Assembly (NCBI GenBank): GCA_039680605.1
Contig: JBDKTA010000034.1
Span: 1-64,000, forward strand
Direction of reading: 5' to 3'
DNA length: 64,000 nt
From: Planctomycetaceae bacterium
Lineage (GTDB): Bacteria > Planctomycetota > Phycisphaerae > SM23-33
The notes beneath the pieces are model-generated. The model saw only the letters and a program-made list of their open reading frames with translations. It had not been told where the DNA came from and ran no database searches. Numbering within the stretch: the stretch's first letter is position 1; every line of letters starts with the position of its first letter. Shown piece by piece: positions 1 through 64,000 of the stretch. The translations under genes and the position numbers were made by a program.

Positions 1-52
1 CGTCGCACATTGCCAACACACGCTTACGTAAATCCATTGAGTATGCTTTCAT
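1..52 (-). CDS. IS630-type transposase, N-terminus only (cut by window edge)
   Basis: Read leftward from position 52, the sequence gives a start codon and a peptide beginning MKAYSMDLRKRVLAMCD. This resembles the opening helix of the N-terminal helix-turn-helix domain of IS630-family transposases, which typically begin MKAYSxDLRxR. A GGAGG motif sits six bases upstream of the ATG, as expected for a real start. Only 17 codons are inside the window, so catalytic residues cannot be judged. The element's outer end should lie roughly at 60-110, where the bases between the start and a GCGCC motif near 100 could hold the terminal repeat; I could not delimit it. The stretch from there to the tatC stop at 293 shows no gene. 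Confidence 0.7.
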   Translation of the reverse strand, partial: MKAYSMDLRKRVLAMCD

Positions 53-292
53 TTCAAGCCTCCATGCTTGACCCAAGCATACACAACTTCTTCAGAGGGC
101 GCTAGATGTGTTCGTGACTTGCTCTAACGTCGCCGTCGGCCTTAATCCGAAAAAACAGACTGTCCATGCGGCCCGCTTCCGTAATTTTCTGCAAGTCTTT
201 TCCATCTAAACATATCTGCGGCCTCTGCGATCTCCGCGGTGAAATATCTGGATTAGCGGAGAACCTCATCGTAACTGCCGACGGAATCTTGA

Positions 293-1222
293 CTACCCTG
301 CTGCGATCTCTTCCCGCCTGGCTTTTCGCTCCACCAGCAGCCACGCCAGCAGCACGCCTAGTTCGTACAGGAGCTGCATGGGAATGGCCAGCATGAGCTG
401 GTCGAGCGGGCTGGGGGACGGGGTCACGATGGCGGCCACCACCAGCACGGCTACCACCACGTGGCGGCGGTACTTGTTGAGGCTCTTCACGCTCACCAGG
501 CCGACCTTGGCCAGCACCAGCACGGCTAGCGGAAGCTGGAAGCACAGGCCAAACACCACCATCGTCCAGGTCACAAAGTCGATGTAATCGTCCAGCCGGA
601 GCATCATCCGAACGTTGATCTGGTCGGCGAACCAGATCAGGAATCGGTACATCGGCTCGGCCATCACGAACATGAAGAACAGGGCCCCTGTGACGAACAG
701 CGCCGCGGAGAACGGGACCGAAAAATACACGTACCGGCGCTCGCGCTTGTACAGCCCGGCGGCGACGAACTTCCAGAGCTGCCAGCAAATCCATGGCGCC
801 GCCAGCACCAGACCGGCCACCAGGCACACCTGGAAATAGATCGACACCGGTTCGACCAGCGTCTGGGTGATGAAGTCCGGGTCCTTGTGCAGCGAGCGCA
901 TGATGTCGTCGAAAGGCTTTCGCAGGAATGTCAGCAGCCAGTTGCCCCACCAGAGCGTGACGCCCATCGCCACGGCCAGGCCGACGATCGCCCAGATCAG
1001 GCGGCGGCGCAGCTCTTCGAGGTGCTCGCCGAGGCTCATCCGCGGACCGCCGGCCTCCTCGGGGTCGTCCTCGTCCGCCTCGTCCATGCGCGCCAGCGGG
1101 CGCGCGGGCTGCGGGTAGTCCGGCGCGTCGGCCGGCGGCGCGAGCTCGGCGGCCGGAGATGCCTCAGGCGGCTCCGGTGCGGGCTCGGGTATCAGATCGT
1201 CATGGTCGCTCAGGTCGTCCAC
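293..1222 (-). CDS. tatC: Twin-arginine translocase subunit TatC
   Basis: TatC is the polytopic inner-membrane receptor of the Tat system, which exports folded proteins carrying a twin-arginine signal. The canonical TatC start region (MSLGEHLEELRRRLIWA) lies at about residues 62-78 and is followed by six hydrophobic segments. The conserved periplasmic stretch containing FxKPF-like residues and the FGLCFQLPLAV segment are recognisable. The reading frame opens with a GTG and a roughly 60-residue acidic, proline-rich extension not needed for TatC function. A shorter protein starting at the internal Met 46 or Met 62 is equally possible, because no strong ribosome site precedes the GTG. No tatA or tatB is in the window. 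The gene is divergent from the small gene at 1346. Confidence 0.93.
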   Translation of the reverse strand: MDDLSDHDDLIPEPAPEPPEASPAAELAPPADAPDYPQPARPLARMDEADEDDPEEAGGPRMSLGEHLEELRRRLIWAIVGLAVAMGVTLWWGNWLLTFLRKPFDDIMRSLHKDPDFITQTLVEPVSIYFQVCLVAGLVLAAPWICWQLWKFVAAGLYKRERRYVYFSVPFSAALFVTGALFFMFVMAEPMYRFLIWFADQINVRMMLRLDDYIDFVTWTMVVFGLCFQLPLAVLVLAKVGLVSVKSLNKYRRHVVVAVLVVAAIVTPSPSPLDQLMLAIPMQLLYELGVLLAWLLVERKARREEIAAG

Positions 1223-1345
1223 TCTATGAGTATATCACGCCTGAATGGTCCGTGTGCAGCCACTTAAACTGCAGGTGCGCCGGTTTTCGTCCGATAACTC
1301 CTACGTGGTCAGCGGTCGCCGCTGACCTATTTCAGGAGTTGGGCG

Positions 1346-1567
1346 ATGTCCATCAAGCGTACGTTGAGTCTGGAGAAGCAAGGCCACACCTACCTCTTCA
1401 CGTACGCCCCCGGCAGCGAGAACCAGATCATCGACGAGTTGATGCGCCTGGCCGACGACGAGCAGTGTACCCTGGACTGGATGGACGCCGCGTCGCTGAG
1501 TTTCCAGGTGGCCCAGGGCGTCGTCGAGATGGCGGCGGCCTCGGCTATCATGCAGAGCAAAACCTAG
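1346..1567 (+). CDS. Small conserved-looking protein of unknown function (73 aa)
   Basis: A 73-residue protein beginning MSIKRTLSLEKQGHTY, with a CAGGAG motif about seven bases before the ATG. It has no membrane segment, signal peptide or cysteine cluster beyond a single Cys; the middle is acidic (DELMRLADDEQC). I do not recognise a family. It ends about 33 bases before the xerC start on the same strand, so the two probably share a transcript. Codon use is like that of its neighbours, which supports a real gene rather than a chance frame. No function is proposed. Confidence 0.75.
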   Translation: MSIKRTLSLEKQGHTYLFTYAPGSENQIIDELMRLADDEQCTLDWMDAASLSFQVAQGVVEMAAASAIMQSKT

Positions 1568-1599
1568 CCGCCCCGTGCGGCCCGGCCATGGAAGGCCAA

Positions 1600-2565
1600 A
1601 TGCACGATCTACCTCTCATCCGGCAGTTTCTGGACTACATCGCCAAGCAGCGCAATTTCTCCGAGCACACCGTTCGCTCGTACCTGGCTGACGTGACGCA
1701 GTTCTGCTGCTTCCTGGCCGCCCGGGCCGCCGATCCCACTGCCGTCCTGACGGCAGAGGATTTACCCGCCCCACAGGACGTGCCCCCGGCGGCGATGGGG
1801 GACCAGTTGCTGGCCGTCACGCCCGTGACGGTGCGGGCGTACCTGGCGATGCTGCGCAACAGTCAGTACTCCAAGGCCACCACCGCCCGCAAGCTCGCTT
1901 CGCTGCGGAGTTTCTACAAGTACCTCGTGCGGGGCGGGCAGTTGCAGGCCTCGCCGGTCAGCGTCGTTCGCACGCCGCGCCAGGATAAGCGTCTGCCCAA
2001 GTGCCTCGACGTGCAGCAGATCGACGCCCTGCTGACCGCCCCCGACACGCACACCTTCCTGGGCGCCCGCGACCGGGCGATTCTTGAGACGATCTACTCC
2101 TCCGGTCTGCGCATCAGCGAACTGTGCGGGCTGAACATCGAAGACCTCGATGAGTTCTCCGAAGCCTTGCGCATCCGCGGCAAAGGCAAGAAGGAGCGCC
2201 TCGTGCCGCTGGGCAGCAAGGCCATCGAGGCGATCAATGCATGGCTCAAGGCTCGCACGGGCGAGTTCGGCGCCGCCGAGCACGGGCCGCTGTTCGTCAA
2301 CCGCAGCGCCCAGCGCCTGACGGACCGTTCGGTGCGTCGCAAGCTGGACAAGTACCTTCTGATCGCGGGGATTCCGCTGAACATCAGCCCCCACGCGCTG
2401 CGGCACAGTTTCGCCACGCACATGCTCAACGCCGGAGCGGACCTGCGCTGCGTGCAGGAGCTGCTCGGCCACGCGAGCCTCTCGACCACGCAGATCTACA
2501 CGCACCTGACAACGACGCGTCTGAAGGAAGTCTACGACAAAGCGCACCCGCTGGCGGCGAAGTAA
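1600..2565 (+). CDS. xerC: Site-specific tyrosine recombinase XerC
   Basis: XerC acts with XerD at the dif site to resolve chromosome dimers before division. The protein has an N-terminal SAM-like core-binding domain (about residues 1-95) and a C-terminal catalytic domain. Catalytic residues are visible in order: Arg in SSGLRISELCG, Lys in GKGKKERLVPL, His-x-x-Arg in HALRHSFATHM, His in LLGHASLSTTQ and the nucleophile Tyr in QIYTHL. At 321 aa it is close to the usual ~300. The start at 1600 is chosen because a GGAAGG motif lies four bases upstream; an ATG at 1588 in the same frame is the alternative. A 40-residue insert near residues 45-70 (VLTAEDLPAPQDVPPAA) lengthens the N-domain. A second Xer recombinase lies at 10334-11236, so both partners are in this window. 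The stop is followed within three bases by a palindromic repeat. Confidence 0.93.
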   Translation: MHDLPLIRQFLDYIAKQRNFSEHTVRSYLADVTQFCCFLAARAADPTAVLTAEDLPAPQDVPPAAMGDQLLAVTPVTVRAYLAMLRNSQYSKATTARKLASLRSFYKYLVRGGQLQASPVSVVRTPRQDKRLPKCLDVQQIDALLTAPDTHTFLGARDRAILETIYSSGLRISELCGLNIEDLDEFSEALRIRGKGKKERLVPLGSKAIEAINAWLKARTGEFGAAEHGPLFVNRSAQRLTDRSVRRKLDKYLLIAGIPLNISPHALRHSFATHMLNAGADLRCVQELLGHASLSTTQIYTHLTTTRLKEVYDKAHPLAAK

Positions 2566-2567
2566 TA

Positions 2568-2652
2568 TGGAGTGCGGCAGCCTTAGCTGCCGCTTTGGAA
2601 GTTTCTCAATTCCAAAAACTGCGAAAGCGGCAGCTAAGGCTGCCGCACTCCA
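2568..2652. repeat. Palindromic repeat, family A, copy 1
   Basis: The arms at 2568-2596 and 2624-2652 are perfect 29-bp inverted repeats starting TGGAGTGCGGCAGCCTTAGC, around a 27-base spacer. The arm itself contains a second, smaller palindrome (GGCAGCCTTAGCTGCC). The same element recurs at 8033-8118, 51063-51150 and 58457-58558. Here it sits three bases after the xerC stop and could end its transcript, but no T-run follows. Confidence 0.92.
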
Positions 2653-2699
2653 AAGGCTGCGCTTGACGCCAACGCTCTTGTGGCGATACTGGACGATTC

Positions 2700-3566
2700 A
2701 TGGCCGAATCATTCGACATCGCAATTGTCGGCGCGGGCAAGGTCGGGACGGCGCTGAACGCACTGGCAAGCATTAGTGGTTTGCGCGTCGCGCTTGTGCG
2801 GCGGGGCGAGGCGATCCCTCCTGTGGAACTGGTTCTGCTGACGGTGAATGACGACGCCATTGAGCCACTCTGCAATCAGCTTGCCGATGCCAAAGCTTTT
2901 AAGAGTGGCGCTGTGGTAGCTCACTGCAGCGGGGCGCTGGGCAGCGATGCTCTGATTTCTGCGCGAGAGCAATGCGGCTGTCATGTCGGCTCGATGCATC
3001 CGCTGCAGACGTTTCCGACGGTCGAGGCCGCTGTTGAGACGCTGCCCAAGGCGTATTGCTTCTGCGAGGGCGACGCGCCGGCGGTCGAGGCTCTCTATGC
3101 GTTCGCCGCCCGCATCGGCAGCAAGGCGGTTGTCATGGACAGCGGCGGCAAGGCGCTATACCATGCCGCGGCCGTCATGGCCTGCAACTACCTGACGACC
3201 CTGCTGGAGTGCGGGCTGGAGCTGATGGCCGCTGCGGGGGTCGACCCCAAGCTGGCCGCAACCGCCCTGCTGCCGCTGGTTCAGGCGACGCTGGATAACA
3301 ACGCTGCGATGGGACCGGCAGCCGCCCTGACGGGCCCGATCGCCCGCGGCGATGTGGCGACGGTCGCGCGGCATGTGGCGGCGCTTCGGCAGGCGGTCGT
3401 GGCTGTCGGTCCTTCGGACCTCCCGCCACGGCACCCGGGGGCGACGCTGGCGCTGTACCGCGCCGCCGGATTACGAACGATTGAACTGGCCCTGAAGAAG
3501 GGAACGATAGACGCCGCCAAGGCCGACGCCTTGCGGAAGATACTCAGCGAAGGAAAAGAGGACTGA
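2700..3566 (+). CDS. Rossmann-like/DUF2520 domain protein
   Basis: The N-terminus has a dinucleotide-binding fold (IAIVGAGKVGTALNA, residues 7-21) with a shortened Rossmann domain, followed by the DUF2520 C-terminal helical domain. Family marks visible are HCSGALGSD, the GSMHPLQTFP segment and the CNYLTTLL helix. The architecture resembles ketopantoate and 6-phosphogluconate-type dehydrogenases, but the substrate of the family is not established to my knowledge. At 288 aa it has the usual length. The stop precedes the folD start by one base, so the two are surely cotranscribed and probably translationally coupled. No clear ribosome site precedes the ATG. A pantothenate- or folate-linked reductase role would be a guess. 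Confidence 0.85.
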   Translation: MAESFDIAIVGAGKVGTALNALASISGLRVALVRRGEAIPPVELVLLTVNDDAIEPLCNQLADAKAFKSGAVVAHCSGALGSDALISAREQCGCHVGSMHPLQTFPTVEAAVETLPKAYCFCEGDAPAVEALYAFAARIGSKAVVMDSGGKALYHAAAVMACNYLTTLLECGLELMAAAGVDPKLAATALLPLVQATLDNNAAMGPAAALTGPIARGDVATVARHVAALRQAVVAVGPSDLPPRHPGATLALYRAAGLRTIELALKKGTIDAAKADALRKILSEGKED

Positions 3567-3567
3567 C

Positions 3568-4545
3568 ATGCCCGCGAAGATTATTGACGGAGAACCCTTA
3601 GCCGCGAAGATGCTCGAACAGGTCGCCGCCGACGCCCAGGTCCTGACCGCCGCGGGCAACAAGCCCAAGCTGGCCGCCCTGCTCATCGGCGACAGCGCCC
3701 CCAGCAAGATGTACGCCAAGAGCCAGGCCCAGCAGTGCGCGGCCGCCGGGATCGACTACGAGCTGATCGAACTGCCCGAGAACATTTCGCAGGCCGACGC
3801 GCTGGCGCGGGTGCAGCAGATCAATGCCGACCGCTCGATCAGCGGCCTGCTGCTGCTGATGCCCTTCCCCAAGCAGATCGACGCGCGCCTGGTGCAGCAG
3901 ACCATCGCCCCGTCCAAGGACGTCGAAGGCATGGGTCCGGCGAACATGGGCAAGCTCTTCTACGGCGGCGGGATCGTCTCGCCATGCACCGCCGCGGCAG
4001 CGGTCGAGCTGCTCAAGGCCACCGCCGGCAGCCTGGCCGGGCTGGAAGTGGTCGTCGTCGGACACAGCGAGATCGTCGGCAAGCCCATCGCGGCGATCCT
4101 GCTGCAGAGCCTCAGCGAAAGCCCCACCGTCACCGTCTGCCACGTCGCGACGAAGGACCTGGCGTTCCACACCCGCCGCGCGGACGTGGTCTTCGTGGCC
4201 ACCGGCGTGCCGCAGGTGCGCTGGAACGCGTACAGCCGCAAGAAGAAAGCCGGCGAAAACCCGCCCCTGCCGGACCTCAAAGGCCTCATCAAGGGCGACA
4301 TGCTCAAGGACGGCGCCATCGTGATCGACGTGGCGATCAACCGCATCCCCAAGGCGCTGGACGCTGAAGGCAACCCCGTCCTCAACGACAAGGGCAAGCC
4401 GGCGATGATCACTGTCGGCGATGTGGACTTCGACTCCGCCAAGGACAAAGTCGGCGCCATTACGCCGGTGCCCGGCGGCGTGGGCCCGGTGACGGTGGCG
4501 ATCCTGCTGCGCAACACCATTGCCTGTGCGAAGGCAAACGCATAG
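3568..4545 (+). CDS. folD: FolD-family methylene-tetrahydrofolate dehydrogenase, cyclohydrolase residues altered
   Basis: FolD normally oxidises 5,10-methylene-H4folate to methenyl-H4folate with NADP and then hydrolyses it to 10-formyl-H4folate. The fold is clear: Tyr49 in SKMYAKSQ, KDVEGMGPANMGKL, PCTAAAAVELL, VVVGHSEIVGKP in the nucleotide domain, and the signature PVPGGVGPVTVAILL. Compared with E. coli FolD, three residues of the cyclohydrolase site differ: the catalytic Lys position is Gln53, the Gln of VQLP is Leu97, and the Asp of VDG is Glu120. It may therefore be a dehydrogenase with weak or no cyclohydrolase activity. At 325 aa it is about 35-40 residues longer than usual, with extra sequence at about residues 215-290. 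It follows the DUF2520 gene directly. Confidence 0.9.
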   Translation: MPAKIIDGEPLAAKMLEQVAADAQVLTAAGNKPKLAALLIGDSAPSKMYAKSQAQQCAAAGIDYELIELPENISQADALARVQQINADRSISGLLLLMPFPKQIDARLVQQTIAPSKDVEGMGPANMGKLFYGGGIVSPCTAAAAVELLKATAGSLAGLEVVVVGHSEIVGKPIAAILLQSLSESPTVTVCHVATKDLAFHTRRADVVFVATGVPQVRWNAYSRKKKAGENPPLPDLKGLIKGDMLKDGAIVIDVAINRIPKALDAEGNPVLNDKGKPAMITVGDVDFDSAKDKVGAITPVPGGVGPVTVAILLRNTIACAKANA

Positions 4546-4597
4546 TGGGGAAAAACGAACTGATAGAATGGTGGACTGCTGGCGCGGGCCGGCGTTC

Positions 4598-4693
4598 CGC
4601 GGCGGAACTTGTTCCGCGCGGTTTCTTCCCTGATTCCAGGATGCGCGTAAGGCAGATCGCACTGCAGAACGCGCGGGGCAAGCCCCGCCGCTA
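4598..4693. repeat. Palindromic repeat, family B, copy 1
   Basis: Two arms, each itself a palindrome, face each other. The left arm at about 4600-4621 has core GGAACTTGTTCC between GCGGC and GCGCGG; the right arm at about 4670-4693 has core GGGGCAAGCCCC ending in GCCGCTA. The cores differ but each remains self-complementary. It fills the gap between folD and the membrane gene at 4734. Other copies lie at 19946-19973, 21932-22001, 38236-38353 and 45668-45741. Confidence 0.85.
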
Positions 4694-4733
4694 AAGGCTA
4701 TACTAATTGCCCGTGCTTAAAGCAAATTACCAA

Positions 4734-6323
4734 ATGCCGGCAAGTCTCCGCTGGTTGGCGATGGCGATCCCGGTCGCATTGGCGATAGCGGCGGCGGCGG
4801 GAGTTCTTGGCGCCACGGAACCGCGTGGCCCGGGCATCACCTCCGACAGCGTCCATTATATCAGCATCAGTCGCCAGCTCGCCTGCGGGCACGGGTTCCG
4901 ATGGGGCTGCAGCGCCAACCCCTGCGCGCTGTGGCCGCCGGGATACCCCGCCGCGTTGGCGGGGGCGGCTGCATTGGGCGTGGCGCCCGACGCGGCGGCG
5001 CGATGGATCAACGCCATTGCGATGGCGGCCATCGTTTTGGTCTCGGCGGCGTTTGTCTACAGGCACTCGCGATCGATGCTCGCCGCCGTGGCTGCGGCGT
5101 GGCTGATCTACGCCTCGGCAATGCTCTTGGAGACGGCGTGCTATGCCTTGTCGGACACGGCGTTCATTCTGGCGGTCATGGTCTTCCTGTACTTTGCCGA
5201 CACGCTGCTGAAAGACCTGTCGCCGGGGCCTTTGGCGGCCTTGGCGTGCGCGATCACCGCCGCGTTCATGCTGCGGTACATGAGCGTGGTGCTGCCGCTG
5301 GTGGCGGTCCTGCTGCTGCTGATCAACCGCAGGCAGCCCTGGAGCGTCAAGCTTCGCCGCGGCGGGGTCTTTCTTGCCGGCTCCTGCGCGATTCCGGCGG
5401 CATGGCTGGTACGCAATTACGTGCTGACGGGAACGCTCACAGGCCCCCGCCCGCCGGCGGCGGCGACCCTGGGCGAGAATTTTCTCGATGCCGGGGCGAC
5501 GCTCGCCCGCGGTTTCCTGCCGGGCAACGGGTCATCCTATATCAGTGCCGAGGCGGCTATGGCCGTCTTCCTGGCGCTGGTGGCAGCTCTGCCCGTCGCC
5601 GGGATCCTCATGCGGCGTCGGCTCAGCGGGCCCGACGACTCTCCCGGCGCGCCGGCGTCGGTGGGCGCATCGTTGCTGCCGGCGTACTTGCTGACCATCG
5701 TCTACGTCGTCTACGTGATAGCAGCCGCCTCGCTCGCCGCGGTCGAGCCGATCTCGACTCGGTACCTGGCGCCGGTGTATCCGATCGTGATCTCCGCGAC
5801 GGCGATCGCGTGCGGCCGCATGATCGCGGGCCTGGGCCTATCGCGGCGGGGTGCGGTGGCGGTGGCCGCCTTCGTCATCGCAAGCGCCGGAATGTTCCAA
5901 ATCCAATCTCTTTACGCCGCCTACATCGTGAACTGGAGCCGCCAGGTGGGCTTGGGGTACAACGACCAGCGTTACCGCCAGTCGCCGCTGCTTCAGTATG
6001 CTGCCGCCCGCGCAGACGACGGAACCATGCAGGCGAGCAACTATCCCGAACTGGTCTGGCACGTGACGGGGCAACCATGCATCAACCTGCCCCGCCGCAG
6101 CGGGTACCGCTCGCGGAACGACATCCGCACCGCATCGCTTGATGATTTCGGTCACGCGCTGGATCGCTTCGGGACCCTGCGGGTGATCTGGGTGGAACCT
6201 GCGCCGGAAGATTTCATGCCGGTGGCGGAATTGGCAGGATACGTCAAATTAGATCTTCAGGCCTGCCTGAGCGACGGGGCGGTCTATCGGGCGAGCAAGC
6301 GGACACAGGCGCGTCCGAACTGA
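4734..6323 (+). CDS. Polytopic membrane protein, glycosyltransferase-like (PMT/ArnT type)
   Basis: A roughly 529-residue protein with about ten or more hydrophobic segments. After the first one comes a loop with an acidic residue (GITSDSVHYISISRQL), the position where protein-mannosyl-transferase and ArnT-like enzymes (GT39/GT83) carry their catalytic Asp. Next comes a WPPGYPAALA motif often seen in this group (xxPPGxP). The C-terminal third is a soluble, non-membrane domain after about residue 400. Such enzymes move sugars from lipid-linked donors to lipids or proteins on the outer face of the inner membrane. Acceptor and donor cannot be predicted. The ATG at 4734 is preferred; a TTG at 4707 would add nine residues. 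Neither has a good ribosome site. It stands alone between a family B repeat and metF. Confidence 0.7.
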   Translation: MPASLRWLAMAIPVALAIAAAAGVLGATEPRGPGITSDSVHYISISRQLACGHGFRWGCSANPCALWPPGYPAALAGAAALGVAPDAAARWINAIAMAAIVLVSAAFVYRHSRSMLAAVAAAWLIYASAMLLETACYALSDTAFILAVMVFLYFADTLLKDLSPGPLAALACAITAAFMLRYMSVVLPLVAVLLLLINRRQPWSVKLRRGGVFLAGSCAIPAAWLVRNYVLTGTLTGPRPPAAATLGENFLDAGATLARGFLPGNGSSYISAEAAMAVFLALVAALPVAGILMRRRLSGPDDSPGAPASVGASLLPAYLLTIVYVVYVIAAASLAAVEPISTRYLAPVYPIVISATAIACGRMIAGLGLSRRGAVAVAAFVIASAGMFQIQSLYAAYIVNWSRQVGLGYNDQRYRQSPLLQYAAARADDGTMQASNYPELVWHVTGQPCINLPRRSGYRSRNDIRTASLDDFGHALDRFGTLRVIWVEPAPEDFMPVAELAGYVKLDLQACLSDGAVYRASKRTQARPN

Positions 6324-6409
6324 CGCCTCGCCGCAGGCGATTCTCAAGCCCACGCGCGACATCGCGCTCTAATCCGTAATCCGCAATCCCAAATCCGCGA
6401 TCGCGGTTG

Positions 6410-7324
6410 TTACGCCAGTCCCGCCTGCTGGATGATCGCCGGGACGCAGTGGTCCCATCCCAGCGTCATGAAGTGCGTGCCCTGGCACATGTCCTTCATC
6501 TCGCGGACGAGCTGGGCGCAGATCTCGATCGAGACCTTCTCGCGGTCTTCCTTGGCGCAGTCGGTGAGCTTCTGGATGATCCAGTCCGGCACGACGACGC
6601 CCGGGACCGACTTGTTCATGTACTTGCCCATGCCCGCGTTCTTGAGCATCACGATGCCCACCAGCACCGGGATCTTGAGGTGCTGAATCTTGTTCATGAA
6701 CTTCTCGAACGCCGCGGGCTCGTAGACGGCCTGGGTCTGGACGAACTGCGCGCCGGCCTCGACCTTTTTCTCCAGCTTGATGATCTGCGGCTCGACCTCG
6801 TCGGCGCAGGGCGTGACGCAGCAGCCTTTGAAGAACGTCGGCACGCCGTCGAGCTTGTTGTCGTTGCCCTTCATGTCCTTGCCCAGGTCGGTGCCGGCCT
6901 CGAGCTTGCTCATGGCCATCAGCATGCCGACCGAGTCGAGGTCGTAGACGGGCTTGGACTGCGGGTGGTCGCCCATGGTGACGTGGTCGCCGGTGAGCAC
7001 CAGGACGTTCCGCACGCCCAGGGTGTACGCGCCCAGGACGTCCGACAGCAGCGAGATGCGGTTGCGGTCGCGCGTGACCATCTGCAGCACCGGCTCGATG
7101 CCCTTGTCCAGCAGCAGCTTGGCCCCGGCCATCGAGCAGGCGCGCATGACGGCCGTCTGGTTGTCGGTGACGTTGACCGCCGAGACGATTCCGCTGTGGA
7201 GATACTCGACGGCCTCATGGATGACCGGCTCGATGTTGACGCCCTTGGGCGGGCCGATCTCGCCGGTGAAAACGAACTTGCCTGCCAGCAGGTCGGCCTG
7301 GAACTTGCTCACGGGTGCGGTCAT
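6410..7324 (-). CDS. metF: Methylenetetrahydrofolate reductase, catalytic subunit MetF
   Basis: MetF reduces 5,10-methylene-H4folate to 5-methyl-H4folate on a flavin within a TIM barrel. Family features include FTGEIGPPKGV near residue 20 (with the catalytic Glu), VLVLTGDHVTMGDHPQS binding FAD, and FVQTQAVYEP. At 304 aa it is the usual bacterial size. The ATG overlaps the metV stop by one base, so translation is coupled. Linkage to metV and to the flavin/FeS/MvhD fusion at 8130 matches the arrangement of acetogens such as Moorella, where MetF works with the zinc/iron-sulfur protein MetV and gets electrons from Hdr/Mvh-type partners rather than directly from NADH. That mode of action is inferred here from context. 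Confidence 0.93.
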   Translation of the reverse strand: MTAPVSKFQADLLAGKFVFTGEIGPPKGVNIEPVIHEAVEYLHSGIVSAVNVTDNQTAVMRACSMAGAKLLLDKGIEPVLQMVTRDRNRISLLSDVLGAYTLGVRNVLVLTGDHVTMGDHPQSKPVYDLDSVGMLMAMSKLEAGTDLGKDMKGNDNKLDGVPTFFKGCCVTPCADEVEPQIIKLEKKVEAGAQFVQTQAVYEPAAFEKFMNKIQHLKIPVLVGIVMLKNAGMGKYMNKSVPGVVVPDWIIQKLTDCAKEDREKVSIEICAQLVREMKDMCQGTHFMTLGWDHCVPAIIQQAGLA

Positions 7325-8007
7325 TACTTGCTCTCCTGGTCGTCGGTCATCTCGGCCAGCACCATCCGGCGCACGCCGTTGCCGCGGTCTTTTCGATAAT
7401 CCGGGGCTGCACGCAGCTTGCGGTACTCGTCCAGGCGCCCGGTCTCATTGAGTCGTTTGTAAATCAGCAGCCAGCCGCAGTCCATGTCGGCTTTGACTTC
7501 GCACTTGCCCTTGTTGGTCCCGCCGCAGGTGCCGTTGACGAGGCTCTTGGAGCACTTGGCCACGGGGCAGATCCCGCCCGTCCAGCCGAGCATGCAGTCG
7601 CCGCAGCCGCGGCAGTATTCTTCCCAGATGCCCTTGGCGACGTTGCTGGCCAGGAACGTGGTGTTCATGCCCGGCAGCACGGGGGTGGCCGGGGCCTGCT
7701 CGCCGCTGTACTGGATGCCCGCCCCGCACGCGATCGACAGCACCGCGTCGTAGTCGCCCAGGGGCTTCTTGAGGTTGGCGAAGAACTCCTTCTCGCACTG
7801 GCGGGTGATGCAGTCGAACTCGACGGTCATCTCCTTGCCCGCGGCCTTGGCGGCCATGCGAAGCTGCGTCGCCAGCACTTCGGCCTGGCGCTCGCCGCCG
7901 GTGAGGCAGACCGCCACGCACCCGCCGCAGCCCAGCACGAGCACCTTCTTGTACGGAAGGAGCATCTGGAGAATCTCGTCCATCGGTTTGCGTTCAGCAA
8001 CGATCAT
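7324..8007 (-). CDS. metV: MetV-like methylenetetrahydrofolate reductase C-terminal-domain protein
   Basis: A cysteine-rich protein of 227 aa matching the MetV/MTHFR C-terminal family. The N-terminal half has a Rossmann-like segment (KKVLVLGCGGCVAVCLTGG). Downstream are paired cysteines in FDCITRQCEKEF and the cluster EEYCRGCGDCMLG, GICPVAKCSKS and NGTCGGTNKGKCEV, suited to zinc and Fe-S binding. In acetogens MetV is the partner of MetF and passes electrons to it. The start at 8007 is chosen because AGGAG lies seven bases upstream; extending the frame would run into a palindromic repeat. It overlaps metF by one base. Confidence 0.9.
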   Translation of the reverse strand: MIVAERKPMDEILQMLLPYKKVLVLGCGGCVAVCLTGGERQAEVLATQLRMAAKAAGKEMTVEFDCITRQCEKEFFANLKKPLGDYDAVLSIACGAGIQYSGEQAPATPVLPGMNTTFLASNVAKGIWEEYCRGCGDCMLGWTGGICPVAKCSKSLVNGTCGGTNKGKCEVKADMDCGWLLIYKRLNETGRLDEYRKLRAAPDYRKDRGNGVRRMVLAEMTDDQESK

Positions 8008-8032
8008 TTCTAGCTCCTGAAATCGGGCCCTT

Positions 8033-8118
8033 TGGAGTGCGGCAGACATAGCTGCCGCTTTGGAAGTTGTTCGGTACCGAGAAACTGCCAAAGCGGCAGC
8101 TAAGGCTGCCGCACTCCA
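8033..8118. repeat. Palindromic repeat, family A, copy 2
   Basis: The arms start TGGAGTGCGGCAG and end CTGCCGCACTCCA with a short variable centre; the left arm reads ACATAGC where the family has CCTTAGC, so it is slightly imperfect. It lies inside an operon, between the stop of the flavoprotein gene (8130) and the ribosome site of metV (8007). In RNA it would form a long hairpin that could separate upstream from downstream expression. Confidence 0.9.
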
Positions 8119-8129
8119 TAATGGTCCTT

Positions 8130-10202
8130 CTATGTCTTGATCTTATCAGCCGCGGCGGCCATCGCTTCTCGCATGGCGGTGCGGCCCTGGTCGGCGGCGT
8201 CGACGACCTGCACCATGTCGGGCGACAGGCCGATGTCTTTTAGCAACTGCTGTACCTGCGCGGCGCGCTTGTGAACTCGCTCGGTCGCGCCGGGATAGCG
8301 GTCGGCCCCGCTGGTGCATGAGACCACGATCACGCCGTCGGCGCCGTTCTCGATGGCGTGGAGCATCTCGGCTGCCGAGAGGCGGCTCATGCTCGGCAGA
8401 TAAATCTCCGCCACGCCGGCGATCTTGTCCTCGAGCGTGCCGGCCCAGGCGGCTGCGGGGCTGTGATGCCCGCAGACGTAGGCGACGATCTTTCGCGGCC
8501 CGCTCATCGAGGCCAGTTCGGACTTGGTGTGGTCAACCAGCGCCTGCGTGTCCCAGCCGCGTGCAATGATGGCGTTGCCCGGGCACTCGGCAATGCACAT
8601 CCCGCAGGCCTGACACAGGGCCGAGCTGATCCGCGCGACGTCCGTCACCACCGGAATGTCGAACGGGCAGACGCGCAGGCACGTCAGGCAGGCGACGCAC
8701 TTGTCGACCAGCACCTCGGCGCCGGCGCCGCAGGACATGCAGCGGCGGGCCTCGGCCAGGGCGGCGTCATCCGAGTAGTTGTGATCGGTCTCGGTCCAGA
8801 CCTTGTTGCGAATCTCGGGCGGCTCGGTCGGCACGGGGTTGCGGGCGACCTTCTTGACTAGCGCCGCGGTTTCGGCGTCGATCTTTTCGATCGCCGGAGG
8901 CAGCGCGTCGTCGATGGCGATCGCGCGACCCGACAGGAACATATCCACGGCCTTGGCGGCCCGCTGGCCCGAGGCGCAGGCCTCGACCACCGAGCCGGGC
9001 TTGGTGACGATCTCGCCGCAGGCGAAGACGCCCTCGACGTTGGTCTGCTGAGTGGCGGGGTTGAACGTCAGCCGCCGCCCGTCGACCACATCGAGCCCGC
9101 TGCCCTGGGCAAAGCCCCAGTCCGGCGCCTGGCCGATGGCAAAGACGATCGTGTCGCACTCGAGGGTCTGCACGTCGGCATCGTCATACGCCGGGGCGAA
9201 CCGCTTCTGCTCGTCGAACACCCGCGTGACGCCGCGGGTCTTCAGACCCGTGATTTTGCCGCCGCTGGTCACCACCTCGACCGGTCCGCGGCGATGTACG
9301 AACGCCACGCCCTCTTCCTCGGCCTCGCGGGCCTCCCACGAAAACGCGGGCATTTCCTCGTGCGTCTCGAGCATCACGCAGCGGACTTGGGTGGCCCCGT
9401 ACCGCACGGCTGTGCGCGCGGCGTCCATCGCCACATTGCCTCCGCCGATGACGACGACGTTCTTGCCAATGTCGACGGGGCGGTCAAAGGCGGCCGCGGC
9501 CAGGAAATCCAGCACGGGCAACACGCGCGGGTTGTTCGCCCCGGGCAGCGGGAGCATGCGGCTGGTGGACAGGCCCGTCGCGACGACGACGGCCTTGAAG
9601 CCGTCCTTCATCAACTGCGCGATGGTCTTGTCCTTGCCGATGGTGCAATTCTTGACCACTTCTACGCCGTGGGCGCAGATCCAGTCGATGTCCTGCTGGA
9701 GCACGTCGCGCGGGAGGCGATACTTTGGAATCGCCGAGACGGGAATCCCTCCGGCGACAGGCTGCTTCTCGAACACTGTCGGGCGATAGCCAAGTTTGGC
9801 CAGGTCCAGCGCCGCGGCCATGCCCGCCGGTCCGCCGCCGATGACGGCGACCTTGGCGCGGTCCTGCTTGACCTTGTGGACAGTGGCGCCGGCGGCGCCC
9901 TGGCGCTCGGAGACGAACCGCTTGACCTCGCGGATGGCGACGGGCTCGTCGACTTCCGTGCGGCGGCAATTGCCTTCGCAGGGATGATGGCAGATGCGCC
10001 CGCAGACCGAGGCGAAGGGCAGGGCCTCGCGGATGACGTCGATGGCGTCCTGCCAGCGGCCCATGGCCGCCAGTTCGATATACGCCCGCACGTCGGCATG
10101 CACGGGGCAGTTGTACCGGCAGGGCGCCCACTCTCGGCGCATCAGGTCGCTGCCGGCCGCCTGGGCGGCCACGTCGGCGGATGTCAGATCACCGTCTCGC
10201 AT
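8130..10202 (-). CDS. GltD-like flavoprotein fused to ferredoxin and MvhD-like domains
   Basis: A 690-aa electron-transfer fusion. The N-terminus has the GltD-type Fe-S helical domain (CRYNCPVHADVRAY and CGRICHHPCEGNC). A GltD/NADPH-binding flavin module follows, with FAD motif VAVIGGGPAGMAAALDLAK and NAD(P) motif NVVVIGGGNVAMDAA (to about residue 450). Then come two 4Fe-4S clusters (CVACLTCLRVCPFDIP and CQACGMCIAECPGN), and a C-terminal segment like MvhD/FlpD (SAAEMLHAIENGADGVIVV, QVQQLLKDIG). The usual MvhD cysteines are reduced to few, so a 2Fe-2S site may be missing. GGAG precedes the ATG by seven bases. It leads the unit with metV and metF and probably delivers electrons from NAD(P)H to MetV/MetF, perhaps with flavin-based bifurcation. 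That last role is inference. Confidence 0.88.
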   Translation of the reverse strand: MRDGDLTSADVAAQAAGSDLMRREWAPCRYNCPVHADVRAYIELAAMGRWQDAIDVIREALPFASVCGRICHHPCEGNCRRTEVDEPVAIREVKRFVSERQGAAGATVHKVKQDRAKVAVIGGGPAGMAAALDLAKLGYRPTVFEKQPVAGGIPVSAIPKYRLPRDVLQQDIDWICAHGVEVVKNCTIGKDKTIAQLMKDGFKAVVVATGLSTSRMLPLPGANNPRVLPVLDFLAAAAFDRPVDIGKNVVVIGGGNVAMDAARTAVRYGATQVRCVMLETHEEMPAFSWEAREAEEEGVAFVHRRGPVEVVTSGGKITGLKTRGVTRVFDEQKRFAPAYDDADVQTLECDTIVFAIGQAPDWGFAQGSGLDVVDGRRLTFNPATQQTNVEGVFACGEIVTKPGSVVEACASGQRAAKAVDMFLSGRAIAIDDALPPAIEKIDAETAALVKKVARNPVPTEPPEIRNKVWTETDHNYSDDAALAEARRCMSCGAGAEVLVDKCVACLTCLRVCPFDIPVVTDVARISSALCQACGMCIAECPGNAIIARGWDTQALVDHTKSELASMSGPRKIVAYVCGHHSPAAAWAGTLEDKIAGVAEIYLPSMSRLSAAEMLHAIENGADGVIVVSCTSGADRYPGATERVHKRAAQVQQLLKDIGLSPDMVQVVDAADQGRTAMREAMAAAADKIKT

Positions 10203-10234
10203 GGAACGTCTCCAACTGCTGTGGAAAAGGCCAA

Positions 10235-10263
10235 ACCATAGAACCTCCGCCGCAGCCTGTCAA
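10235..10263 (-). promoter_or_regulatory. Predicted sigma-70-type promoter for the flavoprotein-metV-metF unit
   Basis: Read leftward, TTGACA (10263-10258) is followed after exactly 17 bases by TATGGT (10240-10235), which ends 33 bases before the ATG at 10202. The -35 is a perfect consensus and the -10 matches four of six. A TATAAT also occurs further upstream (near 10274-10279), but without a good -35. Confidence 0.45.
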
Positions 10264-10333
10264 GGGGGCCTCTATTATACGTGTAACGCCGCAGCCCGGG
10301 GGGGGAATGTGCGGGAGAATCAAGCGAAGGATG

Positions 10334-11236
10334 TCACGCCCGCGGATGAAACTTCTTGTGTACGGCCTTGAGGCGGGCGGCGTCGACGTGGGTGTAGATC
10401 TGCGTGGTGGAGATATCGGCGTGGCCGAGCATCTCCTGAACGCTGCGCAGGTCGGCGCCGCGCGAGAGCATGTCGGTGGCGAAGCTATGTCGCAGCGTGT
10501 GCGGGCTGACCTTGCCCCGCAGCGCCACGCGCCGCGAGTACTTGCGCATGACGTAGAACACGTCCTCGCGCGACATGCACTTGCCGCTGCGCGAGAGAAA
10601 CAGCCAGTCGCCGCCGTCACGCGCCAGCGGGGCTCGCCCGCGGTCGAGATACTCCCGCACCGCCGCCAGGGCCGAAGCCGCCACCGGCACGACGCGTTCC
10701 TTGCTGCCCTTGCCGATGACGCGCAGCACCCCGACGTTGAAGTTGACGCCGGTCGTCTGGAGCGAGGCGGCTTCGCTGGCCCGCAAGCCGGCGGCGTAGA
10801 GCAGGTACAGCAGCGCCCGGTCGCGCAGGGCGAAGGCGTCCATGTCCGCGTTGGGGGAATCCAGCAGCGTCGCAACGCTGCGAGGGTCCAGGACCGTCGG
10901 CAGGCGATTCCACTTGCGCGGCGGGTCGATGCTCTCGGAGCAGTCGCGATCGACGATGCGCTGCATCGCCAGGTAGCGGCAGAACATGCGGACGGCCGCC
11001 AGCTCGCGGCAGATCGACGAAACGGCATATCCGGCGTGTCGCTGGCAGCGGAGAAATCCTTCGATCGCCGCGGTCTGCAGGTCGGCCGACCCGCAGCCGC
11101 CCCGCTCGCGCAGGTACGCCAGGAACATCGTCAGGTCGTTCTGATACGCCAGACGGGTATTGGCTGACAGACCGCACTCGGCCTGCAGATAGTCCAGGAA
11201 GGGTATCAGGTGCTCGCCCAGATCGGGACAGGCCAA
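10334..11236 (-). CDS. xerD: Site-specific tyrosine recombinase XerD
   Basis: Partner of XerC in chromosome dimer resolution at dif. The N-terminal core-binding domain spans about residues 1-95 ([19 protein letters not shown]). The catalytic domain shows Arg in [12 protein letters not shown], Lys in [32 protein letters not shown] and the nucleophile in QIYTHVD. At 300 aa it has the normal length. The start is a TTG with AGGAG six bases upstream; the nearby ATG is out of frame. The assignment as D rather than C rests on overall similarity and on a XerC-like protein already at 1600, so it is not certain. The gene stands alone. Confidence 0.88.
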
Positions 11237-11419
11237 TCCATTCTCCTCTCAATCCGGCCATCCTGGCCGAACGGATGCTTGCCTGGATCAATATCGACCG
11301 CCCGGCAAGGGTCGCTTGAGAGGTTTCGGTGGCATCGCCATGAATGCCCGCGCACGCCCATGGCGACCCGCTGAACAACGCGTGTCGTCATGCCACCCAG
11401 CCAATGCGCCCTCTGGGGT

Positions 11420-11866
11420 TTACTTCTGGCCCAGGGCGCTGCGGGCTTCGCGCTTGCCCATCTGGCGGGCCTTGGCCAGCATCGCCCGCGTCTCCTTGCG
11501 GAGGCGCAGCGAGCCTTCTTTGCGTTCGTATTGATAAACCTGCTGTCCGGAAACGCCCAGCAATCTGCCGAAATCCGCCTGCGTCAGGCCGAGCTTGACG
11601 CGCAGGCGAGACATCATCTTGCCCGTCACGCGCATCCGATCGAGGCTCTTCTCATCGACCGGACCGCCCTTGGCTGCCGGAGACGTCGCGACGTGCTTGT
11701 GCAGAATGCGATTCTGGCGCTCCAAGGCCGATATCCGCCGCTTCAGCGACGCCGCGACACGCTTGAGCCGCACGGTCTCCTTCTGCAACGGCACAGCCGC
11801 CGCTTTCACCTCTTTGCGGGCCAGACGAGTGATTTCTTCCTTAAGCACTTTCAGAATGTTCGGCAT
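11420..11866 (-). CDS. Helix-turn-helix DNA-binding protein (Cro/C1-type)
   Basis: A 148-aa basic protein. The N-terminal half (to about residue 60) is a long charged helix with heptad-like spacing (EITRLARKEVKAAAVPL, LKRRISALERQNRIL), probably a coiled coil for oligomerisation. The C-terminal half has an XRE-type helix-turn-helix: MSRLRVKLGLTQADFGRLLG followed by VSGQQVYQYERKEG. It ends in a basic KRxAR tail. A GAGGA motif precedes the ATG; a longer reading frame upstream lacks support. No operon partner lies next to it. It may be a nucleoid- or gene-specific regulator; targets cannot be inferred. Confidence 0.85.
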   Translation of the reverse strand: MPNILKVLKEEITRLARKEVKAAAVPLQKETVRLKRVAASLKRRISALERQNRILHKHVATSPAAKGGPVDEKSLDRMRVTGKMMSRLRVKLGLTQADFGRLLGVSGQQVYQYERKEGSLRLRKETRAMLAKARQMGKREARSALGQK

Positions 11867-12007
11867 TATTCCTCTTCCTATCCTCCCCTGTAAACTATGA
11901 CGTAAGATACTAGCGCCCGTCACCACCGCGGTCAAGTCTTTCTGGCAAATCCCGCGTGATATCTCCGCCGCGACCGCTTTTCAAACGAGGCTGCAAATCG
12001 ACCCATC

Positions 12008-12808
12008 TCACGCCGGCCGCTCGAAAAGCGCCCGGGCGTATTGGATGTCTTCGCCTATCTGTTCGTCGACGTGATCATGATCGCTGTACTCTGCCGTCAG
12101 ACAAATATCGCCGACGAATCCGCGCTGGACCAGTTCGCGGGCGACCCAGGGCCAGTTCGCCCGGCCGGCCCGGGCGGTCGTCCAGATGCTGCGCCACAGA
12201 ACCTGCCCGTTTTCATCGGGCGCTTGCCCCTGCCAGATCGCGCTCTTGAGGTTCACCACGCGCAGGTGCGACCAGACGATGTCCAGCGCCAGGTCGGGCT
12301 GTTCGCCCTCGAGGCCGTTGTGCCCGGCGTCCCAGACCGCGCAGATCTGGTGCGGGTCGTACTGGCTGATGGCGTGGTGAATCTGCATCGCGTTGGCAAT
12401 GTACCGCCCGCAATGGTTCTGCACGCCGATGGCCACGCCGTAGCGCTCGAGCATCGGCATCATGGCCTCCCACTGCTTCTGCTGGGCGGCGATACCCGAG
12501 AGATAGTCCGTATCGCGGGCGATGCCCACGCAGATGCGGATGATCGGCACGCCGGCGGCCGCGCAGGCGGCGATCGTCGGCTCGTCCGTCGGTCCGGCGA
12601 CGGTTCCGATGCGCACGCCGTGGTCGGCCATGATGCGCGCCGCCTCGGGCAGGGCCTTGCCCACGTTCTCGGGCGTGACGGGGTAACCGGGCCTCACCGG
12701 CATCTCGATGCCGTCAAAGCCCATCTTCTTGACGAAGGCGGCCAGTTCCGCCGGGGCCAGCTTCGGCCAGGGTTTAGTAAATACGGTAAAACTGACTTTT
12801 TCGTTCAT
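12008..12808 (-). CDS. Sugar phosphate isomerase/epimerase-type TIM-barrel protein
   Basis: A 266-aa protein of the xylose-isomerase-like TIM barrel superfamily (AP endonuclease 2 fold), common in planctomycetes as sugar or inositol isomerases. Visible marks are the N-terminal strand and GFDGIEMPV, GVQNHCGRYI with metal-ligand-like Asn/His, AVWDAGHN, HLRVVNLKSA and a C-terminal ICLTAEYSD. GGAAGG lies about six bases before the ATG, which settles the start; the longer frame upstream runs into a family C repeat. It is followed on the same strand side by a URO-D protein, nitrilase and dehydrogenase, forming a leftward group of catabolic genes separated by repeats. The exact substrate is unknown. 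Confidence 0.83.
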   Translation of the reverse strand: MNEKVSFTVFTKPWPKLAPAELAAFVKKMGFDGIEMPVRPGYPVTPENVGKALPEAARIMADHGVRIGTVAGPTDEPTIAACAAAGVPIIRICVGIARDTDYLSGIAAQQKQWEAMMPMLERYGVAIGVQNHCGRYIANAMQIHHAISQYDPHQICAVWDAGHNGLEGEQPDLALDIVWSHLRVVNLKSAIWQGQAPDENGQVLWRSIWTTARAGRANWPWVARELVQRGFVGDICLTAEYSDHDHVDEQIGEDIQYARALFERPA

Positions 12809-12827
12809 GGCTATTCCTTCCTGTCCT

Positions 12828-12881
12828 GGTGGCACAGGCTTTCCAGCCTGTGGCCCCCCAGCCTGGAAAGACCGTGCCACC
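12828..12881. repeat. Palindromic repeat, family C, copy 1
   Basis: The left arm reads GGTGGCACAGGCTTTCCAGC and the right arm ends CTGGAAAGACCGTGCCACC, with a C-rich centre. It lies between the isomerase start and the URO-D stop (12885). A split copy flanks an inserted element at 16403-16568. Confidence 0.85.
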
Positions 12882-12884
12882 GGA

Positions 12885-14054
12885 TCAGCGATTGTCTTCG
12901 ATAGTCCTGAGCATGGCCAGAATGTTCTCCGGCGGCGTGCCGGGCATGATGAGGTTTGACGCTCCGACGATCACGCCGCCGCAGTCGTGCGCGACGGCCA
13001 GGCACTCCATCGTCTCGCGCTTGACGTCGCGGATGCTTCCGCGGTGGAGCACCTGCACGCGGATGGTGCCCTGGAACGTGACGCGCGGGTACCGCTGCCG
13101 CAGCCGCCGCAGGTCCATGCCCGCGCTGGCGTCGGTCTCCATCCAGCCGTCGACGCCGATGACGTCGAACATCTCGTCGGCCAACGGCCAGAAGTTCCCG
13201 TCGCTGGTGTAGAAGTAGAACATGCCGCATTCGTGGCACGCGTCGACGATCTTCTTCAGCGCCGGCGAGACGACGCGGCGAAACAGCTCGGGCGAGATCG
13301 TCGGCCCCTGCGCCGAGCAGAAGTCCATCCCGGCGATGTTGACCTCCAGCCCCGCCATCGCCATCGCCGGCACGGCCGCGGCGTACATCTTCGCCCGGGC
13401 CATCAGCAACTGCGCGTACAGGTCCGGGTAGAGGGCGGCGCACATGAGGCTGGAGGCGTTGTGCATGTCGACGTAGACCGTGCCCCCGCCGTGGCGCACC
13501 AGGTAGTCCGGATACTTCCGGATCGTCGCCTGGAGCTTCTCGTCGGGTCCCTTGGGCGGCGCATAGCTGGCGGCCTGCTCCTGGGCGGCCTGCACCTGGC
13601 GGGAAAACTCTTCTTCTGTGGGCGGCTGGACGAAGGTCCCTGGCGGCCCGGCAGCGGCGCCGCTGTCGGTGCGGGTGAACAGTTCGGTCTGGGGGTTGTA
13701 GGTCATCGTGAACGACTGCCCTTGGCCGCCGTCGAAGAGGAACGTGTCGTCGCTGAGCTTCTGGGCGGGCTTGAGGCCCCAGCGCCAGTACCCCAGGCGC
13801 AGCAAGTCCATCCCGCAGGCTTTCGTGATGGCCACCGCGTCGCTCTCGCAGCGGGCGACGAACTCGGCGTGGGCGTCGGGTCCGGCGCACAGGGCGTTCA
13901 TTTCCAGCCACTGATTGTGCGCCCCGCCGATGCAGACATCCGCCCGACCGAGGATGACCGACGCGGCATGGCCGGAGAATTGCAGATGGTACACCGGAGC
14001 CTTGTCGACCGCCCGGCCGCGGATGGTATTCAGGATTCGTTCCTTGGACATCAT
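12885..14054 (-). CDS. Uroporphyrinogen decarboxylase-family protein (methyltransferase-like), first of three
   Basis: A 389-aa protein of the URO-D TIM-barrel family. True haem-pathway HemE is about 350 aa with a PxWxMRQAGR N-terminus, which is absent here. Relatives include MtaA/MtbA-type corrinoid:coenzyme M methyltransferases and many uncharacterised planctomycete paralogues. Visible segments are KERILNTIRGRAVDKAP at the N-terminus, YVDMHNASSLMC, GLEVNIAGMDF, CHECGMFYFYTSDGNFW (paired Cys and His as possible zinc ligands) and GGVIVGASNLIMPGTPPEN at the C-terminus. Two further family members lie at 35859 and 56136. It may act in one-carbon or demethylation chemistry, but that is family-level inference. 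A repeat region follows upstream. Confidence 0.8.
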   Translation of the reverse strand: MMSKERILNTIRGRAVDKAPVYHLQFSGHAASVILGRADVCIGGAHNQWLEMNALCAGPDAHAEFVARCESDAVAITKACGMDLLRLGYWRWGLKPAQKLSDDTFLFDGGQGQSFTMTYNPQTELFTRTDSGAAAGPPGTFVQPPTEEEFSRQVQAAQEQAASYAPPKGPDEKLQATIRKYPDYLVRHGGGTVYVDMHNASSLMCAALYPDLYAQLLMARAKMYAAAVPAMAMAGLEVNIAGMDFCSAQGPTISPELFRRVVSPALKKIVDACHECGMFYFYTSDGNFWPLADEMFDVIGVDGWMETDASAGMDLRRLRQRYPRVTFQGTIRVQVLHRGSIRDVKRETMECLAVAHDCGGVIVGASNLIMPGTPPENILAMLRTIEDNR

Positions 14055-14066
14055 GGCGATAGACGG

Positions 14067-14190
14067 AAGTAAGCAGTAATCAGTGAAAAGTAATCAGTGA
14101 AAAGTAACCAGTAAACAGCAACTCCCCGTTACTGGCTGATTACCGATTACTGCTCACTGATTACTGTTTTCTGCTTACTGATTACTGTTT
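14067..14190. repeat. AT-rich degenerate-word inverted repeat (AGTAATC words)
   Basis: The left side repeats words such as CAGTAATCAGTGAAAAGTAA and the right side their complements (CTGATTACTGTTTTCTGC), around a short GC-richer centre. The units vary by substitution and small shifts, so it is not a clean tandem repeat. Its right end supplies the TAA stop of the nitrilase gene (14182-14184). Confidence 0.8.
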
Positions 14191-15126
14191 CAAGGGATAC
14201 GTCCCCGTCAGGGCTCGGCCGCGGTCGCGGCGAACGCGCGCCAGGTAGTCGCGCATCGGCTCAAAGTGGAACTCTTCGATCAGGTCATCGGTGCTGCGAC
14301 CGGGAAGCTGCGAACGCAGCAGCAACAGGCATTCCTCGTTCAGCCACTCGGTGTACGCCGCCGTCGGACCGTACTTGGCGAACAGTTCGATCAGGCGGCC
14401 GGCGTTCTTGTCGTGGTGCAACAGGCGGCGGTCGAGGTCGAGCCTGGCCGTCGCCAGCGGTGCGCGGCCGCTCCAACTGTGGTTGCGGACCAGGCTGCTG
14501 ATGGGCCGCCCGGCCAGGTCGATGAACGACGCGGCGCCACCGTAGACGCCGGCCATGTAGAACCCGAACTCGATGGACCAGCGGCTCATCATGCGCACGC
14601 CCTGCCACATCGACGACCAGATCACCAGCTCGGCCTTTTCCGCGCAGAGCCCGGCCCCCACTTCCCAATAATTCAGGTCGAAGCAGATGGTCAGTCCGAC
14701 GCGGCCGAAATCCGTCTCGAACACCGGCGTCTCGGTGCCGGGGATGATCCCCATGTCGAGTTCGCCGTGGGTGGGAACGTTCTTGTGATAGACGCCGACG
14801 ATCTCGCCCTGGCGGTCGATCAGCACCGAACTGTTGCGCCGCTTCGAGCCGTCCATCGTCGCCTGCGGGATGACGACGTAGATCGAATGCCGCCGGGCGG
14901 CCTTGCGCATCGCGGAGATCGTAGGCCCGTCCAGGGGTTCGAATACCCAGCACTTGGCCGTGCCCAGGTAGGCGCAGATCTCGGGAAACGCCACCAGGTC
15001 CGAACACACGATCGCCGCCTGGGCGACGTGCTCGCTCATGCGATCGAGGGTCTTGTCCAGACGGTCGCTCAGCTCGCCATTGACGGGCTCGTAGGGCACC
15101 AGCGTGATCGTTGCTTCTCGACTCAC
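14182..15126 (-). CDS. Nitrilase-superfamily C-N hydrolase
   Basis: A 314-aa carbon-nitrogen hydrolase. The Glu-Lys-Cys catalytic triad is visible: Glu in VAFPEICAYLG, Lys in YHKNVPTHGELD and Cys in TICFDLNYWEVG. Members cut nitriles, carbamoyl groups or amides; substrate specificity cannot be read. The start is a GTG preceded by a perfect GGAGGT five bases upstream; reading further upstream runs into an AT-rich repeat and would add a spurious 41 residues. A C-terminal extension (about residues 260-314, rich in Arg and Glu) goes beyond the hydrolase core. It lies among leftward catabolic genes. The stop codon falls inside a repeat. Confidence 0.85.
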   Translation of the reverse strand: MSREATITLVPYEPVNGELSDRLDKTLDRMSEHVAQAAIVCSDLVAFPEICAYLGTAKCWVFEPLDGPTISAMRKAARRHSIYVVIPQATMDGSKRRNSSVLIDRQGEIVGVYHKNVPTHGELDMGIIPGTETPVFETDFGRVGLTICFDLNYWEVGAGLCAEKAELVIWSSMWQGVRMMSRWSIEFGFYMAGVYGGAASFIDLAGRPISSLVRNHSWSGRAPLATARLDLDRRLLHHDKNAGRLIELFAKYGPTAAYTEWLNEECLLLLRSQLPGRSTDDLIEEFHFEPMRDYLARVRRDRGRALTGTYPLKQ

Positions 15127-15141
15127 CGAGCACCTCCGGGT

Positions 15142-15330
15142 AAGAAACAAATCCGAATATCTAAATCCAAAATCCGAAGCAAACAACAAGGAAAGCAAAT
15201 CCGAATACTCAAATCCGAAATCCGAAACAAACAACAAACAAAAAAGCAAATTGTTCTATTTTGTTTTTGTCGTTTGGTCTTTATCTTCTTGTTTCGAATT
15301 TCGGATTTCGAATTTCGAATTTCGACTTTT
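15142..15330. repeat. AT-rich degenerate-word inverted repeat (AATCCGAA words)
   Basis: The left half is built of variants of AAATCCGAATAC and AAATCCGAAATCCGAAAC, the right half of the complementary words (TTTCGAATTTCGGATTTCG), with a T-rich centre. Base composition is very unlike the flanking GC-rich genes. Shorter relatives occur near 6370-6400, 41280-41310 and 60680-60710. Confidence 0.82.
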
Positions 15331-15337
15331 GCTCTCA

Positions 15338-16390
15338 CTACATCGTGAAGACAACGCCCAGAATGCGATCCGGCTCGCTGATGATCGCGGCGATGCCCTG
15401 CTCGACATCGGCCAACGGGATCGTGTGCGTCGTCAGGGCATCGACATTGAGACGTCGCTGCGAGATCAGCCGCATGCACAGATCGAGATTCGTCCGCGTG
15501 TTCCATCGCATGTAGACGCCCGGGTACGCGGCGCCGTATTCCCACAGCTCGTCATGATAGCCAGGACCGGTGCGACCGGCCTGGCGGACCTCGGCATTGG
15601 AACTGGCGCGGAACGGCCAATCGAACGACGGATTGCCTACCACAACGATCTTGCCCATGGTGTGGCCGTCGGGCGTGACCTTGAGCGTCTGCTGCAGGCT
15701 GCGCATGACGGCGTTGCCGTCGCCGCCGAAGGCCAGCACGGCGGCATCGAGCCCGCGACCGGCGGTGAAGGCCTTGGTAGCGGCCACTTCGTCATCTTTG
15801 CCCACCGTGGCAGCCGCGTCGAAACCGACCTGCAGCGCCACCTCTGTCCGAAAGGCGATGGTGTCCCAACCGATCACGTAGTTGCCGGCAAGATGGTGCA
15901 ACTGCCCGGCGAGCTGGCCGAGCAACCCCAGCCCGGCCACGGCGACATACTCGCCGAACACCGGCTCGCCGCGGCGCAGGGCGTGCATCGCCGTTGCGGC
16001 CAGCATCGCGTAGCTGCCCTGTTCAAAGGTGACATTGTCGGGAAGGGCGACGCACAGGTTGTGCGGCACGACAGCGTGGGTGGCATGCGGCGCATATCCG
16101 CCGCCGACGCACGCTACGCGGTCGCCGACTTTGAACTCCTGGGCCCCGTCCGAAACCTCCGCCACAACGCCCGCGCTGGAGTAACCAAACGTCTTGGGCT
16201 GCGCCAGGGGCTTGGGGTCCGCCTTGGCGGCCGCCAGCGACCGCCAACCGTTCAACTCGGTGCCCGGGCTGACCAGTGACGCCTTCGTCTCTACCAGCAC
16301 CGAGCCAGGTTTGATCGCAGGAATATCCTGCGTCACCGTGATGATCCGCCCGTCACCCGTGACGGCCGCCATCAGACGCTGCTTGGCCAT
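15338..16390 (-). CDS. Zinc-type alcohol dehydrogenase-like (MDR) oxidoreductase
   Basis: A 350-aa medium-chain dehydrogenase/reductase. The N-terminal GroES-like domain ends near residue 140 (VGDRVACVGGGYAPHATH), and the Rossmann domain has AVAGLGLLGQLAGQLHH in place of the common GxGxxG turn. The segment SLVSPGTELNGW resembles the group of MDR proteins annotated as threonine- or sorbitol-dehydrogenase-like. The structural zinc cysteine lobe typical of ADHs is not evident, so zinc use is doubtful. It is placed between an isomerase gene and the nitrilase on the same strand and probably oxidises a polyol or sugar acid. Confidence 0.82.
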   Translation of the reverse strand: MAKQRLMAAVTGDGRIITVTQDIPAIKPGSVLVETKASLVSPGTELNGWRSLAAAKADPKPLAQPKTFGYSSAGVVAEVSDGAQEFKVGDRVACVGGGYAPHATHAVVPHNLCVALPDNVTFEQGSYAMLAATAMHALRRGEPVFGEYVAVAGLGLLGQLAGQLHHLAGNYVIGWDTIAFRTEVALQVGFDAAATVGKDDEVAATKAFTAGRGLDAAVLAFGGDGNAVMRSLQQTLKVTPDGHTMGKIVVVGNPSFDWPFRASSNAEVRQAGRTGPGYHDELWEYGAAYPGVYMRWNTRTNLDLCMRLISQRRLNVDALTTHTIPLADVEQGIAAIISEPDRILGVVFTM

Positions 16391-16402
16391 GATTCACCTG
16401 TT

Positions 16403-16568
16403 GGTAGCACGGCCTTTTCCAGGCTGTGCCACAAATTACATGGGGTGCCGTGGCGGGAGGGCTTCAGCCCGACAGCCACGACTGCGCCCAAGCAATCGTG
16501 GCTCTCCGGGCCTTCGGCCCTGCGCGCCACGGCACCCACTGGTCACAGGCTGGAAAGCCTGTGCCACC
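16403..16568. repeat. Palindromic repeat, family C, copy 2, interrupted by a family D element
   Basis: The left arm at 16403-16432 (GGTAGCACGGCC to GCTGTGCCAC) pairs with the right arm at 16542-16568 (TCACAGGCTGG to CTGTGCCACC). Between them lies a complete unrelated palindrome at 16443-16537. Compared with the uninterrupted copy at 12828-12881, this looks like insertion of one repeat into another. Confidence 0.8.
16443..16537. repeat. Palindromic repeat, family D, copy 1 (nested)
   Basis: Begins GGGTGCCGTGGCGGGAGGGC and ends GCGCGCCACGGCACCC, with inner pairs AGCCACGA/TCGTGGCT. The second copy, in the opposite orientation, is at 35744-35852. Confidence 0.85.
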
Positions 16569-16569
16569 G

Positions 16570-17313
16570 CTACTTGCCCAGACCGCTGCTCTTAAGGTAC
16601 TCGTAGCTCTGCTTGACGGCTTCCATCATGTCGGTGGCGCACTCGTCGAGTTCGACGATGGCGTACTCGGCATGCTTGGCGGCCGCGAACACCGGGGCGA
16701 AGTTCATCGTTCCGGCGCCGACTGCCGTCATGGGTTTGCCGGTCACGCCCGGGCCGTCCTTGATGTGCAGCAGCTTGACGCGTTGACCGAGGTCGGTGAT
16801 CACGGCTGCGGGTTCGCGTTTGCCGACCATCGCCCAGTACGTGTCGATCTCGGCGACGACCTGCGGCCAGAGGCTGTCGTAGAACGCCTTGTACGCCGGC
16901 AGTCCCTGCAGGTCGTCCATCTCCCACCAGTGGTTGTGGTAGCCCAGCGTCAGGCCGTGCGGGGCGATGTTCTGGTGCGCCTGGTTCCACAGGTCGGACA
17001 TCGCGCGGATCTTCTCCAGCGACGCGAAGTCGCCCGGACCGGCGCCGGAAACCACGTAACGCACGCCCAGCAGCTTGGCAGTCTCGACGGTCTCCTGCCA
17101 GCCGTCGCCGACGGGCAGCCCGCAGTGCATCATCGGCGCCTGGAGCCCGAGGTCCTTGAACAGCTTTGCCGCCTCGGCCACCGTCGTGCCGGGAAAACCC
17201 GCCGGCTCGACGTACTTGTAACCCATCTTGGCGATGGCGCGGATTGTCCCGGCGTAGTCTTTCGACAACTGATCGCGAACACTATAAAGCTGAATGCCGA
17301 TCGGAATGGCCAT
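16570..17313 (-). CDS. Sugar phosphate isomerase/epimerase (xylose-isomerase-like TIM barrel)
   Basis: A 247-aa protein. Marks of the family are IQLYSVRDQLSKDYAGT at the N-terminus, GYKYVEPAG, GVRYVVSGAG, LGYHNHWWEM (His metal-ligand segment), AEIDTYWA, VKLLHIKDGPG and IVELDECATDMM at the C-terminus. These mark the metal-binding His/Glu/Asp positions of the isomerase barrel. The substrate is probably a keto-sugar or inositol derivative. It is the first gene of the leftward group at 12-17.3 kb, followed downstream by the MDR dehydrogenase. The stop (16570) touches a repeat end. Confidence 0.87.
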   Translation of the reverse strand: MAIPIGIQLYSVRDQLSKDYAGTIRAIAKMGYKYVEPAGFPGTTVAEAAKLFKDLGLQAPMMHCGLPVGDGWQETVETAKLLGVRYVVSGAGPGDFASLEKIRAMSDLWNQAHQNIAPHGLTLGYHNHWWEMDDLQGLPAYKAFYDSLWPQVVAEIDTYWAMVGKREPAAVITDLGQRVKLLHIKDGPGVTGKPMTAVGAGTMNFAPVFAAAKHAEYAIVELDECATDMMEAVKQSYEYLKSSGLGK

Positions 17314-17393
17314 TTATGCGCTCCTTAAAGGTACAGGCTTACAGGCTGGGAAGCATAACAACATGCCGCCGTCGCCACAATGGCAGCCGAGGA

Positions 17394-17541
17394 AAAGTTG
17401 TGAGTGGTGAGTTGTGAGTTGCGAGTAAGACCTTCCTGCTGCGATCTCTCACCTCTCACCTCCTCCGTCAGGTTAAGGTTAGAGGTTAGAGGTGAGAGTC
17501 GAAAGGCCGCACCGGCCCTGCTACTCACAACTCACAACTTG
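17394..17541. repeat. AT-richer degenerate-word inverted repeat (GTGAGTT words) with internal hairpin
   Basis: The outer left side repeats TTGTGAGTGGTGAGTTGTGA and the outer right side CTCACAACTCACAACTTG. Inside, CTCTCACCTCTCACCTCC faces GGTTAGAGGTGAGAG. The result is two nested imperfect palindromes between the isomerase start and gnd. Confidence 0.8.
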
Positions 17542-17599
17542 ATTTCACCGCCCCATCCCCTATCATTTCCTGCCGGTCTCAGTGCGAAGGAGAACCTCA

Positions 17600-19051
17600 A
17601 TGCCCCAGGCAGATATCGGACTGATCGGGTTGGCCGTCATGGGCCAGAACCTCGTGCTCAACATGGACGAGAAAGGCTTCACCGTCGCCGTGTTCAACCG
17701 CACCGTCTCGAGGGTTGACGATTTCGTCTCCGGAGCGGCCCAGGGAACCAAGGTCATCGCTGCGCACTCGCTGGAAGAGCTGGTGTCCGCCCTCAAGCCG
17801 CCGCGCCGCGTGATGCTGATGGTCAAGGCCGGTCCGCCGGTGGATGAGTTCATCGAGCATCTCCTGCCCCATTTGAGCGAAGGCGACATCATCATCGACG
17901 GCGGCAACAGCAACTTCCAGGACACCGCCCGCCGCTGCAAGTATCTCGAGAGCAAGGGCCTGCTGTACATCGGCACCGGAGTCTCCGGCGGCGAGGAAGG
18001 CGCCCGCCACGGCCCGTCCATCATGCCCGGCGGCTCGCCGGCCGCCTGGCCGCACGTCAAAAACATTTTTCAGTCCATCGCCGCAAAGGTCGACGACGAC
18101 CAGCCCTGCTGCGACTGGGTCGGACAGGGCGGCGCAGGGCACTTCGTCAAGATGGTCCACAACGGCATCGAGTACGGCGACATGCAACTCATCTGCGAGG
18201 CCTACGACCTGCTCAAACGCATGGGCATGGCCCCGGCCGAAATGTCCAAGGTCTTCGCCCAGTGGAACCAGGGCGACCTCGACAGCTACCTCATCGAGAT
18301 CACGCGCGACATCCTGGCCAAGACCGACGCCGAGACCGGCCAGCCGATCGTCGACCTGATCCTCGACGCCGCCGGGCAAAAGGGCACCGGCAAGTGGACG
18401 GTCATCGGCGCCCTGGACACCGGCCAGCCGCTGACGCTGATCAGCGAGGCGGTCTTCGCCCGATGCCTCTCGGCGATGAAGGAGCACCGTGTCGAGGCCT
18501 CGAAGAAACTCCGCGGGCCCAAAGGCGCCTTCAGCGGCGACCGCGCGAAGTTCATCGACGACATCCGCCAAGCCCTCTACGCCAGCAAGATCTGCTCCTA
18601 TGCCCAGGGCTATCAGCTCCTGCACGCGGCGGCGGCTGAGTACGGGTGGGACCTCAACTACGGCGGGATCGCCCTGATGTGGCGCGGCGGGTGCATCATC
18701 CGCAGCCAGTTTCTCGGGCGCATCAAGGAGGCGTACTCGAAGCGCAAGGCCCCGGACAATCTGCTGCTGGCGCCGTACTTCAAGAGCGCCGTCGGCAAGG
18801 CCCAGGGCGCCTGGCGGCGCGTGGTCGCCAAGGCTGTCAAGTTGGGCGTGCCGGTGCCGGCAATGGCCTCGGCGCTGACGTACTACGACGGCTTCCGCTG
18901 CGAGCGCCTGCCAGCCAACCTGCTCCAGGCCCAGCGCGATTACTTCGGCGCCCACACCTACGAACGCGTCGACAAGCCGCGCGGCCAGTTCTTCCACACC
19001 AACTGGACCGGCACCGGCGGCTCGACGACCGCCAGCACGTATAACGCATAA
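17600..19051 (+). CDS. gnd: 6-phosphogluconate dehydrogenase, decarboxylating
   Basis: Oxidises and decarboxylates 6-phosphogluconate to ribulose 5-phosphate, making NAD(P)H (oxidative pentose phosphate pathway). The N-terminus IGLIGLAVMGQNLVLNM binds the nucleotide, IIDGGNSNFQDT and GVSGGEEGARHGPSIMPGG are the substrate-binding signature, and GAGHFVKMVHNGIEYGDMQL carries the catalytic Lys. The C-terminus ends with HTNWTGTGG as in family members. The 483 aa match the long homodimeric class. AAGGAG lies seven bases before the chosen ATG. It is followed nine bases later by an SDR gene on the same strand, so both probably act on sugar acids. Confidence 0.95.
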   Translation: MPQADIGLIGLAVMGQNLVLNMDEKGFTVAVFNRTVSRVDDFVSGAAQGTKVIAAHSLEELVSALKPPRRVMLMVKAGPPVDEFIEHLLPHLSEGDIIIDGGNSNFQDTARRCKYLESKGLLYIGTGVSGGEEGARHGPSIMPGGSPAAWPHVKNIFQSIAAKVDDDQPCCDWVGQGGAGHFVKMVHNGIEYGDMQLICEAYDLLKRMGMAPAEMSKVFAQWNQGDLDSYLIEITRDILAKTDAETGQPIVDLILDAAGQKGTGKWTVIGALDTGQPLTLISEAVFARCLSAMKEHRVEASKKLRGPKGAFSGDRAKFIDDIRQALYASKICSYAQGYQLLHAAAAEYGWDLNYGGIALMWRGGCIIRSQFLGRIKEAYSKRKAPDNLLLAPYFKSAVGKAQGAWRRVVAKAVKLGVPVPAMASALTYYDGFRCERLPANLLQAQRDYFGAHTYERVDKPRGQFFHTNWTGTGGSTTASTYNA

Positions 19052-19060
19052 GAGCCAATC

Positions 19061-19882
19061 ATGACTAACCTGTTCGACATTCGCGGCAAAGTCGTCGTCA
19101 TCACCGGCGGGGCCGGCGTGCTGGGCAAGCACATGGCCGTCCGCCTGGCGGAACTTGGCGCCAAGGTCGCCGTCGGACACTACGACGCCCCCCGCGCCCA
19201 GGCCGTCTGCGACGAGATCCGCCTCGCCGGCGGCACGGCTGCGCCCGTCGTGCTCAACGTGCTCGACAAGGCCCAGGCCGAGCAGGCGCTGGCCGGCGTG
19301 GTCGAAACGCTCGGGCCCGTTGACGTGCTCATCAACGGCGCCGGCGGCAACAAAAAGGAAGCCACCTGCGTGCCGCCGCAGTCGGAGTTCTTCGACATCC
19401 CCACCGACGCCTTCCGCGCCGTCTTCGACCTCAACTGCATCGGCACGCTGATCCCCAGCCAGGTCTTCGGGCGACACATGGCCCAGCGCGGGCGCGGCGT
19501 CATCATCAACGTCTCGTCGATGAACGCCTTCCGCCCGCTGACGCGCATCGCCGCGTACTCGGCCGCCAAGGCCGCCATCAGCAACTTCACCCAATGGCTG
19601 GCGACATACATGTGCCAGAACCACACCGCGGACATTCGCGTCAACGCCATCGCCCCGGGATTCTTCCTGACCAGGCAGAACCGCTTTCTGCTGGTCGATG
19701 AGAAGACCGGTCAGCCGACCCCCCGCGGCCAGCAGATCCTCGCCCACACGCCGATGGCCCGCTATGGCGAGCCTGACGAACTGATGGGCACACTGGTATG
19801 GCTCATTTCCGACGCCTCGAAGTTCGTCACCGGAATCGTCGTCCCCGTCGACGGCGGTTTCAGCGCGTTCTCCGGTGTGTGA
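19061..19882 (+). CDS. Short-chain dehydrogenase/reductase, mannonate/fructuronate-type
   Basis: A 273-aa SDR. The coenzyme motif is VVITGGAGVLGKHMAV, the structural Asn-Ala-Gly region is NGAGGNKKEAT, and the catalytic Ser-Tyr-Lys are in INVSSMNAF and YSAAKAAI. The insert NKKEATCVPPQSEFFD and the C-terminus RYGEPDELMGTLVWL match SDRs described as D-mannonate oxidoreductases, so it may interconvert fructuronate and mannonate; that specificity is inferred. It lies nine bases after gnd and ahead of a GH127-type glycosidase, suggesting polysaccharide breakdown. The start is the only plausible ATG. Confidence 0.88.
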   Translation: MTNLFDIRGKVVVITGGAGVLGKHMAVRLAELGAKVAVGHYDAPRAQAVCDEIRLAGGTAAPVVLNVLDKAQAEQALAGVVETLGPVDVLINGAGGNKKEATCVPPQSEFFDIPTDAFRAVFDLNCIGTLIPSQVFGRHMAQRGRGVIINVSSMNAFRPLTRIAAYSAAKAAISNFTQWLATYMCQNHTADIRVNAIAPGFFLTRQNRFLLVDEKTGQPTPRGQQILAHTPMARYGEPDELMGTLVWLISDASKFVTGIVVPVDGGFSAFSGV

Positions 19883-19883
19883 A

Positions 19884-20036
19884 ATATCCGATATGCAATA
19901 TGCAATATCGGATATGGAAAACCGCAGGACGTTCGATTACTCATGTTAGCGGCGGAGCTTGCTCCGCGCGGTTTTTCCGCACCGACCGCAAACGAATGGA
20001 AGATATTGGATGTCGGATATTGCAGATAGGATATTG
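19884..20036. repeat. AT-rich word repeat (GATATTG words) enclosing one family B arm
   Basis: The left words CCGATATGCAATATGCAATA and right words GATATTGGATGTCGGATATT flank a GC-rich segment. The middle (about 19946-19973) is a single family B arm with core GGAGCTTGCTCC. This is a second example of one repeat family lying inside another. Confidence 0.78.
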
Positions 20037-20039
20037 AGA

Positions 20040-21887
20040 ATGAGCAAACTCCTCCCCCTGACTTTTCAACCCCTGCCCCTCGGCGCGATCCGACCGGCAG
20101 GATGGCTCGAAAGACAACTTCGCATCCAGGCCAACGGCCTCACCGGCACGCTGCATGAGTTCTGGCCGGACATCCGCGACAGCGGGTGGATCGGCGGCGA
20201 CGCCGAAGGCTGGGAGCGCTGCCCGTACTGGCTCGACGGCCTGGTGCCGCTGGCGTTCCAGCTCGGCGACGAACGGCTGCTCGGCGTCGCACGGCGATAC
20301 GTCGGGCACATCCTGGATCACCAGCAGGAAAGCGGATTCCTGGGCCCGCACAAGCACCGCCCGCACGAAGACCAGGACGTCTGGCCGCTGTTCATCGTCT
20401 TCAAGGTCCTCACGCAATGGCACGAGGCCACCGGCGAGCCGCGGGCCCTGACGGCCCTGCAGCGCGGGCTCAAGGCCATGATCGACGTCCTTCCCAAGCG
20501 CCCCCTGCGCGACTGGGGCAAGAGCCGCTGGGGCGACCTCGTCGTCAGCGCCCAGTGGCTCTTCGACCGAACGGGCGAGGCGTGGCTGCTGGAACTGTCC
20601 GCCCTGGCGGCCGCCCAGGGATACGACTGGCGGTCGCACTTCTCGGCGTTCCAGTTCTTCGACCGCCAGACGTGCGCCTTCAGCCAGTTCACGCACGTGG
20701 TGAACAACGCGATGGCCGTCAAGACGCCGGCCGTCTGGTACCGCCAGAGCCACGACGACGGCGACCGCCGCTCCGTCGCGCATCTGCTCGAGACGCTCGA
20801 CCGCTATCACGGCCAGGCCACCGGCCTGTTCACCGGCGACGAGCACTATGCCGGCCTCAATCCCTCCCAGGGCACCGAGACCTGCGCGGTCGTCGAGTAC
20901 ATGTACTCGCTGGAGGTGCTGATGTCGGTGCTGGGCGAGCCGGCGCTGGCCGACCGCCTCGAGCGCATCGCCTTCAACGCGCTGCCCGCGCCGTTCACCG
21001 ACGACATGGTGGCCCGCCAGTACGACCAGCAGGCCAACCAGGTGCTCATCCGCAGCCACGAGGATCGGCCCTTCGCCACCAACGGCGCCAGCGCCCACTG
21101 CTTCGGGCTGGAGACGAATTTCGGTTGCTGCACCGCCGACATGCACCAGGGCTGGCCCAAGTTCGTCAGCCACTTGTGGATGAAGACGCCCGATGGCGGC
21201 CTGGCGGCCGTGTCGTACGCCCCCTGCACCGTGCAGACGCAACTGGGCGATGCGGCCGTGAAACTCCAAGTGCAGACCGATTATCCCTTCGGCAGCGAGA
21301 TCGCCCTGCACGTCGAGACGGATCGACCGGCGAAGTTCCCCCTGCTGCTGCGCGTGCCGATGTGGACGCGCGGCGCCACAATCGACGGCCAGAGCGTCCA
21401 GGGCGGAACCTATCACCGCATCGATCGCACGTGGAGCGGCCGCACGAAGATCGAGATGAAGTTCCCCGCCCAGCCGCGCCTCGAACGGCGGTTCAACAAC
21501 GCCGCGGCGATCCACTACGGCCCGCTCGTGCTGACCCTGCCGGTGGGCACGTATTGGAAAGCCGGCGGCGGCATCGAAGGCCATCCCGACTACCAGCTCT
21601 TCCCGACCACGCCGTGGAACTACGCGCTGGACGTCTCCGGCGCGACGATCGAGTCCGACGTGCAGGTCACGCCGGGCAAACCCGGCGAGGTGCCTTTCGG
21701 CATCGATCATCCGCCGCTGACGGCGAAAGTTCGCGGCCGCCGCGTGCCCGAATGGGTGCTGCTGCACAACGCCGCCGACGTGCCGCCGCCCAGCCCCGCC
21801 GCCTCCGATCAGCCGCTCGAAGAACTGACGCTGGTCCCCTACGGTTGCCCGAAACTCCGCGTGACCGAAATGCCCACGCTGCGGTAA
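20040..21887 (+). CDS. GH127/DUF1680-family glycoside hydrolase (beta-L-arabinofuranosidase-like)
   Basis: A 615-aa protein of the DUF1680/GH127 family, whose characterised members remove beta-L-arabinofuranose using a zinc-coordinated cysteine nucleophile. Visible signatures are the N-terminal FQPLPLGAIRPAGWLERQL, an (alpha/alpha)6 barrel with GFLGPHKHRPHEDQDVW, GTETCAVVEYMYSLEVL and the Cys-rich NFGCCTADMHQGWPKFV, where the nucleophile and zinc ligands are expected. The C-terminal part is beta-rich. No signal peptide is evident, so it may act inside the cell on imported sugar. The ATG at 20040 starts right after an AT-rich repeat; a longer frame would use repeat sequence. It lies downstream of gnd and an SDR. 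The substrate could also be another furanoside or galactoside. Confidence 0.88.
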   Translation: MSKLLPLTFQPLPLGAIRPAGWLERQLRIQANGLTGTLHEFWPDIRDSGWIGGDAEGWERCPYWLDGLVPLAFQLGDERLLGVARRYVGHILDHQQESGFLGPHKHRPHEDQDVWPLFIVFKVLTQWHEATGEPRALTALQRGLKAMIDVLPKRPLRDWGKSRWGDLVVSAQWLFDRTGEAWLLELSALAAAQGYDWRSHFSAFQFFDRQTCAFSQFTHVVNNAMAVKTPAVWYRQSHDDGDRRSVAHLLETLDRYHGQATGLFTGDEHYAGLNPSQGTETCAVVEYMYSLEVLMSVLGEPALADRLERIAFNALPAPFTDDMVARQYDQQANQVLIRSHEDRPFATNGASAHCFGLETNFGCCTADMHQGWPKFVSHLWMKTPDGGLAAVSYAPCTVQTQLGDAAVKLQVQTDYPFGSEIALHVETDRPAKFPLLLRVPMWTRGATIDGQSVQGGTYHRIDRTWSGRTKIEMKFPAQPRLERRFNNAAAIHYGPLVLTLPVGTYWKAGGGIEGHPDYQLFPTTPWNYALDVSGATIESDVQVTPGKPGEVPFGIDHPPLTAKVRGRRVPEWVLLHNAADVPPPSPAASDQPLEELTLVPYGCPKLRVTEMPTLR

Positions 21888-21931
21888 CGTTTTGTTGGCG
21901 CGGTGATTTCTTCCTATCGCGTTGTTGTTTT

Positions 21932-22001
21932 GTTAGCGGCGGGGCTTGTCCCGCGCGTTTTCGATGCTGAACAACCGCGCGGGGCAAGCCCCGCTGCTAA
22001 C
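21932..22001. repeat. Palindromic repeat, family B
   Basis: Opens GTTAGCGGCGGGGCTTGTCC and closes GGGGCAAGCCCCGCTGCTAAC-type sequence, with a short TTTTCGATGCTGAAC centre. Both arms have self-complementary cores. It follows the GH127 stop and separates it from the arsenic island. Confidence 0.88.
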
Positions 22002-22035
22002 GCCCAACACGATCACGTCCACGAAAATATTTATG

Positions 22036-22068
22036 TTGTAGTCTGAATGTCCGTGAGTATATACTCAC
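22036..22068 (+). promoter_or_regulatory. Predicted promoter and ArsR operator of the first arsenic operon
   Basis: A perfect 16-bp palindrome, GTGAGTATATACTCAC, lies at 22053-22068. A possible -35 TTGTAG (22036-22041) and -10 TATACT (22060-22065) are 18 bases apart, so the palindrome covers the -10. This is the classic layout for repression by an ArsR protein. The arsR ATG is at 22078 with no ribosome site, so the message may be leaderless or nearly so. Confidence 0.65.
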
Positions 22069-22077
22069 ATAGTAACA

Positions 22078-22407
22078 ATGATGACTCGCAATGAACAACG
22101 ACTGTTGCAGATGAAGGCCGACATCTTCCAGGCGATCGGGCACCCGATCCGCCTGGCGATCGTCGAACTGCTCAAGGACGGCGAGATGTGCGTCTGCGAT
22201 ATCGCCACGCGCGTCGGGGCCGAGCGGTCCAACGTCTCGCGGCATTTGGCGGTCCTGCTCAGCGCCGGCGTGCTGAGCGTCCGCAAGGACGGCCTCAAGA
22301 TGATCTATGAACTCACCACGCCCTGCGTGCTGAACTTCCTGTCGTGCGTGACGGACCTGGTCCGCCAGAAAGTTCACAATGACGCCAAGGCGTTGGCAGA
22401 CTCATGA
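22078..22407 (+). CDS. arsR: ArsR/SmtB-family metalloregulator (first)
   Basis: A 109-aa winged-helix repressor. The arsenite-binding cysteine pair is seen in DGEMCVCDIATRVG at about residues 34-43 (Cys-Val-Cys-Asp in helix alpha3, the ArsR type I site), followed by the recognition helix ERSNVSRHLAVLLSAGV. A third Cys pair (TPCVLNFLSC) is near the C-terminus and might add a ligand. ArsR proteins repress their own operon and release DNA on binding As(III) or related metalloids. It is the first gene of a rightward operon and lies just behind a perfect palindrome. ATG 22078 is immediately followed by another in-frame ATG (22081). No Shine-Dalgarno site is visible. Confidence 0.92.
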   Translation: MMTRNEQRLLQMKADIFQAIGHPIRLAIVELLKDGEMCVCDIATRVGAERSNVSRHLAVLLSAGVLSVRKDGLKMIYELTTPCVLNFLSCVTDLVRQKVHNDAKALADS

Positions 22408-22426
22408 GTTTTTTTTGATGATATTC

Positions 22427-22442
22427 GTGACTATCTGTTCAC
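22427..22442. promoter_or_regulatory. Second ArsR-like operator, before the permease gene
   Basis: The 16 bases GTGACTATCTGTTCAC keep the GTGA/TCAC ends and overall spacing of the perfect operator at 22053-22068, and both are followed by ATAG. It lies between arsR and the permease, so it may be an internal operator. The similarity is visible; binding is inferred. Confidence 0.5.
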
Positions 22443-22463
22443 ATAGCCACACGAAGGATATTT

Positions 22464-23999
22464 ATGGCTGACTGGCGGTCACAATGGAAGAAGTTGCTGG
22501 TCCTGGCGGGCGTCTTTGCGCTGTTCTTCTGGCTGCCGGTTGACTGGCCGCGTTTCACGGGCGGTTTGACCGAAGCTCTCCACCTGGCCCGCTGGTACGC
22601 CCGCGAGCACGTCCTGCTGTGCCTGGTGCCGGCCTTCTTCATCGCCGGGGCCATCGGCGTCTTCATCAGCCAGGCGTCGGTCATGAAGTACCTCGGGGCG
22701 CGGGCCAACAAAGTGCTCGCCTACGGCGTGGCGGCCGTTTCGGGCTCGATCCTGGCCGTCTGCTCCTGCACCGTGCTGCCACTGTTCGCGGGCATCTGGC
22801 GGATGGGCGCCGGCCTGGGCCCCGCCAGCGCGTTCCTGTATTCCGGTCCGGCTATCAATGTCCTGGCGATCATCCTGACCGCCCGCATTCTGGGCCTCGA
22901 GATCGGCATCGCCCGGGCTGTCGGCGCAATCGGCTTCAGCATCGTCATCGGCCTGGCCATGCACTTCATCTATCGCCGCGAGGAGATCGCCAAGGCCAAC
23001 GGGCAGTTGGCCATGCCCGAGCCTGAGGTTTCGCGCCCGTTGTGGAAGAACGCCGTCTTCTTTGCCGCCATGATCGGCGTCCTGGTCTTCGCCAACTGGG
23101 GGGCGCCCAACGATTTCGAGTTCGCCACCAAAGACGGCCGCCACTTCCAGGCCGCCATCCTCCGCGGTGGTGAGTTCGACAGCCCGACCCTGACGCTCAA
23201 ACACACTGCCGGCGAACAATCCGGCATCGAGTTTCAGTTCGACAAGTCTCAGATCGACGTGATGGCCCCGGTTGCCGGAGTCTGGACGAACATCTGGCAG
23301 CACAAGTGGATCGTCGCAGCCGCCTTCGCCGCGGGACTGGGCCTGATCCTGGTGCTCTGGCTGGGCATTGCGTGGTGGAAGATTCTGCTGGCGGCTGTTG
23401 CCCCCGCTGTGCTGGCACTGCTGCTGCCGATGGGCGGGCTGTGGGTGCTGGTTCCCTTTACGGCGGCGGTGGCGGGCCTGGCGGTGGTCCTGGCCACGAG
23501 CAAAGGCGAAGGCGAGCAGTGGCTCGATTCGACCTGGACGTTCGCATTGCAGATTCTGCCGCTGCTGCTGATCGGCGTGCTGGTGGCGGGCTTCCTGCTG
23601 GGCCGGCCCGACCACGAAGGGTTCATCCCCAGCAAGTACGTCGAGATGCTCGTCGGCGACAGGCCCGACGCGTTCCTGACGATCAGCGGCTGGGGCGGCG
23701 GCGCGTTCGAGTCGCTGGTCCGCGCGATATGGCCGCTGTGGACGAACTTCTTCGCCAGCATCTTCGGGGCGTTCATGTACTTCGCCACGCTGACGGAGGT
23801 GCCGATCCTCCAGGGGCTCATCGGCGCGGGAATGGGCAAAGGTCCGGCCCTGGCGCTGCTGCTGGCCGGACCGGCCTTGTCGCTGCCGAGCATGCTGGTC
23901 ATCGCCGGCATCCTGGGCGTGCGAAAGACCATCGTGTTTGTGACGCTGGTGGTCGTGATGGCCACGATCTCCGGCCTGATTTATGGCACGCTATTTTGA
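22464..23999 (+). CDS. ArsP-type permease (DUF318/PF03773 family)
   Basis: A 511-aa polytopic membrane protein. The family signature is visible at about residues 78-120: GSILAVCSCTVLPLFAGIWR and then GPASAFLYSGPAINVLAI. Characterised ArsP proteins export trivalent organoarsenicals such as methylarsenite and trivalent roxarsone; the paired Cys of CSC may bind them. About twelve hydrophobic segments occur, with a soluble insert at about residues 205-275 that contains beta-rich sequence (NDFEFATKDGRHFQAAILRG) and is larger than in short ArsPs. The C-terminal half repeats the fold. GAAGGA precedes the ATG. It lies between arsR and a CxxC cluster, in line with an organoarsenical role. Other PF03773 members have unrelated roles, so substrate is inferred. 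Confidence 0.85.
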   Translation: MADWRSQWKKLLVLAGVFALFFWLPVDWPRFTGGLTEALHLARWYAREHVLLCLVPAFFIAGAIGVFISQASVMKYLGARANKVLAYGVAAVSGSILAVCSCTVLPLFAGIWRMGAGLGPASAFLYSGPAINVLAIILTARILGLEIGIARAVGAIGFSIVIGLAMHFIYRREEIAKANGQLAMPEPEVSRPLWKNAVFFAAMIGVLVFANWGAPNDFEFATKDGRHFQAAILRGGEFDSPTLTLKHTAGEQSGIEFQFDKSQIDVMAPVAGVWTNIWQHKWIVAAAFAAGLGLILVLWLGIAWWKILLAAVAPAVLALLLPMGGLWVLVPFTAAVAGLAVVLATSKGEGEQWLDSTWTFALQILPLLLIGVLVAGFLLGRPDHEGFIPSKYVEMLVGDRPDAFLTISGWGGGAFESLVRAIWPLWTNFFASIFGAFMYFATLTEVPILQGLIGAGMGKGPALALLLAGPALSLPSMLVIAGILGVRKTIVFVTLVVVMATISGLIYGTLF

Positions 24000-24009
24000 G
24001 GAGACATCC

Positions 24010-24411
24010 ATGGCCGACTGCAACTGCTCGAAAGACAAGAAGACCGTCCTGCTGTACGCCTGCTCCGGCGGGGCCAACGTTGCCGAGGCGGCGGATCTGG
24101 CGGTGCGCGAGATGATGTTCGCCGGCGACGGCACGATGTTCTGCCTGGCCGGGATCGGCGCGGGCATCGACGGCATGCGCCAGACCGCCCGCGACGCGGA
24201 TGTCAATCTCGTCGTCGACGGCTGCCCCGTCGACTGCGCCAAGAAGGTCTTCGACAAGGCCGGCATCGAAAACTACGCGTATATAAGGGTAACCGACCTG
24301 GGCATCGAGAAGACCAAGGGCGTCCGCTGCACGAGCGAACAGGTGAGCAAGATCGTCGCCAAGGCCCGCGAACTGCTGGCCGACAAGCTCAAGGGAGGAT
24401 GCTGCTCATGA
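24010..24411 (+). CDS. DGC-domain putative zinc-binding protein
   Basis: A 133-aa cytoplasmic protein of the DGC family (PF08859), named for a conserved Asp-Gly-Cys: here VVDGCPVDCAKKVFD. Further cysteines are at the N-terminus (ADCNCSKD), in LYACSGGANVAE and FCLAGIGAG, in VRCTSEQV and at the CCS end. Proteins of this family are often neighbours of heavy-metal and arsenic genes, but their biochemical role is unproven; they may bind zinc or metalloids. GGAG lies seven bases before the ATG, and the frame starts 10 bases after the permease stop. Its stop overlaps the next start (ATGA), indicating coupled translation. Confidence 0.85.
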   Translation: MADCNCSKDKKTVLLYACSGGANVAEAADLAVREMMFAGDGTMFCLAGIGAGIDGMRQTARDADVNLVVDGCPVDCAKKVFDKAGIENYAYIRVTDLGIEKTKGVRCTSEQVSKIVAKARELLADKLKGGCCS

Positions 24412-24638
24412 AGCTGCAGATACTCGGAACCGGATGCCCCAAATGTCGTAAACTGGCCGAGAACGCCGAAGCGGCGGCCAAGGCTCTCGGCGTCGACTAC
24501 ACCGTCGAGAAGGTCACCGACCTCAACGCGATTATGGCCATGGGCGTGATCATGACCCCTGCACTGGTGGTGGACGGGCAAGTGAAGGCCGTCGGAAAAG
24601 TGCCCGACGTCGAGGCTATCAAGGGCCTGCTGAAATGA
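24408..24638 (+). CDS. Small thioredoxin-like redox-active disulfide protein
   Basis: A 76-aa glutaredoxin/thioredoxin-fold protein with active site GTGCPKCRKL at residues 9-15. It belongs to the group often called redox-active disulfide protein 2 (MTH895-like), common in arsenic and mercury clusters next to ArsP-type permeases. The cis-proline segment is IMTPALVVDG. Likely role: delivering electrons to a reductase or to a thiol-bound metalloid. It overlaps the DGC gene by four bases and the following gene by four bases (both ATGA), so the three are translationally coupled. GGGAGG precedes the ATG. Confidence 0.88.
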   Translation: MKLQILGTGCPKCRKLAENAEAAAKALGVDYTVEKVTDLNAIMAMGVIMTPALVVDGQVKAVGKVPDVEAIKGLLK

Positions 24639-26062
24639 TCGAACTACTGGCCCAATGTCCGTGCAGTGGCGGCGGCTCGGGCGGTCGCATCAGTGACTGG
24701 GCCGTGCTGTCGCTTGCGGCGCTGGTCATTGGACTCTGGCAAGCGGTCAAGTGGACAAAGAAAACCTGGAATACGGAAGGAACAACAACCATGCGTAAAT
24801 TCGGCAAGATCGGGATCCTCTTGGCGTTCGTCGGAGCACTGGCGGCAGTGGCCGGGTCGCAGTTCATACGCAGTTCGGTCGCGGCAGACCAGGCGGCGAC
24901 CGCCCCGGCCGACTCGGGCGGCGCCCTTCCCAAGCTGCTGGACCTGGGTTCCAAAAGCTGCATCCCCTGCAAGATGATGGCCCCGATTCTCGACGAGTTG
25001 AAGAAGGACTACGCGGCGAAGTTCGCCGTGGAGTTCGTCGATGTCGGCATGAAAGAAAATCTCCCTATCGCCCGCAAGCACGGCATCCGCCTCATCCCGA
25101 CGCAGATATTCCTCGACAAGGACGGGAAAGAGCTTTGGCGACATGAAGGCTTCCTGGGCAAGGACGACATCCTGGCCAAGTGGAAAGAACTCGGTTACGA
25201 GTCTGCCGGTCAGGCGACGTCGAAGATCGAACGCTGGGAGCCGGCCGCGAAGGACTCTCGCACCAAGAGCCAGATCTGCTACATGTGCGACGGCGACGTC
25301 AATGACAAGACGGCTGTGGCGGTCAAGACCGACAAGGGCGACGTGCGCCTGTGCGGGCTGCACTGCTATTTCATCATGTATTCGTGCCTGACCGAAGATA
25401 AGGCGGGCTTCGAGAAGAAAGTCGCCGTCACCGACTTGGCCACCGGAAAGATGATTCCCGCGGCAGAGGCCTCGTATCTCAGCGGGGTCGATGAAAAGAC
25501 CGGCAGGCCGTGGGTGAAGGCCTTCGCCGCCCGCGACGCGGCCGTCAAGGACATGCAGACCGGCGGCGGGGGCATCGTCTCATGGGCGGCGCTGCAGGAA
25601 AATGAACTCGCCCACCGCTGCGGGTTCTGCGACCGCTCTTGCTATCCGCAGGATGCCTCCAAGGTTCTCATCGAAGGCGTGCATAGCTATGGATGCTGCG
25701 CGCATTGCGCGATGGGCGTGGCCGCCCGCACCGGCAAGAACATCGAGGTACACCAACCGGACGGCCTGACGGGCGAGAAGATCGTCGTCAAGACGCTCGA
25801 CGGCAAGGTGGCATCGGTCGAGCCGTCCACGGCTGTGGCGTGGTTCGGCAAGAAGAAAGCCGCCGACGGCAAGTGGGTTTCGGCAGGCTGCTTCCATCAA
25901 GGCTTCTTCACCGCGCCGGAAAACCTGAAGAAATGGCTGGAGCGGCACCCCTACGAAACCGGCGAGATGATCACGATCCAGCAGTCGCTGGCGGACAAGA
26001 TGAAGCTCTCGCCTCAGCAGATCCAGAAGGCCTGCAAGATCGGCCAGTGCGCGCCCAAGTGA
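24635..26062 (+). CDS. Thioredoxin-NosL/MerB-like multi-cysteine protein
   Basis: A 475-aa protein. One or two hydrophobic segments start it (about residues 20-40 and 57-75). A periplasmic thioredoxin domain follows with SCIPCKMM (C109-C112). Next, about residues 212-320, comes a NosL-like region: ICYMCDGD (C215, C218), CGLHC (C240, C244) and VTDLATGKMIPAAEASYL. The last part, about 327-470, has C329/C332/C336, GCCAHC (354-358), then VEPSTAVAWF, AGCFHQGFF (C419) and WLERHP, which aligns by eye with the MerB alkylmercury lyase region around its two catalytic cysteines. MerB and NosL are known to share a fold, so two related domains may lie in tandem. At the MerB Asp99 position a Cys stands instead. 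An internal ATG at 24791 with GGAAGG upstream would start a shorter form with a signal peptide. The function is unknown; metalloid capture or C-metal bond cleavage is a possibility. Confidence 0.75.
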   Translation: MIELLAQCPCSGGGSGGRISDWAVLSLAALVIGLWQAVKWTKKTWNTEGTTTMRKFGKIGILLAFVGALAAVAGSQFIRSSVAADQAATAPADSGGALPKLLDLGSKSCIPCKMMAPILDELKKDYAAKFAVEFVDVGMKENLPIARKHGIRLIPTQIFLDKDGKELWRHEGFLGKDDILAKWKELGYESAGQATSKIERWEPAAKDSRTKSQICYMCDGDVNDKTAVAVKTDKGDVRLCGLHCYFIMYSCLTEDKAGFEKKVAVTDLATGKMIPAAEASYLSGVDEKTGRPWVKAFAARDAAVKDMQTGGGGIVSWAALQENELAHRCGFCDRSCYPQDASKVLIEGVHSYGCCAHCAMGVAARTGKNIEVHQPDGLTGEKIVVKTLDGKVASVEPSTAVAWFGKKKAADGKWVSAGCFHQGFFTAPENLKKWLERHPYETGEMITIQQSLADKMKLSPQQIQKACKIGQCAPK

Positions 26063-26081
26063 GCCTCTGGGAGAACCTGAC

Positions 26082-26546
26082 ATGAAGCAATCAACACTCA
26101 TAGTTGGCCTGGGCATCCTCGGCCTGATCCTCAACGGATGCGCTCAGAGCGATATCCTGTCTTCCGCCCCGGCTGCCGGGGCCGCTTCGCCGGCCGATCG
26201 GGTTGATGTTTACTACATGCACCGGACCCTCCGCTGCATCAGTTGCCTCACGATCGAGCGCAATACGCGACAAGCGCTGCAGGACACCTTTGCCGCGGAA
26301 ATGCGCGACGGGCGCGTCACGTTTCACGTGGCCGACTATTGGATCAACACGGAGTTGGCCCAGCGATACAACGTCGACACGGTCTCGGTCATCGTGGTGA
26401 CCGTGGTCAAAGGGAAGGAAGTCTCGCACGAGAACCTCGACAGGGTCTGGTCGCTCAAAGGCGACTCCCAGGAATTTCGAACCTACATCGTCGATGCGGT
26501 TCGAGCAGCACAGGCCAAGACCGCGACCGCGGCGTCGCGATCGTGA
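26082..26546 (+). CDS. ArsF-like small redox lipoprotein (first of pair)
   Basis: A 154-aa secreted protein with a signal peptide and lipobox LILNGC (Cys20), so it is probably anchored in a membrane. The mature part carries VYYMHRTLRCISCLTIER with a CxxC at residues 52-55, then a thioredoxin-like fold. It matches the family annotated as nitrophenyl-compound nitroreductase subunit ArsF, described together with ArsE and ArsG for nitroaryl arsenicals such as roxarsone. Here it is followed by a second ArsF-like gene and ArsG. The role as reductase subunit is family knowledge; the substrate here is unknown. It lies 20 bases after the thioredoxin-fusion gene. Confidence 0.75.
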   Translation: MKQSTLIVGLGILGLILNGCAQSDILSSAPAAGAASPADRVDVYYMHRTLRCISCLTIERNTRQALQDTFAAEMRDGRVTFHVADYWINTELAQRYNVDTVSVIVVTVVKGKEVSHENLDRVWSLKGDSQEFRTYIVDAVRAAQAKTATAASRS

Positions 26547-26578
26547 TCGGACCGCAGTGAGGTCCAGAGAGGTTTGCC

Positions 26579-27046
26579 ATGAAGACCAGGAACATCATCC
26601 GGAACTTGTTGATGGCATTCCTGCTAGTCAGCATCGGCGTCGCGATCGGCAAGGAGATGGCCGGTCGCGGCGGGCCGGCGGCAACCCCGCCAACGACGAA
26701 CGGCCGGGAAAAAGTCATGGTGTATTACATGCACGGAATTCCCTGCGTGACATGCACGTTCATTGAAACGACCGCCCAGAAGCTTGTCCGCGAAGAGTTT
26801 GCCGGGCAAGTCGCCGCCGGCAAGATGGAGTTCGCCTCAATCAGCTATCTCGATCCGGCCAGCGCCGCCCTGGCGGACAAGTACAACGTCGGCGAGAACA
26901 TGGTCATCGCCGTGCGCCTCGAGGGCGACAAGGAAACTTCCCGCGCGCGGATGGATAAGGTGATGCAACTGGCCGGCGATGAAGCACGGTTGAAAGACTA
27001 TCTGCGCCAGGGCATCCGCTCGGTGCTGGAAGGAACCGCCAAATGA
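26579..27046 (+). CDS. ArsF-like small redox protein (second of pair, membrane-anchored)
   Basis: A 155-aa paralogue of the preceding gene. The N-terminal hydrophobic segment (about residues 7-24, LLMAFLLVSIGVAIG) acts as anchor or uncleaved signal instead of a lipobox. The CxxC is in YYMHGIPCVTCTFIETT (C56-C59), and the following KYNVGENMVIAVRLEGDKE parallels the first copy. The two thus share fold and active site but differ in anchoring. GAGAGG lies before the ATG. Its stop overlaps the arsG start by four bases (ATGA). Tandem copies suggest either a heterodimer or two substrates. Confidence 0.75.
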   Translation: MKTRNIIRNLLMAFLLVSIGVAIGKEMAGRGGPAATPPTTNGREKVMVYYMHGIPCVTCTFIETTAQKLVREEFAGQVAAGKMEFASISYLDPASAALADKYNVGENMVIAVRLEGDKETSRARMDKVMQLAGDEARLKDYLRQGIRSVLEGTAK

Positions 27047-27768
27047 GCTTATTTGCCGTCATGAGCGGCGTGTTCTGGCTGGGCCTGCTCACTGCCGTCA
27101 GCCCATGCCCGCTGGCGACGAACATCGCGGCGATCTCGTTTCTGGGCCGCCACGTCGGCAGCACACGCCGCGTGCTGGGATCGGCGCTGCTGTACACGCT
27201 GGGGAGAACGCTGGTTTACGTAGTGCTGGGCGCGGGGCTGCTTTGGGGCTTCCATGCCCTGGCCGGCGGGCAGGGCGACATCAAGCAGTTCGCCAGCCCG
27301 ACCTCGCGGTATCTCCAGCACTATGGCAATCTGGCGATGGGCCCGGCGCTATTGCTGGTGGGCATGATCCTGATGGGCCTGATCGAATTGAATCTCTCGA
27401 CGAGCGTCAGCGGCGCCGCGCTTCAGCAGCGGTTAGCCAAGGGCGGCGTGATCTGGGCCCTGCCGCTGGGCATGCTGTTCGCGCTGGCGTTCTGCCCGCC
27501 GTCAATCGCCCTGTTCCTCAGCGCACTGGTCCTGTCGCTGGAGCACCATTCGCCGCTGCTGCCGCCGCTGGTATATGGCATCGGAACGGCCGCGCCGGTA
27601 GTCGCTTTCGCCTTCCTCATCGCCTTCGCCGGCGGATACGTCGGCAAAGCGTTCAACCGCCTGACGCAGATCGAGAAGTGGATCCGCACGGCCACCGGCA
27701 TTGTCTTCATCGCGGCCGGAGTTTATTATTGCCTGACGCATATCTACGGCGTCAGGTTTGTCGGATAG
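27043..27768 (+). CDS. arsG: ArsG-type permease (CcdA-like fold)
   Basis: A 241-aa membrane protein with about six helices, of the family annotated as aromatic aminobenzylarsenical efflux permease ArsG. It resembles the electron-transfer protein CcdA/DsbD: TAVSPCPLATNIAAISFLG in the first helix and LAFCPPSIALFLSAL in the fourth each hold a cysteine-proline motif. Two readings are possible: arsenical export as in ArsG, or transmembrane electron transfer to the periplasmic CxxC proteins upstream. Both fit the context. It overlaps the second arsF-like gene by four bases. Confidence 0.8.
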   Translation: MSLFAVMSGVFWLGLLTAVSPCPLATNIAAISFLGRHVGSTRRVLGSALLYTLGRTLVYVVLGAGLLWGFHALAGGQGDIKQFASPTSRYLQHYGNLAMGPALLLVGMILMGLIELNLSTSVSGAALQQRLAKGGVIWALPLGMLFALAFCPPSIALFLSALVLSLEHHSPLLPPLVYGIGTAAPVVAFAFLIAFAGGYVGKAFNRLTQIEKWIRTATGIVFIAAGVYYCLTHIYGVRFVG

Positions 27769-27786
27769 GACAGAAAGGTGCAGCTC

Positions 27787-28956
27787 ATGGCCCGTGGCGG
27801 ATATGTAAGGCGAGTCTTGCGGATGGGGTGGAAAGTCGCCCTGGTGGTGCTCATTGCAGGCGCAGTGGTGTACCAGCTTCGGTTCCGTCCCGTGCCGGTG
27901 CAGGCGTTCACTGTTAAATCCGACACCGTGCAGTCGGAGGTCATGGGCACCGGTACGCTCGACGCCCGCACGAAGATCACCATCAGTTCCAAGATCACCG
28001 GGCGCATCGCCGGCCTGTCAGCCGATCAGAACGACGCCGTCGTCAAAAATCAGCTACTGGTCGCGCTGGACGACAGCGACCTTCGCCAGCAGGTGGAAAT
28101 AGCCTCGGCCGCGCTGGAAGCCACCAAGGCGTCCCTGGCGCGGGTTCAGAGCGACATCACCCGCGCCCAGGCCGTCCTGGCCCAGGCGAAACTCGAGCAC
28201 CAGCGCGCCTCGCAGATGTTTGCGAAACAGGCCGCCACACGCCAGGAAGTCGACAAAGCCAAGGAGGCCTTGGATGTCGCGCAGGCCGCCCTGGCCAGCA
28301 GCGCCGCCGCCAAAACCGAGGTGGAACATCAGGTCATCACCGCCGAGCAGACGCTCAACTATCAGCGGGCGCGCCTGGCCGAAGCGCAGATTCTCTGTCC
28401 GCTCGATAACGGACTGGTGACGTTCCGCTATCGCGAAGTCGGCGACATCGTCGTGCCCGGCACGGCCATCATGGACGTGGTGGGCCTGAAGGAACTGTGG
28501 GTCTCGGCGTGGGTGGACGAATCGGCCTCGGGCGCCCTGGCGGCAGGTCAGCCGGCGCGCGTCGTTTTTCGCTCGCAGCCCGACAAGAGCTACGCCGGCG
28601 AGGTCGCCCGCCTGGCCCGCCAGACCGATCGCGAGACGCGCGAGTTTTTGGTGGATGTGCGCGTCAAGGAACTGCCCCCCAACTGGTCCGTGGGCCAGCG
28701 GGCGGAGGTCTATATCGCCACCGGCTCCAAGGAAGGCGCGGCCTGTATCCCCCAGCGGTTGCTCCTGTGGCGCGAGGGCAAGGCGGGCGTTCTTGTGGAT
28801 AACGGCGGCAAGGTTCGCTACCAGAACGTGGAGCTGGGCCTGCGGGGGCGCGAGGCGGTGGAGATCGTTCGCGGCCTGACGCTCGGGCAGGTCGTCGTGA
28901 CAGCCCAAGACGGGGACAACAGCAGGCTCACAAACGGGCGGGCGATCCGGCGATGA
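27787..28956 (+). CDS. Periplasmic adaptor (HlyD/MacA-type) of an ABC exporter
   Basis: A 389-aa membrane-fusion protein. One N-terminal membrane segment (about residues 14-32) is followed by a lipoyl/biotinyl-like half (GTLDARTKITISSKITGRI), a long alpha-helical hairpin rich in Ala/Glu/Gln (about 95-200, typical of TolC docking), the second lipoyl half, and a beta-barrel domain (LWVSAWVDESASGALAAGQ). AAGGTG sits about seven bases before the chosen ATG; a GTG at 27778 is an alternative. Its stop overlaps the permease start. The three genes 27787-30949 form one exporter. No outer-membrane TolC gene is in the window. Confidence 0.87.
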   Translation: MARGGYVRRVLRMGWKVALVVLIAGAVVYQLRFRPVPVQAFTVKSDTVQSEVMGTGTLDARTKITISSKITGRIAGLSADQNDAVVKNQLLVALDDSDLRQQVEIASAALEATKASLARVQSDITRAQAVLAQAKLEHQRASQMFAKQAATRQEVDKAKEALDVAQAALASSAAAKTEVEHQVITAEQTLNYQRARLAEAQILCPLDNGLVTFRYREVGDIVVPGTAIMDVVGLKELWVSAWVDESASGALAAGQPARVVFRSQPDKSYAGEVARLARQTDRETREFLVDVRVKELPPNWSVGQRAEVYIATGSKEGAACIPQRLLLWREGKAGVLVDNGGKVRYQNVELGLRGREAVEIVRGLTLGQVVVTAQDGDNSRLTNGRAIRR

Positions 28957-30164
28957 ATCTGGCGCTCAAGGACATCCGGCATAACTTCGGGCGTTTCGCC
29001 CTGACGGCCATCGGCATCGGCCTGCTGCTCATGCTGGTCATGGGCATGGGCGGGATCTATCGCGGGCTGGTCGACGACGCGACGCTGCTGGTCAACCGCG
29101 TCGCCGCGGACTTGTGGGTGGTGCAGAAGAACACGCGCGGACCTTTCGCGGAGGTTTCGCGCATTCCCGCCAACACAGAGGACCGGGTGCGCGCCGTGCC
29201 GGGGGTTCTTTCGTCCGATGATTTCGTCTCGCACACGATCCAGCGGGAGTATGACGGACGGCCGTTGCGAATGACGGTTCAGGGATTGTCCTGGCCGCAG
29301 GACAGGGGCGCGTGGCTTCCGCTGATCGCGGGGCGCAGGCTCGAACAGTCTCATTTTGAAATGATTGCCGACAAGTCGCTGGGCCTGCCCCTTGGGCATC
29401 GCATGACGCTGGGCAAAGACGCGTACACGATCGTCGGCCTTACGCGCAACATGGCCTCCACCAGCGGCGATTCGATGGTGTTCGTCACGTTGGCTGATTC
29501 ACAGGCCATCCAATACGATCAGTCCGGCGAGACCGTGCGGCTCGAACGCCAGGCCCGCCGGTCCCGCGTGTCAGACGTCGACCCGGGCCGCACTCAGCCC
29601 GAACTGCTCAATCGCGCCGGCGGCCTGTCGTCAGGCATTGCCGTGCTGGGTCCGCCCCCCGTCAGCGCCGTGGTGGTCAAAGTCGCCCCCGGCGCTGACG
29701 CGGCGCAGGTGGCGGCCACCATCGCCTCCTGGCCGGATGTCTCCGTCCACAGCGCCGATGCGCAGCGCCAATTGCTGGTAGGCGGAATGGTGGACAAGTC
29801 GCGGCGGCAACTGGGCCTGTTCCGGGCGCTGCTCATCATTGTTTCGGCCATCATCATGGCCCTGATCCTGTACACGCTGACACTGGACAAGATCCACGAC
29901 ATCGCCGTGCTCAAGCTCATGGGCGCGCGGAACTTCGTGATCGTCAACCTGATCCTTCAGCAGGCACTGCTGCTGGGCATCATTGGATATGCCATCGCAT
30001 ACGTTGCCGGCCAGTGGGTTTTTCCGGTCTTCCCGCGGCGAGTCCTGATCGTCAACGAGGACCTGTGGATGCTCGGGGCCATCGTGCTGGGGATTTCCGT
30101 CGTCGCCAGTCTCCTGGGCATCTGGCGTGCGATGAAGGTCCAACCCAACGAGGTGATCGCATGA
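28953..30164 (+). CDS. FtsX/MacB-like ABC transporter permease
   Basis: A 403-aa permease with one N-terminal helix (LTAIGIGLLLMLVMGMGGI), a large periplasmic domain of about 230 residues, and three C-terminal helices (about residues 280-300, 325-350 and 365-385). This is the FtsX/DevC-like arrangement. The segment LNLALKDIRHNFGRFALTAI at the start is typical. It works with the ATPase (30161) and adaptor (27787), all overlapping ATGA-style, so it is an exporter or mechanotransmission complex rather than an importer. The substrate is unknown; linkage to arsenic genes suggests export of a thiol-metalloid conjugate or a cell-envelope response. Confidence 0.88.
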   Translation: MNLALKDIRHNFGRFALTAIGIGLLLMLVMGMGGIYRGLVDDATLLVNRVAADLWVVQKNTRGPFAEVSRIPANTEDRVRAVPGVLSSDDFVSHTIQREYDGRPLRMTVQGLSWPQDRGAWLPLIAGRRLEQSHFEMIADKSLGLPLGHRMTLGKDAYTIVGLTRNMASTSGDSMVFVTLADSQAIQYDQSGETVRLERQARRSRVSDVDPGRTQPELLNRAGGLSSGIAVLGPPPVSAVVVKVAPGADAAQVAATIASWPDVSVHSADAQRQLLVGGMVDKSRRQLGLFRALLIIVSAIIMALILYTLTLDKIHDIAVLKLMGARNFVIVNLILQQALLLGIIGYAIAYVAGQWVFPVFPRRVLIVNEDLWMLGAIVLGISVVASLLGIWRAMKVQPNEVIA

Positions 30165-30949
30165 CCTCCAGCGCGATCGACACCATGGCCGTCGAAGCCT
30201 CCGGTCTGACCAAGGTCTATGGCAGCGGCAACACCGAGGTGAACGCCCTGCGGGGCGTCGACCTGTCTCTGTCCCGCGGCGAGATCATGGCCCTGCTGGG
30301 GCCCAGCGGCGCGGGCAAGAGCACGCTGCTGGCGATTATCGGCCTCGTCACCCGCCCCACTGCCGGCGCCATCACGCTGGCGGGCCAGACCGTCGTTGAG
30401 GACGGGAGCTTTGCCGTCGACATCCGCACGTTTCGAAGGCGCCATATGGGGTTCGTCTTCCAGAAGGCCAACCTGATTCCCTTCCTGACGGCCGTCGAGA
30501 ACGTCCGCGTGGCGATGGAGATCAACGACCACTCCCCCCGCCACTCGCGGCGACGGGCGATGGAGCTGCTGGACTACCTCGGCGTCGCCGACCGGGCTGA
30601 TTACTATCCTAACATGCTTTCCGGCGGCCAGCAGCAACGCGTGGCGGTCGCGCGGGCCTTGGCCAATGAACCGGACCTGATCCTGGCCGACGAACCGACA
30701 GCCGCCCTGGACAGCGTTCGCGGCAGGCAGGTCATGGAGCTCTTCCGCAAGGTGGCCCACGAGCGCCGGGCCGGCGTGATTGTCGTGACGCACGACCACC
30801 GGGCACTGGACGTCTTCGACCGCTCACTCGAGATGGAAGACGGGCTGATCACCACCGCGAATCAACAATCGGGGCTGAACAACGCATCCACAGACCACGC
30901 CCCGGCGCCGACGATCAGCAAGAACAGCAGGCTCATCAACATGGAGTAA
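30161..30949 (+). CDS. ABC transporter ATP-binding protein (MacB/LolD-like)
   Basis: A 262-aa ATPase. Walker A is [11 protein letters not shown] (about residue 47), the signature is [16 protein letters not shown] (about 153-168), Walker B is [12 protein letters not shown] and the H-loop is [12 protein letters not shown]. The Q-loop is [11 protein letters not shown]. It overlaps the permease stop by four bases. The last 30 residues (about 232-262) are of low complexity ([16 protein letters not shown]) and are encoded opposite the end of the DoxX gene (30862-31296), an 88-bp convergent overlap. The core is complete before that tail, so the true stop may be earlier in ancestors. No terminator is seen. 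Confidence 0.9.
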
Positions 30950-31296
30950 TCCGTTCTTGCCGCGTCTTCCATCGCCCAGAACCCCCGCGACAGGAGGATG
31001 GGAATCTTGGTGGTGGCGATGGCCACGGTAATGTTGATCAACAACAGCAACGCGCAGGGACGGACCAGCAGCCCGATCAGCAACAGCAAGCCGCAGACAA
31101 CTTCGACTACGCCCACGAAAGGCCCCATGACCTGCGGAAAGGGAATCCCGATGTGCGCGAACCGGCCCGCACCCCACTGGTCAACAAAGAGGAACTTCTT
31201 CAGCCCCTCGGCGAAGAACACGCCTCCGGCCAGCAGGCGAATCACCAGAACCGCCGCCTGGGCGCGCGTCTGAAGCAGTTTGCGGATGCATGCCAT
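30862..31296 (-). CDS. DoxX-family membrane protein
   Basis: A 144-aa protein with four hydrophobic segments (FFAEGLKKFLFVDQWGAGRF, VVCGLLLLIGLLVRPCA and two more). The pattern of the DoxX family is clear: RLLAGGVFFAEGLKKFLF near the start and [17 protein letters not shown] near the end. DoxX proteins are small membrane proteins of redox-linked or uncertain function, often beside arsenic or sulfur genes. The ATG at 31296 gives a clean start; an upstream frame would begin in unrelated sequence. Its 3' end overlaps that of the ABC ATPase by 88 bases. It is transcribed away from arsR at 31670. Confidence 0.85.
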   Translation of the reverse strand: MACIRKLLQTRAQAAVLVIRLLAGGVFFAEGLKKFLFVDQWGAGRFAHIGIPFPQVMGPFVGVVEVVCGLLLLIGLLVRPCALLLLINITVAIATTKIPILLSRGFWAMEDAARTDYSMLMSLLFLLIVGAGAWSVDALFSPDC

Positions 31297-31402
31297 ATCG
31301 AATCTCGCTGGCCAATGATAGGCGGTCCGTTGGGGGATATTCTCGCGCCCGCGCGGCTGCACCACCATTTCTCAGCCGCCCTTCCCGCGCCACGGGGTAA
31401 TG

Positions 31403-31584
31403 CCTCAGTTACAGGGGGAAAGTCGCGGCGGAGGCACTAAATGAAAAAGTAATTCGTTTCTTTGAATTACTTTTTCATTTCAGGCGATGAACGAGGCCCA
31501 CGCCAAGTATTCATCAACGCCGGCAAAACGGCATTGATGAATACTTGGTGCCTCCGCCGCGACTTTCCCCCCCCGTAACAGAGG
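31403..31584. repeat. Composite palindrome forming a predicted three-way junction
   Basis: Outer arms at 31403-31437 and 31548-31584 are complementary over about 30 bases (GTTACAGGGGGAAAGTCGCG on the left, CGCGACTTTCCC on the right). They enclose two separate perfect hairpins: arms 31439-31455/31464-31480 (17 bp, AT-rich, GAAAAAGTAATTC) and 31503-31517/31534-31548 (15 bp, CCAAGTATTCATCAA). Folded, this is a stem with two side arms. It lies in the divergent gap between DoxX and arsR, so it is not a simple terminator. No coding frame is evident inside. Confidence 0.85.
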
Positions 31585-31609
31585 GGATACGCCACGGGCC
31601 GCTTTTCGG

Positions 31610-31638
31610 TTGAACTCGCCACTGCGGGAGCATATAAT
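31610..31638 (+). promoter_or_regulatory. Predicted promoter of the second arsenic operon
   Basis: TTGAAC (31610-31615) is followed after 17 bases by a perfect TATAAT (31633-31638), about 31 bases before the arsR ATG at 31670. The stretch after -10 (GTTAGTTCCCAAAGTATAGG) shows no clear palindromic ArsR site. Confidence 0.65.
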
Positions 31639-31669
31639 TCGTTAGTTCCCAAAGTATAGGAGTATGACC

Positions 31670-32038
31670 ATGAATGATGTCACGGCCATCGCCAAGGCAA
31701 TGGCGGATGTAAACCGAACGCGGGTGCTCATGTTCCTGCGGGGTGGTGAACTCTGCGTCTGCCAGATCATGGAAATGCTGCAACTGGCGCCCTCAACGGT
31801 TTCGAGTCACTTGAACGTCCTGCACCGGGCGGGCCTGGTGCAATCGCGAAAGGAAGGGCGATGGATCTACTACCGTCTGCCCGGCCGCGAGGCCCCTGCT
31901 TGCGTCAAGGCCGCCATTCGCTGGCTCCAGGAATCTCTAGCGGACGACCTTGAAGTCGCCCAGGACGCCAGGCAGGTCAAGTCCGTCTGCAAGATGAGTC
32001 TGGATGACCTATGTTGCCGGTACAAGAGCAAGGAATAG
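31670..32038 (+). CDS. arsR: ArsR-family metalloregulator (second)
   Basis: A 122-aa winged-helix repressor distinct from the first copy. The metal pair is in GGELCVCQIMEML (about residues 27-33), and the recognition helix is APSTVSSHLNVLHRAGLVQ, with wing GRWIYYRL. The C-terminus has another cluster (CVKAAIRW, KSVCKMSLDDLCCRYK), which may add ligands. AGGAG lies seven bases before ATG 31670; ATG 31664 is too close to that site. It leads the operon with arsC, acr3 and arsM. It shares little obvious sequence with the 22078 copy outside the CVC motif, so the two operons may respond to different arsenicals. Confidence 0.9.
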   Translation: MNDVTAIAKAMADVNRTRVLMFLRGGELCVCQIMEMLQLAPSTVSSHLNVLHRAGLVQSRKEGRWIYYRLPGREAPACVKAAIRWLQESLADDLEVAQDARQVKSVCKMSLDDLCCRYKSKE

Positions 32039-32040
32039 TC

Positions 32041-32486
32041 ATGGCCGGCAAACTCAAAGTCCTGTTCCTCTGCACCGGCAATTCCTGCCGCAGCCAGATG
32101 GCCGAGGGCTGGGCCAGGCATCTGCGCGGCGATGCCATTGAGGCCCACTCGGCCGGAATCGTAGCGCATGGACTCAACCCACAGGCCGCTGCAGTAATGG
32201 CCGAGGCGGGCGTCGACATCTCCGACCATCGCTCCAAGACGCTGGCGGAGGTAATGGACGTGCCGTTTGACTACGTCGTAACCGTCTGCGCCAACGCCAA
32301 CGAAACCTGCCCGGTCTTCCCCGGCCGGGCCAAGGTGGTGCATGTAGGGTTCGACGACCCTCCGAAGCTGGCTAAAAACGCCAAGACCGAGGAGGAGGCT
32401 CTGGCCCACTATCGCCGCGTGCGCGACGAGATCCGCGCGTACGTCGAAACATTGCCGCAGTCGCTTTCACGAGGACCGGACAGACC

Positions 32487-32490
<4 letters not shown>
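32041..32490 (+). CDS. arsC: Arsenate reductase, low-molecular-weight phosphatase type (thioredoxin-coupled)
   Basis: Reduces arsenate to arsenite using thioredoxin. The P-loop is [16 protein letters not shown] (Cys11, Arg17), and the resolving cysteines are in [15 protein letters not shown]. This arrangement matches the pI258 ArsC type (three-cysteine relay) rather than the glutaredoxin type. 149 aa is slightly longer than usual. The C-terminal Asp is in FDDP. An AAGGA motif precedes the ATG, and the stop overlaps the acr3 start by four bases. It is part of arsR-arsC-acr3-arsM. Confidence 0.94.
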
Positions 32491-33677
<1,187 letters not shown>

Positions 33678-33689
33678 GGAACCCGTGCC

Positions 33690-34478
33690 ATGACAACACC
33701 CGAAGACACTCATGAACTGGTGAAGAAGGCTTACGGCCAGGTCGCTGCGGGTCAGCAGTCATGCTGCTGCGACTCTGCGGCCGCCGATTCCGCATCCTGC
33801 TGCAGTAAGGGCGCCTACGTCGTTCCGGACCATCCGGTTCCCGAGTCGGAGTTGGGGCTTTCGTGCGGCAATCCGCTGGCGTTTGGCCACATCGGGCCCG
33901 GCGACGTGGTGCTGGACCTCGGCAGCGGAGCGGGCAAGGATGTCTTCCTGGCCGCGCAGAAAGTCGGCGACGCCGGCCGTGCGATCGGCGTGGACATGAC
34001 GCCCGAGATGCTGCAGCTTGCCCGCAAAAACGCGGTGAAGTTTTTCACGACAACGGGCCTGGCCAATGTCGAATTCCGCCAGGGGCAGATCGAGGAGCTT
34101 CCGGTCGAAGATGCCTCCGTCGACGTGGTGATCTCCAACTGCGTGATCAATCTTTCGCCCGACAAACCGCAGGTGTTCCGCGAGGTCCATCGCGTGCTCA
34201 AACCCGGCGGGCGAATGATCGTCAGCGACATCGTGCTCAACAAGCCCCTGCCCCAGGCAGCCTTGGACGACGCCGGACTCTATGCCGCCTGCATCGCCGG
34301 CGCGCTGCTGCGGAAGGATTACTTGCAGGCGATCCGTGACGCGGGGTTTGACCGGGTAGAAATCCTCAGCGACCACACTTATCAGGCGTCCGGCGCCTGC
34401 GACGATCCGATAGCCGCCCCCAACGCCGATGCCCTGGCAGGCGCGGCCGCGTCGATCACAGTGCTGGCGACCAAATAG
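33690..34478 (+). CDS. arsM: Arsenite S-adenosylmethionine methyltransferase ArsM
   Basis: Methylates arsenite to methylarsenicals using SAM. The N-terminus has [16 protein letters not shown] and SCCSKGAYV, followed by [14 protein letters not shown] (a key conserved Cys in CGNP). Motif I of the Rossmann fold is [17 protein letters not shown], and motif post-I is [15 protein letters not shown]. The conserved [20 protein letters not shown] holds another arsenic-binding Cys, with a further Cys in [10 protein letters not shown]. At 262 aa the C-terminal domain is short. AAGGA precedes the ATG by about nine bases. It ends the second arsenic operon, with the convergent MFS gene ten bases away. Products (methylarsenite) would be substrates for ArsP. 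Confidence 0.93.
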
Positions 34479-34487
34479 CGAGAGTCT

Positions 34488-35720
34488 TCATTCCGGGTCG
34501 CCGATGAAGACCTCGGCCGGCCGCTGGTCCTGCGCGGCGCCGCGTGGGCGGCGCACGAAACGCACAACGGCCGCGGCTGTTCCCAGGGCAAAAAGGGCCG
34601 CCCCCACCGCGAAGGCGATGTCCGGCGACTCCATTTTCTCCAGCAGCGACCAGATCAGCAGCGGACCGGTCGCCGAGCCGAAGTCGGCCGCCGTGGCGTA
34701 AGCGGCAAAGGCCCGCGAGCCGAATCGCCCCGCCTCGGCCGACAGAACCACATGCAGCGCCGTCGTGCATACGAAGAACAGCACCACCAGCGCCAGCAGT
34801 GCGGCGATGGACGGTCCGGTTGCCGCCGCCATCAGCACAAGCATTCCGGCGAGAAAGAAGACCACCGTGCCCAGGCGGTGTCCCATGCGGTCCTGCATGG
34901 CCCCCAGCGTGGGGGCGCCGAGAATATTGATGACATACTGCACCGCCAGCATCGCGCCGGTCACGGTAGCCACGCCGATCGCCCATGGCCCCAAGTCAAG
35001 ATGCTCGCCCACGGCCTTCTTGAGCACGTGGCCCAGCGACGAGGTGATGACGCCCGAGGCCACGCAGCCGACCACGAACCCGCAGATCAGCAGCCAGAGG
35101 CTGTTGTCGGCGCGGGCGGTGTTGGCGGAGGCGTGGAACGCCGAATGCCCGTCCAGCCCCCGCCGCGCCACGACGGCCGGAACCGCCGCCGCCAGCGATA
35201 GCACTCCCAGAAGCACCATCGCCGGCGAGAAGCCCATCGCGTCGAACAGCAGCGCCCCGCCAAGCAGGCCAGCCGTCGAACCCAGGCGGCTGACGCCGTC
35301 ATAGAAGCCCATGATCTTTCCCGATCGCCCCGGGGGCGAGGCATCCATCGTCGTCATGATGCCCACCTGGCGAATGCACGACCAGCACAGCCCCCACAGA
35401 ATCCTCGCCGCCAGCAGCGCCGCGAAGACCGGCCAGGCTCCGTAGCTGATCGTCAGCAGCGCCCCCAGCACCAGCGCGCCGGTCAGCACCCACGTGGGGC
35501 TGAAACGTCGCGTCAGACGCTCGGCCAGATGGTTCGTCAGCAGGCGGATCCACCGATTGGCCGACAACAGGATGCCCACCTGAAACTTGCGCAACCCCAG
35601 GGAATCGAAGTACGTCGGCAGCACCGAGTACAGCGCCTGGTCGCCCAGCAGCGAGATCGCCGTGGCGACGGCCACCAGGATCACAGACCGATGCGGCCGA
35701 GGTTTTGCGTTGTCACTCAT
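34488..35720 (-). CDS. MFS transporter, substrate unknown
   Basis: A 410-aa major facilitator with about twelve hydrophobic segments. The N-terminal half has ISLLGDQALYSVLPTYFDSL and NRWIRLLTNHLAERL, and RILWGLCWSCIRQV follows at about residues 105-118. No arsenic-specific residue is evident, and the arsJ partner (a GAPDH) is absent. The gene is convergent with arsM (stops ten bases apart), so it may only be adjacent and not part of the island. Candidates are drug, sugar or metabolite export; I cannot choose. No ribosome site was decisive; the ATG at 35720 is preferred. Confidence 0.8.
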   Translation of the reverse strand: MSDNAKPRPHRSVILVAVATAISLLGDQALYSVLPTYFDSLGLRKFQVGILLSANRWIRLLTNHLAERLTRRFSPTWVLTGALVLGALLTISYGAWPVFAALLAARILWGLCWSCIRQVGIMTTMDASPPGRSGKIMGFYDGVSRLGSTAGLLGGALLFDAMGFSPAMVLLGVLSLAAAVPAVVARRGLDGHSAFHASANTARADNSLWLLICGFVVGCVASGVITSSLGHVLKKAVGEHLDLGPWAIGVATVTGAMLAVQYVINILGAPTLGAMQDRMGHRLGTVVFFLAGMLVLMAAATGPSIAALLALVVLFFVCTTALHVVLSAEAGRFGSRAFAAYATAADFGSATGPLLIWSLLEKMESPDIAFAVGAALFALGTAAAVVRFVRRPRGAAQDQRPAEVFIGDPE

Positions 35721-35743
35721 ATTCAGGCGAGGTTATCAGGCGA

Positions 35744-35852
35744 GGGTGCCGTGGCGCGCAGTGCCACAGGCCCGGAGAGCCACGATCCCTGAACTTGCGG
35801 CCTTGCTGTCACATCGTGGCTGTCGGGCTAAAGCCCTCCCGCCACGGCACCC
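35744..35852. repeat. Palindromic repeat, family D, copy 2
   Basis: Starts GGGTGCCGTGGCGCGCAGTG and ends GCCACGGCACCC. The inner part (GGAGAGCCACGA, then TCGTGGCTGTCGGGCT) is the reverse complement of the inner part of the copy at 16443-16537. It fills the gap before the URO-D gene at 35859. Confidence 0.87.
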
Positions 35853-35858
35853 GATGCG

Positions 35859-36986
35859 CTACTTCGGAATCCCGAAGAGCTTTTCCTTCAGGTCGAGGTA
35901 GTACAGATAATCGTCGGGCTTGACGTTGGGCGGGCAGCGGTGGTCGCAGAACGGGATGTACCCGCCGCGGGCCACGTACGGGATAAGCGACTCAAGGTAC
36001 TTCTTGATCGCGGCCTTGCCGTGGCCGAGCTGGATCTTGTCCACCCCGCCCATCAGGCGCAGGTCCTTGCCGTATTCGTCGAGCAGCTCGCCGGGGTGGC
36101 AGCAGCTCTGCACTTCGTACGGGAACATGCAGTTGATGCCGCCCTCCATGAACAGCTTGAGGATCGGCCGCACGTCGCCGTCACAGTCGGTGTACCACAG
36201 GTCGATCCCGTGTTTTTTCAGCTTGGCGTCGATGCGCTTGTAGCGCGGCATGACGACGTTGCGGAAGAAGTCCACCGAGACGATCGGCCCGTGATTGAAG
36301 CAGATGTCTTCCCAGCCGCTGGCGTAGTCGAAGTCGATGTGCCCGAGCACCTGGTCGAGCATGTTCTCGACAAGCTGGCATCTCACTTCGACCATGTCCT
36401 CGACCATCTCCGGATAGTCATAGCACGCGTACGCCAGGCCTTCGAAGGTCAGCATGTCGCGCACGCGGCCGATCATCGACCCGCACGAAATCCCCAGCGG
36501 GTACGTGCGGTCTTTGGGGAAGGATTTCTTGAGAGCTTCGACGTCCATCTTGCGGACCGGGTCGTCCAGGCGGAACTTCTCTTCCTTGACCTTTTTCCAA
36601 TCGTCGGCCGTCTTGATCGACGAGCCGATGCAGTGCGGAATCGTGCTGTGGCCGTCCTTGGGCACTTCGCAGATGAGGCCGTTGCCGTCACGGATGACGC
36701 GTTTGTCGGCCGTCTCCTCGAGCACCTGGTACTCGAAGCCCGGATGCAGGTCACAGTGCCCGCCGATGCAGCCGATGGGGTCGAAGCTGAAGAACGCGTT
36801 GGCCTGCCCCTCGTGGGTGATGCCGTTCTTGACGAACAGGTCCCACTCGGTGTAGTTCTCCTGCCAATAACCGAACTCCATGTTGAACGAGCGGTCGAAG
36901 GGCTTGTAGTGCATCTGGGCGTTGAAGCGCTCGCGGTCGGTCATCGAGCCCTTCCATCGCGGGCGGATCGGTTTAATTTCGCTCAT
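35859..36986 (-). CDS. Uroporphyrinogen decarboxylase-family protein (methyltransferase-like), second
   Basis: A 375-aa URO-D family protein without the HemE PxWxMRQ start. The N-terminus reads MTDRERFNAQMHYKPFDRS, and later come PLGISCGSMIGRVRDML, HIDFDYASGWEDICFNHGP, IDLWYTDCDGDVRPILKLF (Cys in a DCDGD turn) and GGYIPFCDHRCPPNVKPD at the end. The Cys/His in the latter resembles the metal site of methyltransferase-type members. It may handle methyl groups or decarboxylate a sugar-derived acid; no evidence decides. The next gene upstream is on the other strand, so it stands alone. Confidence 0.8.
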   Translation of the reverse strand: MSEIKPIRPRWKGSMTDRERFNAQMHYKPFDRSFNMEFGYWQENYTEWDLFVKNGITHEGQANAFFSFDPIGCIGGHCDLHPGFEYQVLEETADKRVIRDGNGLICEVPKDGHSTIPHCIGSSIKTADDWKKVKEEKFRLDDPVRKMDVEALKKSFPKDRTYPLGISCGSMIGRVRDMLTFEGLAYACYDYPEMVEDMVEVRCQLVENMLDQVLGHIDFDYASGWEDICFNHGPIVSVDFFRNVVMPRYKRIDAKLKKHGIDLWYTDCDGDVRPILKLFMEGGINCMFPYEVQSCCHPGELLDEYGKDLRLMGGVDKIQLGHGKAAIKKYLESLIPYVARGGYIPFCDHRCPPNVKPDDYLYYLDLKEKLFGIPK

Positions 36987-37187
36987 GGTAGTCTCCTGAG
37001 ATCGAGGTCCGTCTAAAGTACCCGCCCGGCGGCGTAATTCAACTACTAATCAATAGGGTGGCATGGCGACACGCGCCAGCGGGTCGCCATGGGACGGGGA
37101 GTGCGGGTCCTTGTTGTCCCTGCCGTCCTTGAGGTCCTTTTCTGCATGCCATGGCATTGTCATCGCCGCGGGATTATCTTGTGCCTC

Positions 37188-38240
37188 ATGAAGACATTCA
37201 CCTGCCAATGCGGAGCGACCACGCAGGTCGCTGACGATCATCAGGGCGACTGGGTGCGATGCAGCGGGTGCGGGCGGCCGGTCCCCCTCAATGAGACGGT
37301 CGATCCCGTCGAGGCGCTGCGGCGGCGGCTTCGCGACGACCGCTATGACAGCCGCCTGAAATGGACCGGCCTGGTGCTGGGGGGCTTGATGCTGCTGACG
37401 GCGGTGCTGCCATTTCGGAGCGGCCAGTGGAGCAATTCGTTCATCTGGCAGGTCTTGAACGGATCGGGGTGGCTGGTGCTGCTGATCGGCACGTGGGCGG
37501 CCGCCCTGGCGGCGGTGCTGGCGGGCAAGTTGCTCAAGCCGCTTCCGCGGGCGTGGGCGTACCTGGCGCTGGGCGTCATCCTGCTGGCATTGGCAGCGGC
37601 TCCGGTCGCAGGGGCAGCGCTGAGCGGCGAGGCTGCTGTCGAAACGTCCATCGGCGATCGGGCCAATCCGCAGCCGCTGGGCCTGCTGGAATCGCTGGTG
37701 CCGTGGTCGATCTTCGTCGGCGGGCTGTGCATGCTGATCCTGATGCCCGTTGGTCACATCCGCCTTCATGTCACGCCCGGGCCGTTCATGCGGGCGGTGG
37801 AACTGGTGGCCGGTCTGGGGCTGCTGGCGGGTTTTGGATTCCTGGCGGTTCGCCTGGGGATGCTGCTGGCCGACTCGGCCGGCGCGGGCGCCCAGCAGGT
37901 CCCCGGCACGACCGTCTTCATCGACCTCCAGTCGGTGCTGACGGGCGCCATTGGCGTGATCGGGTTTGCAGCCTTGGGCGGCCTGGCAGCCGTGCTCGAT
38001 GCCCTCTTCCTCCGCCGCCACGCCTCGTCGGGAATGACGATCCTGACGCCGATCTACTTCCTGCTGGTCGTGCTGGCGGGCCTGCTGCTGATCCTGCCCT
38101 GGAAACTCGCCGGAGCCGACCTGGCGCTGATCTGCACCCACGTCCTGCTGCTGGGAGTCATCCGCCCCCTGCTGGCGGTGTACGGCCTGGCGGCGGTGGT
38201 GGTGCTGACGCGATGGCGGCGGTTGGAGCGGCAGAGTTAG
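37188..38240 (+). CDS. Membrane protein with N-terminal zinc-ribbon, unknown function
   Basis: A 350-aa protein starting MKTFTCQCGATTQVADD, with a CxCx16CxxC zinc-ribbon at residues 6-27 (second pair in RCSGCGRPV), then about eight hydrophobic segments from residue 55 on. Ribbon plus membrane segments is common in planctomycetes, and I know of no function. The start is the last plausible ATG before the ribbon; an ATG-led frame further left starts in a repeat-like stretch. The TAG stop at 38238-38240 coincides with the first bases of a family B repeat. Confidence 0.75.
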   Translation: MKTFTCQCGATTQVADDHQGDWVRCSGCGRPVPLNETVDPVEALRRRLRDDRYDSRLKWTGLVLGGLMLLTAVLPFRSGQWSNSFIWQVLNGSGWLVLLIGTWAAALAAVLAGKLLKPLPRAWAYLALGVILLALAAAPVAGAALSGEAAVETSIGDRANPQPLGLLESLVPWSIFVGGLCMLILMPVGHIRLHVTPGPFMRAVELVAGLGLLAGFGFLAVRLGMLLADSAGAGAQQVPGTTVFIDLQSVLTGAIGVIGFAALGGLAAVLDALFLRRHASSGMTILTPIYFLLVVLAGLLLILPWKLAGADLALICTHVLLLGVIRPLLAVYGLAAVVVLTRWRRLERQS

Positions 38241-38353
38241 CGGCGGGGCTTGCCCCGCGCGTTCGAGATGGAAGAACCCGTCGAGCAAACTCGACCTCTG
38301 ATATTCTTTGCCTTCTCCCCGAACAACCGCGTCGAGCAAGCTCGACCGCTAAC
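38236..38353. repeat. Palindromic repeat, family B (three hairpin cores)
   Basis: Opens GTTAGCGGCGGGGCTTGCCC and closes GTCGAGCAAGCTCGACCGCT. Here two of the cores are TCGAGCAAGCTCGA-like instead of GGGGCAAGCCCC, with both sides of the stem changed together. The centre holds another partial core (GTCGAGCAAACTCGAC). It overlaps the upstream gene's stop codon. Confidence 0.86.
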
Positions 38354-38408
38354 ATGGAAGCACCGGCGCACACCCCCAAAGATGGCGGTGATCATCCACC
38401 CATCCAGC

Positions 38409-40049
38409 TCATTCCACCACGAGCTGGTGTTCGCTGCGGCGGACGCGCTGGCGGCGGGCCCAGGACTGGTCGGTCGTCGGGAAGTCTTCGCGGTAGTGTA
38501 CGCCGCGGGTTTCGGTGCGGCGCAGGGCGCACTCGCCGATGAGGTACGCGGCCGTCAGCATGTTCTGGATTTCCCACCCCGCCGGGTCCACGAACTCTTT
38601 GTCCAGCACGTAGCGGCCCCAGAAGGCGATGATCTCGAGCGTCTCGCTGAGCCGCTGCCCCTCGCGGCGGATGCCGACATTGCGCCACATCAGCGACCGT
38701 AGCGAATTGCGGATGTCCGTCAGGTCCAGTTCCGTGCGGTGCGATTCGTATTTGGGCCAAACGATGTCTTTGTAGACGATGTTCTTGCCTGAACCCGCGG
38801 CCTCGGCGGCTGCCAGTTCGCCGGCGAGCTTTCCTGAGACCAGCACCTCGATGAGGCTGTTGGACGCCAGGCGATTGGCGCCGTGGAGTCCGGTGCTGGA
38901 GGCCTCGCCGATGACCAGCAGCCCGCCGACGGACGTTCGTCCGCTGATGTCGGCCTGCACGCCGCCGATCATGTAGTGGGCGGCAGGATGCACGGGGATC
39001 ACTTCGGTGGCGGGATCTATTCCGAAGGCCCGCACCTGCTGGTCGATGGAGGGAAAGTCGGCGGCGAAGGTCTTGATGTGCCGCACGTCGAGAAACACAT
39101 GCGAGGCGCCGATCCGGGCACAATGGTCGACGATGGCGCGTGAGACCACGTCGCGCGGGGCCAGATCGCCCATCGGGTGGTAGTCCTTCATGAAGCGCGT
39201 CCCGTCGCGGTCGACCAGCATCCCGCCTTCGCCGCGGACGGCTTCGGAGATCAGCGACCGCGACCCGCCGGCGATGTACAGCGTCGTCGGGTGGAACTGC
39301 ATCATCTCGGCGTCGGCGATGACCGCCCCGGCGCGGAACGCCAGGCCGATCGAGTCGGCCGTGGCGGTCGGCGGGTTGGACGTCTCTCGCCACAGCATGC
39401 CCGCCCCGCCGGCGGCGAGGATGACGTACCCGGCGCGGATGATCTGCAGACCGTACCGCGGGTGGTACGTCAGGGCGCCCACGCACGTGGCGCCGCTGCC
39501 GCCGCAGGGCGGGTCGGTCAGCAGGTCGATCACGAAACAGTTTTCGAAAATCTTCAGGTTGCCGCACTGCCGGGCCTTGGCGTGCAGCGTGCGGTACAGG
39601 GCCAGGCCGGTTGCGTCACCGTTGGCATGCACGATCCGGTGGGCGCGGTGCCCGCCCTCACGGCGCAACTCGAACGTCTCGCCAGCCATGTCGAACGGGC
39701 AGCCCCACTCACTCATCTGCATGACCTGGGCCCGCGCGGCGTTGACCACCTGCTCGACCACGCCGGCGTCGCAAAGCCCGCAGCCGGTGGCGAGGGTATC
39801 CTCGATGTGGTGCTGCAGGGAGTCGGCCGGATCGATCACCGCGGCCATTCCGCCCTGGGCGTGATAGGTGTTGGAGGCGGCGATATCGCCCTTGGTGGCC
39901 AGGATGACCTGGGCGGTCTGGGCGGCTTCGATGCCGGCTCGCAGACCGGCGCCGCCGGCCCCGACGATCAGCACGTCGGTGAAGATGTGCGGCAGGCGGC
40001 GCGACTCAAAGCTCAGCAGGTAGCGGCGGCGTAAATAGGCGTTATCCAT
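38409..40049 (-). CDS. nadB: L-aspartate oxidase
   Basis: Flavoprotein that oxidises L-aspartate to iminoaspartate, the first step of de novo NAD synthesis. FAD motif DVLIVGAGGAGLRAGIEA is near residue 25, the substrate segment GGHRAHRIVHANGDATGLAL and the succinate-dehydrogenase-like RVEALAQGG equivalent (NTYHAQGGMAAVI) are visible, and the C-terminus has the helical domain (GRYVLDKEF). The 546 aa match the usual size. No nadA or nadC is in the window. A fumarate reductase flavoprotein is the main alternative, but the GGHRAHR segment and domain order favour NadB. The start lacks a strong ribosome site. Confidence 0.9.
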   Translation of the reverse strand: MDNAYLRRRYLLSFESRRLPHIFTDVLIVGAGGAGLRAGIEAAQTAQVILATKGDIAASNTYHAQGGMAAVIDPADSLQHHIEDTLATGCGLCDAGVVEQVVNAARAQVMQMSEWGCPFDMAGETFELRREGGHRAHRIVHANGDATGLALYRTLHAKARQCGNLKIFENCFVIDLLTDPPCGGSGATCVGALTYHPRYGLQIIRAGYVILAAGGAGMLWRETSNPPTATADSIGLAFRAGAVIADAEMMQFHPTTLYIAGGSRSLISEAVRGEGGMLVDRDGTRFMKDYHPMGDLAPRDVVSRAIVDHCARIGASHVFLDVRHIKTFAADFPSIDQQVRAFGIDPATEVIPVHPAAHYMIGGVQADISGRTSVGGLLVIGEASSTGLHGANRLASNSLIEVLVSGKLAGELAAAEAAGSGKNIVYKDIVWPKYESHRTELDLTDIRNSLRSLMWRNVGIRREGQRLSETLEIIAFWGRYVLDKEFVDPAGWEIQNMLTAAYLIGECALRRTETRGVHYREDFPTTDQSWARRQRVRRSEHQLVVE

Positions 40050-40082
40050 GATGGTCGGCGCAGGCCCGCGCGGGCGGCAGCG

Positions 40083-40586
40083 CTACTCCTCCCGCTGGCG
40101 GACTTCACGAATTTTGCGGCGAAGATAATTCCGTTCCGTGGGCAGGCCGGCGCTATCCCACTCGGCGGTGATCGCCGAGGCCAGAGCGGCATTGTGGCGC
40201 TTGAGACTCTCCAGGGCTTCGTAATCGGGCGAACCCTGCGGAGCCCTGAGGAAGGCGTCGTGGCAATCGACGCTGAACAGATACCCGCCCTCGTTGGGCG
40301 TGCGGGAGATGCGCAGCTTCATGTGCGGGTACTGGCTGTTGCCCAGTCGCAGGGCGAAGGATCGCACCTGTTCCAGCGGCGCGTTGACGGGCACCGGCTC
40401 GACAACGCTTCGCGAGAGCCACTGCGGCGGGTCGAACTCCGCCGGCGGGACGAGGTCCGCCACTGCCGCCGGCGCGCTGCCGTTGTACGCGTGGGTCAGG
40501 TAGATGTCCACGGCGCGGCGGATCACGGCCGGCGGCGGAAGTTGCGGGGCGGGCGCGGCGGCCTCGTTGTCTGTGCTTTCGGGCAT
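40083..40586 (-). CDS. Hypothetical protein (167 aa), planctomycete-like
   Basis: A soluble protein with no signal peptide or membrane segment. The N-terminal stretch is Pro/Ala-rich (NEAAAPAPQLPPPAVIRR), followed by a mixed segment YLTHAYNGSAPAAVADLVPP and a central RISRTPNEGGYLFSVDCHD that looks like a structured beta sheet, and the C-terminus is highly charged (RNYLRRKIREVRQ). I do not recognise a family. It is in the same orientation as nadB, 33 bases upstream of that start, so cotranscription is possible. Confidence 0.75.
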   Translation of the reverse strand: MPESTDNEAAAPAPQLPPPAVIRRAVDIYLTHAYNGSAPAAVADLVPPAEFDPPQWLSRSVVEPVPVNAPLEQVRSFALRLGNSQYPHMKLRISRTPNEGGYLFSVDCHDAFLRAPQGSPDYEALESLKRHNAALASAITAEWDSAGLPTERNYLRRKIREVRQREE

Positions 40587-40654
40587 AAAACTATTGAACC
40601 AGCGGCTTTTGAGGGTACCCTTGCGTAATTCCAGTGGTTATACTAATCAATGTT

Positions 40655-40674
40655 AGCTGGCGATGCCAGCTTTT
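40655..40674 (+). terminator. Small intrinsic-terminator-like hairpin in the leader of the response regulator gene
   Basis: AGCTGGC, a three-base GAT loop and GCCAGCT form a 7-bp stem followed by TTTT. It lies about 26 bases before the ATG at 40701, so it could act as an attenuator or simply end upstream transcripts. Confidence 0.4.
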
Positions 40675-40700
40675 CAGGCTTGATCGGAGAAGACCAGCCC

Positions 40701-41084
40701 ATGGTTGACCGTCCGGTTGTAATGGTTGTCGAGGACGACGAGGAGATGAACCAGCTCCAGCGCGAGTTGCTGGGGTTGTACGGCCTCGACGCGGTGGCTG
40801 CCTACACGGGCATCCAGGCCCTGGAGGTCAGCGCCCGCTGCCCCACCGACGCCGTCCTGCTCGACGTCATGCTGCCGGAAATGGACGGCTTCGAAACCTG
40901 CAAACGCCTGCGCCTGCGACAGGGCGTCAGGCTGCCAATCGTGATGGTGACGGCCCTGGACAGCGAAGACTGCCGCCGCCAAGGCCTCGAAGCCGGCGCC
41001 GACGCCTACTTCGCCAAACCCTTCGACCCCGACGAAGTCGTTCAAACCCTTCGCAATCTCATCGACCGCAGCACGGAGAAGTGA
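40701..41084 (+). CDS. Single-domain response regulator
   Basis: A 127-aa CheY-like receiver with no output domain. The acidic pocket is VVEDDEEM, the phospho-acceptor Asp is in DAVLLDVMLPEMDGFE (about residue 52), the conserved Thr is in VMVTALDSED and the Lys in YFAKPFDPDEV. Such proteins act through phosphorelay or protein contacts. It faces the sensor kinase gene (41324-43267) tail to tail across a repeat-rich gap, a possible cognate pair though not cotranscribed. GGAGA precedes the ATG. Confidence 0.92.
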   Translation: MVDRPVVMVVEDDEEMNQLQRELLGLYGLDAVAAYTGIQALEVSARCPTDAVLLDVMLPEMDGFETCKRLRLRQGVRLPIVMVTALDSEDCRRQGLEAGADAYFAKPFDPDEVVQTLRNLIDRSTEK

Positions 41085-41309
41085 TCTCGCCGACCGACGG
41101 GGACGGGGACGGGGAGTGCGGGAGTACGCGGATTTAGGGGATTAAGAGGATTAAAGCAAGGACGGGGACGGGAAGCGTTTCTTTCGTCCTCGTCGTCGTC
41201 CTCGTCGTCGGTTGTTTCTTCAGAGCCCGGGGACGCGAAGACGGGGCTTTTCTGTTTCTTTGTTTCTTTCGCCCCTTGTTTCGAATTTCGATTTTCGCAT
41301 TTTGGATTT
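41085..41309. other. Low-complexity intergenic region between convergent genes
   Basis: Contains GACGGGGACGGGGACGGGG-like runs, their counterparts CGTCGTCGTCCTCGTCGTCG and AT-rich words (TTTCGAATTTCGATTTTCGC). The two GC tracts are approximately complementary, so they may form a long imperfect hairpin. No gene is seen. Confidence 0.7.
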
Positions 41310-41332
41310 CCCGCGTGACGAAGTCACGCGGG
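41310..41332 (-). terminator. Perfect 10-bp hairpin at the 3' end of the sensor kinase gene
   Basis: CCCGCGTGAC, a three-base loop and GTCACGCGGG form a perfect stem. On the kinase strand it spans the stop codon (TGA at 41326-41324). No T-run follows, so termination is only suggested. Confidence 0.45.
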
Positions 41333-43267
41333 AGTCGTCGGCCGCAGTGAACTGGCGGGGCGCTCGAGGGGAATCGTCACGGTGAAGGTGCTGCCCTGGG
41401 GGCCGGTGGTCACATGCACGTCGCCGCCGTGGAGCTCGACGAAATATTTCACGATCGTCAGGCCCAGGCCCATGCCGCGTTTCTGGTAGCCGGACTGTCC
41501 GGAGGAATGTTTCATCACGTCGCCGGTGCTGAAGAAGCTGTCAAAGATGTGCGGCAGGTCCGCCTCGGCGATGCCGGGGCCCTGGTCGGTCACCTTGATC
41601 GAGAGATACCCGCCCAGTTGCATCCCCGCCGAGACGCGCACCGCCCCGCCGTCGGGCGTGAACTTGATGGCGTTCATCACGAGGTTTTCGAGCACATCGT
41701 GCAGCTTGTCCCGGTCGGCCTGAACGACCGACACGTCGTCGCCGACCTTGATCTCCAGGGTCTGGCCGCGCTGCTCGATGAAGGGCTGGCTTTCGGCGCG
41801 GGCCTGCTCGATCAGGTCGCGCACGTCGACGTCGCTGTAGTGTACGCCCTCGCTGTAGCGCTGGCCGGGCATGATCTTGAAGATCGAGCGGATCGTCTCG
41901 TTGAGCCGCCGCGCGCGGTTGGCGATGGCGTGCAGGGCCTCCTTGATGCGCTGCGGGTCGTTGCTGTCCTGCAGCAGGCGGTCCAGCCCGATCATGTAGC
42001 TCACGGGCGTTCGCAGCTCGTGCCCGGCGATTCGGATGAAGTTGGTCTTCATCTCGTTGGCTTCGCGAAGGGCCTGGTGCGACTCTTGCACGTGCTGCAC
42101 CATCCGGTTGAAATCATCCACCAGGTCGTTGATCTCGTCGGGCCCCAGCAGCCGCCGCCCGCCCGGCTCGGACGCCACGCGGTACGTCAGATCGCCCTCG
42201 GCCACGCGACGTGTGGCGGCTTCCAGGTGCCGGATGCGCCGCACGATGCTTCGGTCCGCCAGCAGATACCCCACCAGAAACAGCGCCACGATGACCAGCG
42301 TCCCCAAGGCCGCCAGCGCGACGGTCAGGCGGCTCATGCCGCCCAGAGCCTGCGACAGCGGCACCTGCGCCACCAACATCCAGCGGGGCATGAGGACCTT
42401 ATCCTGCCCCACGCTGACCAGCGGTTCGACAGGCTCATACGCCTGCAGCAGCCCATTGTCGTTGACGCGCCAGCCGCCCGACTTGGCGCCGGAAAGCACC
42501 GCATCCCACTGAAGAACTTCCGGGCTGGGTCGCGGGGCGGCAGTGGCGGCCGTAATCACACCGCGTCCGCCCTCGTTGCGCACCAGGAGCATCATGGCCT
42601 CGGTCGGCTCTGCGCGGGCGATCTGGTTGAGCCAGCGGTTCACGTCGATGACCATTCTCGCCACCCCCACCACCTTCTGCCCCGAGCGGATCGGCACGGA
42701 GATGGTCACGCCGCCGATTCGCGCCAGCACGTCCGGTGCAGCGTCGCTGAAAAATACCTGCCCGTTCCCGGAATTGAAGGTTTCGCGCCACCAGGTTTCG
42801 TCGCCCTGATAAAAGTCCGTCGTCTTGCCGGTGGCGGCCACCAACTGCCCGTGCCGGTCCGTCAGAATAATTTCGACGATGCTGGGGTCGGCGTCGATGA
42901 TTTCGCCCGCCGTCTTGGCGGCAGGATGCGCCAGGACTTTCTTCATCGCCGGATTATCTTCGGCAAGGCGCGGCCAGCGGTTGTCCAGTTGGGCCAGTTC
43001 CTCGTCGCGGCGTTTCGGACCGCGTGCGAGGGCATCGTTTACGCCAGAATCATGTTCGAAAATGGCCACGAGCAGCTCGACGTTCTTGCGAAGCGACAAC
43101 CGCAGTTCACCCGCCGCCAGGCCGGCCGATCCCTGCATGGATCGCCCCAGGACCTGCGTCTGCAGTCGCGAGCCTCCGATGATGATCGTCAACAGCGACA
43201 CCAGCAGCGGCACGAGCACCACCGTCGCCAGCAGAGCGATCATCTTGGTCCGGATTCCGAATTTCAT
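41324..43267 (-). CDS. Membrane sensor histidine kinase (Cache-HAMP-HisKA-HATPase)
   Basis: A 647-aa sensor. A first membrane helix at about residues 8-30 (MIALLATVVLVPLLVSLLTI), a large extracellular sensing region (about 35-310) in which residues 130-210 look like a dCache fold, and a second helix at about 320-345 (LAALGTLVIVALFLVGYLLA). Then HAMP, the dimerisation domain with phospho-His in IRIAGHELRTPVSYMI, and the ATPase with N-box VMNAIKFTPDGG, G1 TDQGPGIAEADLPHIF and G2 RGMGLGLTIVKYF. It faces the response regulator at 40701. The signal is unknown; Cache domains bind small ligands. Confidence 0.92.
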   Translation of the reverse strand: MKFGIRTKMIALLATVVLVPLLVSLLTIIIGGSRLQTQVLGRSMQGSAGLAAGELRLSLRKNVELLVAIFEHDSGVNDALARGPKRRDEELAQLDNRWPRLAEDNPAMKKVLAHPAAKTAGEIIDADPSIVEIILTDRHGQLVAATGKTTDFYQGDETWWRETFNSGNGQVFFSDAAPDVLARIGGVTISVPIRSGQKVVGVARMVIDVNRWLNQIARAEPTEAMMLLVRNEGGRGVITAATAAPRPSPEVLQWDAVLSGAKSGGWRVNDNGLLQAYEPVEPLVSVGQDKVLMPRWMLVAQVPLSQALGGMSRLTVALAALGTLVIVALFLVGYLLADRSIVRRIRHLEAATRRVAEGDLTYRVASEPGGRRLLGPDEINDLVDDFNRMVQHVQESHQALREANEMKTNFIRIAGHELRTPVSYMIGLDRLLQDSNDPQRIKEALHAIANRARRLNETIRSIFKIMPGQRYSEGVHYSDVDVRDLIEQARAESQPFIEQRGQTLEIKVGDDVSVVQADRDKLHDVLENLVMNAIKFTPDGGAVRVSAGMQLGGYLSIKVTDQGPGIAEADLPHIFDSFFSTGDVMKHSSGQSGYQKRGMGLGLTIVKYFVELHGGDVHVTTGPQGSTFTVTIPLERPASSLRPTTPA

Positions 43268-43409
43268 CGAGTGCCAGGCGCCTTACGAGCCGGGTGGCCG
43301 CCGCGTCCAATGATAAAGCCGCCTGCAGACACGCCCTTGCGTGGCCGCCGCGACACGACTACCCTTGTTAACCCTATATACTACGTTAACATCACTAAAG
43401 GAATCGACC

Positions 43410-44480
43410 ATGCGGAAGGAATCACTGGAGTTTCTTAAGCAGCTTTTGACCACGCCCTCGCCCAGCGGCTTCGAGTCGGCCATCCAGAAGATCTGGTGCG
43501 ACTACGCCAGGGGCTTCGCCGACGAGGTGATCACCGACAGCTACGGCAATGCAGTGGCGGTGCTGAACGGCGACGGCGACCCGAAAGTCATGATCGACGG
43601 TCACGCCGACGAACTGGGCCTTATGATCAAGCACATCGACGACAAGGGTTTCATCTACTTCCAGCGCATCGGCGGGTTCGACACCGGCGTGCTGCGCAGC
43701 AAACGCGTGAATATCCATACCGAGAAAGGGATCGTCCGCGGCGTCATCGGCGCCACGGCCATCCACCTGCAGGAACGCGACAAGGAACCCAAGGTTCCCA
43801 AGATGCACGAGCTGTTCATCGACATCGGGGCCAAGGACGGCAAGACCGCCAAGGCGCGCGTGTCCGTGGGCGACCCGATCACCTTCATCGACGACTTCGA
43901 GATGATCAGCAAGGACCTGTGCATCGCCCGCGGGCTCGATAACCGCGTGGGGTGCTGGGCAAGCATCGAGGCCCTGCGCATCGCCAGCGCGCACAAGGGC
44001 AGCCTCAAGTGCGCCCTCTACGCCACCAGCAGCGTTCAGGAAGAGGTCGGCTGTTTCGGGGCGGCGATGACGGCTTTCAACATCAATCCGCACGTCGCCA
44101 TCGCCATCGACGTCACGCACGCCACGGACACGCCGGGCATCGACGTCAAGCAGCACGGCGAGGTGAAGCTCGGCGGCGGGCCCACGGTGAGCCTGGGGCG
44201 CGAGAACCACCCGGTGCTGGTGTCGCGGTTGCGCAAGATCGCCAGGACTCACAAGATCAACCTGCAGATCGAGACGTTCTCGACCACCGGCGGGACCGAC
44301 GCGATGGCGATCTTCAACAAGCAGGGCGGGATCCCCTCGGCGATCGTCGGCATCCCCAACCGCTACATGCATACCACCGTCGAACTGGTCCACCTGCCCG
44401 ACCTGCTCAACGTGGCCAATCTGCTGGCGGCCTTCGCCCTGGACATTAAGTCCGGCGAGCGGTTCAAGGTGCAGATCTAG
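43410..44480 (+). CDS. M42-family aminopeptidase (glutamyl/leucyl type)
   Basis: A 356-aa metallopeptidase. Metal ligands and the catalytic Glu are visible in order: His in VMIDGHADELGLMI (about residue 66), Asp in ARGLDNRVGCW, Glu pair in SSVQEEVGCFGA, Asp in AIDVTHATDTPG and His in NRYMHTTVE. M42 enzymes are typically dodecameric intracellular aminopeptidases or, in some bacteria, acting on glucosyl or acyl substrates. AAGGA precedes the ATG by about seven bases. The gene stands alone between the sensor kinase start and the tRNA. Confidence 0.92.
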   Translation: MRKESLEFLKQLLTTPSPSGFESAIQKIWCDYARGFADEVITDSYGNAVAVLNGDGDPKVMIDGHADELGLMIKHIDDKGFIYFQRIGGFDTGVLRSKRVNIHTEKGIVRGVIGATAIHLQERDKEPKVPKMHELFIDIGAKDGKTAKARVSVGDPITFIDDFEMISKDLCIARGLDNRVGCWASIEALRIASAHKGSLKCALYATSSVQEEVGCFGAAMTAFNINPHVAIAIDVTHATDTPGIDVKQHGEVKLGGGPTVSLGRENHPVLVSRLRKIARTHKINLQIETFSTTGGTDAMAIFNKQGGIPSAIVGIPNRYMHTTVELVHLPDLLNVANLLAAFALDIKSGERFKVQI

Positions 44481-44593
44481 CGGATGGCTTGGATCTGGTA
44501 AGTTTTTGCCGCCGTTGCCAAAGCGGCGCGGTACAATATTTCGGGTAATGAAGCGTTGACTTTTCGGCGGCTATCATTACTCTATGCTCTCCC

Positions 44594-44677
44594 GCGGCCG
44601 TGGCGGAATTGGCAGACGCGCAGGCTTCAGGTGCCTGTGGCCTTATGGTCATGGAGGTTCGACTCCTCTCGGCCGCA
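44594..44677 (+). tRNA. tRNA-Leu (anticodon CAG)
   Basis: Acceptor stem GCGGCCG pairs with CGGCCGC at 44670-44676 and A44677 is the discriminator. The anticodon stem CAGGC/GCCTG encloses TTCAGGT, giving CAG. The D-arm GGCGGAATTGGCAGACGC and T-loop GGTTCGACTCC are typical, and the long variable arm GGCCTTATGGTC marks a class II tRNA. CCA is not encoded (the gene is followed by GTGG). Confidence 0.95.
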
Positions 44678-44685
44678 GTGGGAAG

Positions 44686-44725
44686 ACGGGTCCTTGGCAT
44701 AATCGCCGACGGACCCGTTTTTTTT
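44686..44725 (+). terminator. Intrinsic terminator after tRNA-Leu
   Basis: ACGGGTCC (44686-44693) pairs with GGACCCGT (44711-44718) across a 17-base loop, and a run of eight T follows. It directly follows the tRNA and ends before dapF. Confidence 0.88.
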
Positions 44726-44764
44726 GCTGCCTTGAAAGCGCCCGGTGCGCCTATAGTGATGGTC

Positions 44765-45661
44765 ATGAACGCCCGATTTGACTTTTTCAAACTTTCCGGC
44801 AGCGGCAACGACTTTATCTGTATCGACAACCGCACCGGTTGGCTCGATGGCGTTATCCGCGACTGCCCGCGCGCCGAGCGGTTCGCACGGGAGATGTGCA
44901 GCCGCGGGTTCGGCGTCGGCGCCGATGGGCTGGTGATCGCCATCCAGCCGGCTGTGGGTGGGGTCGCCAAGATCGGGGCGCTGTTCTTCGAGCCTGACGG
45001 ATCGCAGTCGGAACTGTGCGGAAACGGCACAGGATGCTTCATCCGCTGCACCCTGGAAAACGGCTGGGCGGAGGGACCGGAGGTTTCGGTGCTGACGTCG
45101 GCCGGGGTCGTGCTGGGCAAGGCCGTCGACGACCCGTACATCCGCGTGTGCATTCCGCTGCCCGATCATACAGCCTCCGACGTGTCGGTGAAGGTGGGCG
45201 AAACGAACATCGCATGCGACGTGGCCGTCACCGGCGTGCCCCACGCGATCACCTACGTCGACGATGTCGACCTCGTGGACATGCCCCATCTGGGTCCGCT
45301 GCTGCGGCGCCACCCGGACTTCGGTCCGCGCGGCATCAACGCCAATTTCGTCCAGGTCCTCGAGCCCGGGCGCCTGGCCTTGCGGACCTGGGAATTCGGC
45401 GTCGAGGGCGAGACCCTCGCCTGCGGGACCGGCGCCGCGGCCGCGGCGATCATGGCCGTGAAGCGCTTCGGATGGGACGGTCCCATCCGCCGCGGCGAGC
45501 AGCCGGTGCTCGTCCAAAGCCGCGGCGGCGACGTGCTGCGGGTGTACAGCACCTTCAATGACGCCGGTTCAGTCGTCGACCTCTGCGTAGACACGGTTGT
45601 GCGCCAACTGTATCGCGGCCGAACCGATCCGGCGCTGGTGGCGCGGGCGATCGGAACATAA
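44765..45661 (+). CDS. dapF: Diaminopimelate epimerase-like protein, divergent active site
   Basis: DapF converts LL- to meso-diaminopimelate for lysine and peptidoglycan with a two-cysteine mechanism. Both catalytic cysteines are present: ELCGNGTGC (C85) and TLACGTGAAAA (C220). The N-terminus FFKLSGSGNDFICIDN is typical. Aligned by eye with H. influenzae DapF, several substrate-binding residues differ: the Asn of FNADGS is Glu76, the Asn of GNPH is Val158, and the Arg of YERG is Phe211, while one Asn (N192) is kept. The fold is that of the epimerase/racemase, but the substrate may be another. ATG 44765 is chosen; ATG 44759 is possible. No ribosome site is strong. It follows the tRNA terminator. 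Confidence 0.82.
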   Translation: MNARFDFFKLSGSGNDFICIDNRTGWLDGVIRDCPRAERFAREMCSRGFGVGADGLVIAIQPAVGGVAKIGALFFEPDGSQSELCGNGTGCFIRCTLENGWAEGPEVSVLTSAGVVLGKAVDDPYIRVCIPLPDHTASDVSVKVGETNIACDVAVTGVPHAITYVDDVDLVDMPHLGPLLRRHPDFGPRGINANFVQVLEPGRLALRTWEFGVEGETLACGTGAAAAAIMAVKRFGWDGPIRRGEQPVLVQSRGGDVLRVYSTFNDAGSVVDLCVDTVVRQLYRGRTDPALVARAIGT

Positions 45662-45667
45662 GGAAAA

Positions 45668-45741
45668 GTTAGCGGCGGGGCTTGCCCCGCGCGTCGCCTC
45701 CGGTCGGTCAACAACCGCGCGGAGCAAGCTCCGCCACTAAC
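45668..45741. repeat. Palindromic repeat, family B
   Basis: The left arm has core GGGGCTTGCCCC and the right arm core GGAGCAAGCTCC. The two arms thus differ from each other, yet each remains a perfect palindrome. Ends are GTTAGCGG and CCACTAAC. It lies between dapF and the hypothetical gene at 45753. Confidence 0.9.
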
Positions 45742-45752
45742 CTCCAGGAAAC

Positions 45753-47399
45753 ATGATCCCCTTCAGCATCGACCAGAACTGCCACAGCCTCTGGGACGTG
45801 ATTCCCAAGCTGCAGGCGCTGTCGCGCCACGGCATGAAGGCCCGCCATTTCGTCGAGGACATCGACGTGGCCTTTGCCGCCCTGGGCGCCCACGCCGGAA
45901 GCGGGCGGCTGTTCCTGGCCCGCGAGCGATACTATCGCGGCGGCGGCGCCGACTGGGGGGCGGCGATGTTCTATCAGCCCTTCCTGGCCCCGCTGAGCGT
46001 GGACGTGCAGGCATGGGAGCCGTACACGGGCATGACGACGGCCGCCTTGGCCCGCAGGCTCCATTGCACCGTCGACGACCTCTACAACCGCCACTCGCCC
46101 GGCGGGGCATGGCAGCTCATCGGTCCCAGCTATGTCGACCCGCGCGGGCAATACCACCGCGTCATCGGCGACCTGGGCCTGGCCGAAACTCGCGACTTCC
46201 TCCACCAGCTCATGGACCAGGCCCGCCGCGACATGCACCAGACCTTTCCCGCCCGCCCCTGTCGCTGCCGGATCGATCAGTGGTTCGACGATGAGGACGC
46301 ACTCGTCAACGATCTCGAACATCGCTGCAGCGGCGGAACATTGACCGATCTGTATCGGCTCTGGCTGGAGGAAAAACTCGACGGCGTCGCTGACGTCGGC
46401 GTCACATCGTCGCTGTTCGCCTGCGGCCACAACCTGCACGGGCGCGAGCTGCTGGAGCTGTTCACGACCTCGTACGAGCGTGCGGCCGATATCTACAATC
46501 GCGCCGTTCACGAGTCGCAGGTGGGTCTGCATGCCCTGCGCGTTTCGGAGGGGGAACTGCCGCTGTTCGCCTGCCTCGAACACGACCATCGCCAGGTGCG
46601 CGTCAACATGCATCTGCAGGACGGTCAACTGCTCGTCGGCGACAAACGCTGCCCCCTTGCCGCCGGCGGCCGCCTGCCGCTGGAGTCCCTGTGCGAGATG
46701 GGCGTGCAGGCGCTTGCGGGCAAGGCGGCGGTGCTGGTCTGCCAGGTCCGCGCCGGCGAAGGCGGCGGGCCGCTGGCCCTGCCCCACCAAGGATCGCTCT
46801 ATATGCCCGCCGCCCACCTGCTCATGCGAAAGTTGCGGGCCGACGGGCTCTACGATCGGCCGCTGGCGCCGGTGATGCGCGTGCGACTGCGACTGCTCGA
46901 CCGCATCGGCGGTCTGAATCAGCCCCTTCACCTGCCGCCCCACATGGCGGCGGCCTTTGGCGAGGATGAGATTTCCTGCCGCCAGTTCGCCCAGGGATAC
47001 GGCCCGCTGGCCGATGAGGCGCGGCGGCGACTGGAATCGTTCAAGACCCCGCAAGGGCGCCAGGCATGGACGGCCGAAGCGATGCCCGAGATCGGCCGCG
47101 AGATCGAAGACATCGAGCGTCGCCGGCGCGAGTTGGCCGCTCGCGGCGCGCCGCCCGAGGAGCTTCGCCCGTTGTGGAAGACCATGAAGGAGCTCCAGGA
47201 CAAGGTGCTGATCGCCCTGGTCGAGCAGATCGCCGTGGACTGGCAGGTGCGCGATGTGGGTTACTATGACTCGCGCGGCGCGATGCTGCCCTGGGCTGTC
47301 GCATTGGGCGGAATCGAGTTCTACAATAGCCTCCTGGAACAGGCGGAGATATCGCTGGAGAATGACGACGATCCTCCGCAGGGCGAGGCCTCAGGATAA
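45753..47399 (+). CDS. Large hypothetical protein (548 aa) coupled to a methyltransferase
   Basis: A soluble protein with no signal peptide or membrane segment. The N-terminal half is rich in His, Cys and Trp (DQNCHSLWDVI, FPARPCRCRIDQWFDD), the central part has regular Leu-rich helices, and about residues 430-480 is a coiled-coil-like charged stretch (EIGREIEDIERRRREL). I do not recognise a family. An AGGA motif precedes the ATG. Its stop overlaps the methyltransferase start by one base (TAATG), so the two are translationally coupled. The upstream element is a family B repeat. Function not proposed. Confidence 0.82.
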   Translation: MIPFSIDQNCHSLWDVIPKLQALSRHGMKARHFVEDIDVAFAALGAHAGSGRLFLARERYYRGGGADWGAAMFYQPFLAPLSVDVQAWEPYTGMTTAALARRLHCTVDDLYNRHSPGGAWQLIGPSYVDPRGQYHRVIGDLGLAETRDFLHQLMDQARRDMHQTFPARPCRCRIDQWFDDEDALVNDLEHRCSGGTLTDLYRLWLEEKLDGVADVGVTSSLFACGHNLHGRELLELFTTSYERAADIYNRAVHESQVGLHALRVSEGELPLFACLEHDHRQVRVNMHLQDGQLLVGDKRCPLAAGGRLPLESLCEMGVQALAGKAAVLVCQVRAGEGGGPLALPHQGSLYMPAAHLLMRKLRADGLYDRPLAPVMRVRLRLLDRIGGLNQPLHLPPHMAAAFGEDEISCRQFAQGYGPLADEARRRLESFKTPQGRQAWTAEAMPEIGREIEDIERRRRELAARGAPPEELRPLWKTMKELQDKVLIALVEQIAVDWQVRDVGYYDSRGAMLPWAVALGGIEFYNSLLEQAEISLENDDDPPQGEASG

Positions 47400-48022
47400 T
47401 GAACGGTGCTGAAAAGAAAAAACGCATCCTCTCACACTACGATCCTCGCGTGAAGGACGGGCGCGAAGGGTTTGAGGTGGCCGACTGGGCCGATGCCCGA
47501 TCGCAGCATGCGCGATTTGACGTGCTGATTGCTCACGTGCCGCTGGCGGGCAAGAGCCTGCTCGACGTCGGCTGCGGCGTCGGCGACCTGTACGCCCTGC
47601 TGCAGGCGCGCGGCCTCGACGTGCGGTACGCCGGCGTCGACCTCAGCGCCAAGGTGATCGAAGCCGCTCGCGAGCGGTTCGCCGGCAAGGCCGATTTCCG
47701 CGTGGCCGACGTGTTCGACGATCCAGGAAATGCCCCCGCCGGTTACGACGTGACGTTCGCCTCGGGCACGTTCAACCTGACCCTCGGCGACAACCTCGCC
47801 TTCCTGGCCCACGCGGCCAGGCGGTTGGTGGAACTCGCCCACGAGGCCGCCGTGTTCAACTTCCTCGACGACCGCGCCACCCATCGCGTGGATTACTGCC
47901 ACTACTACAACCTCGACGACGTGCAGCCGATCCTCGACGCCCTGCCCTGCCGCACGACGATCGTACGCGACTACCTGCCCCACGACACCACTGTGATCTG
48001 CTGGAAAGAGCCCCGTGGCTAA
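47399..48022 (+). CDS. Class I SAM-dependent methyltransferase
   Basis: A 207-aa enzyme. Motif I is LLDVGCGVGDLYALL, motif post-I YAGVDLSAKVIEAAR, motif II-like DVTFASGTFNL. Beyond the core, an alpha/beta extension (AAVFNFLDDRATHRVDYCHY) may form the substrate pocket. No family-specific residue tells the substrate. It overlaps the 548-aa gene by one base and mutY (if read from 48015) by eight bases. The neighbour suggests they act on one substrate or complex. Confidence 0.87.
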   Translation: MNGAEKKKRILSHYDPRVKDGREGFEVADWADARSQHARFDVLIAHVPLAGKSLLDVGCGVGDLYALLQARGLDVRYAGVDLSAKVIEAARERFAGKADFRVADVFDDPGNAPAGYDVTFASGTFNLTLGDNLAFLAHAARRLVELAHEAAVFNFLDDRATHRVDYCHYYNLDDVQPILDALPCRTTIVRDYLPHDTTVICWKEPRG

Positions 48023-48071
48023 GAACCCCCTGACGATCCCCCGGTGCCATGGCGGGCGTCCCTCACCCGCC

Positions 48072-49169
48072 ATGTCCCCGCCCGTCACGACTCTGCGCCG
48101 GCGGATCCTGGCCTGGTATGCCGCCGCGGCTCGCGACCTGCCCTGGCGCGCCACGCGCGACCCGTACCGCATCTGGGTCAGCGAGATCATGCTCCAGCAG
48201 ACGCAGGTCGACACCGTCATCCCCTACTACCGCCGGTTCCTGCGGGCGTTCCCGACGCTCAAAGCCCTGGCCGCCGCGGACATCGACGACGTTTTGAAAT
48301 GCTGGGAACACCTGGGCTATTACGCCCGCGCGCGAAATCTGCATAAGGCCGCCGGCGTCATCCTGCACGACCACGGCGGGCATCTGCCAATGACCGCTGA
48401 GGGTCTGGCCGCCCTGCCCGGCGTCGGGCGATACACCGCAGCCGCCATCGCCAGCATCGCCTTCGGCCAGGACGCCGCCGCACTCGACGGCAACATCCGC
48501 CGGGTGCTGTGCCGGCTCTTTCGCGTCCAGGCCAACCCGCGCGACGGCAAAACGCAGCAGCAATTATGGGCCTTGGCGGCAGACTTGCTCCCGAGCGGCC
48601 AAGCGGGCAATTTCAACCAGGCGTTGATGGACCTGGGCGCGACGATCTGCACGCCCCGCAGCCCGAGATGCGCCCGCTGCCCCGTCACGCTCCACTGCCA
48701 GGCCCGGCTGCACAAGCAGCAGAACGAACTGCCCAAAGCGGTGAAGAAGACGCCCGTCCCCCACTATCGCGTCGCCGTCGGGGTTATTCACGGCAAGGCG
48801 GCAAATGCCGGCCGCATCCTTATGGCCAAGCGCAAGGCCGACGCCCTGCTGGGCGGTCTGTGGGAGTTCCCCGGCGGCAAGATCAATCGCGGCGAATCCG
48901 CGGCCGAAGCGGCCAAGCGCGAGATCGCAGAAGAGATCGGCATTAACGTGAAGGTTGGCGAACGTGCCGCGCTGGTCCGCCACGCGTACTCGCATTTCCG
49001 CGTGACGATCGAAGCCTTCCACTGCAAGCACGTCTCGGGCAAGCCCCGCGCGATCGCATGCGACAAAATCCGCTGGCTGCGCCCGCAAGACATCCGCCGC
49101 CTGGCGATTCCCAAAGCCAGCGACAAGATTCTCGCCGCACTCAAACCATCGGCCGGATCACTTCAGTGA
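48072..49169 (+). CDS. mutY: A/G-specific adenine glycosylase MutY
   Basis: Removes adenine mispaired with 8-oxoguanine. The helix-hairpin-helix is ALPGVGRYTAAAIAS, and the catalytic Asp is in AAALDGNIRRVLCRLF. The 4Fe-4S ligands are spaced CTPRSPRCARCPVTLHC (C-x6-C-x2-C-x5-C). The C-terminal half is a NUDIX-like 8-oxoG recognition domain with GGKINRGESAAEAAKREIAEEIG. 365 aa is normal. The start is uncertain: ATG 48072 lies inside a palindrome's right arm, and a GTG at 48015 overlapping the methyltransferase would add 19 residues. It overlaps the agmatinase gene by seven bases tail to tail. Confidence 0.92.
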   Translation: MSPPVTTLRRRILAWYAAAARDLPWRATRDPYRIWVSEIMLQQTQVDTVIPYYRRFLRAFPTLKALAAADIDDVLKCWEHLGYYARARNLHKAAGVILHDHGGHLPMTAEGLAALPGVGRYTAAAIASIAFGQDAAALDGNIRRVLCRLFRVQANPRDGKTQQQLWALAADLLPSGQAGNFNQALMDLGATICTPRSPRCARCPVTLHCQARLHKQQNELPKAVKKTPVPHYRVAVGVIHGKAANAGRILMAKRKADALLGGLWEFPGGKINRGESAAEAAKREIAEEIGINVKVGERAALVRHAYSHFRVTIEAFHCKHVSGKPRAIACDKIRWLRPQDIRRLAIPKASDKILAALKPSAGSLQ

Positions 49170-50038
49170 CCATGAAGGCTGGTGTAGGCGATCAGCTTGT
49201 ACGCCAGCCGTGCCGCCACGAACTCGGTAACGGGATTGCCCTCCAGCGGCGCTACCTCGACGACGTCCGCCGCCAGCACCTGGCGGTGCGTGCAAACCTC
49301 TCGCAGCAGCGCGGTGATCTGGAACCAGTTCAATCCGCCCGGCTCGGGCGTACCGGTGCCGGGGGCAAACGCCGGGTCCAGCCCGTCGATGTCGATGGTG
49401 ACGTACACCTTGGGACCCAGCAGCGCCAAGGCCCGCTCGATCCAGCGCGGATCGGAATGGATGATCGCCGGCGTGATGAAGTTGGCCGCCTCGGCGGGGC
49501 ACTGCTCGAACTCCTCGCGGCTGAGGCTTCGAATGCCCACCTGGCAGATGCGCGGCGTCATCTCCATCACGCGGCGCATGACCGACGCGTGCGAGTGCTT
49601 GCTGCCCTCGTAGCTGTCGCGCAAGTCCGCGTGGGCGTCGATCTGCAGCACGCTGACAGGGCCGTGCTTCTCGATCACGGCTTGGACCATCGGCGCCGTG
49701 ACGCTGTGCTCGCCGCCCAGGCCCAGCAGGAACTTGCCCTCGCCCACGATCGCCGCGGCGGCGGCGTACACAGCCTTCATCTGGGCTGCCGGCGTGCGGC
49801 GGGGCGCCACCGGCGGATACGTCGCCACACCGGCGTGGAAAAACTCGGCCTTGAGCTCCTCGTCAAAGAGCTCCACCGCCGCCGAGGCGTCGATGATGGC
49901 CGCGGGGCCCTCGGCCGTCCCCGTGCCGTAGGAAACCGTGCCCTCGTACGGCACGGGCAGGACGCCATAGCGGGCGGAAGCGGGGTTGCTGTATTTGGCG
50001 GGCAGGTCCAGGAAGTTGGGGCGTTTTCGTTTGCTCAT
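49163..50038 (-). CDS. speB: Agmatinase-type ureohydrolase
   Basis: A 291-aa member of the arginase/agmatinase family. Manganese ligands are visible: GLGGEHSVTAPM (His), LQIDAHADLRDSYEG (Asp-His-Asp), and TIDIDGLDPAFAPGTGTPEPGG (Asp). These enzymes split agmatine or related guanidines to putrescine and urea. With the pyruvoyl arginine decarboxylase at 52288 it gives a two-step arginine to putrescine route in one window. It is convergent with mutY (overlap 49163-49169). Guanidinobutyrase or proclavaminate-type substrates are alternatives. Confidence 0.9.
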   Translation of the reverse strand: MSKRKRPNFLDLPAKYSNPASARYGVLPVPYEGTVSYGTGTAEGPAAIIDASAAVELFDEELKAEFFHAGVATYPPVAPRRTPAAQMKAVYAAAAAIVGEGKFLLGLGGEHSVTAPMVQAVIEKHGPVSVLQIDAHADLRDSYEGSKHSHASVMRRVMEMTPRICQVGIRSLSREEFEQCPAEAANFITPAIIHSDPRWIERALALLGPKVYVTIDIDGLDPAFAPGTGTPEPGGLNWFQITALLREVCTHRQVLAADVVEVAPLEGNPVTEFVAARLAYKLIAYTSLHGH

Positions 50039-50121
50039 GTTTTTCTCGCAATTTCGGCCATTTTAGCCGCCGAGTCATGCAGGGCAAGATCAATCGCCCT
50101 ACGATGACACAGACGGAAAGA

Positions 50122-50178
50122 CAAAGTGCAAGCATCCTGAGGCAAGATGAAGAATTTGTGATGTTTGCATGCACTTTG
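50122..50178. repeat. Long-armed inverted repeat in a divergent gap
   Basis: CAAAGTGCAAGCAT (50122-50135) and the opposite TTTGCATGCACTTTG (50164-50178) are nearly complementary, around a 28-base centre. It lies between the agmatinase start and the hydrolase start (50234). It could be a regulatory site or a decayed repeat. Confidence 0.45.
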
Positions 50179-50233
50179 CCGCCTGCGCAATCTTATGGTC
50201 CCTCCGGAGTCGGGCATATTCGGAGGTTGGACA

Positions 50234-51043
50234 ATGTTGCGTGTCACGTTGCGGCATGTCGGGTTGTTCACGATCGCCTGCGGGCTGCTGATCGCCGGCG
50301 GGTGCGACGGTGAAGGGCTGATCGTCAGCCGCCAGCATCTCGACGAAGGACTGGTGATTGTTCTGCCCGGGATCGACGGCGGCGGGTTTCGGAATCTCGC
50401 CATCGCCGACGCTCTCAAAGAGCAAAACGTCCCGGCGGCGGTGGAGATCTGGGACTGGACCAGCCCGTTGGGACCGCTGTTCAACCAGACGGCGATGGAC
50501 GCCAACCGCGCCCGTGCGGCCGACCTGGCCCGGCGCATCGCCCGATATCACAAGGAATACCCCAACGGCCAGGTGTACTTGATCGGCCACAGCGGCGGAA
50601 CAGCCATTGCCGCCTGGGCGGCCGAGTGCCTCGCCGCCGAGCAGATCGCGCTGGGCGGCATTGTGATGCTCGGTTCGTCGCTGTCGCCGGGGTACGACCT
50701 GTCGACGGCCCTGCAAGCCACTCGTAGCGGCATCGTGAACTTCTACTCGCCCGGCGACGGCGTTCTGGGCGGGGCCGTCAGCATGGTCGGCACCATGGAC
50801 CGCGTCAACACCGCCGGCGCCGGCAAGGTAGGCTTCGATTCGCGCGGCGACGGCGACAAGCTCGTCCAGGTTCCCTGGACCGGCGAGATGGCAGCGGCGG
50901 GCAACTACGGCGATCACTTCTCGTGCTGCAACGGAAAGTTCATCGCCTCATATGTGGCGCCGCTGATCACGCGGTGGAACCAATCGACTTTGGCGACGGC
51001 TTCGCCGGCGCCCGTTCCACAGCCGACCGTCGCAGGACAATAA
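50234..51043 (+). CDS. Alpha/beta-hydrolase-like lipoprotein
   Basis: A 269-aa protein with a signal peptide ending in LLIAGGCDGEG, a lipobox-like site (Cys about 20). The lipase-type nucleophile elbow is in YLIGHSGGTAIAAWA (GxSxG with Ser at about 117). An oxyanion-type segment IVLPGIDGGGFRN comes earlier, and a possible catalytic His is in NYGDHFSC. GGAGG lies seven bases before the ATG. It may be a membrane-anchored esterase or a non-catalytic relative. The neighbour to the right is a family A repeat, then DHS-like. Confidence 0.8.
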   Translation: MLRVTLRHVGLFTIACGLLIAGGCDGEGLIVSRQHLDEGLVIVLPGIDGGGFRNLAIADALKEQNVPAAVEIWDWTSPLGPLFNQTAMDANRARAADLARRIARYHKEYPNGQVYLIGHSGGTAIAAWAAECLAAEQIALGGIVMLGSSLSPGYDLSTALQATRSGIVNFYSPGDGVLGGAVSMVGTMDRVNTAGAGKVGFDSRGDGDKLVQVPWTGEMAAAGNYGDHFSCCNGKFIASYVAPLITRWNQSTLATASPAPVPQPTVAGQ

Positions 51044-51062
51044 AGAAAGGAGGGCCGAACTC

Positions 51063-51150
51063 TGGAGTGCGGCGGCCCTTAGCCACCGCTTTGGCGGGTG
51101 TTCGACTGTGAGAAACTACCCAAAGCGGCAGCTAAGGCTGCCGCACTCCA
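51063..51150. repeat. Palindromic repeat, family A, copy 3
   Basis: Opens TGGAGTGCGGCGGCCCTTAG and closes GGCTGCCGCACTCCA; the left arm is slightly diverged (GCCACCGC instead of GCTGCCGC). It lies between the hydrolase and the convergent DHS-like gene, at the position of a two-way terminator. Confidence 0.88.
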
Positions 51151-51152
51151 TA

Positions 51153-52268
51153 TTATTTCGTCTTCAGCGAGGCCAGCGTGTCGCCGTCCCAAGTGTACTT
51201 GAGGCGCGGCCGCGCGGGCGCGGGGAAGCGGTCGAACGCGTACGCCGCCAGCAGCGGCAGCGAGACGCTGGGCTCGACCCAGGCCATCGCGAAGTTCGCA
51301 CGCCCGGCGATCTTGCCCCACGACTGCGCCTCGCCCAGCGTCGAGCTGGACAGGCCGCCATCGGCCGTCACGGCCGTCGTCACCTGCAGGGCATAATCGT
51401 GACCGCGGTCGAGGCCGAAGATGTAGCCCATCACGATCGAGTCATTGATGTAGTTCTTCGGCACGCCGCCGGCGACATAGATCGCCGCGGTCTTCTTACT
51501 CTGCACCACGATCTGCACCAGCTCGTAATTGTCGCGGATCGAGTTGATCGAGAAGGGCTGGCGCTTGCCCTGCTTGGCGCGATAGTACGCGTCGGTCAGG
51601 CCGATGCCGATGGACGAATCGTTGATCGCCGGGCAGAAGATCGGCACGCCCAGCTTGTGGCACTGGTAGACGATCGACTCTTCGTCGTCGAGCTTGGAGC
51701 CCAGGAAGTCCAGGTACGCGCGGCTGGAATACTCGCCCGCGGGCAGCTCGTCGCTGACGCGGCCGCACCACTTGTCGGTCTCCCAGAATTTTTCTTCGTC
51801 TACATAAGTGTCGTAGATGCGATCGATCAGCAGCGACCGCAGCTCGACGTCGTCAGCCGCCGGCGTGCCCTTGTAGTGACGGAAGCCCCGGGCCTGGTAG
51901 ATGTCCTGGTACAGAATCGCCCCGGTCGAGACGACCACGTCGACATATCCGCCGACGACCAGGTCGCGGATCACGCGCCGCAGCCCCGCGGCGATCAGCG
52001 GACCGGCCAGGCCCAGCAGCACCGTCGGGCGGGCCTTGTCTTCATACATGCCCTTGAGCACTTCGGCGCAGCGCCCGATGTTGCGGGCCTGGATCGACAT
52101 GCCGCTCATCGACTCGACCAGGTCTGCCGCACGCATCCCCTTGCCCACCTGCACCTGCTCGATGGGCTTGGCGAGGATCTTCTTTTTGGCCTTGTGCTGC
52201 GAGGACGTCAGACCCTCCACCGGCGCCTCGGCCTGGGGCTTGGACGAACTCTTCTTGCGTGACGCCAT
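51153..52268 (-). CDS. Deoxyhypusine synthase-like polyamine enzyme
   Basis: A 371-aa member of the deoxyhypusine synthase family, NAD-dependent enzymes that transfer the butylamine group of spermidine. The active-site lysine loop is AAIYVAGGVPKNYINDSI, which is GGVPKHH in eukaryotic DHS. The N-terminus is a basic tail (ASRKKSSSKPQAE). Further segments are VVSTGAILYQDIYQARG and VPIFCPAINDSSIGIG. Bacteria have no eIF5A, so bacterial homologues act in polyamine synthesis (for example homospermidine synthase-like). It is 19 bases downstream of the pyruvoyl arginine decarboxylase on the same strand. AAGGG precedes the ATG. The exact reaction is inferred. Confidence 0.88.
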   Translation of the reverse strand: MASRKKSSSKPQAEAPVEGLTSSQHKAKKKILAKPIEQVQVGKGMRAADLVESMSGMSIQARNIGRCAEVLKGMYEDKARPTVLLGLAGPLIAAGLRRVIRDLVVGGYVDVVVSTGAILYQDIYQARGFRHYKGTPAADDVELRSLLIDRIYDTYVDEEKFWETDKWCGRVSDELPAGEYSSRAYLDFLGSKLDDEESIVYQCHKLGVPIFCPAINDSSIGIGLTDAYYRAKQGKRQPFSINSIRDNYELVQIVVQSKKTAAIYVAGGVPKNYINDSIVMGYIFGLDRGHDYALQVTTAVTADGGLSSSTLGEAQSWGKIAGRANFAMAWVEPSVSLPLLAAYAFDRFPAPARPRLKYTWDGDTLASLKTK

Positions 52269-52287
52269 GAGCGTGAGCCCTTTCTGC

Positions 52288-52839
52288 CTACAGGATGAAT
52301 ACCGCCGCGGCCAGCACCGTCGTCCAGAGACGGTCTTCGCCGCCCTCTGCCGTCTCGACACTGTACTGCGAACGCACGATCTTGCCCGACATCTTGTAGA
52401 TTTCGCGGCGTTTGTCGTATCCGGTTTCCGGGTCGAACTCGATGCCCAGCGTGGTGGCCAGCATGGTCGCAGCCATATCCTCGACGAGGTCGGCCATTTC
52501 TTTCTTGCGCATGCCCGCGCAATGGTGTTCGCTGATGTAGCCGTAGTGGTCGCGGTTGGCCGGTTGGGCCAGCCCGACGCCGGCGCCGATCAGGCGCGAG
52601 GGCTCATTGGTCGATTCCTCGGACAGCACCACAAAGGCCACCTGTCCGGGCACCAGTTGGGAGACGCCCTTGGCCTTGGTGATGATCTGGCATCGCGGCG
52701 GCAGGATGCTCGAGACTCGCACCAGGTTGCACTCGGCGATCCCCGCGTCGCGAAGCGCCAGCTCGAAGCTCTGCAGCTTGTTGCGATGTTTGCCCGTGCC
52801 TTTAGTGAAGAACACTCGTTTCGGTACCAGGAGGCTCAT
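52288..52839 (-). CDS. pdaD: Pyruvoyl-dependent arginine decarboxylase
   Basis: Converts arginine to agmatine. 183 aa. The autocleavage site that yields the pyruvoyl group is in NLVRVSSILPPRCQI (Ser-Ser pair, about residues 43-44). The N-terminal LVPKRVFFTKGTGKHRNKLQ and the GAGVGLAQPANRDHYGYISE segment with the catalytic Glu are typical. It is upstream of the DHS-like gene in one operon, and agmatinase lies 2.2 kb away. Together they can make putrescine and larger polyamines. Confidence 0.94.
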   Translation of the reverse strand: MSLLVPKRVFFTKGTGKHRNKLQSFELALRDAGIAECNLVRVSSILPPRCQIITKAKGVSQLVPGQVAFVVLSEESTNEPSRLIGAGVGLAQPANRDHYGYISEHHCAGMRKKEMADLVEDMAATMLATTLGIEFDPETGYDKRREIYKMSGKIVRSQYSVETAEGGEDRLWTTVLAAAVFIL

Positions 52840-53007
52840 TGATGAGGTCTCCCTTCTGTTTGTGGACCGGTGCGTTGGCCGGTCCGGTGACTTTTCTGAC
52901 CCATTACAGCCCGTTTCGATTCATTAGTACGCCGTATCCATCGAACGGTTGGCGGATTGTAAAGCAGATATCCCCGCCCTACAACACCGTGCGCAAAATC
53001 CTGTTGT
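52840..53007. other. Intergenic stretch upstream of pdaD
   Basis: Together with the hairpin cluster at 53008-53165 this makes a 330-base gap without a gene. It should hold the pdaD promoter on the minus strand, but I found no convincing -35/-10 pair or riboswitch. Confidence 0.4.
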
Positions 53008-53165
53008 GTGGCACGGGCGTCCCGCCCGTGCTCTTTCTGTGTGGCATGGGCGTCCCGCTCATGCTCCCCGTCCCTGAACAGTCAGGGACACGCACAACGG
53101 AGTTGTGCGTGGCACCCATCGGCCCGTGCCCTTCTTCTCTGCATGGGAGAGACGCCCACGCCCAC
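53008..53165. repeat. Cluster of short GC-rich hairpins, family E and relatives
   Basis: At least four hairpins follow each other: GTGGCACGGGCGTCCCGCCC (53008-53031), the variant starting GTGGCATGGGCGTCCCGCTC (53041-53064), GTCCCTGA with TCAGGGAC (53070-53090) and CGCACAA with TTGTGCG (53091-53110). The right part (to 53165) complements the left loosely. A single copy is at 56095-56118 and a related one at 48048-48074. It stands before the stop of the esterase gene. Confidence 0.8.
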
Positions 53166-53169
53166 AAAA

Positions 53170-54348
53170 CTATTTCTTGCGAGTTTTGGCCGCGGCCTTG
53201 GCAAGGAACGAGCACAGCGGCATATCCGCCTTGTCGGTCAGCGTGCAGACCGGCTGAATGCCCAGGCCGTACGCCACCTGTACGTCGCTCTCAGGTTCGC
53301 GGCTGAGCAGCAGCGAAATGCTGTCATCGTCGTGCGCGGCGGCCTCGACCACGATCACCGGGTTGCGAAGCTCAGGCCGCGGGAACCGCACCACAAAGCC
53401 CGGGATATTGTGCCTGACGCTCCAGCCGCCGCTGACGCCGTCAAATCGCAAACGCAGGGCATTGCGCCCTCCGACGGCCGTGACCATCGGCTCGATACGC
53501 TTGACGACTGGACCGCCGGCGATATTGGGCAGTTCCGTCAGCTTCAGCGCCAGCCGCGCCATGCGTTTACCCAGGCGGATCAGTCCCGGCGTGTCGATGT
53601 GGATGATGTCGGCCATCGAAAGATCGACCGACGTGGTGACCGCCGTGTGCGGTACGCGTCGCGGCAGGGTGCCCAGCGCCTCGCGCACCAGGTCCCAGCT
53701 ATGCCAGTTGCCCTCGCGGCCGGGGCTCTCCAGGACGCGCCCGATCTGCACCGCCACCACCGGCAGGCGGGGCATCTTCAGATCCTTGCGGACCGCCGCG
53801 ATCCATGCATCGAACCGATCCGCGTATGTGCGGGCCTGGTCTGCCGAGGTCGCGTCGGAGCAGCCTTGATACCACAGAATCCCGCGCAGGTTTCCGCCAG
53901 CCTTGGCGATGCGCTGCAGCATCGCGCCGTAGAGGCTGTGCCCGCCCTTGTTCTTCAGCGCCGGGCTCCACTGGTCCAGGCTCGTGCCGCCGTGGGCGCA
54001 GGCGATCAGCCCGATAGGCCTGCCCAGCGCATCGGCCATCGCCTTGCCGAAAGACATGCCCAGCCCCGCGCCGCTCTTGCGATTGCGGTCTTCCTCTTCG
54101 GCGAGTTGCTTATTGGTCATCTTCTTCTGGTGCGGCGCCACCCACGGGCGGATCATCTCGTAGTGTACCGGCGTGAAGCTTTCCCAGAAGCGGTGCAGCG
54201 GCTCGGCCGCCACTTCCCACTTGCCCGCGCTGGTGAAGTTCCAGACGCGCTCGTCGGGCTGCTCGCACCCGTCGAGCCATCCGCAGCCCTGCATGTTCGA
54301 CTGCCCAGCCAGAACCCAAACGTCAATGTCCTTCGGTCGCTTTGCCAC
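53170..54348 (-). CDS. Sialate O-acetylesterase-like carbohydrate esterase (SASA domain)
   Basis: A 392-aa protein of the SASA family (PF03629, SGNH-type hydrolase). The nucleophile Ser is in WVLAGQSNMQGCG, followed by LIACAHGGTSLDQW, ILWYQGCSDATS, and the His in ADIIHIDTPGLIRLG. Family members deacetylate sialic acid or xylan oligosaccharides. No clear signal peptide is present. The start is the GTG at 54348, seven bases after AGGAG; the upstream frame adds only seven residues. The C-terminal beta-rich domain (about 300-392) may bind sugar. Positioned after a palindrome cluster. Confidence 0.85.
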   Translation of the reverse strand: MAKRPKDIDVWVLAGQSNMQGCGWLDGCEQPDERVWNFTSAGKWEVAAEPLHRFWESFTPVHYEMIRPWVAPHQKKMTNKQLAEEEDRNRKSGAGLGMSFGKAMADALGRPIGLIACAHGGTSLDQWSPALKNKGGHSLYGAMLQRIAKAGGNLRGILWYQGCSDATSADQARTYADRFDAWIAAVRKDLKMPRLPVVAVQIGRVLESPGREGNWHSWDLVREALGTLPRRVPHTAVTTSVDLSMADIIHIDTPGLIRLGKRMARLALKLTELPNIAGGPVVKRIEPMVTAVGGRNALRLRFDGVSGGWSVRHNIPGFVVRFPRPELRNPVIVVEAAAHDDDSISLLLSREPESDVQVAYGLGIQPVCTLTDKADMPLCSFLAKAAAKTRKK

Positions 54349-54400
54349 AAGATCGCTCCTAAGTAGCACGGGCTCACCCGCAAGATTTTTTGCCAGGGGG

Positions 54401-54979
54401 TTATTGTCCCTTCAGTCCCAGCGCCTCTGCCGCGCCGCGCATCGCGGCGATCACGTCGGCGATCAGTTCATCCACGCCCACGCCCATCATCGCGGCGCCT
54501 TTCTCGATCACGCTGCGGTCCACCCCGGCGGCGAAGTTCTTTTCCTTCCACTTCTTCTTCACCGACTTGACCTCCAGGTCCAGGATGCTCTTGCTGGGGC
54601 GCACCAAGGCTGAGGCCGAAACCAGGCCGGTCAGTTCATCCACGGCGAAGAGCGTCTTCTCCATGTCGGTCAGCGGCTCGACGTCGCTGCACGCGCCCCA
54701 CCCGTGCGAGACTGCGGCGCGAATCCACTCCGCCGGCCAGTCCCGCTGCTGGAGAATCTCGCGGGTCTTGCTGCAATGCTCTTGGGGGAACTGCTCGAAG
54801 TCCAGGTCGTGAATGAGCCCGACGATGCCCCACTGCTCCTCCTCGCCGCCGCGCTTGGCTGCCAGGTGGCGCATCACCGCCTCGACGGCCAGGGCGTGTT
54901 TGATCGCCTTGTCGGTTTTGTTGAACTGGCACAGCAGGGCAAAGGCATCGTCTCGCGTGGGCCTCACGGATGTCTCCAT
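54401..54979 (-). CDS. HD-domain phosphohydrolase-like protein
   Basis: A 192-aa HD-domain protein. His in AIKHALAVEAVMRHLA and the paired HD in GLIHDLDFEQFPQEH give the metal-binding set, with a later Asp in MEKTLFAVDELTGLVSA. Such proteins hydrolyse nucleotides or phosphomonoesters. The C-terminus (VKKKWKEKNFAAGVDRS) is basic. It belongs to the group annotated as HDIG-type hydrolases; the substrate is unknown. It lies 50 bases from the esterase gene in the same orientation and may share its promoter. Confidence 0.87.
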   Translation of the reverse strand: METSVRPTRDDAFALLCQFNKTDKAIKHALAVEAVMRHLAAKRGGEEEQWGIVGLIHDLDFEQFPQEHCSKTREILQQRDWPAEWIRAAVSHGWGACSDVEPLTDMEKTLFAVDELTGLVSASALVRPSKSILDLEVKSVKKKWKEKNFAAGVDRSVIEKGAAMMGVGVDELIADVIAAMRGAAEALGLKGQ

Positions 54980-55163
54980 TACCCCCCGGGCATAGCGCCG
55001 CGTCTGGTTCCGTCGTCGCGGGGGGTGGCAAATATGCTATCCGCGCCTGGCCCGGGGTGCAACACGCACAAGTATCGATCGGCGAATTTGCCTTGGCGAT
55101 TCTGAATCGTATGGTTCGTTCGGAAGACAGTGAGGACAACGCCCAGCCGCCGGCGTGACGGCA

Positions 55164-55242
55164 GGGCGCAACCGGAGAAGAACAGGAGTGTCGCCGCCCG
55201 ACGGCTCGCGGGCGGCGAGGAGGGATTTCGAGCCCGTTGCCC
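55164..55242 (+). promoter_or_regulatory. Structured leader before the PEP-CTERM gene
   Basis: A 9-bp hairpin (CGCCGCCCG 55192-55200, CGGGCGGCG 55209-55217) lies inside a longer-range pairing between GGGCGCAAC (55164-55172) and GTTGCCC (55236-55242), which abuts the AGGAGG ribosome site. It could control access to that site. No known riboswitch class was matched. Confidence 0.4.
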
Positions 55243-55252
55243 AGGAGGCAAT

Positions 55253-56005
55253 ATGAAGAACTTCGCTATCCTTGTGACGTGCGGCCTGATGGGTCTGATG
55301 GTTTCCTCCGCCGACGCCAGCGTGATGCTGACGGCCTCGGGCTATTCCGCCACCGGCGATGAGGTCGCCTTCACGGCGGAGGTTTCCATTTCCGGCGACA
55401 TCCTGACGGTGCAACTGTCGAACAATTCGCCCGTGGCCAGCAACAGCCGAGATGACGTGCTGAGCAGCTTCTACTTCGACATCCTCAACAGCGCCGGCCT
55501 GCGACCGAGCCTCAACTATGTCAGCGCCACCGGCGACGTGTGGATGACCAGCCGCAATTCCGCTGACGTGCTGCAGACTGCCGACGCCAACCTGCTGGCC
55601 GACAGCAGTGGCGACAATACCTGGCAGTACAAGACAATGAATGCGGCCCTGATGCCCTTCTACGGGTTCGGCATCGGCACAGTGGGCAACAGCGGCCTGG
55701 GCGTCAACGGCTTCTCCGGCAATGTCGTCGACGGCGTCGACTACTCGATCTACACCGGCGAAGTCCTGACGCAAAGCCTCAACGGCCTGCTGCTGGTCCG
55801 AGGCGGCGCCACCTTCACCTTCTCCGGCGCCACGGGCTTCAGCGACAGCGACATCAAGACCTCGGCCATCTTCGGCCTGGGCACCGGTCCCGACAGCCTG
55901 ATCACCGGCGGCGGCACCAACAACATTCCCGAGCCCGCCACGGCAGCGATGCTGGTTCTGGGCGGAGTCGTCGCTCTGGCCCGTCAACGCCGGATGACCG
56001 TCTGA
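55253..56005 (+). CDS. PEP-CTERM sorting-domain protein
   Basis: A 250-aa exported protein. The signal peptide is at residues 1-22 (ILVTCGLMGLMVSSADA). The C-terminal 25 residues are the PEP-CTERM signal: NIPEPATAAMLVLGG, a hydrophobic helix and RQRR-type basic end, which exosortase would process. The middle is Ser/Thr/Gly-rich and beta-predicted (TVGNSGLGVNGFSGNVVDG). It probably goes to the cell surface or the extracellular matrix. AGGAGG precedes the ATG by four bases. No exosortase gene is in the window. The leader can form a strong hairpin (see 55164-55242). Confidence 0.92.
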   Translation: MKNFAILVTCGLMGLMVSSADASVMLTASGYSATGDEVAFTAEVSISGDILTVQLSNNSPVASNSRDDVLSSFYFDILNSAGLRPSLNYVSATGDVWMTSRNSADVLQTADANLLADSSGDNTWQYKTMNAALMPFYGFGIGTVGNSGLGVNGFSGNVVDGVDYSIYTGEVLTQSLNGLLLVRGGATFTFSGATGFSDSDIKTSAIFGLGTGPDSLITGGGTNNIPEPATAAMLVLGGVVALARQRRMTV

Positions 56006-56094
56006 TTCGTTCCGCGCAGACGACCATCCTCCAGCGGGCGGCCCTGAAAAGCCGCCCGCTGCTTTGCGCGCCGAAACATGGCATAATCACACTC

Positions 56095-56118
56095 GTGGCA
56101 CGGGCGTCTCGCCCGTGC
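56095..56118. repeat. Family E hairpin, single copy
   Basis: GTGGCACGGGCGTCTCGCCC followed by GTGC: arms GCACGGGCG and CGCCCGTGC with a short loop. It lies 17 bases before the chosen start of the URO-D gene. Confidence 0.82.
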
Positions 56119-56135
56119 ATTCCGGAGCCGTGCCG

Positions 56136-57113
56136 ATGAACCGCAGGGACAATCTGTATCGTGCCATCACGCGCAATGGACCGCGCTGGGTCCCCTGCGG
56201 ATACGAAGCCGCACAGTGGATCGGCTCGCCCGTGGTCGAACGCCCCGGCCACGCCGGGCCCGACAGCTTCGGCTGCCGGTGGAGTCTTGAGCCCGACGCC
56301 CACGGCGGGACGTTTCCCGCACACGACGGCTTTCCGCTCAAGGAGGGGCTCAACCACTGGCAGGATCACCTCGCCATCCCCGACCTCCACGCGATCGACT
56401 GGAGCGGCGTGGCCTCAGCGGCGGCCGCCGTCGACCGAAAGGAACTGCTGATCGTGGGCTGCGTCGAGTTCGGACTCTTCGAGCGATCGTACCTGCTGCT
56501 GGGGATGGAAGAGGCGCTGGTGTGCTATCTCACGCGTCCGCGGGAAATGTCTGACATGCTCGCGGCCATCGCCGATTACAAGATCGAGTTGATCCGCAAG
56601 TTACACTCGGTCGCCGCCCTGGACGTGCTGTGGTTCGGCGACGACTGGGGCACGCAGCGCGGGCTGTTCATTCCGCCGCCGGCCTGGCGGGCCGTCATCA
56701 AGCCCCACCAGAAGCGAATCTACGACGCCATCCACGACCTGGGCATTTTGATCGATCAGCATTCCTGCGGGCACATCGAGGCCGTCTTCGCCGACATGGT
56801 CGAGATCGGGGCGGACATGTGGAACCCCTGCCAGCCCTGCAACGACCTGACCGCCCTGAAGCGCCGCTTCGGGCGCCAGATCAGCTTCCACGGCGGCATC
56901 GACAGCCAGTTCGTCCTCAGCCGCTCCGGCGTGACGCCCGACCAGGTCCGCGCCGAGGTCCGCAAGCGAATCGCCGACTTGGCGCCCGGCGGCGGATACC
57001 TCGCCGCCCCGAGCCACTGCGTACCCTACGACCCCGCCCTCGTAGCCGCCATGACCGAAGAAATCCAATCGTTCGGCCGAGCCATCTATGCCAGCCCCGG
57101 CGACCATTCATAG
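56136..57113 (+). CDS. Uroporphyrinogen decarboxylase-family protein (methyltransferase-like), third
   Basis: A 325-aa protein, shorter than the other two. The N-terminus MNRRDNLYRAITRNGPRWVP matches the entry helix of the family. Later segments are LDVLWFGDDWGTQRGLFIPP, LIDQHSCGHIEAVFADMVEIG (His-x-Cys-Gly-His, a likely metal site of corrinoid methyltransferase-like members) and GGGYLAAPSHCVPYDP near the end. GGAG precedes ATG 56136 by about nine bases; an upstream frame starts inside a family E repeat. Likely a methyl-group or decarboxylation enzyme, by family only. Confidence 0.82.
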   Translation: MNRRDNLYRAITRNGPRWVPCGYEAAQWIGSPVVERPGHAGPDSFGCRWSLEPDAHGGTFPAHDGFPLKEGLNHWQDHLAIPDLHAIDWSGVASAAAAVDRKELLIVGCVEFGLFERSYLLLGMEEALVCYLTRPREMSDMLAAIADYKIELIRKLHSVAALDVLWFGDDWGTQRGLFIPPPAWRAVIKPHQKRIYDAIHDLGILIDQHSCGHIEAVFADMVEIGADMWNPCQPCNDLTALKRRFGRQISFHGGIDSQFVLSRSGVTPDQVRAEVRKRIADLAPGGGYLAAPSHCVPYDPALVAAMTEEIQSFGRAIYASPGDHS

Positions 57114-57185
57114 GCATCAACATCCGACGCGCGGCTGGCCATCATAGAACAACAATGCCAGTCGTCATGCCACACCCCCGGTTCC

Positions 57186-58385
57186 CTATTCCTTTTCCCC
57201 CACCGGTTTGATGAGGCTTTCGATGCGCCCTTCCTGGAGGATCGGGAGGTACCGGTTGGGGATCGCCAGCGTGAAACAGCCGATGGCCGTCCCGTAAAGC
57301 TGGGCCTCCTTGTCGCGCATGCCCCAGAGGCTGGTGAGCCAGGCGCCGTTCTGCTGGGGATTGTTCGGCTCAACTTTCTGTCGCTTGACCAGCTCGTTGC
57401 GCAGGATCGTATAGCAGATTTTCCAGTCGTCGCCGCCTCGCTGATAGATCGCCTGGCTGAGGTAGTACAGCGTGTAGGCGTCGAAGGGCACGTGGTTGGG
57501 CTCGATGGCGTAGCTGCGGGTTTTCTTCGACAGGCGGTACTGGTCGTTGAACACCTTCTCGCCGGCCTGCACCGTCTTGCGGATGTACTGCATCGATGTC
57601 CCGATGCGCCAGTCGTCATACTGGCCGAACTCCTGCAGGCACACCACCCCGATGGACGTCATCGTGATGCCCGCGCGGGCCAGGTTGCCGTTGGGCTGGT
57701 AGGTAAACATCCCCGCCCGGCGCTTGATCTGCTCCAGCGGTTCCTCCCGCCGGTGCCCGCCCTCGGGCACGTAGTGGCGCCGCACGTACGCCAGCGCACG
57801 CTCGATGGACCTGGAGTCGACCTTGAACCCGCAGTCCATGGCGCTGCGCAAGGCTTTGGCCTGCATCACCGTCAGCGACAGGTCGTGACCCTCGGGTTTC
57901 GAGATCGCCACGTAGTCCCACCCGCCGTCGGAGCACTGGCTGTCCTGGATCAACCGCAGCGCCCGGTCCAGCACGCGCCCCACGCGCTTGTCGCCGGTCA
58001 TGCCGTAAAGCTGACCGAGCACGAACGTCGCCAGTCCGTGGTTGTACATATCGTGGCCGCGAACGGCGATGTTCAGCAGGCCCGAGGGCTTGGCGTTGTT
58101 GAGGATGTAGTCCATCGCCATCTGCGAATTGTGCCCGTACTTGCCCCGCCCGGGCAGGTGCCCCGCCGAGAGGTACGCCAGCAGCCCCATGCTCACCAGA
58201 CCGAGATTTTCATTGTCCCAGTTGCCCTTGGCGCCCTGGTTTCTGGCCAGCCACTCGATGCCGCGTTCGAGGGCGGCTTTGCTTTCGGGCGTGACCTCCC
58301 AGGCGTTGCTCTGGGCCTGGGCGGCCGCGGGCAGCACCAGCAGCAGCGCCAGCGCGGCAGATACGATCGGCGAGATTCTTTTCAT
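57186..58385 (-). CDS. Secreted terpene-cyclase/prenyltransferase-like alpha-toroid protein
   Basis: A 399-aa protein with a signal peptide (MKRISPIVSAALALLLVLPA, cleavage near AQAQS). The rest carries squalene-hopene-cyclase/prenyltransferase-type alpha-alpha repeats: IEWLARNQGAKGNWD, RALRLIQDSQCSDGGWDY, ALAYVRRHYVPEGG, AYTLYYLSQAIYQRGGDDW (QW-like motifs). The catalytic DxDD motif of squalene-hopene cyclase is not seen, so it is more likely a binding or structural member than a cyclase. GGAG lies about six bases before the ATG. It is divergent from the HtrA gene across a family A repeat. Confidence 0.82.
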   Translation of the reverse strand: MKRISPIVSAALALLLVLPAAAQAQSNAWEVTPESKAALERGIEWLARNQGAKGNWDNENLGLVSMGLLAYLSAGHLPGRGKYGHNSQMAMDYILNNAKPSGLLNIAVRGHDMYNHGLATFVLGQLYGMTGDKRVGRVLDRALRLIQDSQCSDGGWDYVAISKPEGHDLSLTVMQAKALRSAMDCGFKVDSRSIERALAYVRRHYVPEGGHRREEPLEQIKRRAGMFTYQPNGNLARAGITMTSIGVVCLQEFGQYDDWRIGTSMQYIRKTVQAGEKVFNDQYRLSKKTRSYAIEPNHVPFDAYTLYYLSQAIYQRGGDDWKICYTILRNELVKRQKVEPNNPQQNGAWLTSLWGMRDKEAQLYGTAIGCFTLAIPNRYLPILQEGRIESLIKPVGEKE

Positions 58386-58456
58386 GCGGACTCCGGCCCC
58401 TTTGGGGCGGCAATGATATTGTAACACCGTCGCGTCGGCGCGGGTCCGCGGCAATA

Positions 58457-58558
58457 TGGAGTGCGGCAGCCCTAGCTGCCGCTTTAAGAGTTGTCGCGAC
58501 ATTAAGGGACTGCGACGCGGGAAGCGGCCAAAGCGGCAGCTAAGGCTGCCGCACTCCA
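58457..58558. repeat. Palindromic repeat, family A, copy 4
   Basis: Left TGGAGTGCGGCAGCCCTAGC and right GCTAAGGCTGCCGCACTCCA. This copy has the longest centre (about 45 bases). It lies in the divergent gap between the terpene-cyclase-like and protease genes, so it is not a terminator for either. Confidence 0.88.
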
Positions 58559-58640
58559 CATGGGCGTGCCGGCTGCGTGAATAGAATACCTGTGAACACC
58601 GCAACGGGGGCACTCACTACAACGCCGGGGGGAGGCTGTA

Positions 58641-60152
58641 ATGCTGCAAAAGAAGCGATGGATTCCAGTGGCTGTGTTCGCGAGCATTTTCGCGTATGTC
58701 GCCATCGACGGGGCGCGGCTGATTCACAACTTCACCTTCGCCGTCACCAAGGCCAGGACCGAGGCGCTGCGCCAGCAGTTGGGTCCGCTGGCCAAGTCCG
58801 ACGCGCTATCGCCGTTGTTCGCGCAGATTTCCGCGTCGATCAAACCCGCCGTCGTCGAGGTGCGGGTCGTCAAGAAGGTGCGCATGGAGTCCTCGCCGGA
58901 GATGAACGAGTTCCTGCGGCACTTCTTCGGCGACAGCGGAAGCAGCGAAACGCAGCCGAAAATGCGCGAGTTCCTCAAGCGCGGGCTGGGCAACGGCGTC
59001 GTCGTCGACGCCGGCAAGGGCTATATCCTGACCAACTACCACCTGATCGCCGAGGCCGACCTGGTCCGCATCGCCCTGCCCGACGGGCGATCGCTCAAAG
59101 TGGAATGGACCCGTAGCGATCCCCAGACCGACCTGGCGGTCGTGAAAGTCAACGCCGACAATCTCATCGACGCCCCCCTGGGCGACAGCGACGCCATCCA
59201 CGTGGGCAACTGGGTGCTGGCCATCGGCTCGCCCCAGGGGCTTGAACAGACCGTCACCGCCGGAATCATCTCGGCCAAGGGACGCAACACCGGACAGACC
59301 AACACGTTTCAGAGCTTCATCCAGACAGACGCGGCCGTCAACCGCGGCAACAGCGGCGGACCGCTGGTGAACATGAAGGGCGAAGTAATCGGGATCAACA
59401 CGGCGATCCTGACCGAGAGCGGCGGCAGCGAGGGGATCGGGTTCGCCGTTCCTTCGAATATGGCCATAAACATCATGAAGCAGCTCATCGACAAGGGGAA
59501 AGTGTCGCGCGGATTCCTGGGCATCACGACCCAGAGCGTCAGCCCCAACCTCGCCAGGAGCTTCAGCCTGCCCGACGCCCAAGGGGTTCTGGTGACGATG
59601 ATCGACCCGGGAAGCCCCGCCGCCAAGGCGGGAATCAAGGAAGGCGACTTCATTACCGCCCTGGGCGGAAAGGGCGTCGCCGAACCCAACGAACTGCGGA
59701 CGGCCACCGCCGCCCTGCCGCCGGGAAAACAGGTGGACATCGAGTACTACCGCGCGGGCAAAAAGACCTCCCTGTCGCTGACGCCCCAGGAGCAACCTGC
59801 CGCGACGGCCTCGCCCAGTGCGGTTGTGGTCCCGCGCGGTTCGGACCTGGCGCAGTTTGGAATGGTCGTTGATACCATGACGCACGAACTGGCGATGCAG
59901 TACGGTTACGACGGGGTGCCCCGCGGGGTCCTCATCACCAAGGTGCGTCCGGGTTCGGCCGCCGATGGGCAGGGGCTCACGGCGGGCATGGTCATCACGC
60001 AGGTCCAGGAGCAGGAAGTCTCCTCGACCGAGCAGCTCCACACCCTCATCCGCAACAGCGTCGCGACGCACGGGGTGCGCCTGCGCACGATGACATCTTC
60101 GGGACGCGTGTCGTTTTCGTTCCTGACCCCCGAGGAACCGGCCAACCCGTAG
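58641..60152 (+). CDS. HtrA/DegP-type serine protease with two PDZ domains
   Basis: A 503-aa membrane-anchored periplasmic protease. A first hydrophobic segment (about residues 8-24) serves as anchor. The catalytic triad is His in YILTNYHLIAEADLV, Asp in RSDPQTDLAVVKV and Ser in NRGNSGGPLVNMKGEVIG. The first PDZ is at about residues 290-385 (GFLGITTQSVSPNL), the second at about 405-490 (VLITKVRPGSAADGQGLTAG). Degrades or refolds misfolded envelope proteins. GGGAGG precedes the ATG. Followed by a small lipoprotein gene with a repeat between. Confidence 0.93.
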   Translation: MLQKKRWIPVAVFASIFAYVAIDGARLIHNFTFAVTKARTEALRQQLGPLAKSDALSPLFAQISASIKPAVVEVRVVKKVRMESSPEMNEFLRHFFGDSGSSETQPKMREFLKRGLGNGVVVDAGKGYILTNYHLIAEADLVRIALPDGRSLKVEWTRSDPQTDLAVVKVNADNLIDAPLGDSDAIHVGNWVLAIGSPQGLEQTVTAGIISAKGRNTGQTNTFQSFIQTDAAVNRGNSGGPLVNMKGEVIGINTAILTESGGSEGIGFAVPSNMAINIMKQLIDKGKVSRGFLGITTQSVSPNLARSFSLPDAQGVLVTMIDPGSPAAKAGIKEGDFITALGGKGVAEPNELRTATAALPPGKQVDIEYYRAGKKTSLSLTPQEQPAATASPSAVVVPRGSDLAQFGMVVDTMTHELAMQYGYDGVPRGVLITKVRPGSAADGQGLTAGMVITQVQEQEVSSTEQLHTLIRNSVATHGVRLRTMTSSGRVSFSFLTPEEPANP

Positions 60153-60168
60153 CGACGGAACCGGAAAA

Positions 60169-60245
60169 TGAGCCGCTGAGGTCGCTGAGGACGCAGAGGC
60201 AAGAGTTTGTTTAGCCCTTACGATCCTCAGCGTCCTCAGCGGCTT
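60169..60245. repeat. Inverted repeat of GCTGAGG words
   Basis: Left GAGCCGCTGAGGTCGCTGAG and right CCTCAGCGTCCTCAGCGGCT around an AT-richer centre. A degenerate-word palindrome like those at 14067, 15142 and 17394, here GC-rich. Located between the HtrA stop and the small lipoprotein gene. Confidence 0.82.
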
Positions 60246-60327
60246 ATACCGATGGCAGTAATCGACCTTGCACTGGGCTTGGGGAAGAGCCCGCGAACGG
60301 GATCTTGATATTAGGAAGGAGTGAATC

Positions 60328-60618
60328 ATGAACAAGTCGGTCACGATCGCCGCCGTCGCGTTGGCGGCGGCGCTGGTCCTGGCGCCGATGGCGTGCAACA
60401 GGCTCACCCACACCAACTACGATCGCATCCGGACCGGCATGACGGTCGACCAGGTCAAAGACATCCTGGGCGAGCCGCAGGAAGTCGATTCCGGCGGCGG
60501 CGAGATCCTGGGCGTCGGCGCCTCGGGAACCAGCATGGTCTGGCGATCGGGCAACAAGACCATCACCGTCGTCTTCGTCAACAACCAGGTGGTCTCCAAG
60601 TCGATGTCGAACCTGTAG
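60328..60618 (+). CDS. SmpA/OmlA (BamE)-like small lipoprotein
   Basis: A 96-aa secreted protein. Signal peptide (SVTIAAVALAAALVLAP) ends at a lipobox-like APMAC (Cys about 23). The mature part has NYDRIRTGMTVDQVKDILGEPQ, the beta-alpha-beta core of the SmpA/OmlA/BamE fold, followed by TSMVWRSGNKTITVVFVNNQ. BamE helps the outer-membrane beta-barrel assembly machinery; many planctomycete relatives are uncharacterised. The adjacent HtrA gene supports an envelope role. A GAAGGAG motif lies before the ATG. Confidence 0.85.
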   Translation: MNKSVTIAAVALAAALVLAPMACNRLTHTNYDRIRTGMTVDQVKDILGEPQEVDSGGGEILGVGASGTSMVWRSGNKTITVVFVNNQVVSKSMSNL

Positions 60619-60694
60619 TGGGTGCGTGAATCACGACATGGCGGCTGAAAGACGGTCCGTTGCGTGACGGGTTTGTTCAATCCGAAATCCGCAA

Positions 60695-61474
60695 TCACAA
60701 ATCCGCAATCGTTCTCAGCCCCAGCGGCGTGATCATGGGCAGACCGGACGCGTCGTACGTCACCGACGCGTCGATGCCGTACACCTCGGCCATCATCTCG
60801 CGCGTCAGCACGTCGGCGGGCGCGCCGGATCCGTAGATGCGTCCCTGGTGGAGCACGTAGACGGTGTCGGCGAAGCGCGCGGCGGCATTGAGGTCATGCA
60901 CGGCGACGGCGACGCTCAGGTCGCGCGCCGCCCGCAGCGACGCCAGCAGCATGCAGATCTCGAACTGGCGGCGCAGGTCGAGATTCGACGTGGGCTCATC
61001 CAGCAGCAGCACCGCCGGCTCGCGCGCCAGCGCCTGGGCGATGCTCACCAGTTGGAGTTGGCCGCCGCTGAGCTGGTTGATCCCGCGCCCCGCCAGGGCG
61101 GTCACGCCGACGTCGTGCAGCACGCCCTCGACGGCCTGGATGTCGCTCTCGCTGACGTGCCATTCCAGCGTGTGCAGCCGCCCCAGCAGCACGGCCTCGA
61201 AGACCGTCAGCACCGCCTGGGTCGAGACATTCTGGGGCAGATAGCCCACGTCGCGCGCCACGTCCTTGCGCGACATCGCCCGCAAGTCGCGCCCGTTGAG
61301 CGTGACCCGCCCCTGCGGGCGCAGCAGCCCGCAAAGGCATTTGAGCAGCGTGCTCTTGCCCGCGGCGTTGGGCCCGATGACAGCCGTGATCCCGCGCTCG
61401 ATGCGGATATCCACCCCTGCCAGCACGGCTGCGGCGCCGTACGAAAACTCCAGGTTGGTTCCCTCAAGAATCAC
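60695..61474 (-). CDS. ABC transporter ATPase, FecE/BtuD-type
   Basis: A 259-aa ATPase for a metal-chelate or cobalamin importer. Walker A is IGPNAAGKSTLLKCL, the signature is NQLSGGQLQLVSIAQAL, Walker B is AVLLLDEPTSNLD and the H-loop is VAVHDLNAAARF. The start is a GTG whose GTGA overlaps the permease stop; GAGGAAG lies about nine bases upstream. It is the last gene of the four-gene unit 60695-64000. Extending the frame beyond the permease end would translate the wrong strand of that gene. Confidence 0.9.
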   Translation of the reverse strand: MILEGTNLEFSYGAAAVLAGVDIRIERGITAVIGPNAAGKSTLLKCLCGLLRPQGRVTLNGRDLRAMSRKDVARDVGYLPQNVSTQAVLTVFEAVLLGRLHTLEWHVSESDIQAVEGVLHDVGVTALAGRGINQLSGGQLQLVSIAQALAREPAVLLLDEPTSNLDLRRQFEICMLLASLRAARDLSVAVAVHDLNAAARFADTVYVLHQGRIYGSGAPADVLTREMMAEVYGIDASVTYDASGLPMITPLGLRTIADL

Positions 61475-62535
61475 CAGTAAGACTTCCTCGACGTCAGGAT
61501 CATCGCTGCGAAAAACGGAACACCCAGCACCGCTGTGGCGATGCCCACCGGCAGCACCGCCCCGGGCAGCACCGCCTTGCACACCGCCGATGCCGACGTC
61601 AGCAGCACCGCTCCCAGCAGCGCCGAAAGCGGCAGCAGGTACCGCTGGTCCTCCCCCACCATCCTCCGCGCCAGGTGCGGGGCCACCAGCCCGATGAACC
61701 CGATCGCCCCGGCGAAACACACCGCCGCGGCAGTCAGCACCGACACCAGCGCCAGGGTCCGCAGGCGAAGACGCTGCACGTCGACGCCCAGGCTGCGGGC
61801 GTGGCTCTCGCCCAGGCGCAGGGCGGTCAGCCGCCAACTGCTCATCGCCAGAAGAACCATCGACGACGCCAGAACGCACGAGACGACGGCCAGTTTCTCC
61901 CACGTGGCGCCCTGGAGGCTGCCGAAGATCCAGAACACGATGGCCTGCAACTGGTTTTCCGACGCCAGGTACTGCATCAGGGCCACGCCCGAGTTGAACA
62001 GGAACAGCAACGCCACCCCGCCCAGAACGACCGTCTCAGTGCCGGCGCCGCGAAGGCGTGCCACAGCGAAGATCGCCATGCACGAGAGCATCGCAAAAAC
62101 AAATGCCGACGCCGGAACTGCCACCGCCAGCGGCAGGGCCACCGGAACGATCATCGCCAGCGCCGCGCCGAAGCTCGCGGCCGCCGATACCCCCAGCGTG
62201 TACGGGCTGGCCAGCGGGTTGTTCAGGATCGTCTGCATCTGCACCCCGGCCACCGCCAGCGCCGCCCCGACTGCCGCGGCCATCAGCGCCGTGGGCATGC
62301 GGAAGGTCCACAGGATCGTGCGATGGGCAGGCTCGACGTGCTCGGGCGTACACACCGCTGCCAGGACCTGCCCCACCGAAAGCGTCGCCGGCCCGGTCAT
62401 CACGTCGATCACCAGCGCCACCAGCACCGCCGCAGCCGCCGCGGCCAGAACCATCAACCGCCGCCGCCCCATCCGGCGGTACTGGCTGCCCGAGGCGGCG
62501 ACAGCGGCCGCGACATGTGGCGTCCGGGAGTTCAT
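61471..62535 (-). CDS. ABC transporter permease, FecCD/BtuC-type
   Basis: A 354-aa permease with about ten hydrophobic helices. Family marks include LWTFRMPTALMAAAVGAALA, NNPLASPYTLGVSAAASFGA and GFIGLVAPHLARRMVGEDQRY, the last being the conserved cytoplasmic loop that meets the ATPase. Takes up iron-siderophore, haem or corrinoid. It starts by ATGA overlap with the hydrolase gene and ends with GTGA overlap with the ATPase. Confidence 0.92.
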   Translation of the reverse strand: MNSRTPHVAAAVAASGSQYRRMGRRRLMVLAAAAAAVLVALVIDVMTGPATLSVGQVLAAVCTPEHVEPAHRTILWTFRMPTALMAAAVGAALAVAGVQMQTILNNPLASPYTLGVSAAASFGAALAMIVPVALPLAVAVPASAFVFAMLSCMAIFAVARLRGAGTETVVLGGVALLFLFNSGVALMQYLASENQLQAIVFWIFGSLQGATWEKLAVVSCVLASSMVLLAMSSWRLTALRLGESHARSLGVDVQRLRLRTLALVSVLTAAAVCFAGAIGFIGLVAPHLARRMVGEDQRYLLPLSALLGAVLLTSASAVCKAVLPGAVLPVGIATAVLGVPFFAAMILTSRKSYW

Positions 62536-63143
62536 GACATCTCAGCCAGCAAGTCGTCAAGCGTGCAGAGGCGCACGCCCGCGGCGGCGAAATCGGCCAG
62601 TATTTCCCGGCGGTACTCGTCCGTGCCGCAGCGCCCGTACCCCTTGGCGCTGGCGATGGTAACGTCCGTCACGACGCGCACGTTTTGTCCGGCCGCCAGA
62701 AGGCCCCGCACGGCGGCGTTGACGCACAGGTCGAACCCGTTCCCGAAGACGACCCATTCGCCCACGTCCAGCGCGCGGACCATTGCGACGGCGTTGGCGT
62801 TGTCTGCGAACATGTCGAACGCGCGGCAGGCATAGTTTTTTGGCGGGTCGTTGTAGGTCTTCTTGGCCAGGCAGATCAGGGCGGCTGAATCCAGCCGCCG
62901 GCGCCACTGCTGGTCGGCGGCGTCGAGGGGCACCAGCAGCACGTCATTGAGGCTTCCGGCATCGAGCATGCGTCCGGAGCAGCAGGTGGTAAACACCAGC
63001 GGCGCCTCCAGCCGGCGCGCCAGGCCGTAAATCTGCTCCAAACGCGGCGCCAGCGGCTTGACGCGCGGACGAAACTGCAGCCCATCGCCGGCGTCGGTCA
63101 ATTCACGGCAGTCGACGTCGAAAAATCCCAGTCGCCGCTTCAT
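62532..63143 (-). CDS. Isochorismatase-like cysteine hydrolase
   Basis: A 203-aa enzyme of the isochorismatase/nicotinamidase superfamily. The triad is visible: Asp in FFDVDCREL, Lys in CLAKKTYNDPP and Cys in GNGFDLCVNAAVRGLL. In this superfamily the substrates are nicotinamide, isochorismate, carbamoyl compounds and others. Lying inside a metal-chelate ABC operon between substrate-binding protein and permease, with ATGA overlaps on both sides, it may act on the imported ligand. The functional link is an inference. Confidence 0.88.
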   Translation of the reverse strand: MKRRLGFFDVDCRELTDAGDGLQFRPRVKPLAPRLEQIYGLARRLEAPLVFTTCCSGRMLDAGSLNDVLLVPLDAADQQWRRRLDSAALICLAKKTYNDPPKNYACRAFDMFADNANAVAMVRALDVGEWVVFGNGFDLCVNAAVRGLLAAGQNVRVVTDVTIASAKGYGRCGTDEYRREILADFAAAGVRLCTLDDLLAEMS

Positions 63144-64000
63144 CGATCGCTCCCGTCCAGTTCAAGCATCCACGTGCCGCTGCACTCGAAGGGCATGAAC
63201 CGCTTGTGGAACTCGCCCAGCGACGCCGCCGGGTCCAGGTCCGCGAATGTTTGTGGATAGAACCACTTGGCCATCTGCTGCACGCAGGCATAGAACGTCG
63301 GATGCATCACAAATCCATGAAACACCGTGTAGACGCGGCGGTTCCTGACGGCGGACAGATGCTCCCACCCCGGCCGCCTGGTAAAACCCTCTAACAACTT
63401 GCGAGCCTCGCCGGGCGAGGTGCTGTAGCCCAGATGCATCGTGTCGGCAGCCGCCGGCCAGTTCGCCCCGGTGATCACGATCACGTCCGGGTCGCTCTTG
63501 AGGAGGTGCTCGGCGCTGATGGGCCCCATGGCCGGCGCGACGCCCAGGGCGATGTTGCGGCACGGAAGGCGCGACAGCGCCATGCCCCAGGCGGTGCTCT
63601 TGCCGCTGCTGTCGCTGCCGTACGAGTTACCGTACTGCGACGGACCCAGGTGCCCGCTCTCGATATACACCGACGGGCCGCCCGGCTTGATCGTTCCCAG
63701 CCGCGACAACACCTTCTCCAACTCCTGGTTCATGAAGGCGACAATCTCCCGCGCCCGCGACTCTTTGCCCAAGGCGCGGCCGAGCATGGCGATGCTTCGC
63801 TGGGGGCCGCTGTACGGGTCGCTGGATTGATCGGTGAAGACGATCGGCACAGCGGCCTGCTGGAGTTTTTCGATGCACTTGTACCCGCGTTCGATCATGA
63901 ACACGTCGCCGACGACCAGGTCGGGCTTGAGTGCCAGGACGGCCTCGACGCTCACCGCATCGGAGAAGACCGACCCCAGCAGCGGTATCTGCCCCAGGCG
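63140..64000 (-). CDS. ABC transporter substrate-binding protein, periplasmic FecB/BtuF-type (N-terminus beyond window)
   Basis: The first 15 codons from the window edge continue the frame (LGQIPLLGSVFSDAVS), so the gene starts to the right of 64000. The class III binding protein is recognisable: EAVLALKPDLVVGDVFM, PVYIESGHLG-like strand (SVYIESGHLG), LLKSDPDVIVITG and HPTFYACVQQMAKWFYP. It captures iron-siderophore, haem or corrinoid and hands it to the permease. Its stop overlaps the hydrolase start by four bases. Confidence 0.9.
   Translation of the reverse strand, partial: RLGQIPLLGSVFSDAVSVEAVLALKPDLVVGDVFMIERGYKCIEKLQQAAVPIVFTDQSSDPYSGPQRSIAMLGRALGKESRAREIVAFMNQELEKVLSRLGTIKPGGPSVYIESGHLGPSQYGNSYGSDSSGKSTAWGMALSRLPCRNIALGVAPAMGPISAEHLLKSDPDVIVITGANWPAAADTMHLGYSTSPGEARKLLEGFTRRPGWEHLSAVRNRRVYTVFHGFVMHPTFYACVQQMAKWFYPQTFADLDPAASLGEFHKRFMPFECSGTWMLELDGSDR

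Follow-up and report, generated by a model that had tools for sequence, protein, structure and literature searches.

MITEs are usually viewed as empty transposon ends. One of them, MITEAba12, has TIRs that resemble ISAba12 and 9-bp target-site duplications, hereafter TSDs (PMC6382973). IS66 is characterised by GTAAGCG ends and 8-bp repeats (PMC11946415), and ISDge4, from the ISBst12 group, by the TIRs GTGACTACTCAGCA/GTAACTGCTCAGCA and an 8-bp duplication (PMC12898284). Here, we analysed a palindrome found in a window of 64 kb (i.e. the whole stretch of DNA under analysis), which is likewise flanked by an 8-bp repeat. It was placed in a divergent ars promoter region by an earlier note on this DNA, and correctly so, as it lies between a doxX-like gene on the minus strand and arsR on the plus strand. 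The features of the locus are as follows.

30862-31368, minus strand: doxX-like gene.
31389-31396: left target-site duplication GCCACGGG, exact 8-bp repeat of 31591-31598, abutting the GTA/TAC ends.
31397-31590: putative non-autonomous IS66-type element (MITE) with a three-way-junction core, 194 bp, assigned from copies, ends and TSD.
31397-31437: left outer arm; its tip GTAATGCCTCAGTTAC is the TIR and its inner part GGGGGAAAGTCGCGGCGGAGGCAC the conserved outer helix.
31439-31480: hairpin A, 17-bp stem AAATGAAAAAGTAATTC / GAATTACTTTTTCATTT, loop GTTTCTTT; compensatory changes in relatives.
31481-31502: linker between hairpins A and B, varying among copies (42 % mean pairwise difference over aligned linker columns).
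31503-31548: hairpin B, 20-nt arms CCAAGTATTCATCAACGCCG / CGGCATTGATGAATACTTGG; the counterpart in G023, a genome of another genus, is TAGTATTTATCACTCC / GGAGTGATAAATACTA.
31548-31590: right outer arm, with ...GTAACAGAGGGGATAC at its end; read inward, the TIR is GTATCCCCTCTGTTAC; the arm's first base is common with the end of hairpin B.
31591-31598: right target-site duplication GCCACGGG, exact repeat of 31389-31396.
31610-31638, plus strand: sigma-70-like arsR promoter, TTGAAC-17-TATAAT (consensus scan 10/12), outside the element and given as context only.
31664-32038, plus strand: arsR.

The element runs from GTAATGCC... to ...GGGGATAC and comprises two hairpins set within an outer, roughly 40-bp inverted repeat. 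The repeat search returned an outer pair (31414-31440/31545-31571; 27 nt, 96 %), the arms of hairpin A (31439-31455/31464-31480; 17 bp, 100 %) and those of hairpin B (31503-31522/31529-31548; 20 nt, 95 %). The outer stem enclosing two hairpins and the 17 bp of hairpin A had already been described in the earlier note and were recovered here; hairpin B proved longer than the 15 bp reported for it, and the span of 31403-31584, although at a real locus, was too short, the perfect GCCACGGG repeats setting the limits at 31397-31590. The folding energy was -125.6 kcal/mol vs -55.4 +/- 4.5 for shuffled sequences (z = -15.8; 0/200 shuffles equally stable) and the other strand gave z = -16.0, so that RNA folding, a check proposed beforehand, yielded a fold far beyond chance on either strand. 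No plausible ORF was found inside the 194 bp. The scan returned no terminator-like site, in agreement with the earlier opinion that the arms are not a terminator. The right TSD ends 11 bp before the sigma-70-like arsR promoter, which is not broken by the element. As to the neighbourhood, positions 31664-34478 hold an ordinary arsenic operon, i.e. ArsR, an LMW-phosphatase-type ArsC, an SBF-family transporter (ACR3-like) and a methyltransferase (ArsM-like).

A BLAST search of the own genome, an assembly of 72 contigs and 5.23 Mb, returned 33 near full-length and several partial matches, i.e. about 40 dispersed copies in both orientations, all copy counts in this study being those of incomplete assemblies. 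When copies are oriented with hairpin A first, a near-invariant core is seen, in which GGGAAAAGTCGCGGCGGAGGCAC is followed by hairpin A (AAATGAAGAAGTAATTC), a linker that varies, then hairpin B (CAAGTATTCATCAAAGCC) and finally the complementary arm. Differences between own copies amounted to about 5-9 % in stems, 21-27 % in loops, 42 % in the linker and 64-71 % in the extreme tips as aligned, this last value being partly due to poor alignment of short tips. In L034-L040, which are short or broken, parts of this design have been lost. With a length below 300 bp, no coding capacity, TIRs, a TSD and dispersed copies, the element is a MITE by the usual definition, and the mobile, MITE-like nature proposed for it in the earlier note is thus borne out. 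An exact-pattern search of genome and viral collections and a BLAST of plasmids gave no match to the element, and no uninserted TIR palindrome that could have served as insertion target was found.

DNA searches of 40 relatives gave no match, and the relatives searched included no second genome of the own genus. Extending the DNA search to 397 genomes of the class gave a single 70 % match in another genus (G023), whose outer arm sequence differs and in which the same three helices nevertheless form. A covariance model was then built from 20 own copies and the G023 locus. Among 38 genomes of the order, its matches included numerous full copies in G023, together with about 17 in a further genome, G005; across the 397 genomes of the class, its matches were confined to the own genome, G023 and G005. 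A 21-nt match in G142 (DNA search) and a weak match in G022 (covariance model) were judged to be chance. From sequence comparison, the G023 element is certainly kin of the window element, because both hairpins are recognisable and all hairpin A stem differences between the own and G023 consensus are compensated. The G005 elements have in common with the own element hairpin A, the GAAAA motif and GACAC; since their hairpin B is weak or not clear and they lack the GTAA ends, we regard them only as probable relatives, at a greater distance, from a third planctomycete genus. Within the G005 genome, several compensated forms of the A stem coexist (CAACAAACGAAATC, CAGAAACGAAATC, TGAAAACGAAATC), and the elements at loci L187-L203 often adjoin another repeated hairpin, CGGCGACGTTCCGTCGCCGGCTAAACG.

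The two TIRs of the own element are imperfect, start with GTA(A/T) and contain CTC(A/T)G, the element ends being GTAA...YTCAG. The same motif, GTAA (GTRA) plus YTCAG, is seen in own copies (GTAATGCCTCAG / GTATCCCCTC(A/T)G) and in G023 (GTAAGAGTTCAGCC), and the tips of IS66 elements in the same order read GTAAC(T/A)CTTCAGCC. Perfect 8-bp TSDs flank four own copies, i.e. the window copy (L001), L005, L007 and L021, and L029 comes close. A score of at most 2 (mismatches, TSD and ends) was reached by 15 % of own copies vs 0.6 % with shuffled partners, a matching that permits chance alignments and in which TSD calls beyond the best five are not meaningful. In G023, whose ends read GTAAGAGTTCAGCCGTATGC and are sharp (GTAACTATTCACC... 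on one side, GTAAGAGTTCAGCC... inward from the other), TSDs with at most two mismatches were present in 14 of the 18 copies having recognisable ends, for 1.1 expected.

A PF03050 search of the order retrieved single-ORF IS66 transposases lying between inverted ends, e.g. GTAACACTTCAGCCGTATGCAAC (L258); the IS66 element at L259 has the ends GTAACTGTTCAGCC and a perfect 8-bp TSD. For comparison with these ends, the IS66 end motif has one match in the whole window. The ORFs of L258 and L268 are named IS66 family transposase by NCBIfam. Additionally, a composite in G023 (L228) combines a left end of IS66/ISBst12 type (GTAACACTTCAGCCGTTTGCAAC) with the right end of the element, and has TGAAGAAA on both flanks; one enzyme thus seems to have acted on ends of both kinds at this single locus. 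PF03050 genes numbered three in G005 and none in the own and G023 assemblies, which are both incomplete. Besides the absence of such genes, other observations count against an IS66 assignment: the match of own to IS66 tips is confined to the short motif GTAAnnnYTCAG, recognisable ends with a TSD are kept in only about five own copies, and the extreme tips differ by 64-71 % between own copies as aligned. Based on the GTAA...YTCAG ends, the 8-bp duplications and the L228 composite, we nevertheless consider it very likely that the palindrome is a non-autonomous IS66-family (ISBst12-like) MITE with a folded core, moved in trans. A MITE of the IS630/Tc1-mariner kind, for which only TA is duplicated at the target, had been suggested by the GTA ends and was ruled out by the 8-bp TSDs.

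These duplications also bear on a different mode of movement, in which a REP/REPIN- or TIRYT-type element would be moved as single-stranded DNA by a Y1 transposase recognising its hairpins. The arms of the G005 elements contain GGGGACAC, which fits the GGGGWSAS motif of TIRYT repeats (PMC3733652), and the own genome has 15 Y1 transposase genes, several of them flanked by repeats or palindromes of their own. On the other hand, element sequence adjoined none of 24 Y1 loci (15 own and nine in G005/G023) and neither a GTAG nor a CGTC tag occurs in the element alignment. Y1 transposition is not known to make target duplications, and since 8-bp duplications are present in own copies as well as in G023, this explanation is largely refuted and we hold it to be very improbable.

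At L125 (G000:C39, about 1057-1396 and 2030-2410), a Y1 (RAYT-like) gene lies between complex palindromes (GGGTGCCACGCACAACTCCGTTGTGCGTG...GGGACACGCACAGCGGAGCTGTGCGTGGCACCC), each half of which is a hairpin and whose halves are mutually complementary, i.e. a REPIN-like unit with its own enzyme. At L124 (G000:C4:19439-19612 region), a Y1 transposase gene stands amid several copies of GTGTGGCATGGGCGTCTCGCCCATGCTC, and repeats similar to the latter occur in tandem at L074.

Across genera, the three helices are conserved by paired changes, while the linker and extreme ends diverge. In the alignment of own copies with G023 (A3), double changes affected 10 pairs, whereas shuffles gave 2.5 and sliding the structure no more than 3; A3 was made with MAFFT and not fitted to structure, but the structure itself derives from it. 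In the alignment of G023 and G005 model matches (A4), 45 pairs showed double changes vs 26 shuffled and at most 18 slid, A4 being model-fitted and hence leaning to structure, with some loci counted on both strands. Such strong covariation would also be expected from a structured or cis-regulatory RNA (or transcription insulator) that had spread in the genome, the host selecting its folded transcript. The 33 own copies examined are all intergenic, and 18 of them lie between divergent genes (p about 3e-4 vs an assumed 25 %), a count that relies on a home-made codon scorer as gene caller, which missed doxX, added by hand. This bias was given no weight, because G023 shows none (1/13). One RNA strand under structural selection is expected to favour G.U; mismatches in own copies, read on the hairpin-A-first strand and leaving out one polymorphic C.A column, comprised 19 G.T vs 21 A.C, i.e. 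no strand bias, which makes a one-strand structured RNA unlikely. Moreover, the Rfam search gave no match, copies occur in both orientations relative to genes and no terminator was found at the window copy. The structured RNA put forward in the earlier note was therefore set aside, and host selection of a folded transcript appears very improbable.

Both selection on DNA structure and correction of one arm against the other fit the covariation and the lack of strand bias. According to the latter, the ends would still be those of an IS66-type MITE, and the covariation and perfect arms of the core would come from replication template-switching (quasipalindrome correction). Arms are indeed perfect in many copies and arm correction is known to act on any long palindrome; it leaves unexplained, however, why stems differ between copies by only about 5-9 % vs 42 % in the linker, and why parts of stems A and B are unchanged between genera. 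That stem sequences diverge little from copy to copy speaks for some sequence constraint too. We regard arm correction as a possible origin of the covariation, short of a probable one. With equal reserve, we tentatively propose that a folded multi-arm DNA junction, beyond the TIRs, may be a required, evolving part of this IS66-type MITE lineage, with compensatory helices across genera and hairpins gained at unpaired junction positions (three-way to four-way). The loops of hairpins A and B match each other as complements in the own consensus (GTTGTGT/ACACAAC), but kissing between them was rejected: by eye, they do not co-change among copies, and in G023 the complementarity is absent.

Measured arm to arm, the copies in G023 span about 140 to 308 bp. 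Additional hairpins occupy the loop of A (CACCTGCCTGCCGGCAGGCAGGT, or a larger one, about 65 nt), the linker (about 110 nt, giving a four-way junction) or both, positions at which they leave the junction itself undisturbed. At L072 of the own genome (G000:C25:94091-94251), tips near-identical to those of the window element (TAACGCCTCAGTTATG / CAATGCCTCAGTTACATG), with a flanking repeat that is near-perfect by eye, enclose a cargo of GC-rich hairpins from a separate, abundant repeat family (GTCGCGGGCGTCCCGCCCGCG). The earlier idea of a MITE that collected other repeats is thus apt for the lineage, owing to the extra modules in G023 and the cargo of L072. It does not extend to the inner hairpins of the window copy, which are not late insertions: both are present in all near full-length own copies and in G023, there with compensatory changes, and no own copy was found in which the outer helix closes directly, the hairpins being absent. 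The observation named in the earlier note as refuting a single evolved junction, namely other genome copies lacking the two hairpins at this place, was therefore not made.

We infer the following course. Insertion would duplicate 8 bp of the target, and the element would be mobilised in trans, probably by an ISBst12-like IS66 transposase missing from the own assembly. Between the tips, the core would fold, either single-stranded or as a cruciform, into a three-way junction of outer helix and hairpins A and B. Paired base changes maintain these helices among copies and in another genus, the most likely reason being that folded DNA aids spread (e.g. during synapsis or strand transfer) or that the arms are corrected against each other at replication. 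If true, the interior fold of a MITE family would be constrained over genus-level distances. The family would make it directly testable whether DNA secondary structure contributes to DDE transposon movement, and shows how planctomycete multi-hairpin palindromes can grow by nesting.

Compared with known systems, the element resembles REPINs (REP doublets forming hairpins, PMC3116915) as a dispersed palindrome folding as a unit, but it has no REP tag, RAYT partner or REP doublet structure and does have an 8-bp TSD. It shares long inverted repeats with TIRYT-associated repeats (PMC3733652), including a GGGGWSAS-like motif in its G005 version, whereas no Y1 gene adjoins any copy tested and TSDs are present. 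A limited search of the open-access literature gave no description of a three-armed folded core in known transposons of the IS66-MITE kind. The ISBst12 group of the IS66 family (e.g. ISDge4) has similar GTRA...YTCAG tips and 8-bp target duplications; the window element differs by the lack of a transposase gene, its length (194 bp vs about 1.5 kb) and its multi-hairpin core. Finally, it agrees with bacterial MITEs (MITEAba12, PMC6382973; RUP, NEMIS, ERIC and Nezha, PMC3733652) in being a non-coding element of less than 300 bp with TIRs, a TSD and intergenic dispersal, and departs from MITEAba12 by its IS66-type tips, a covarying three-way-junction interior kept across genera and the hairpins added in its relatives.
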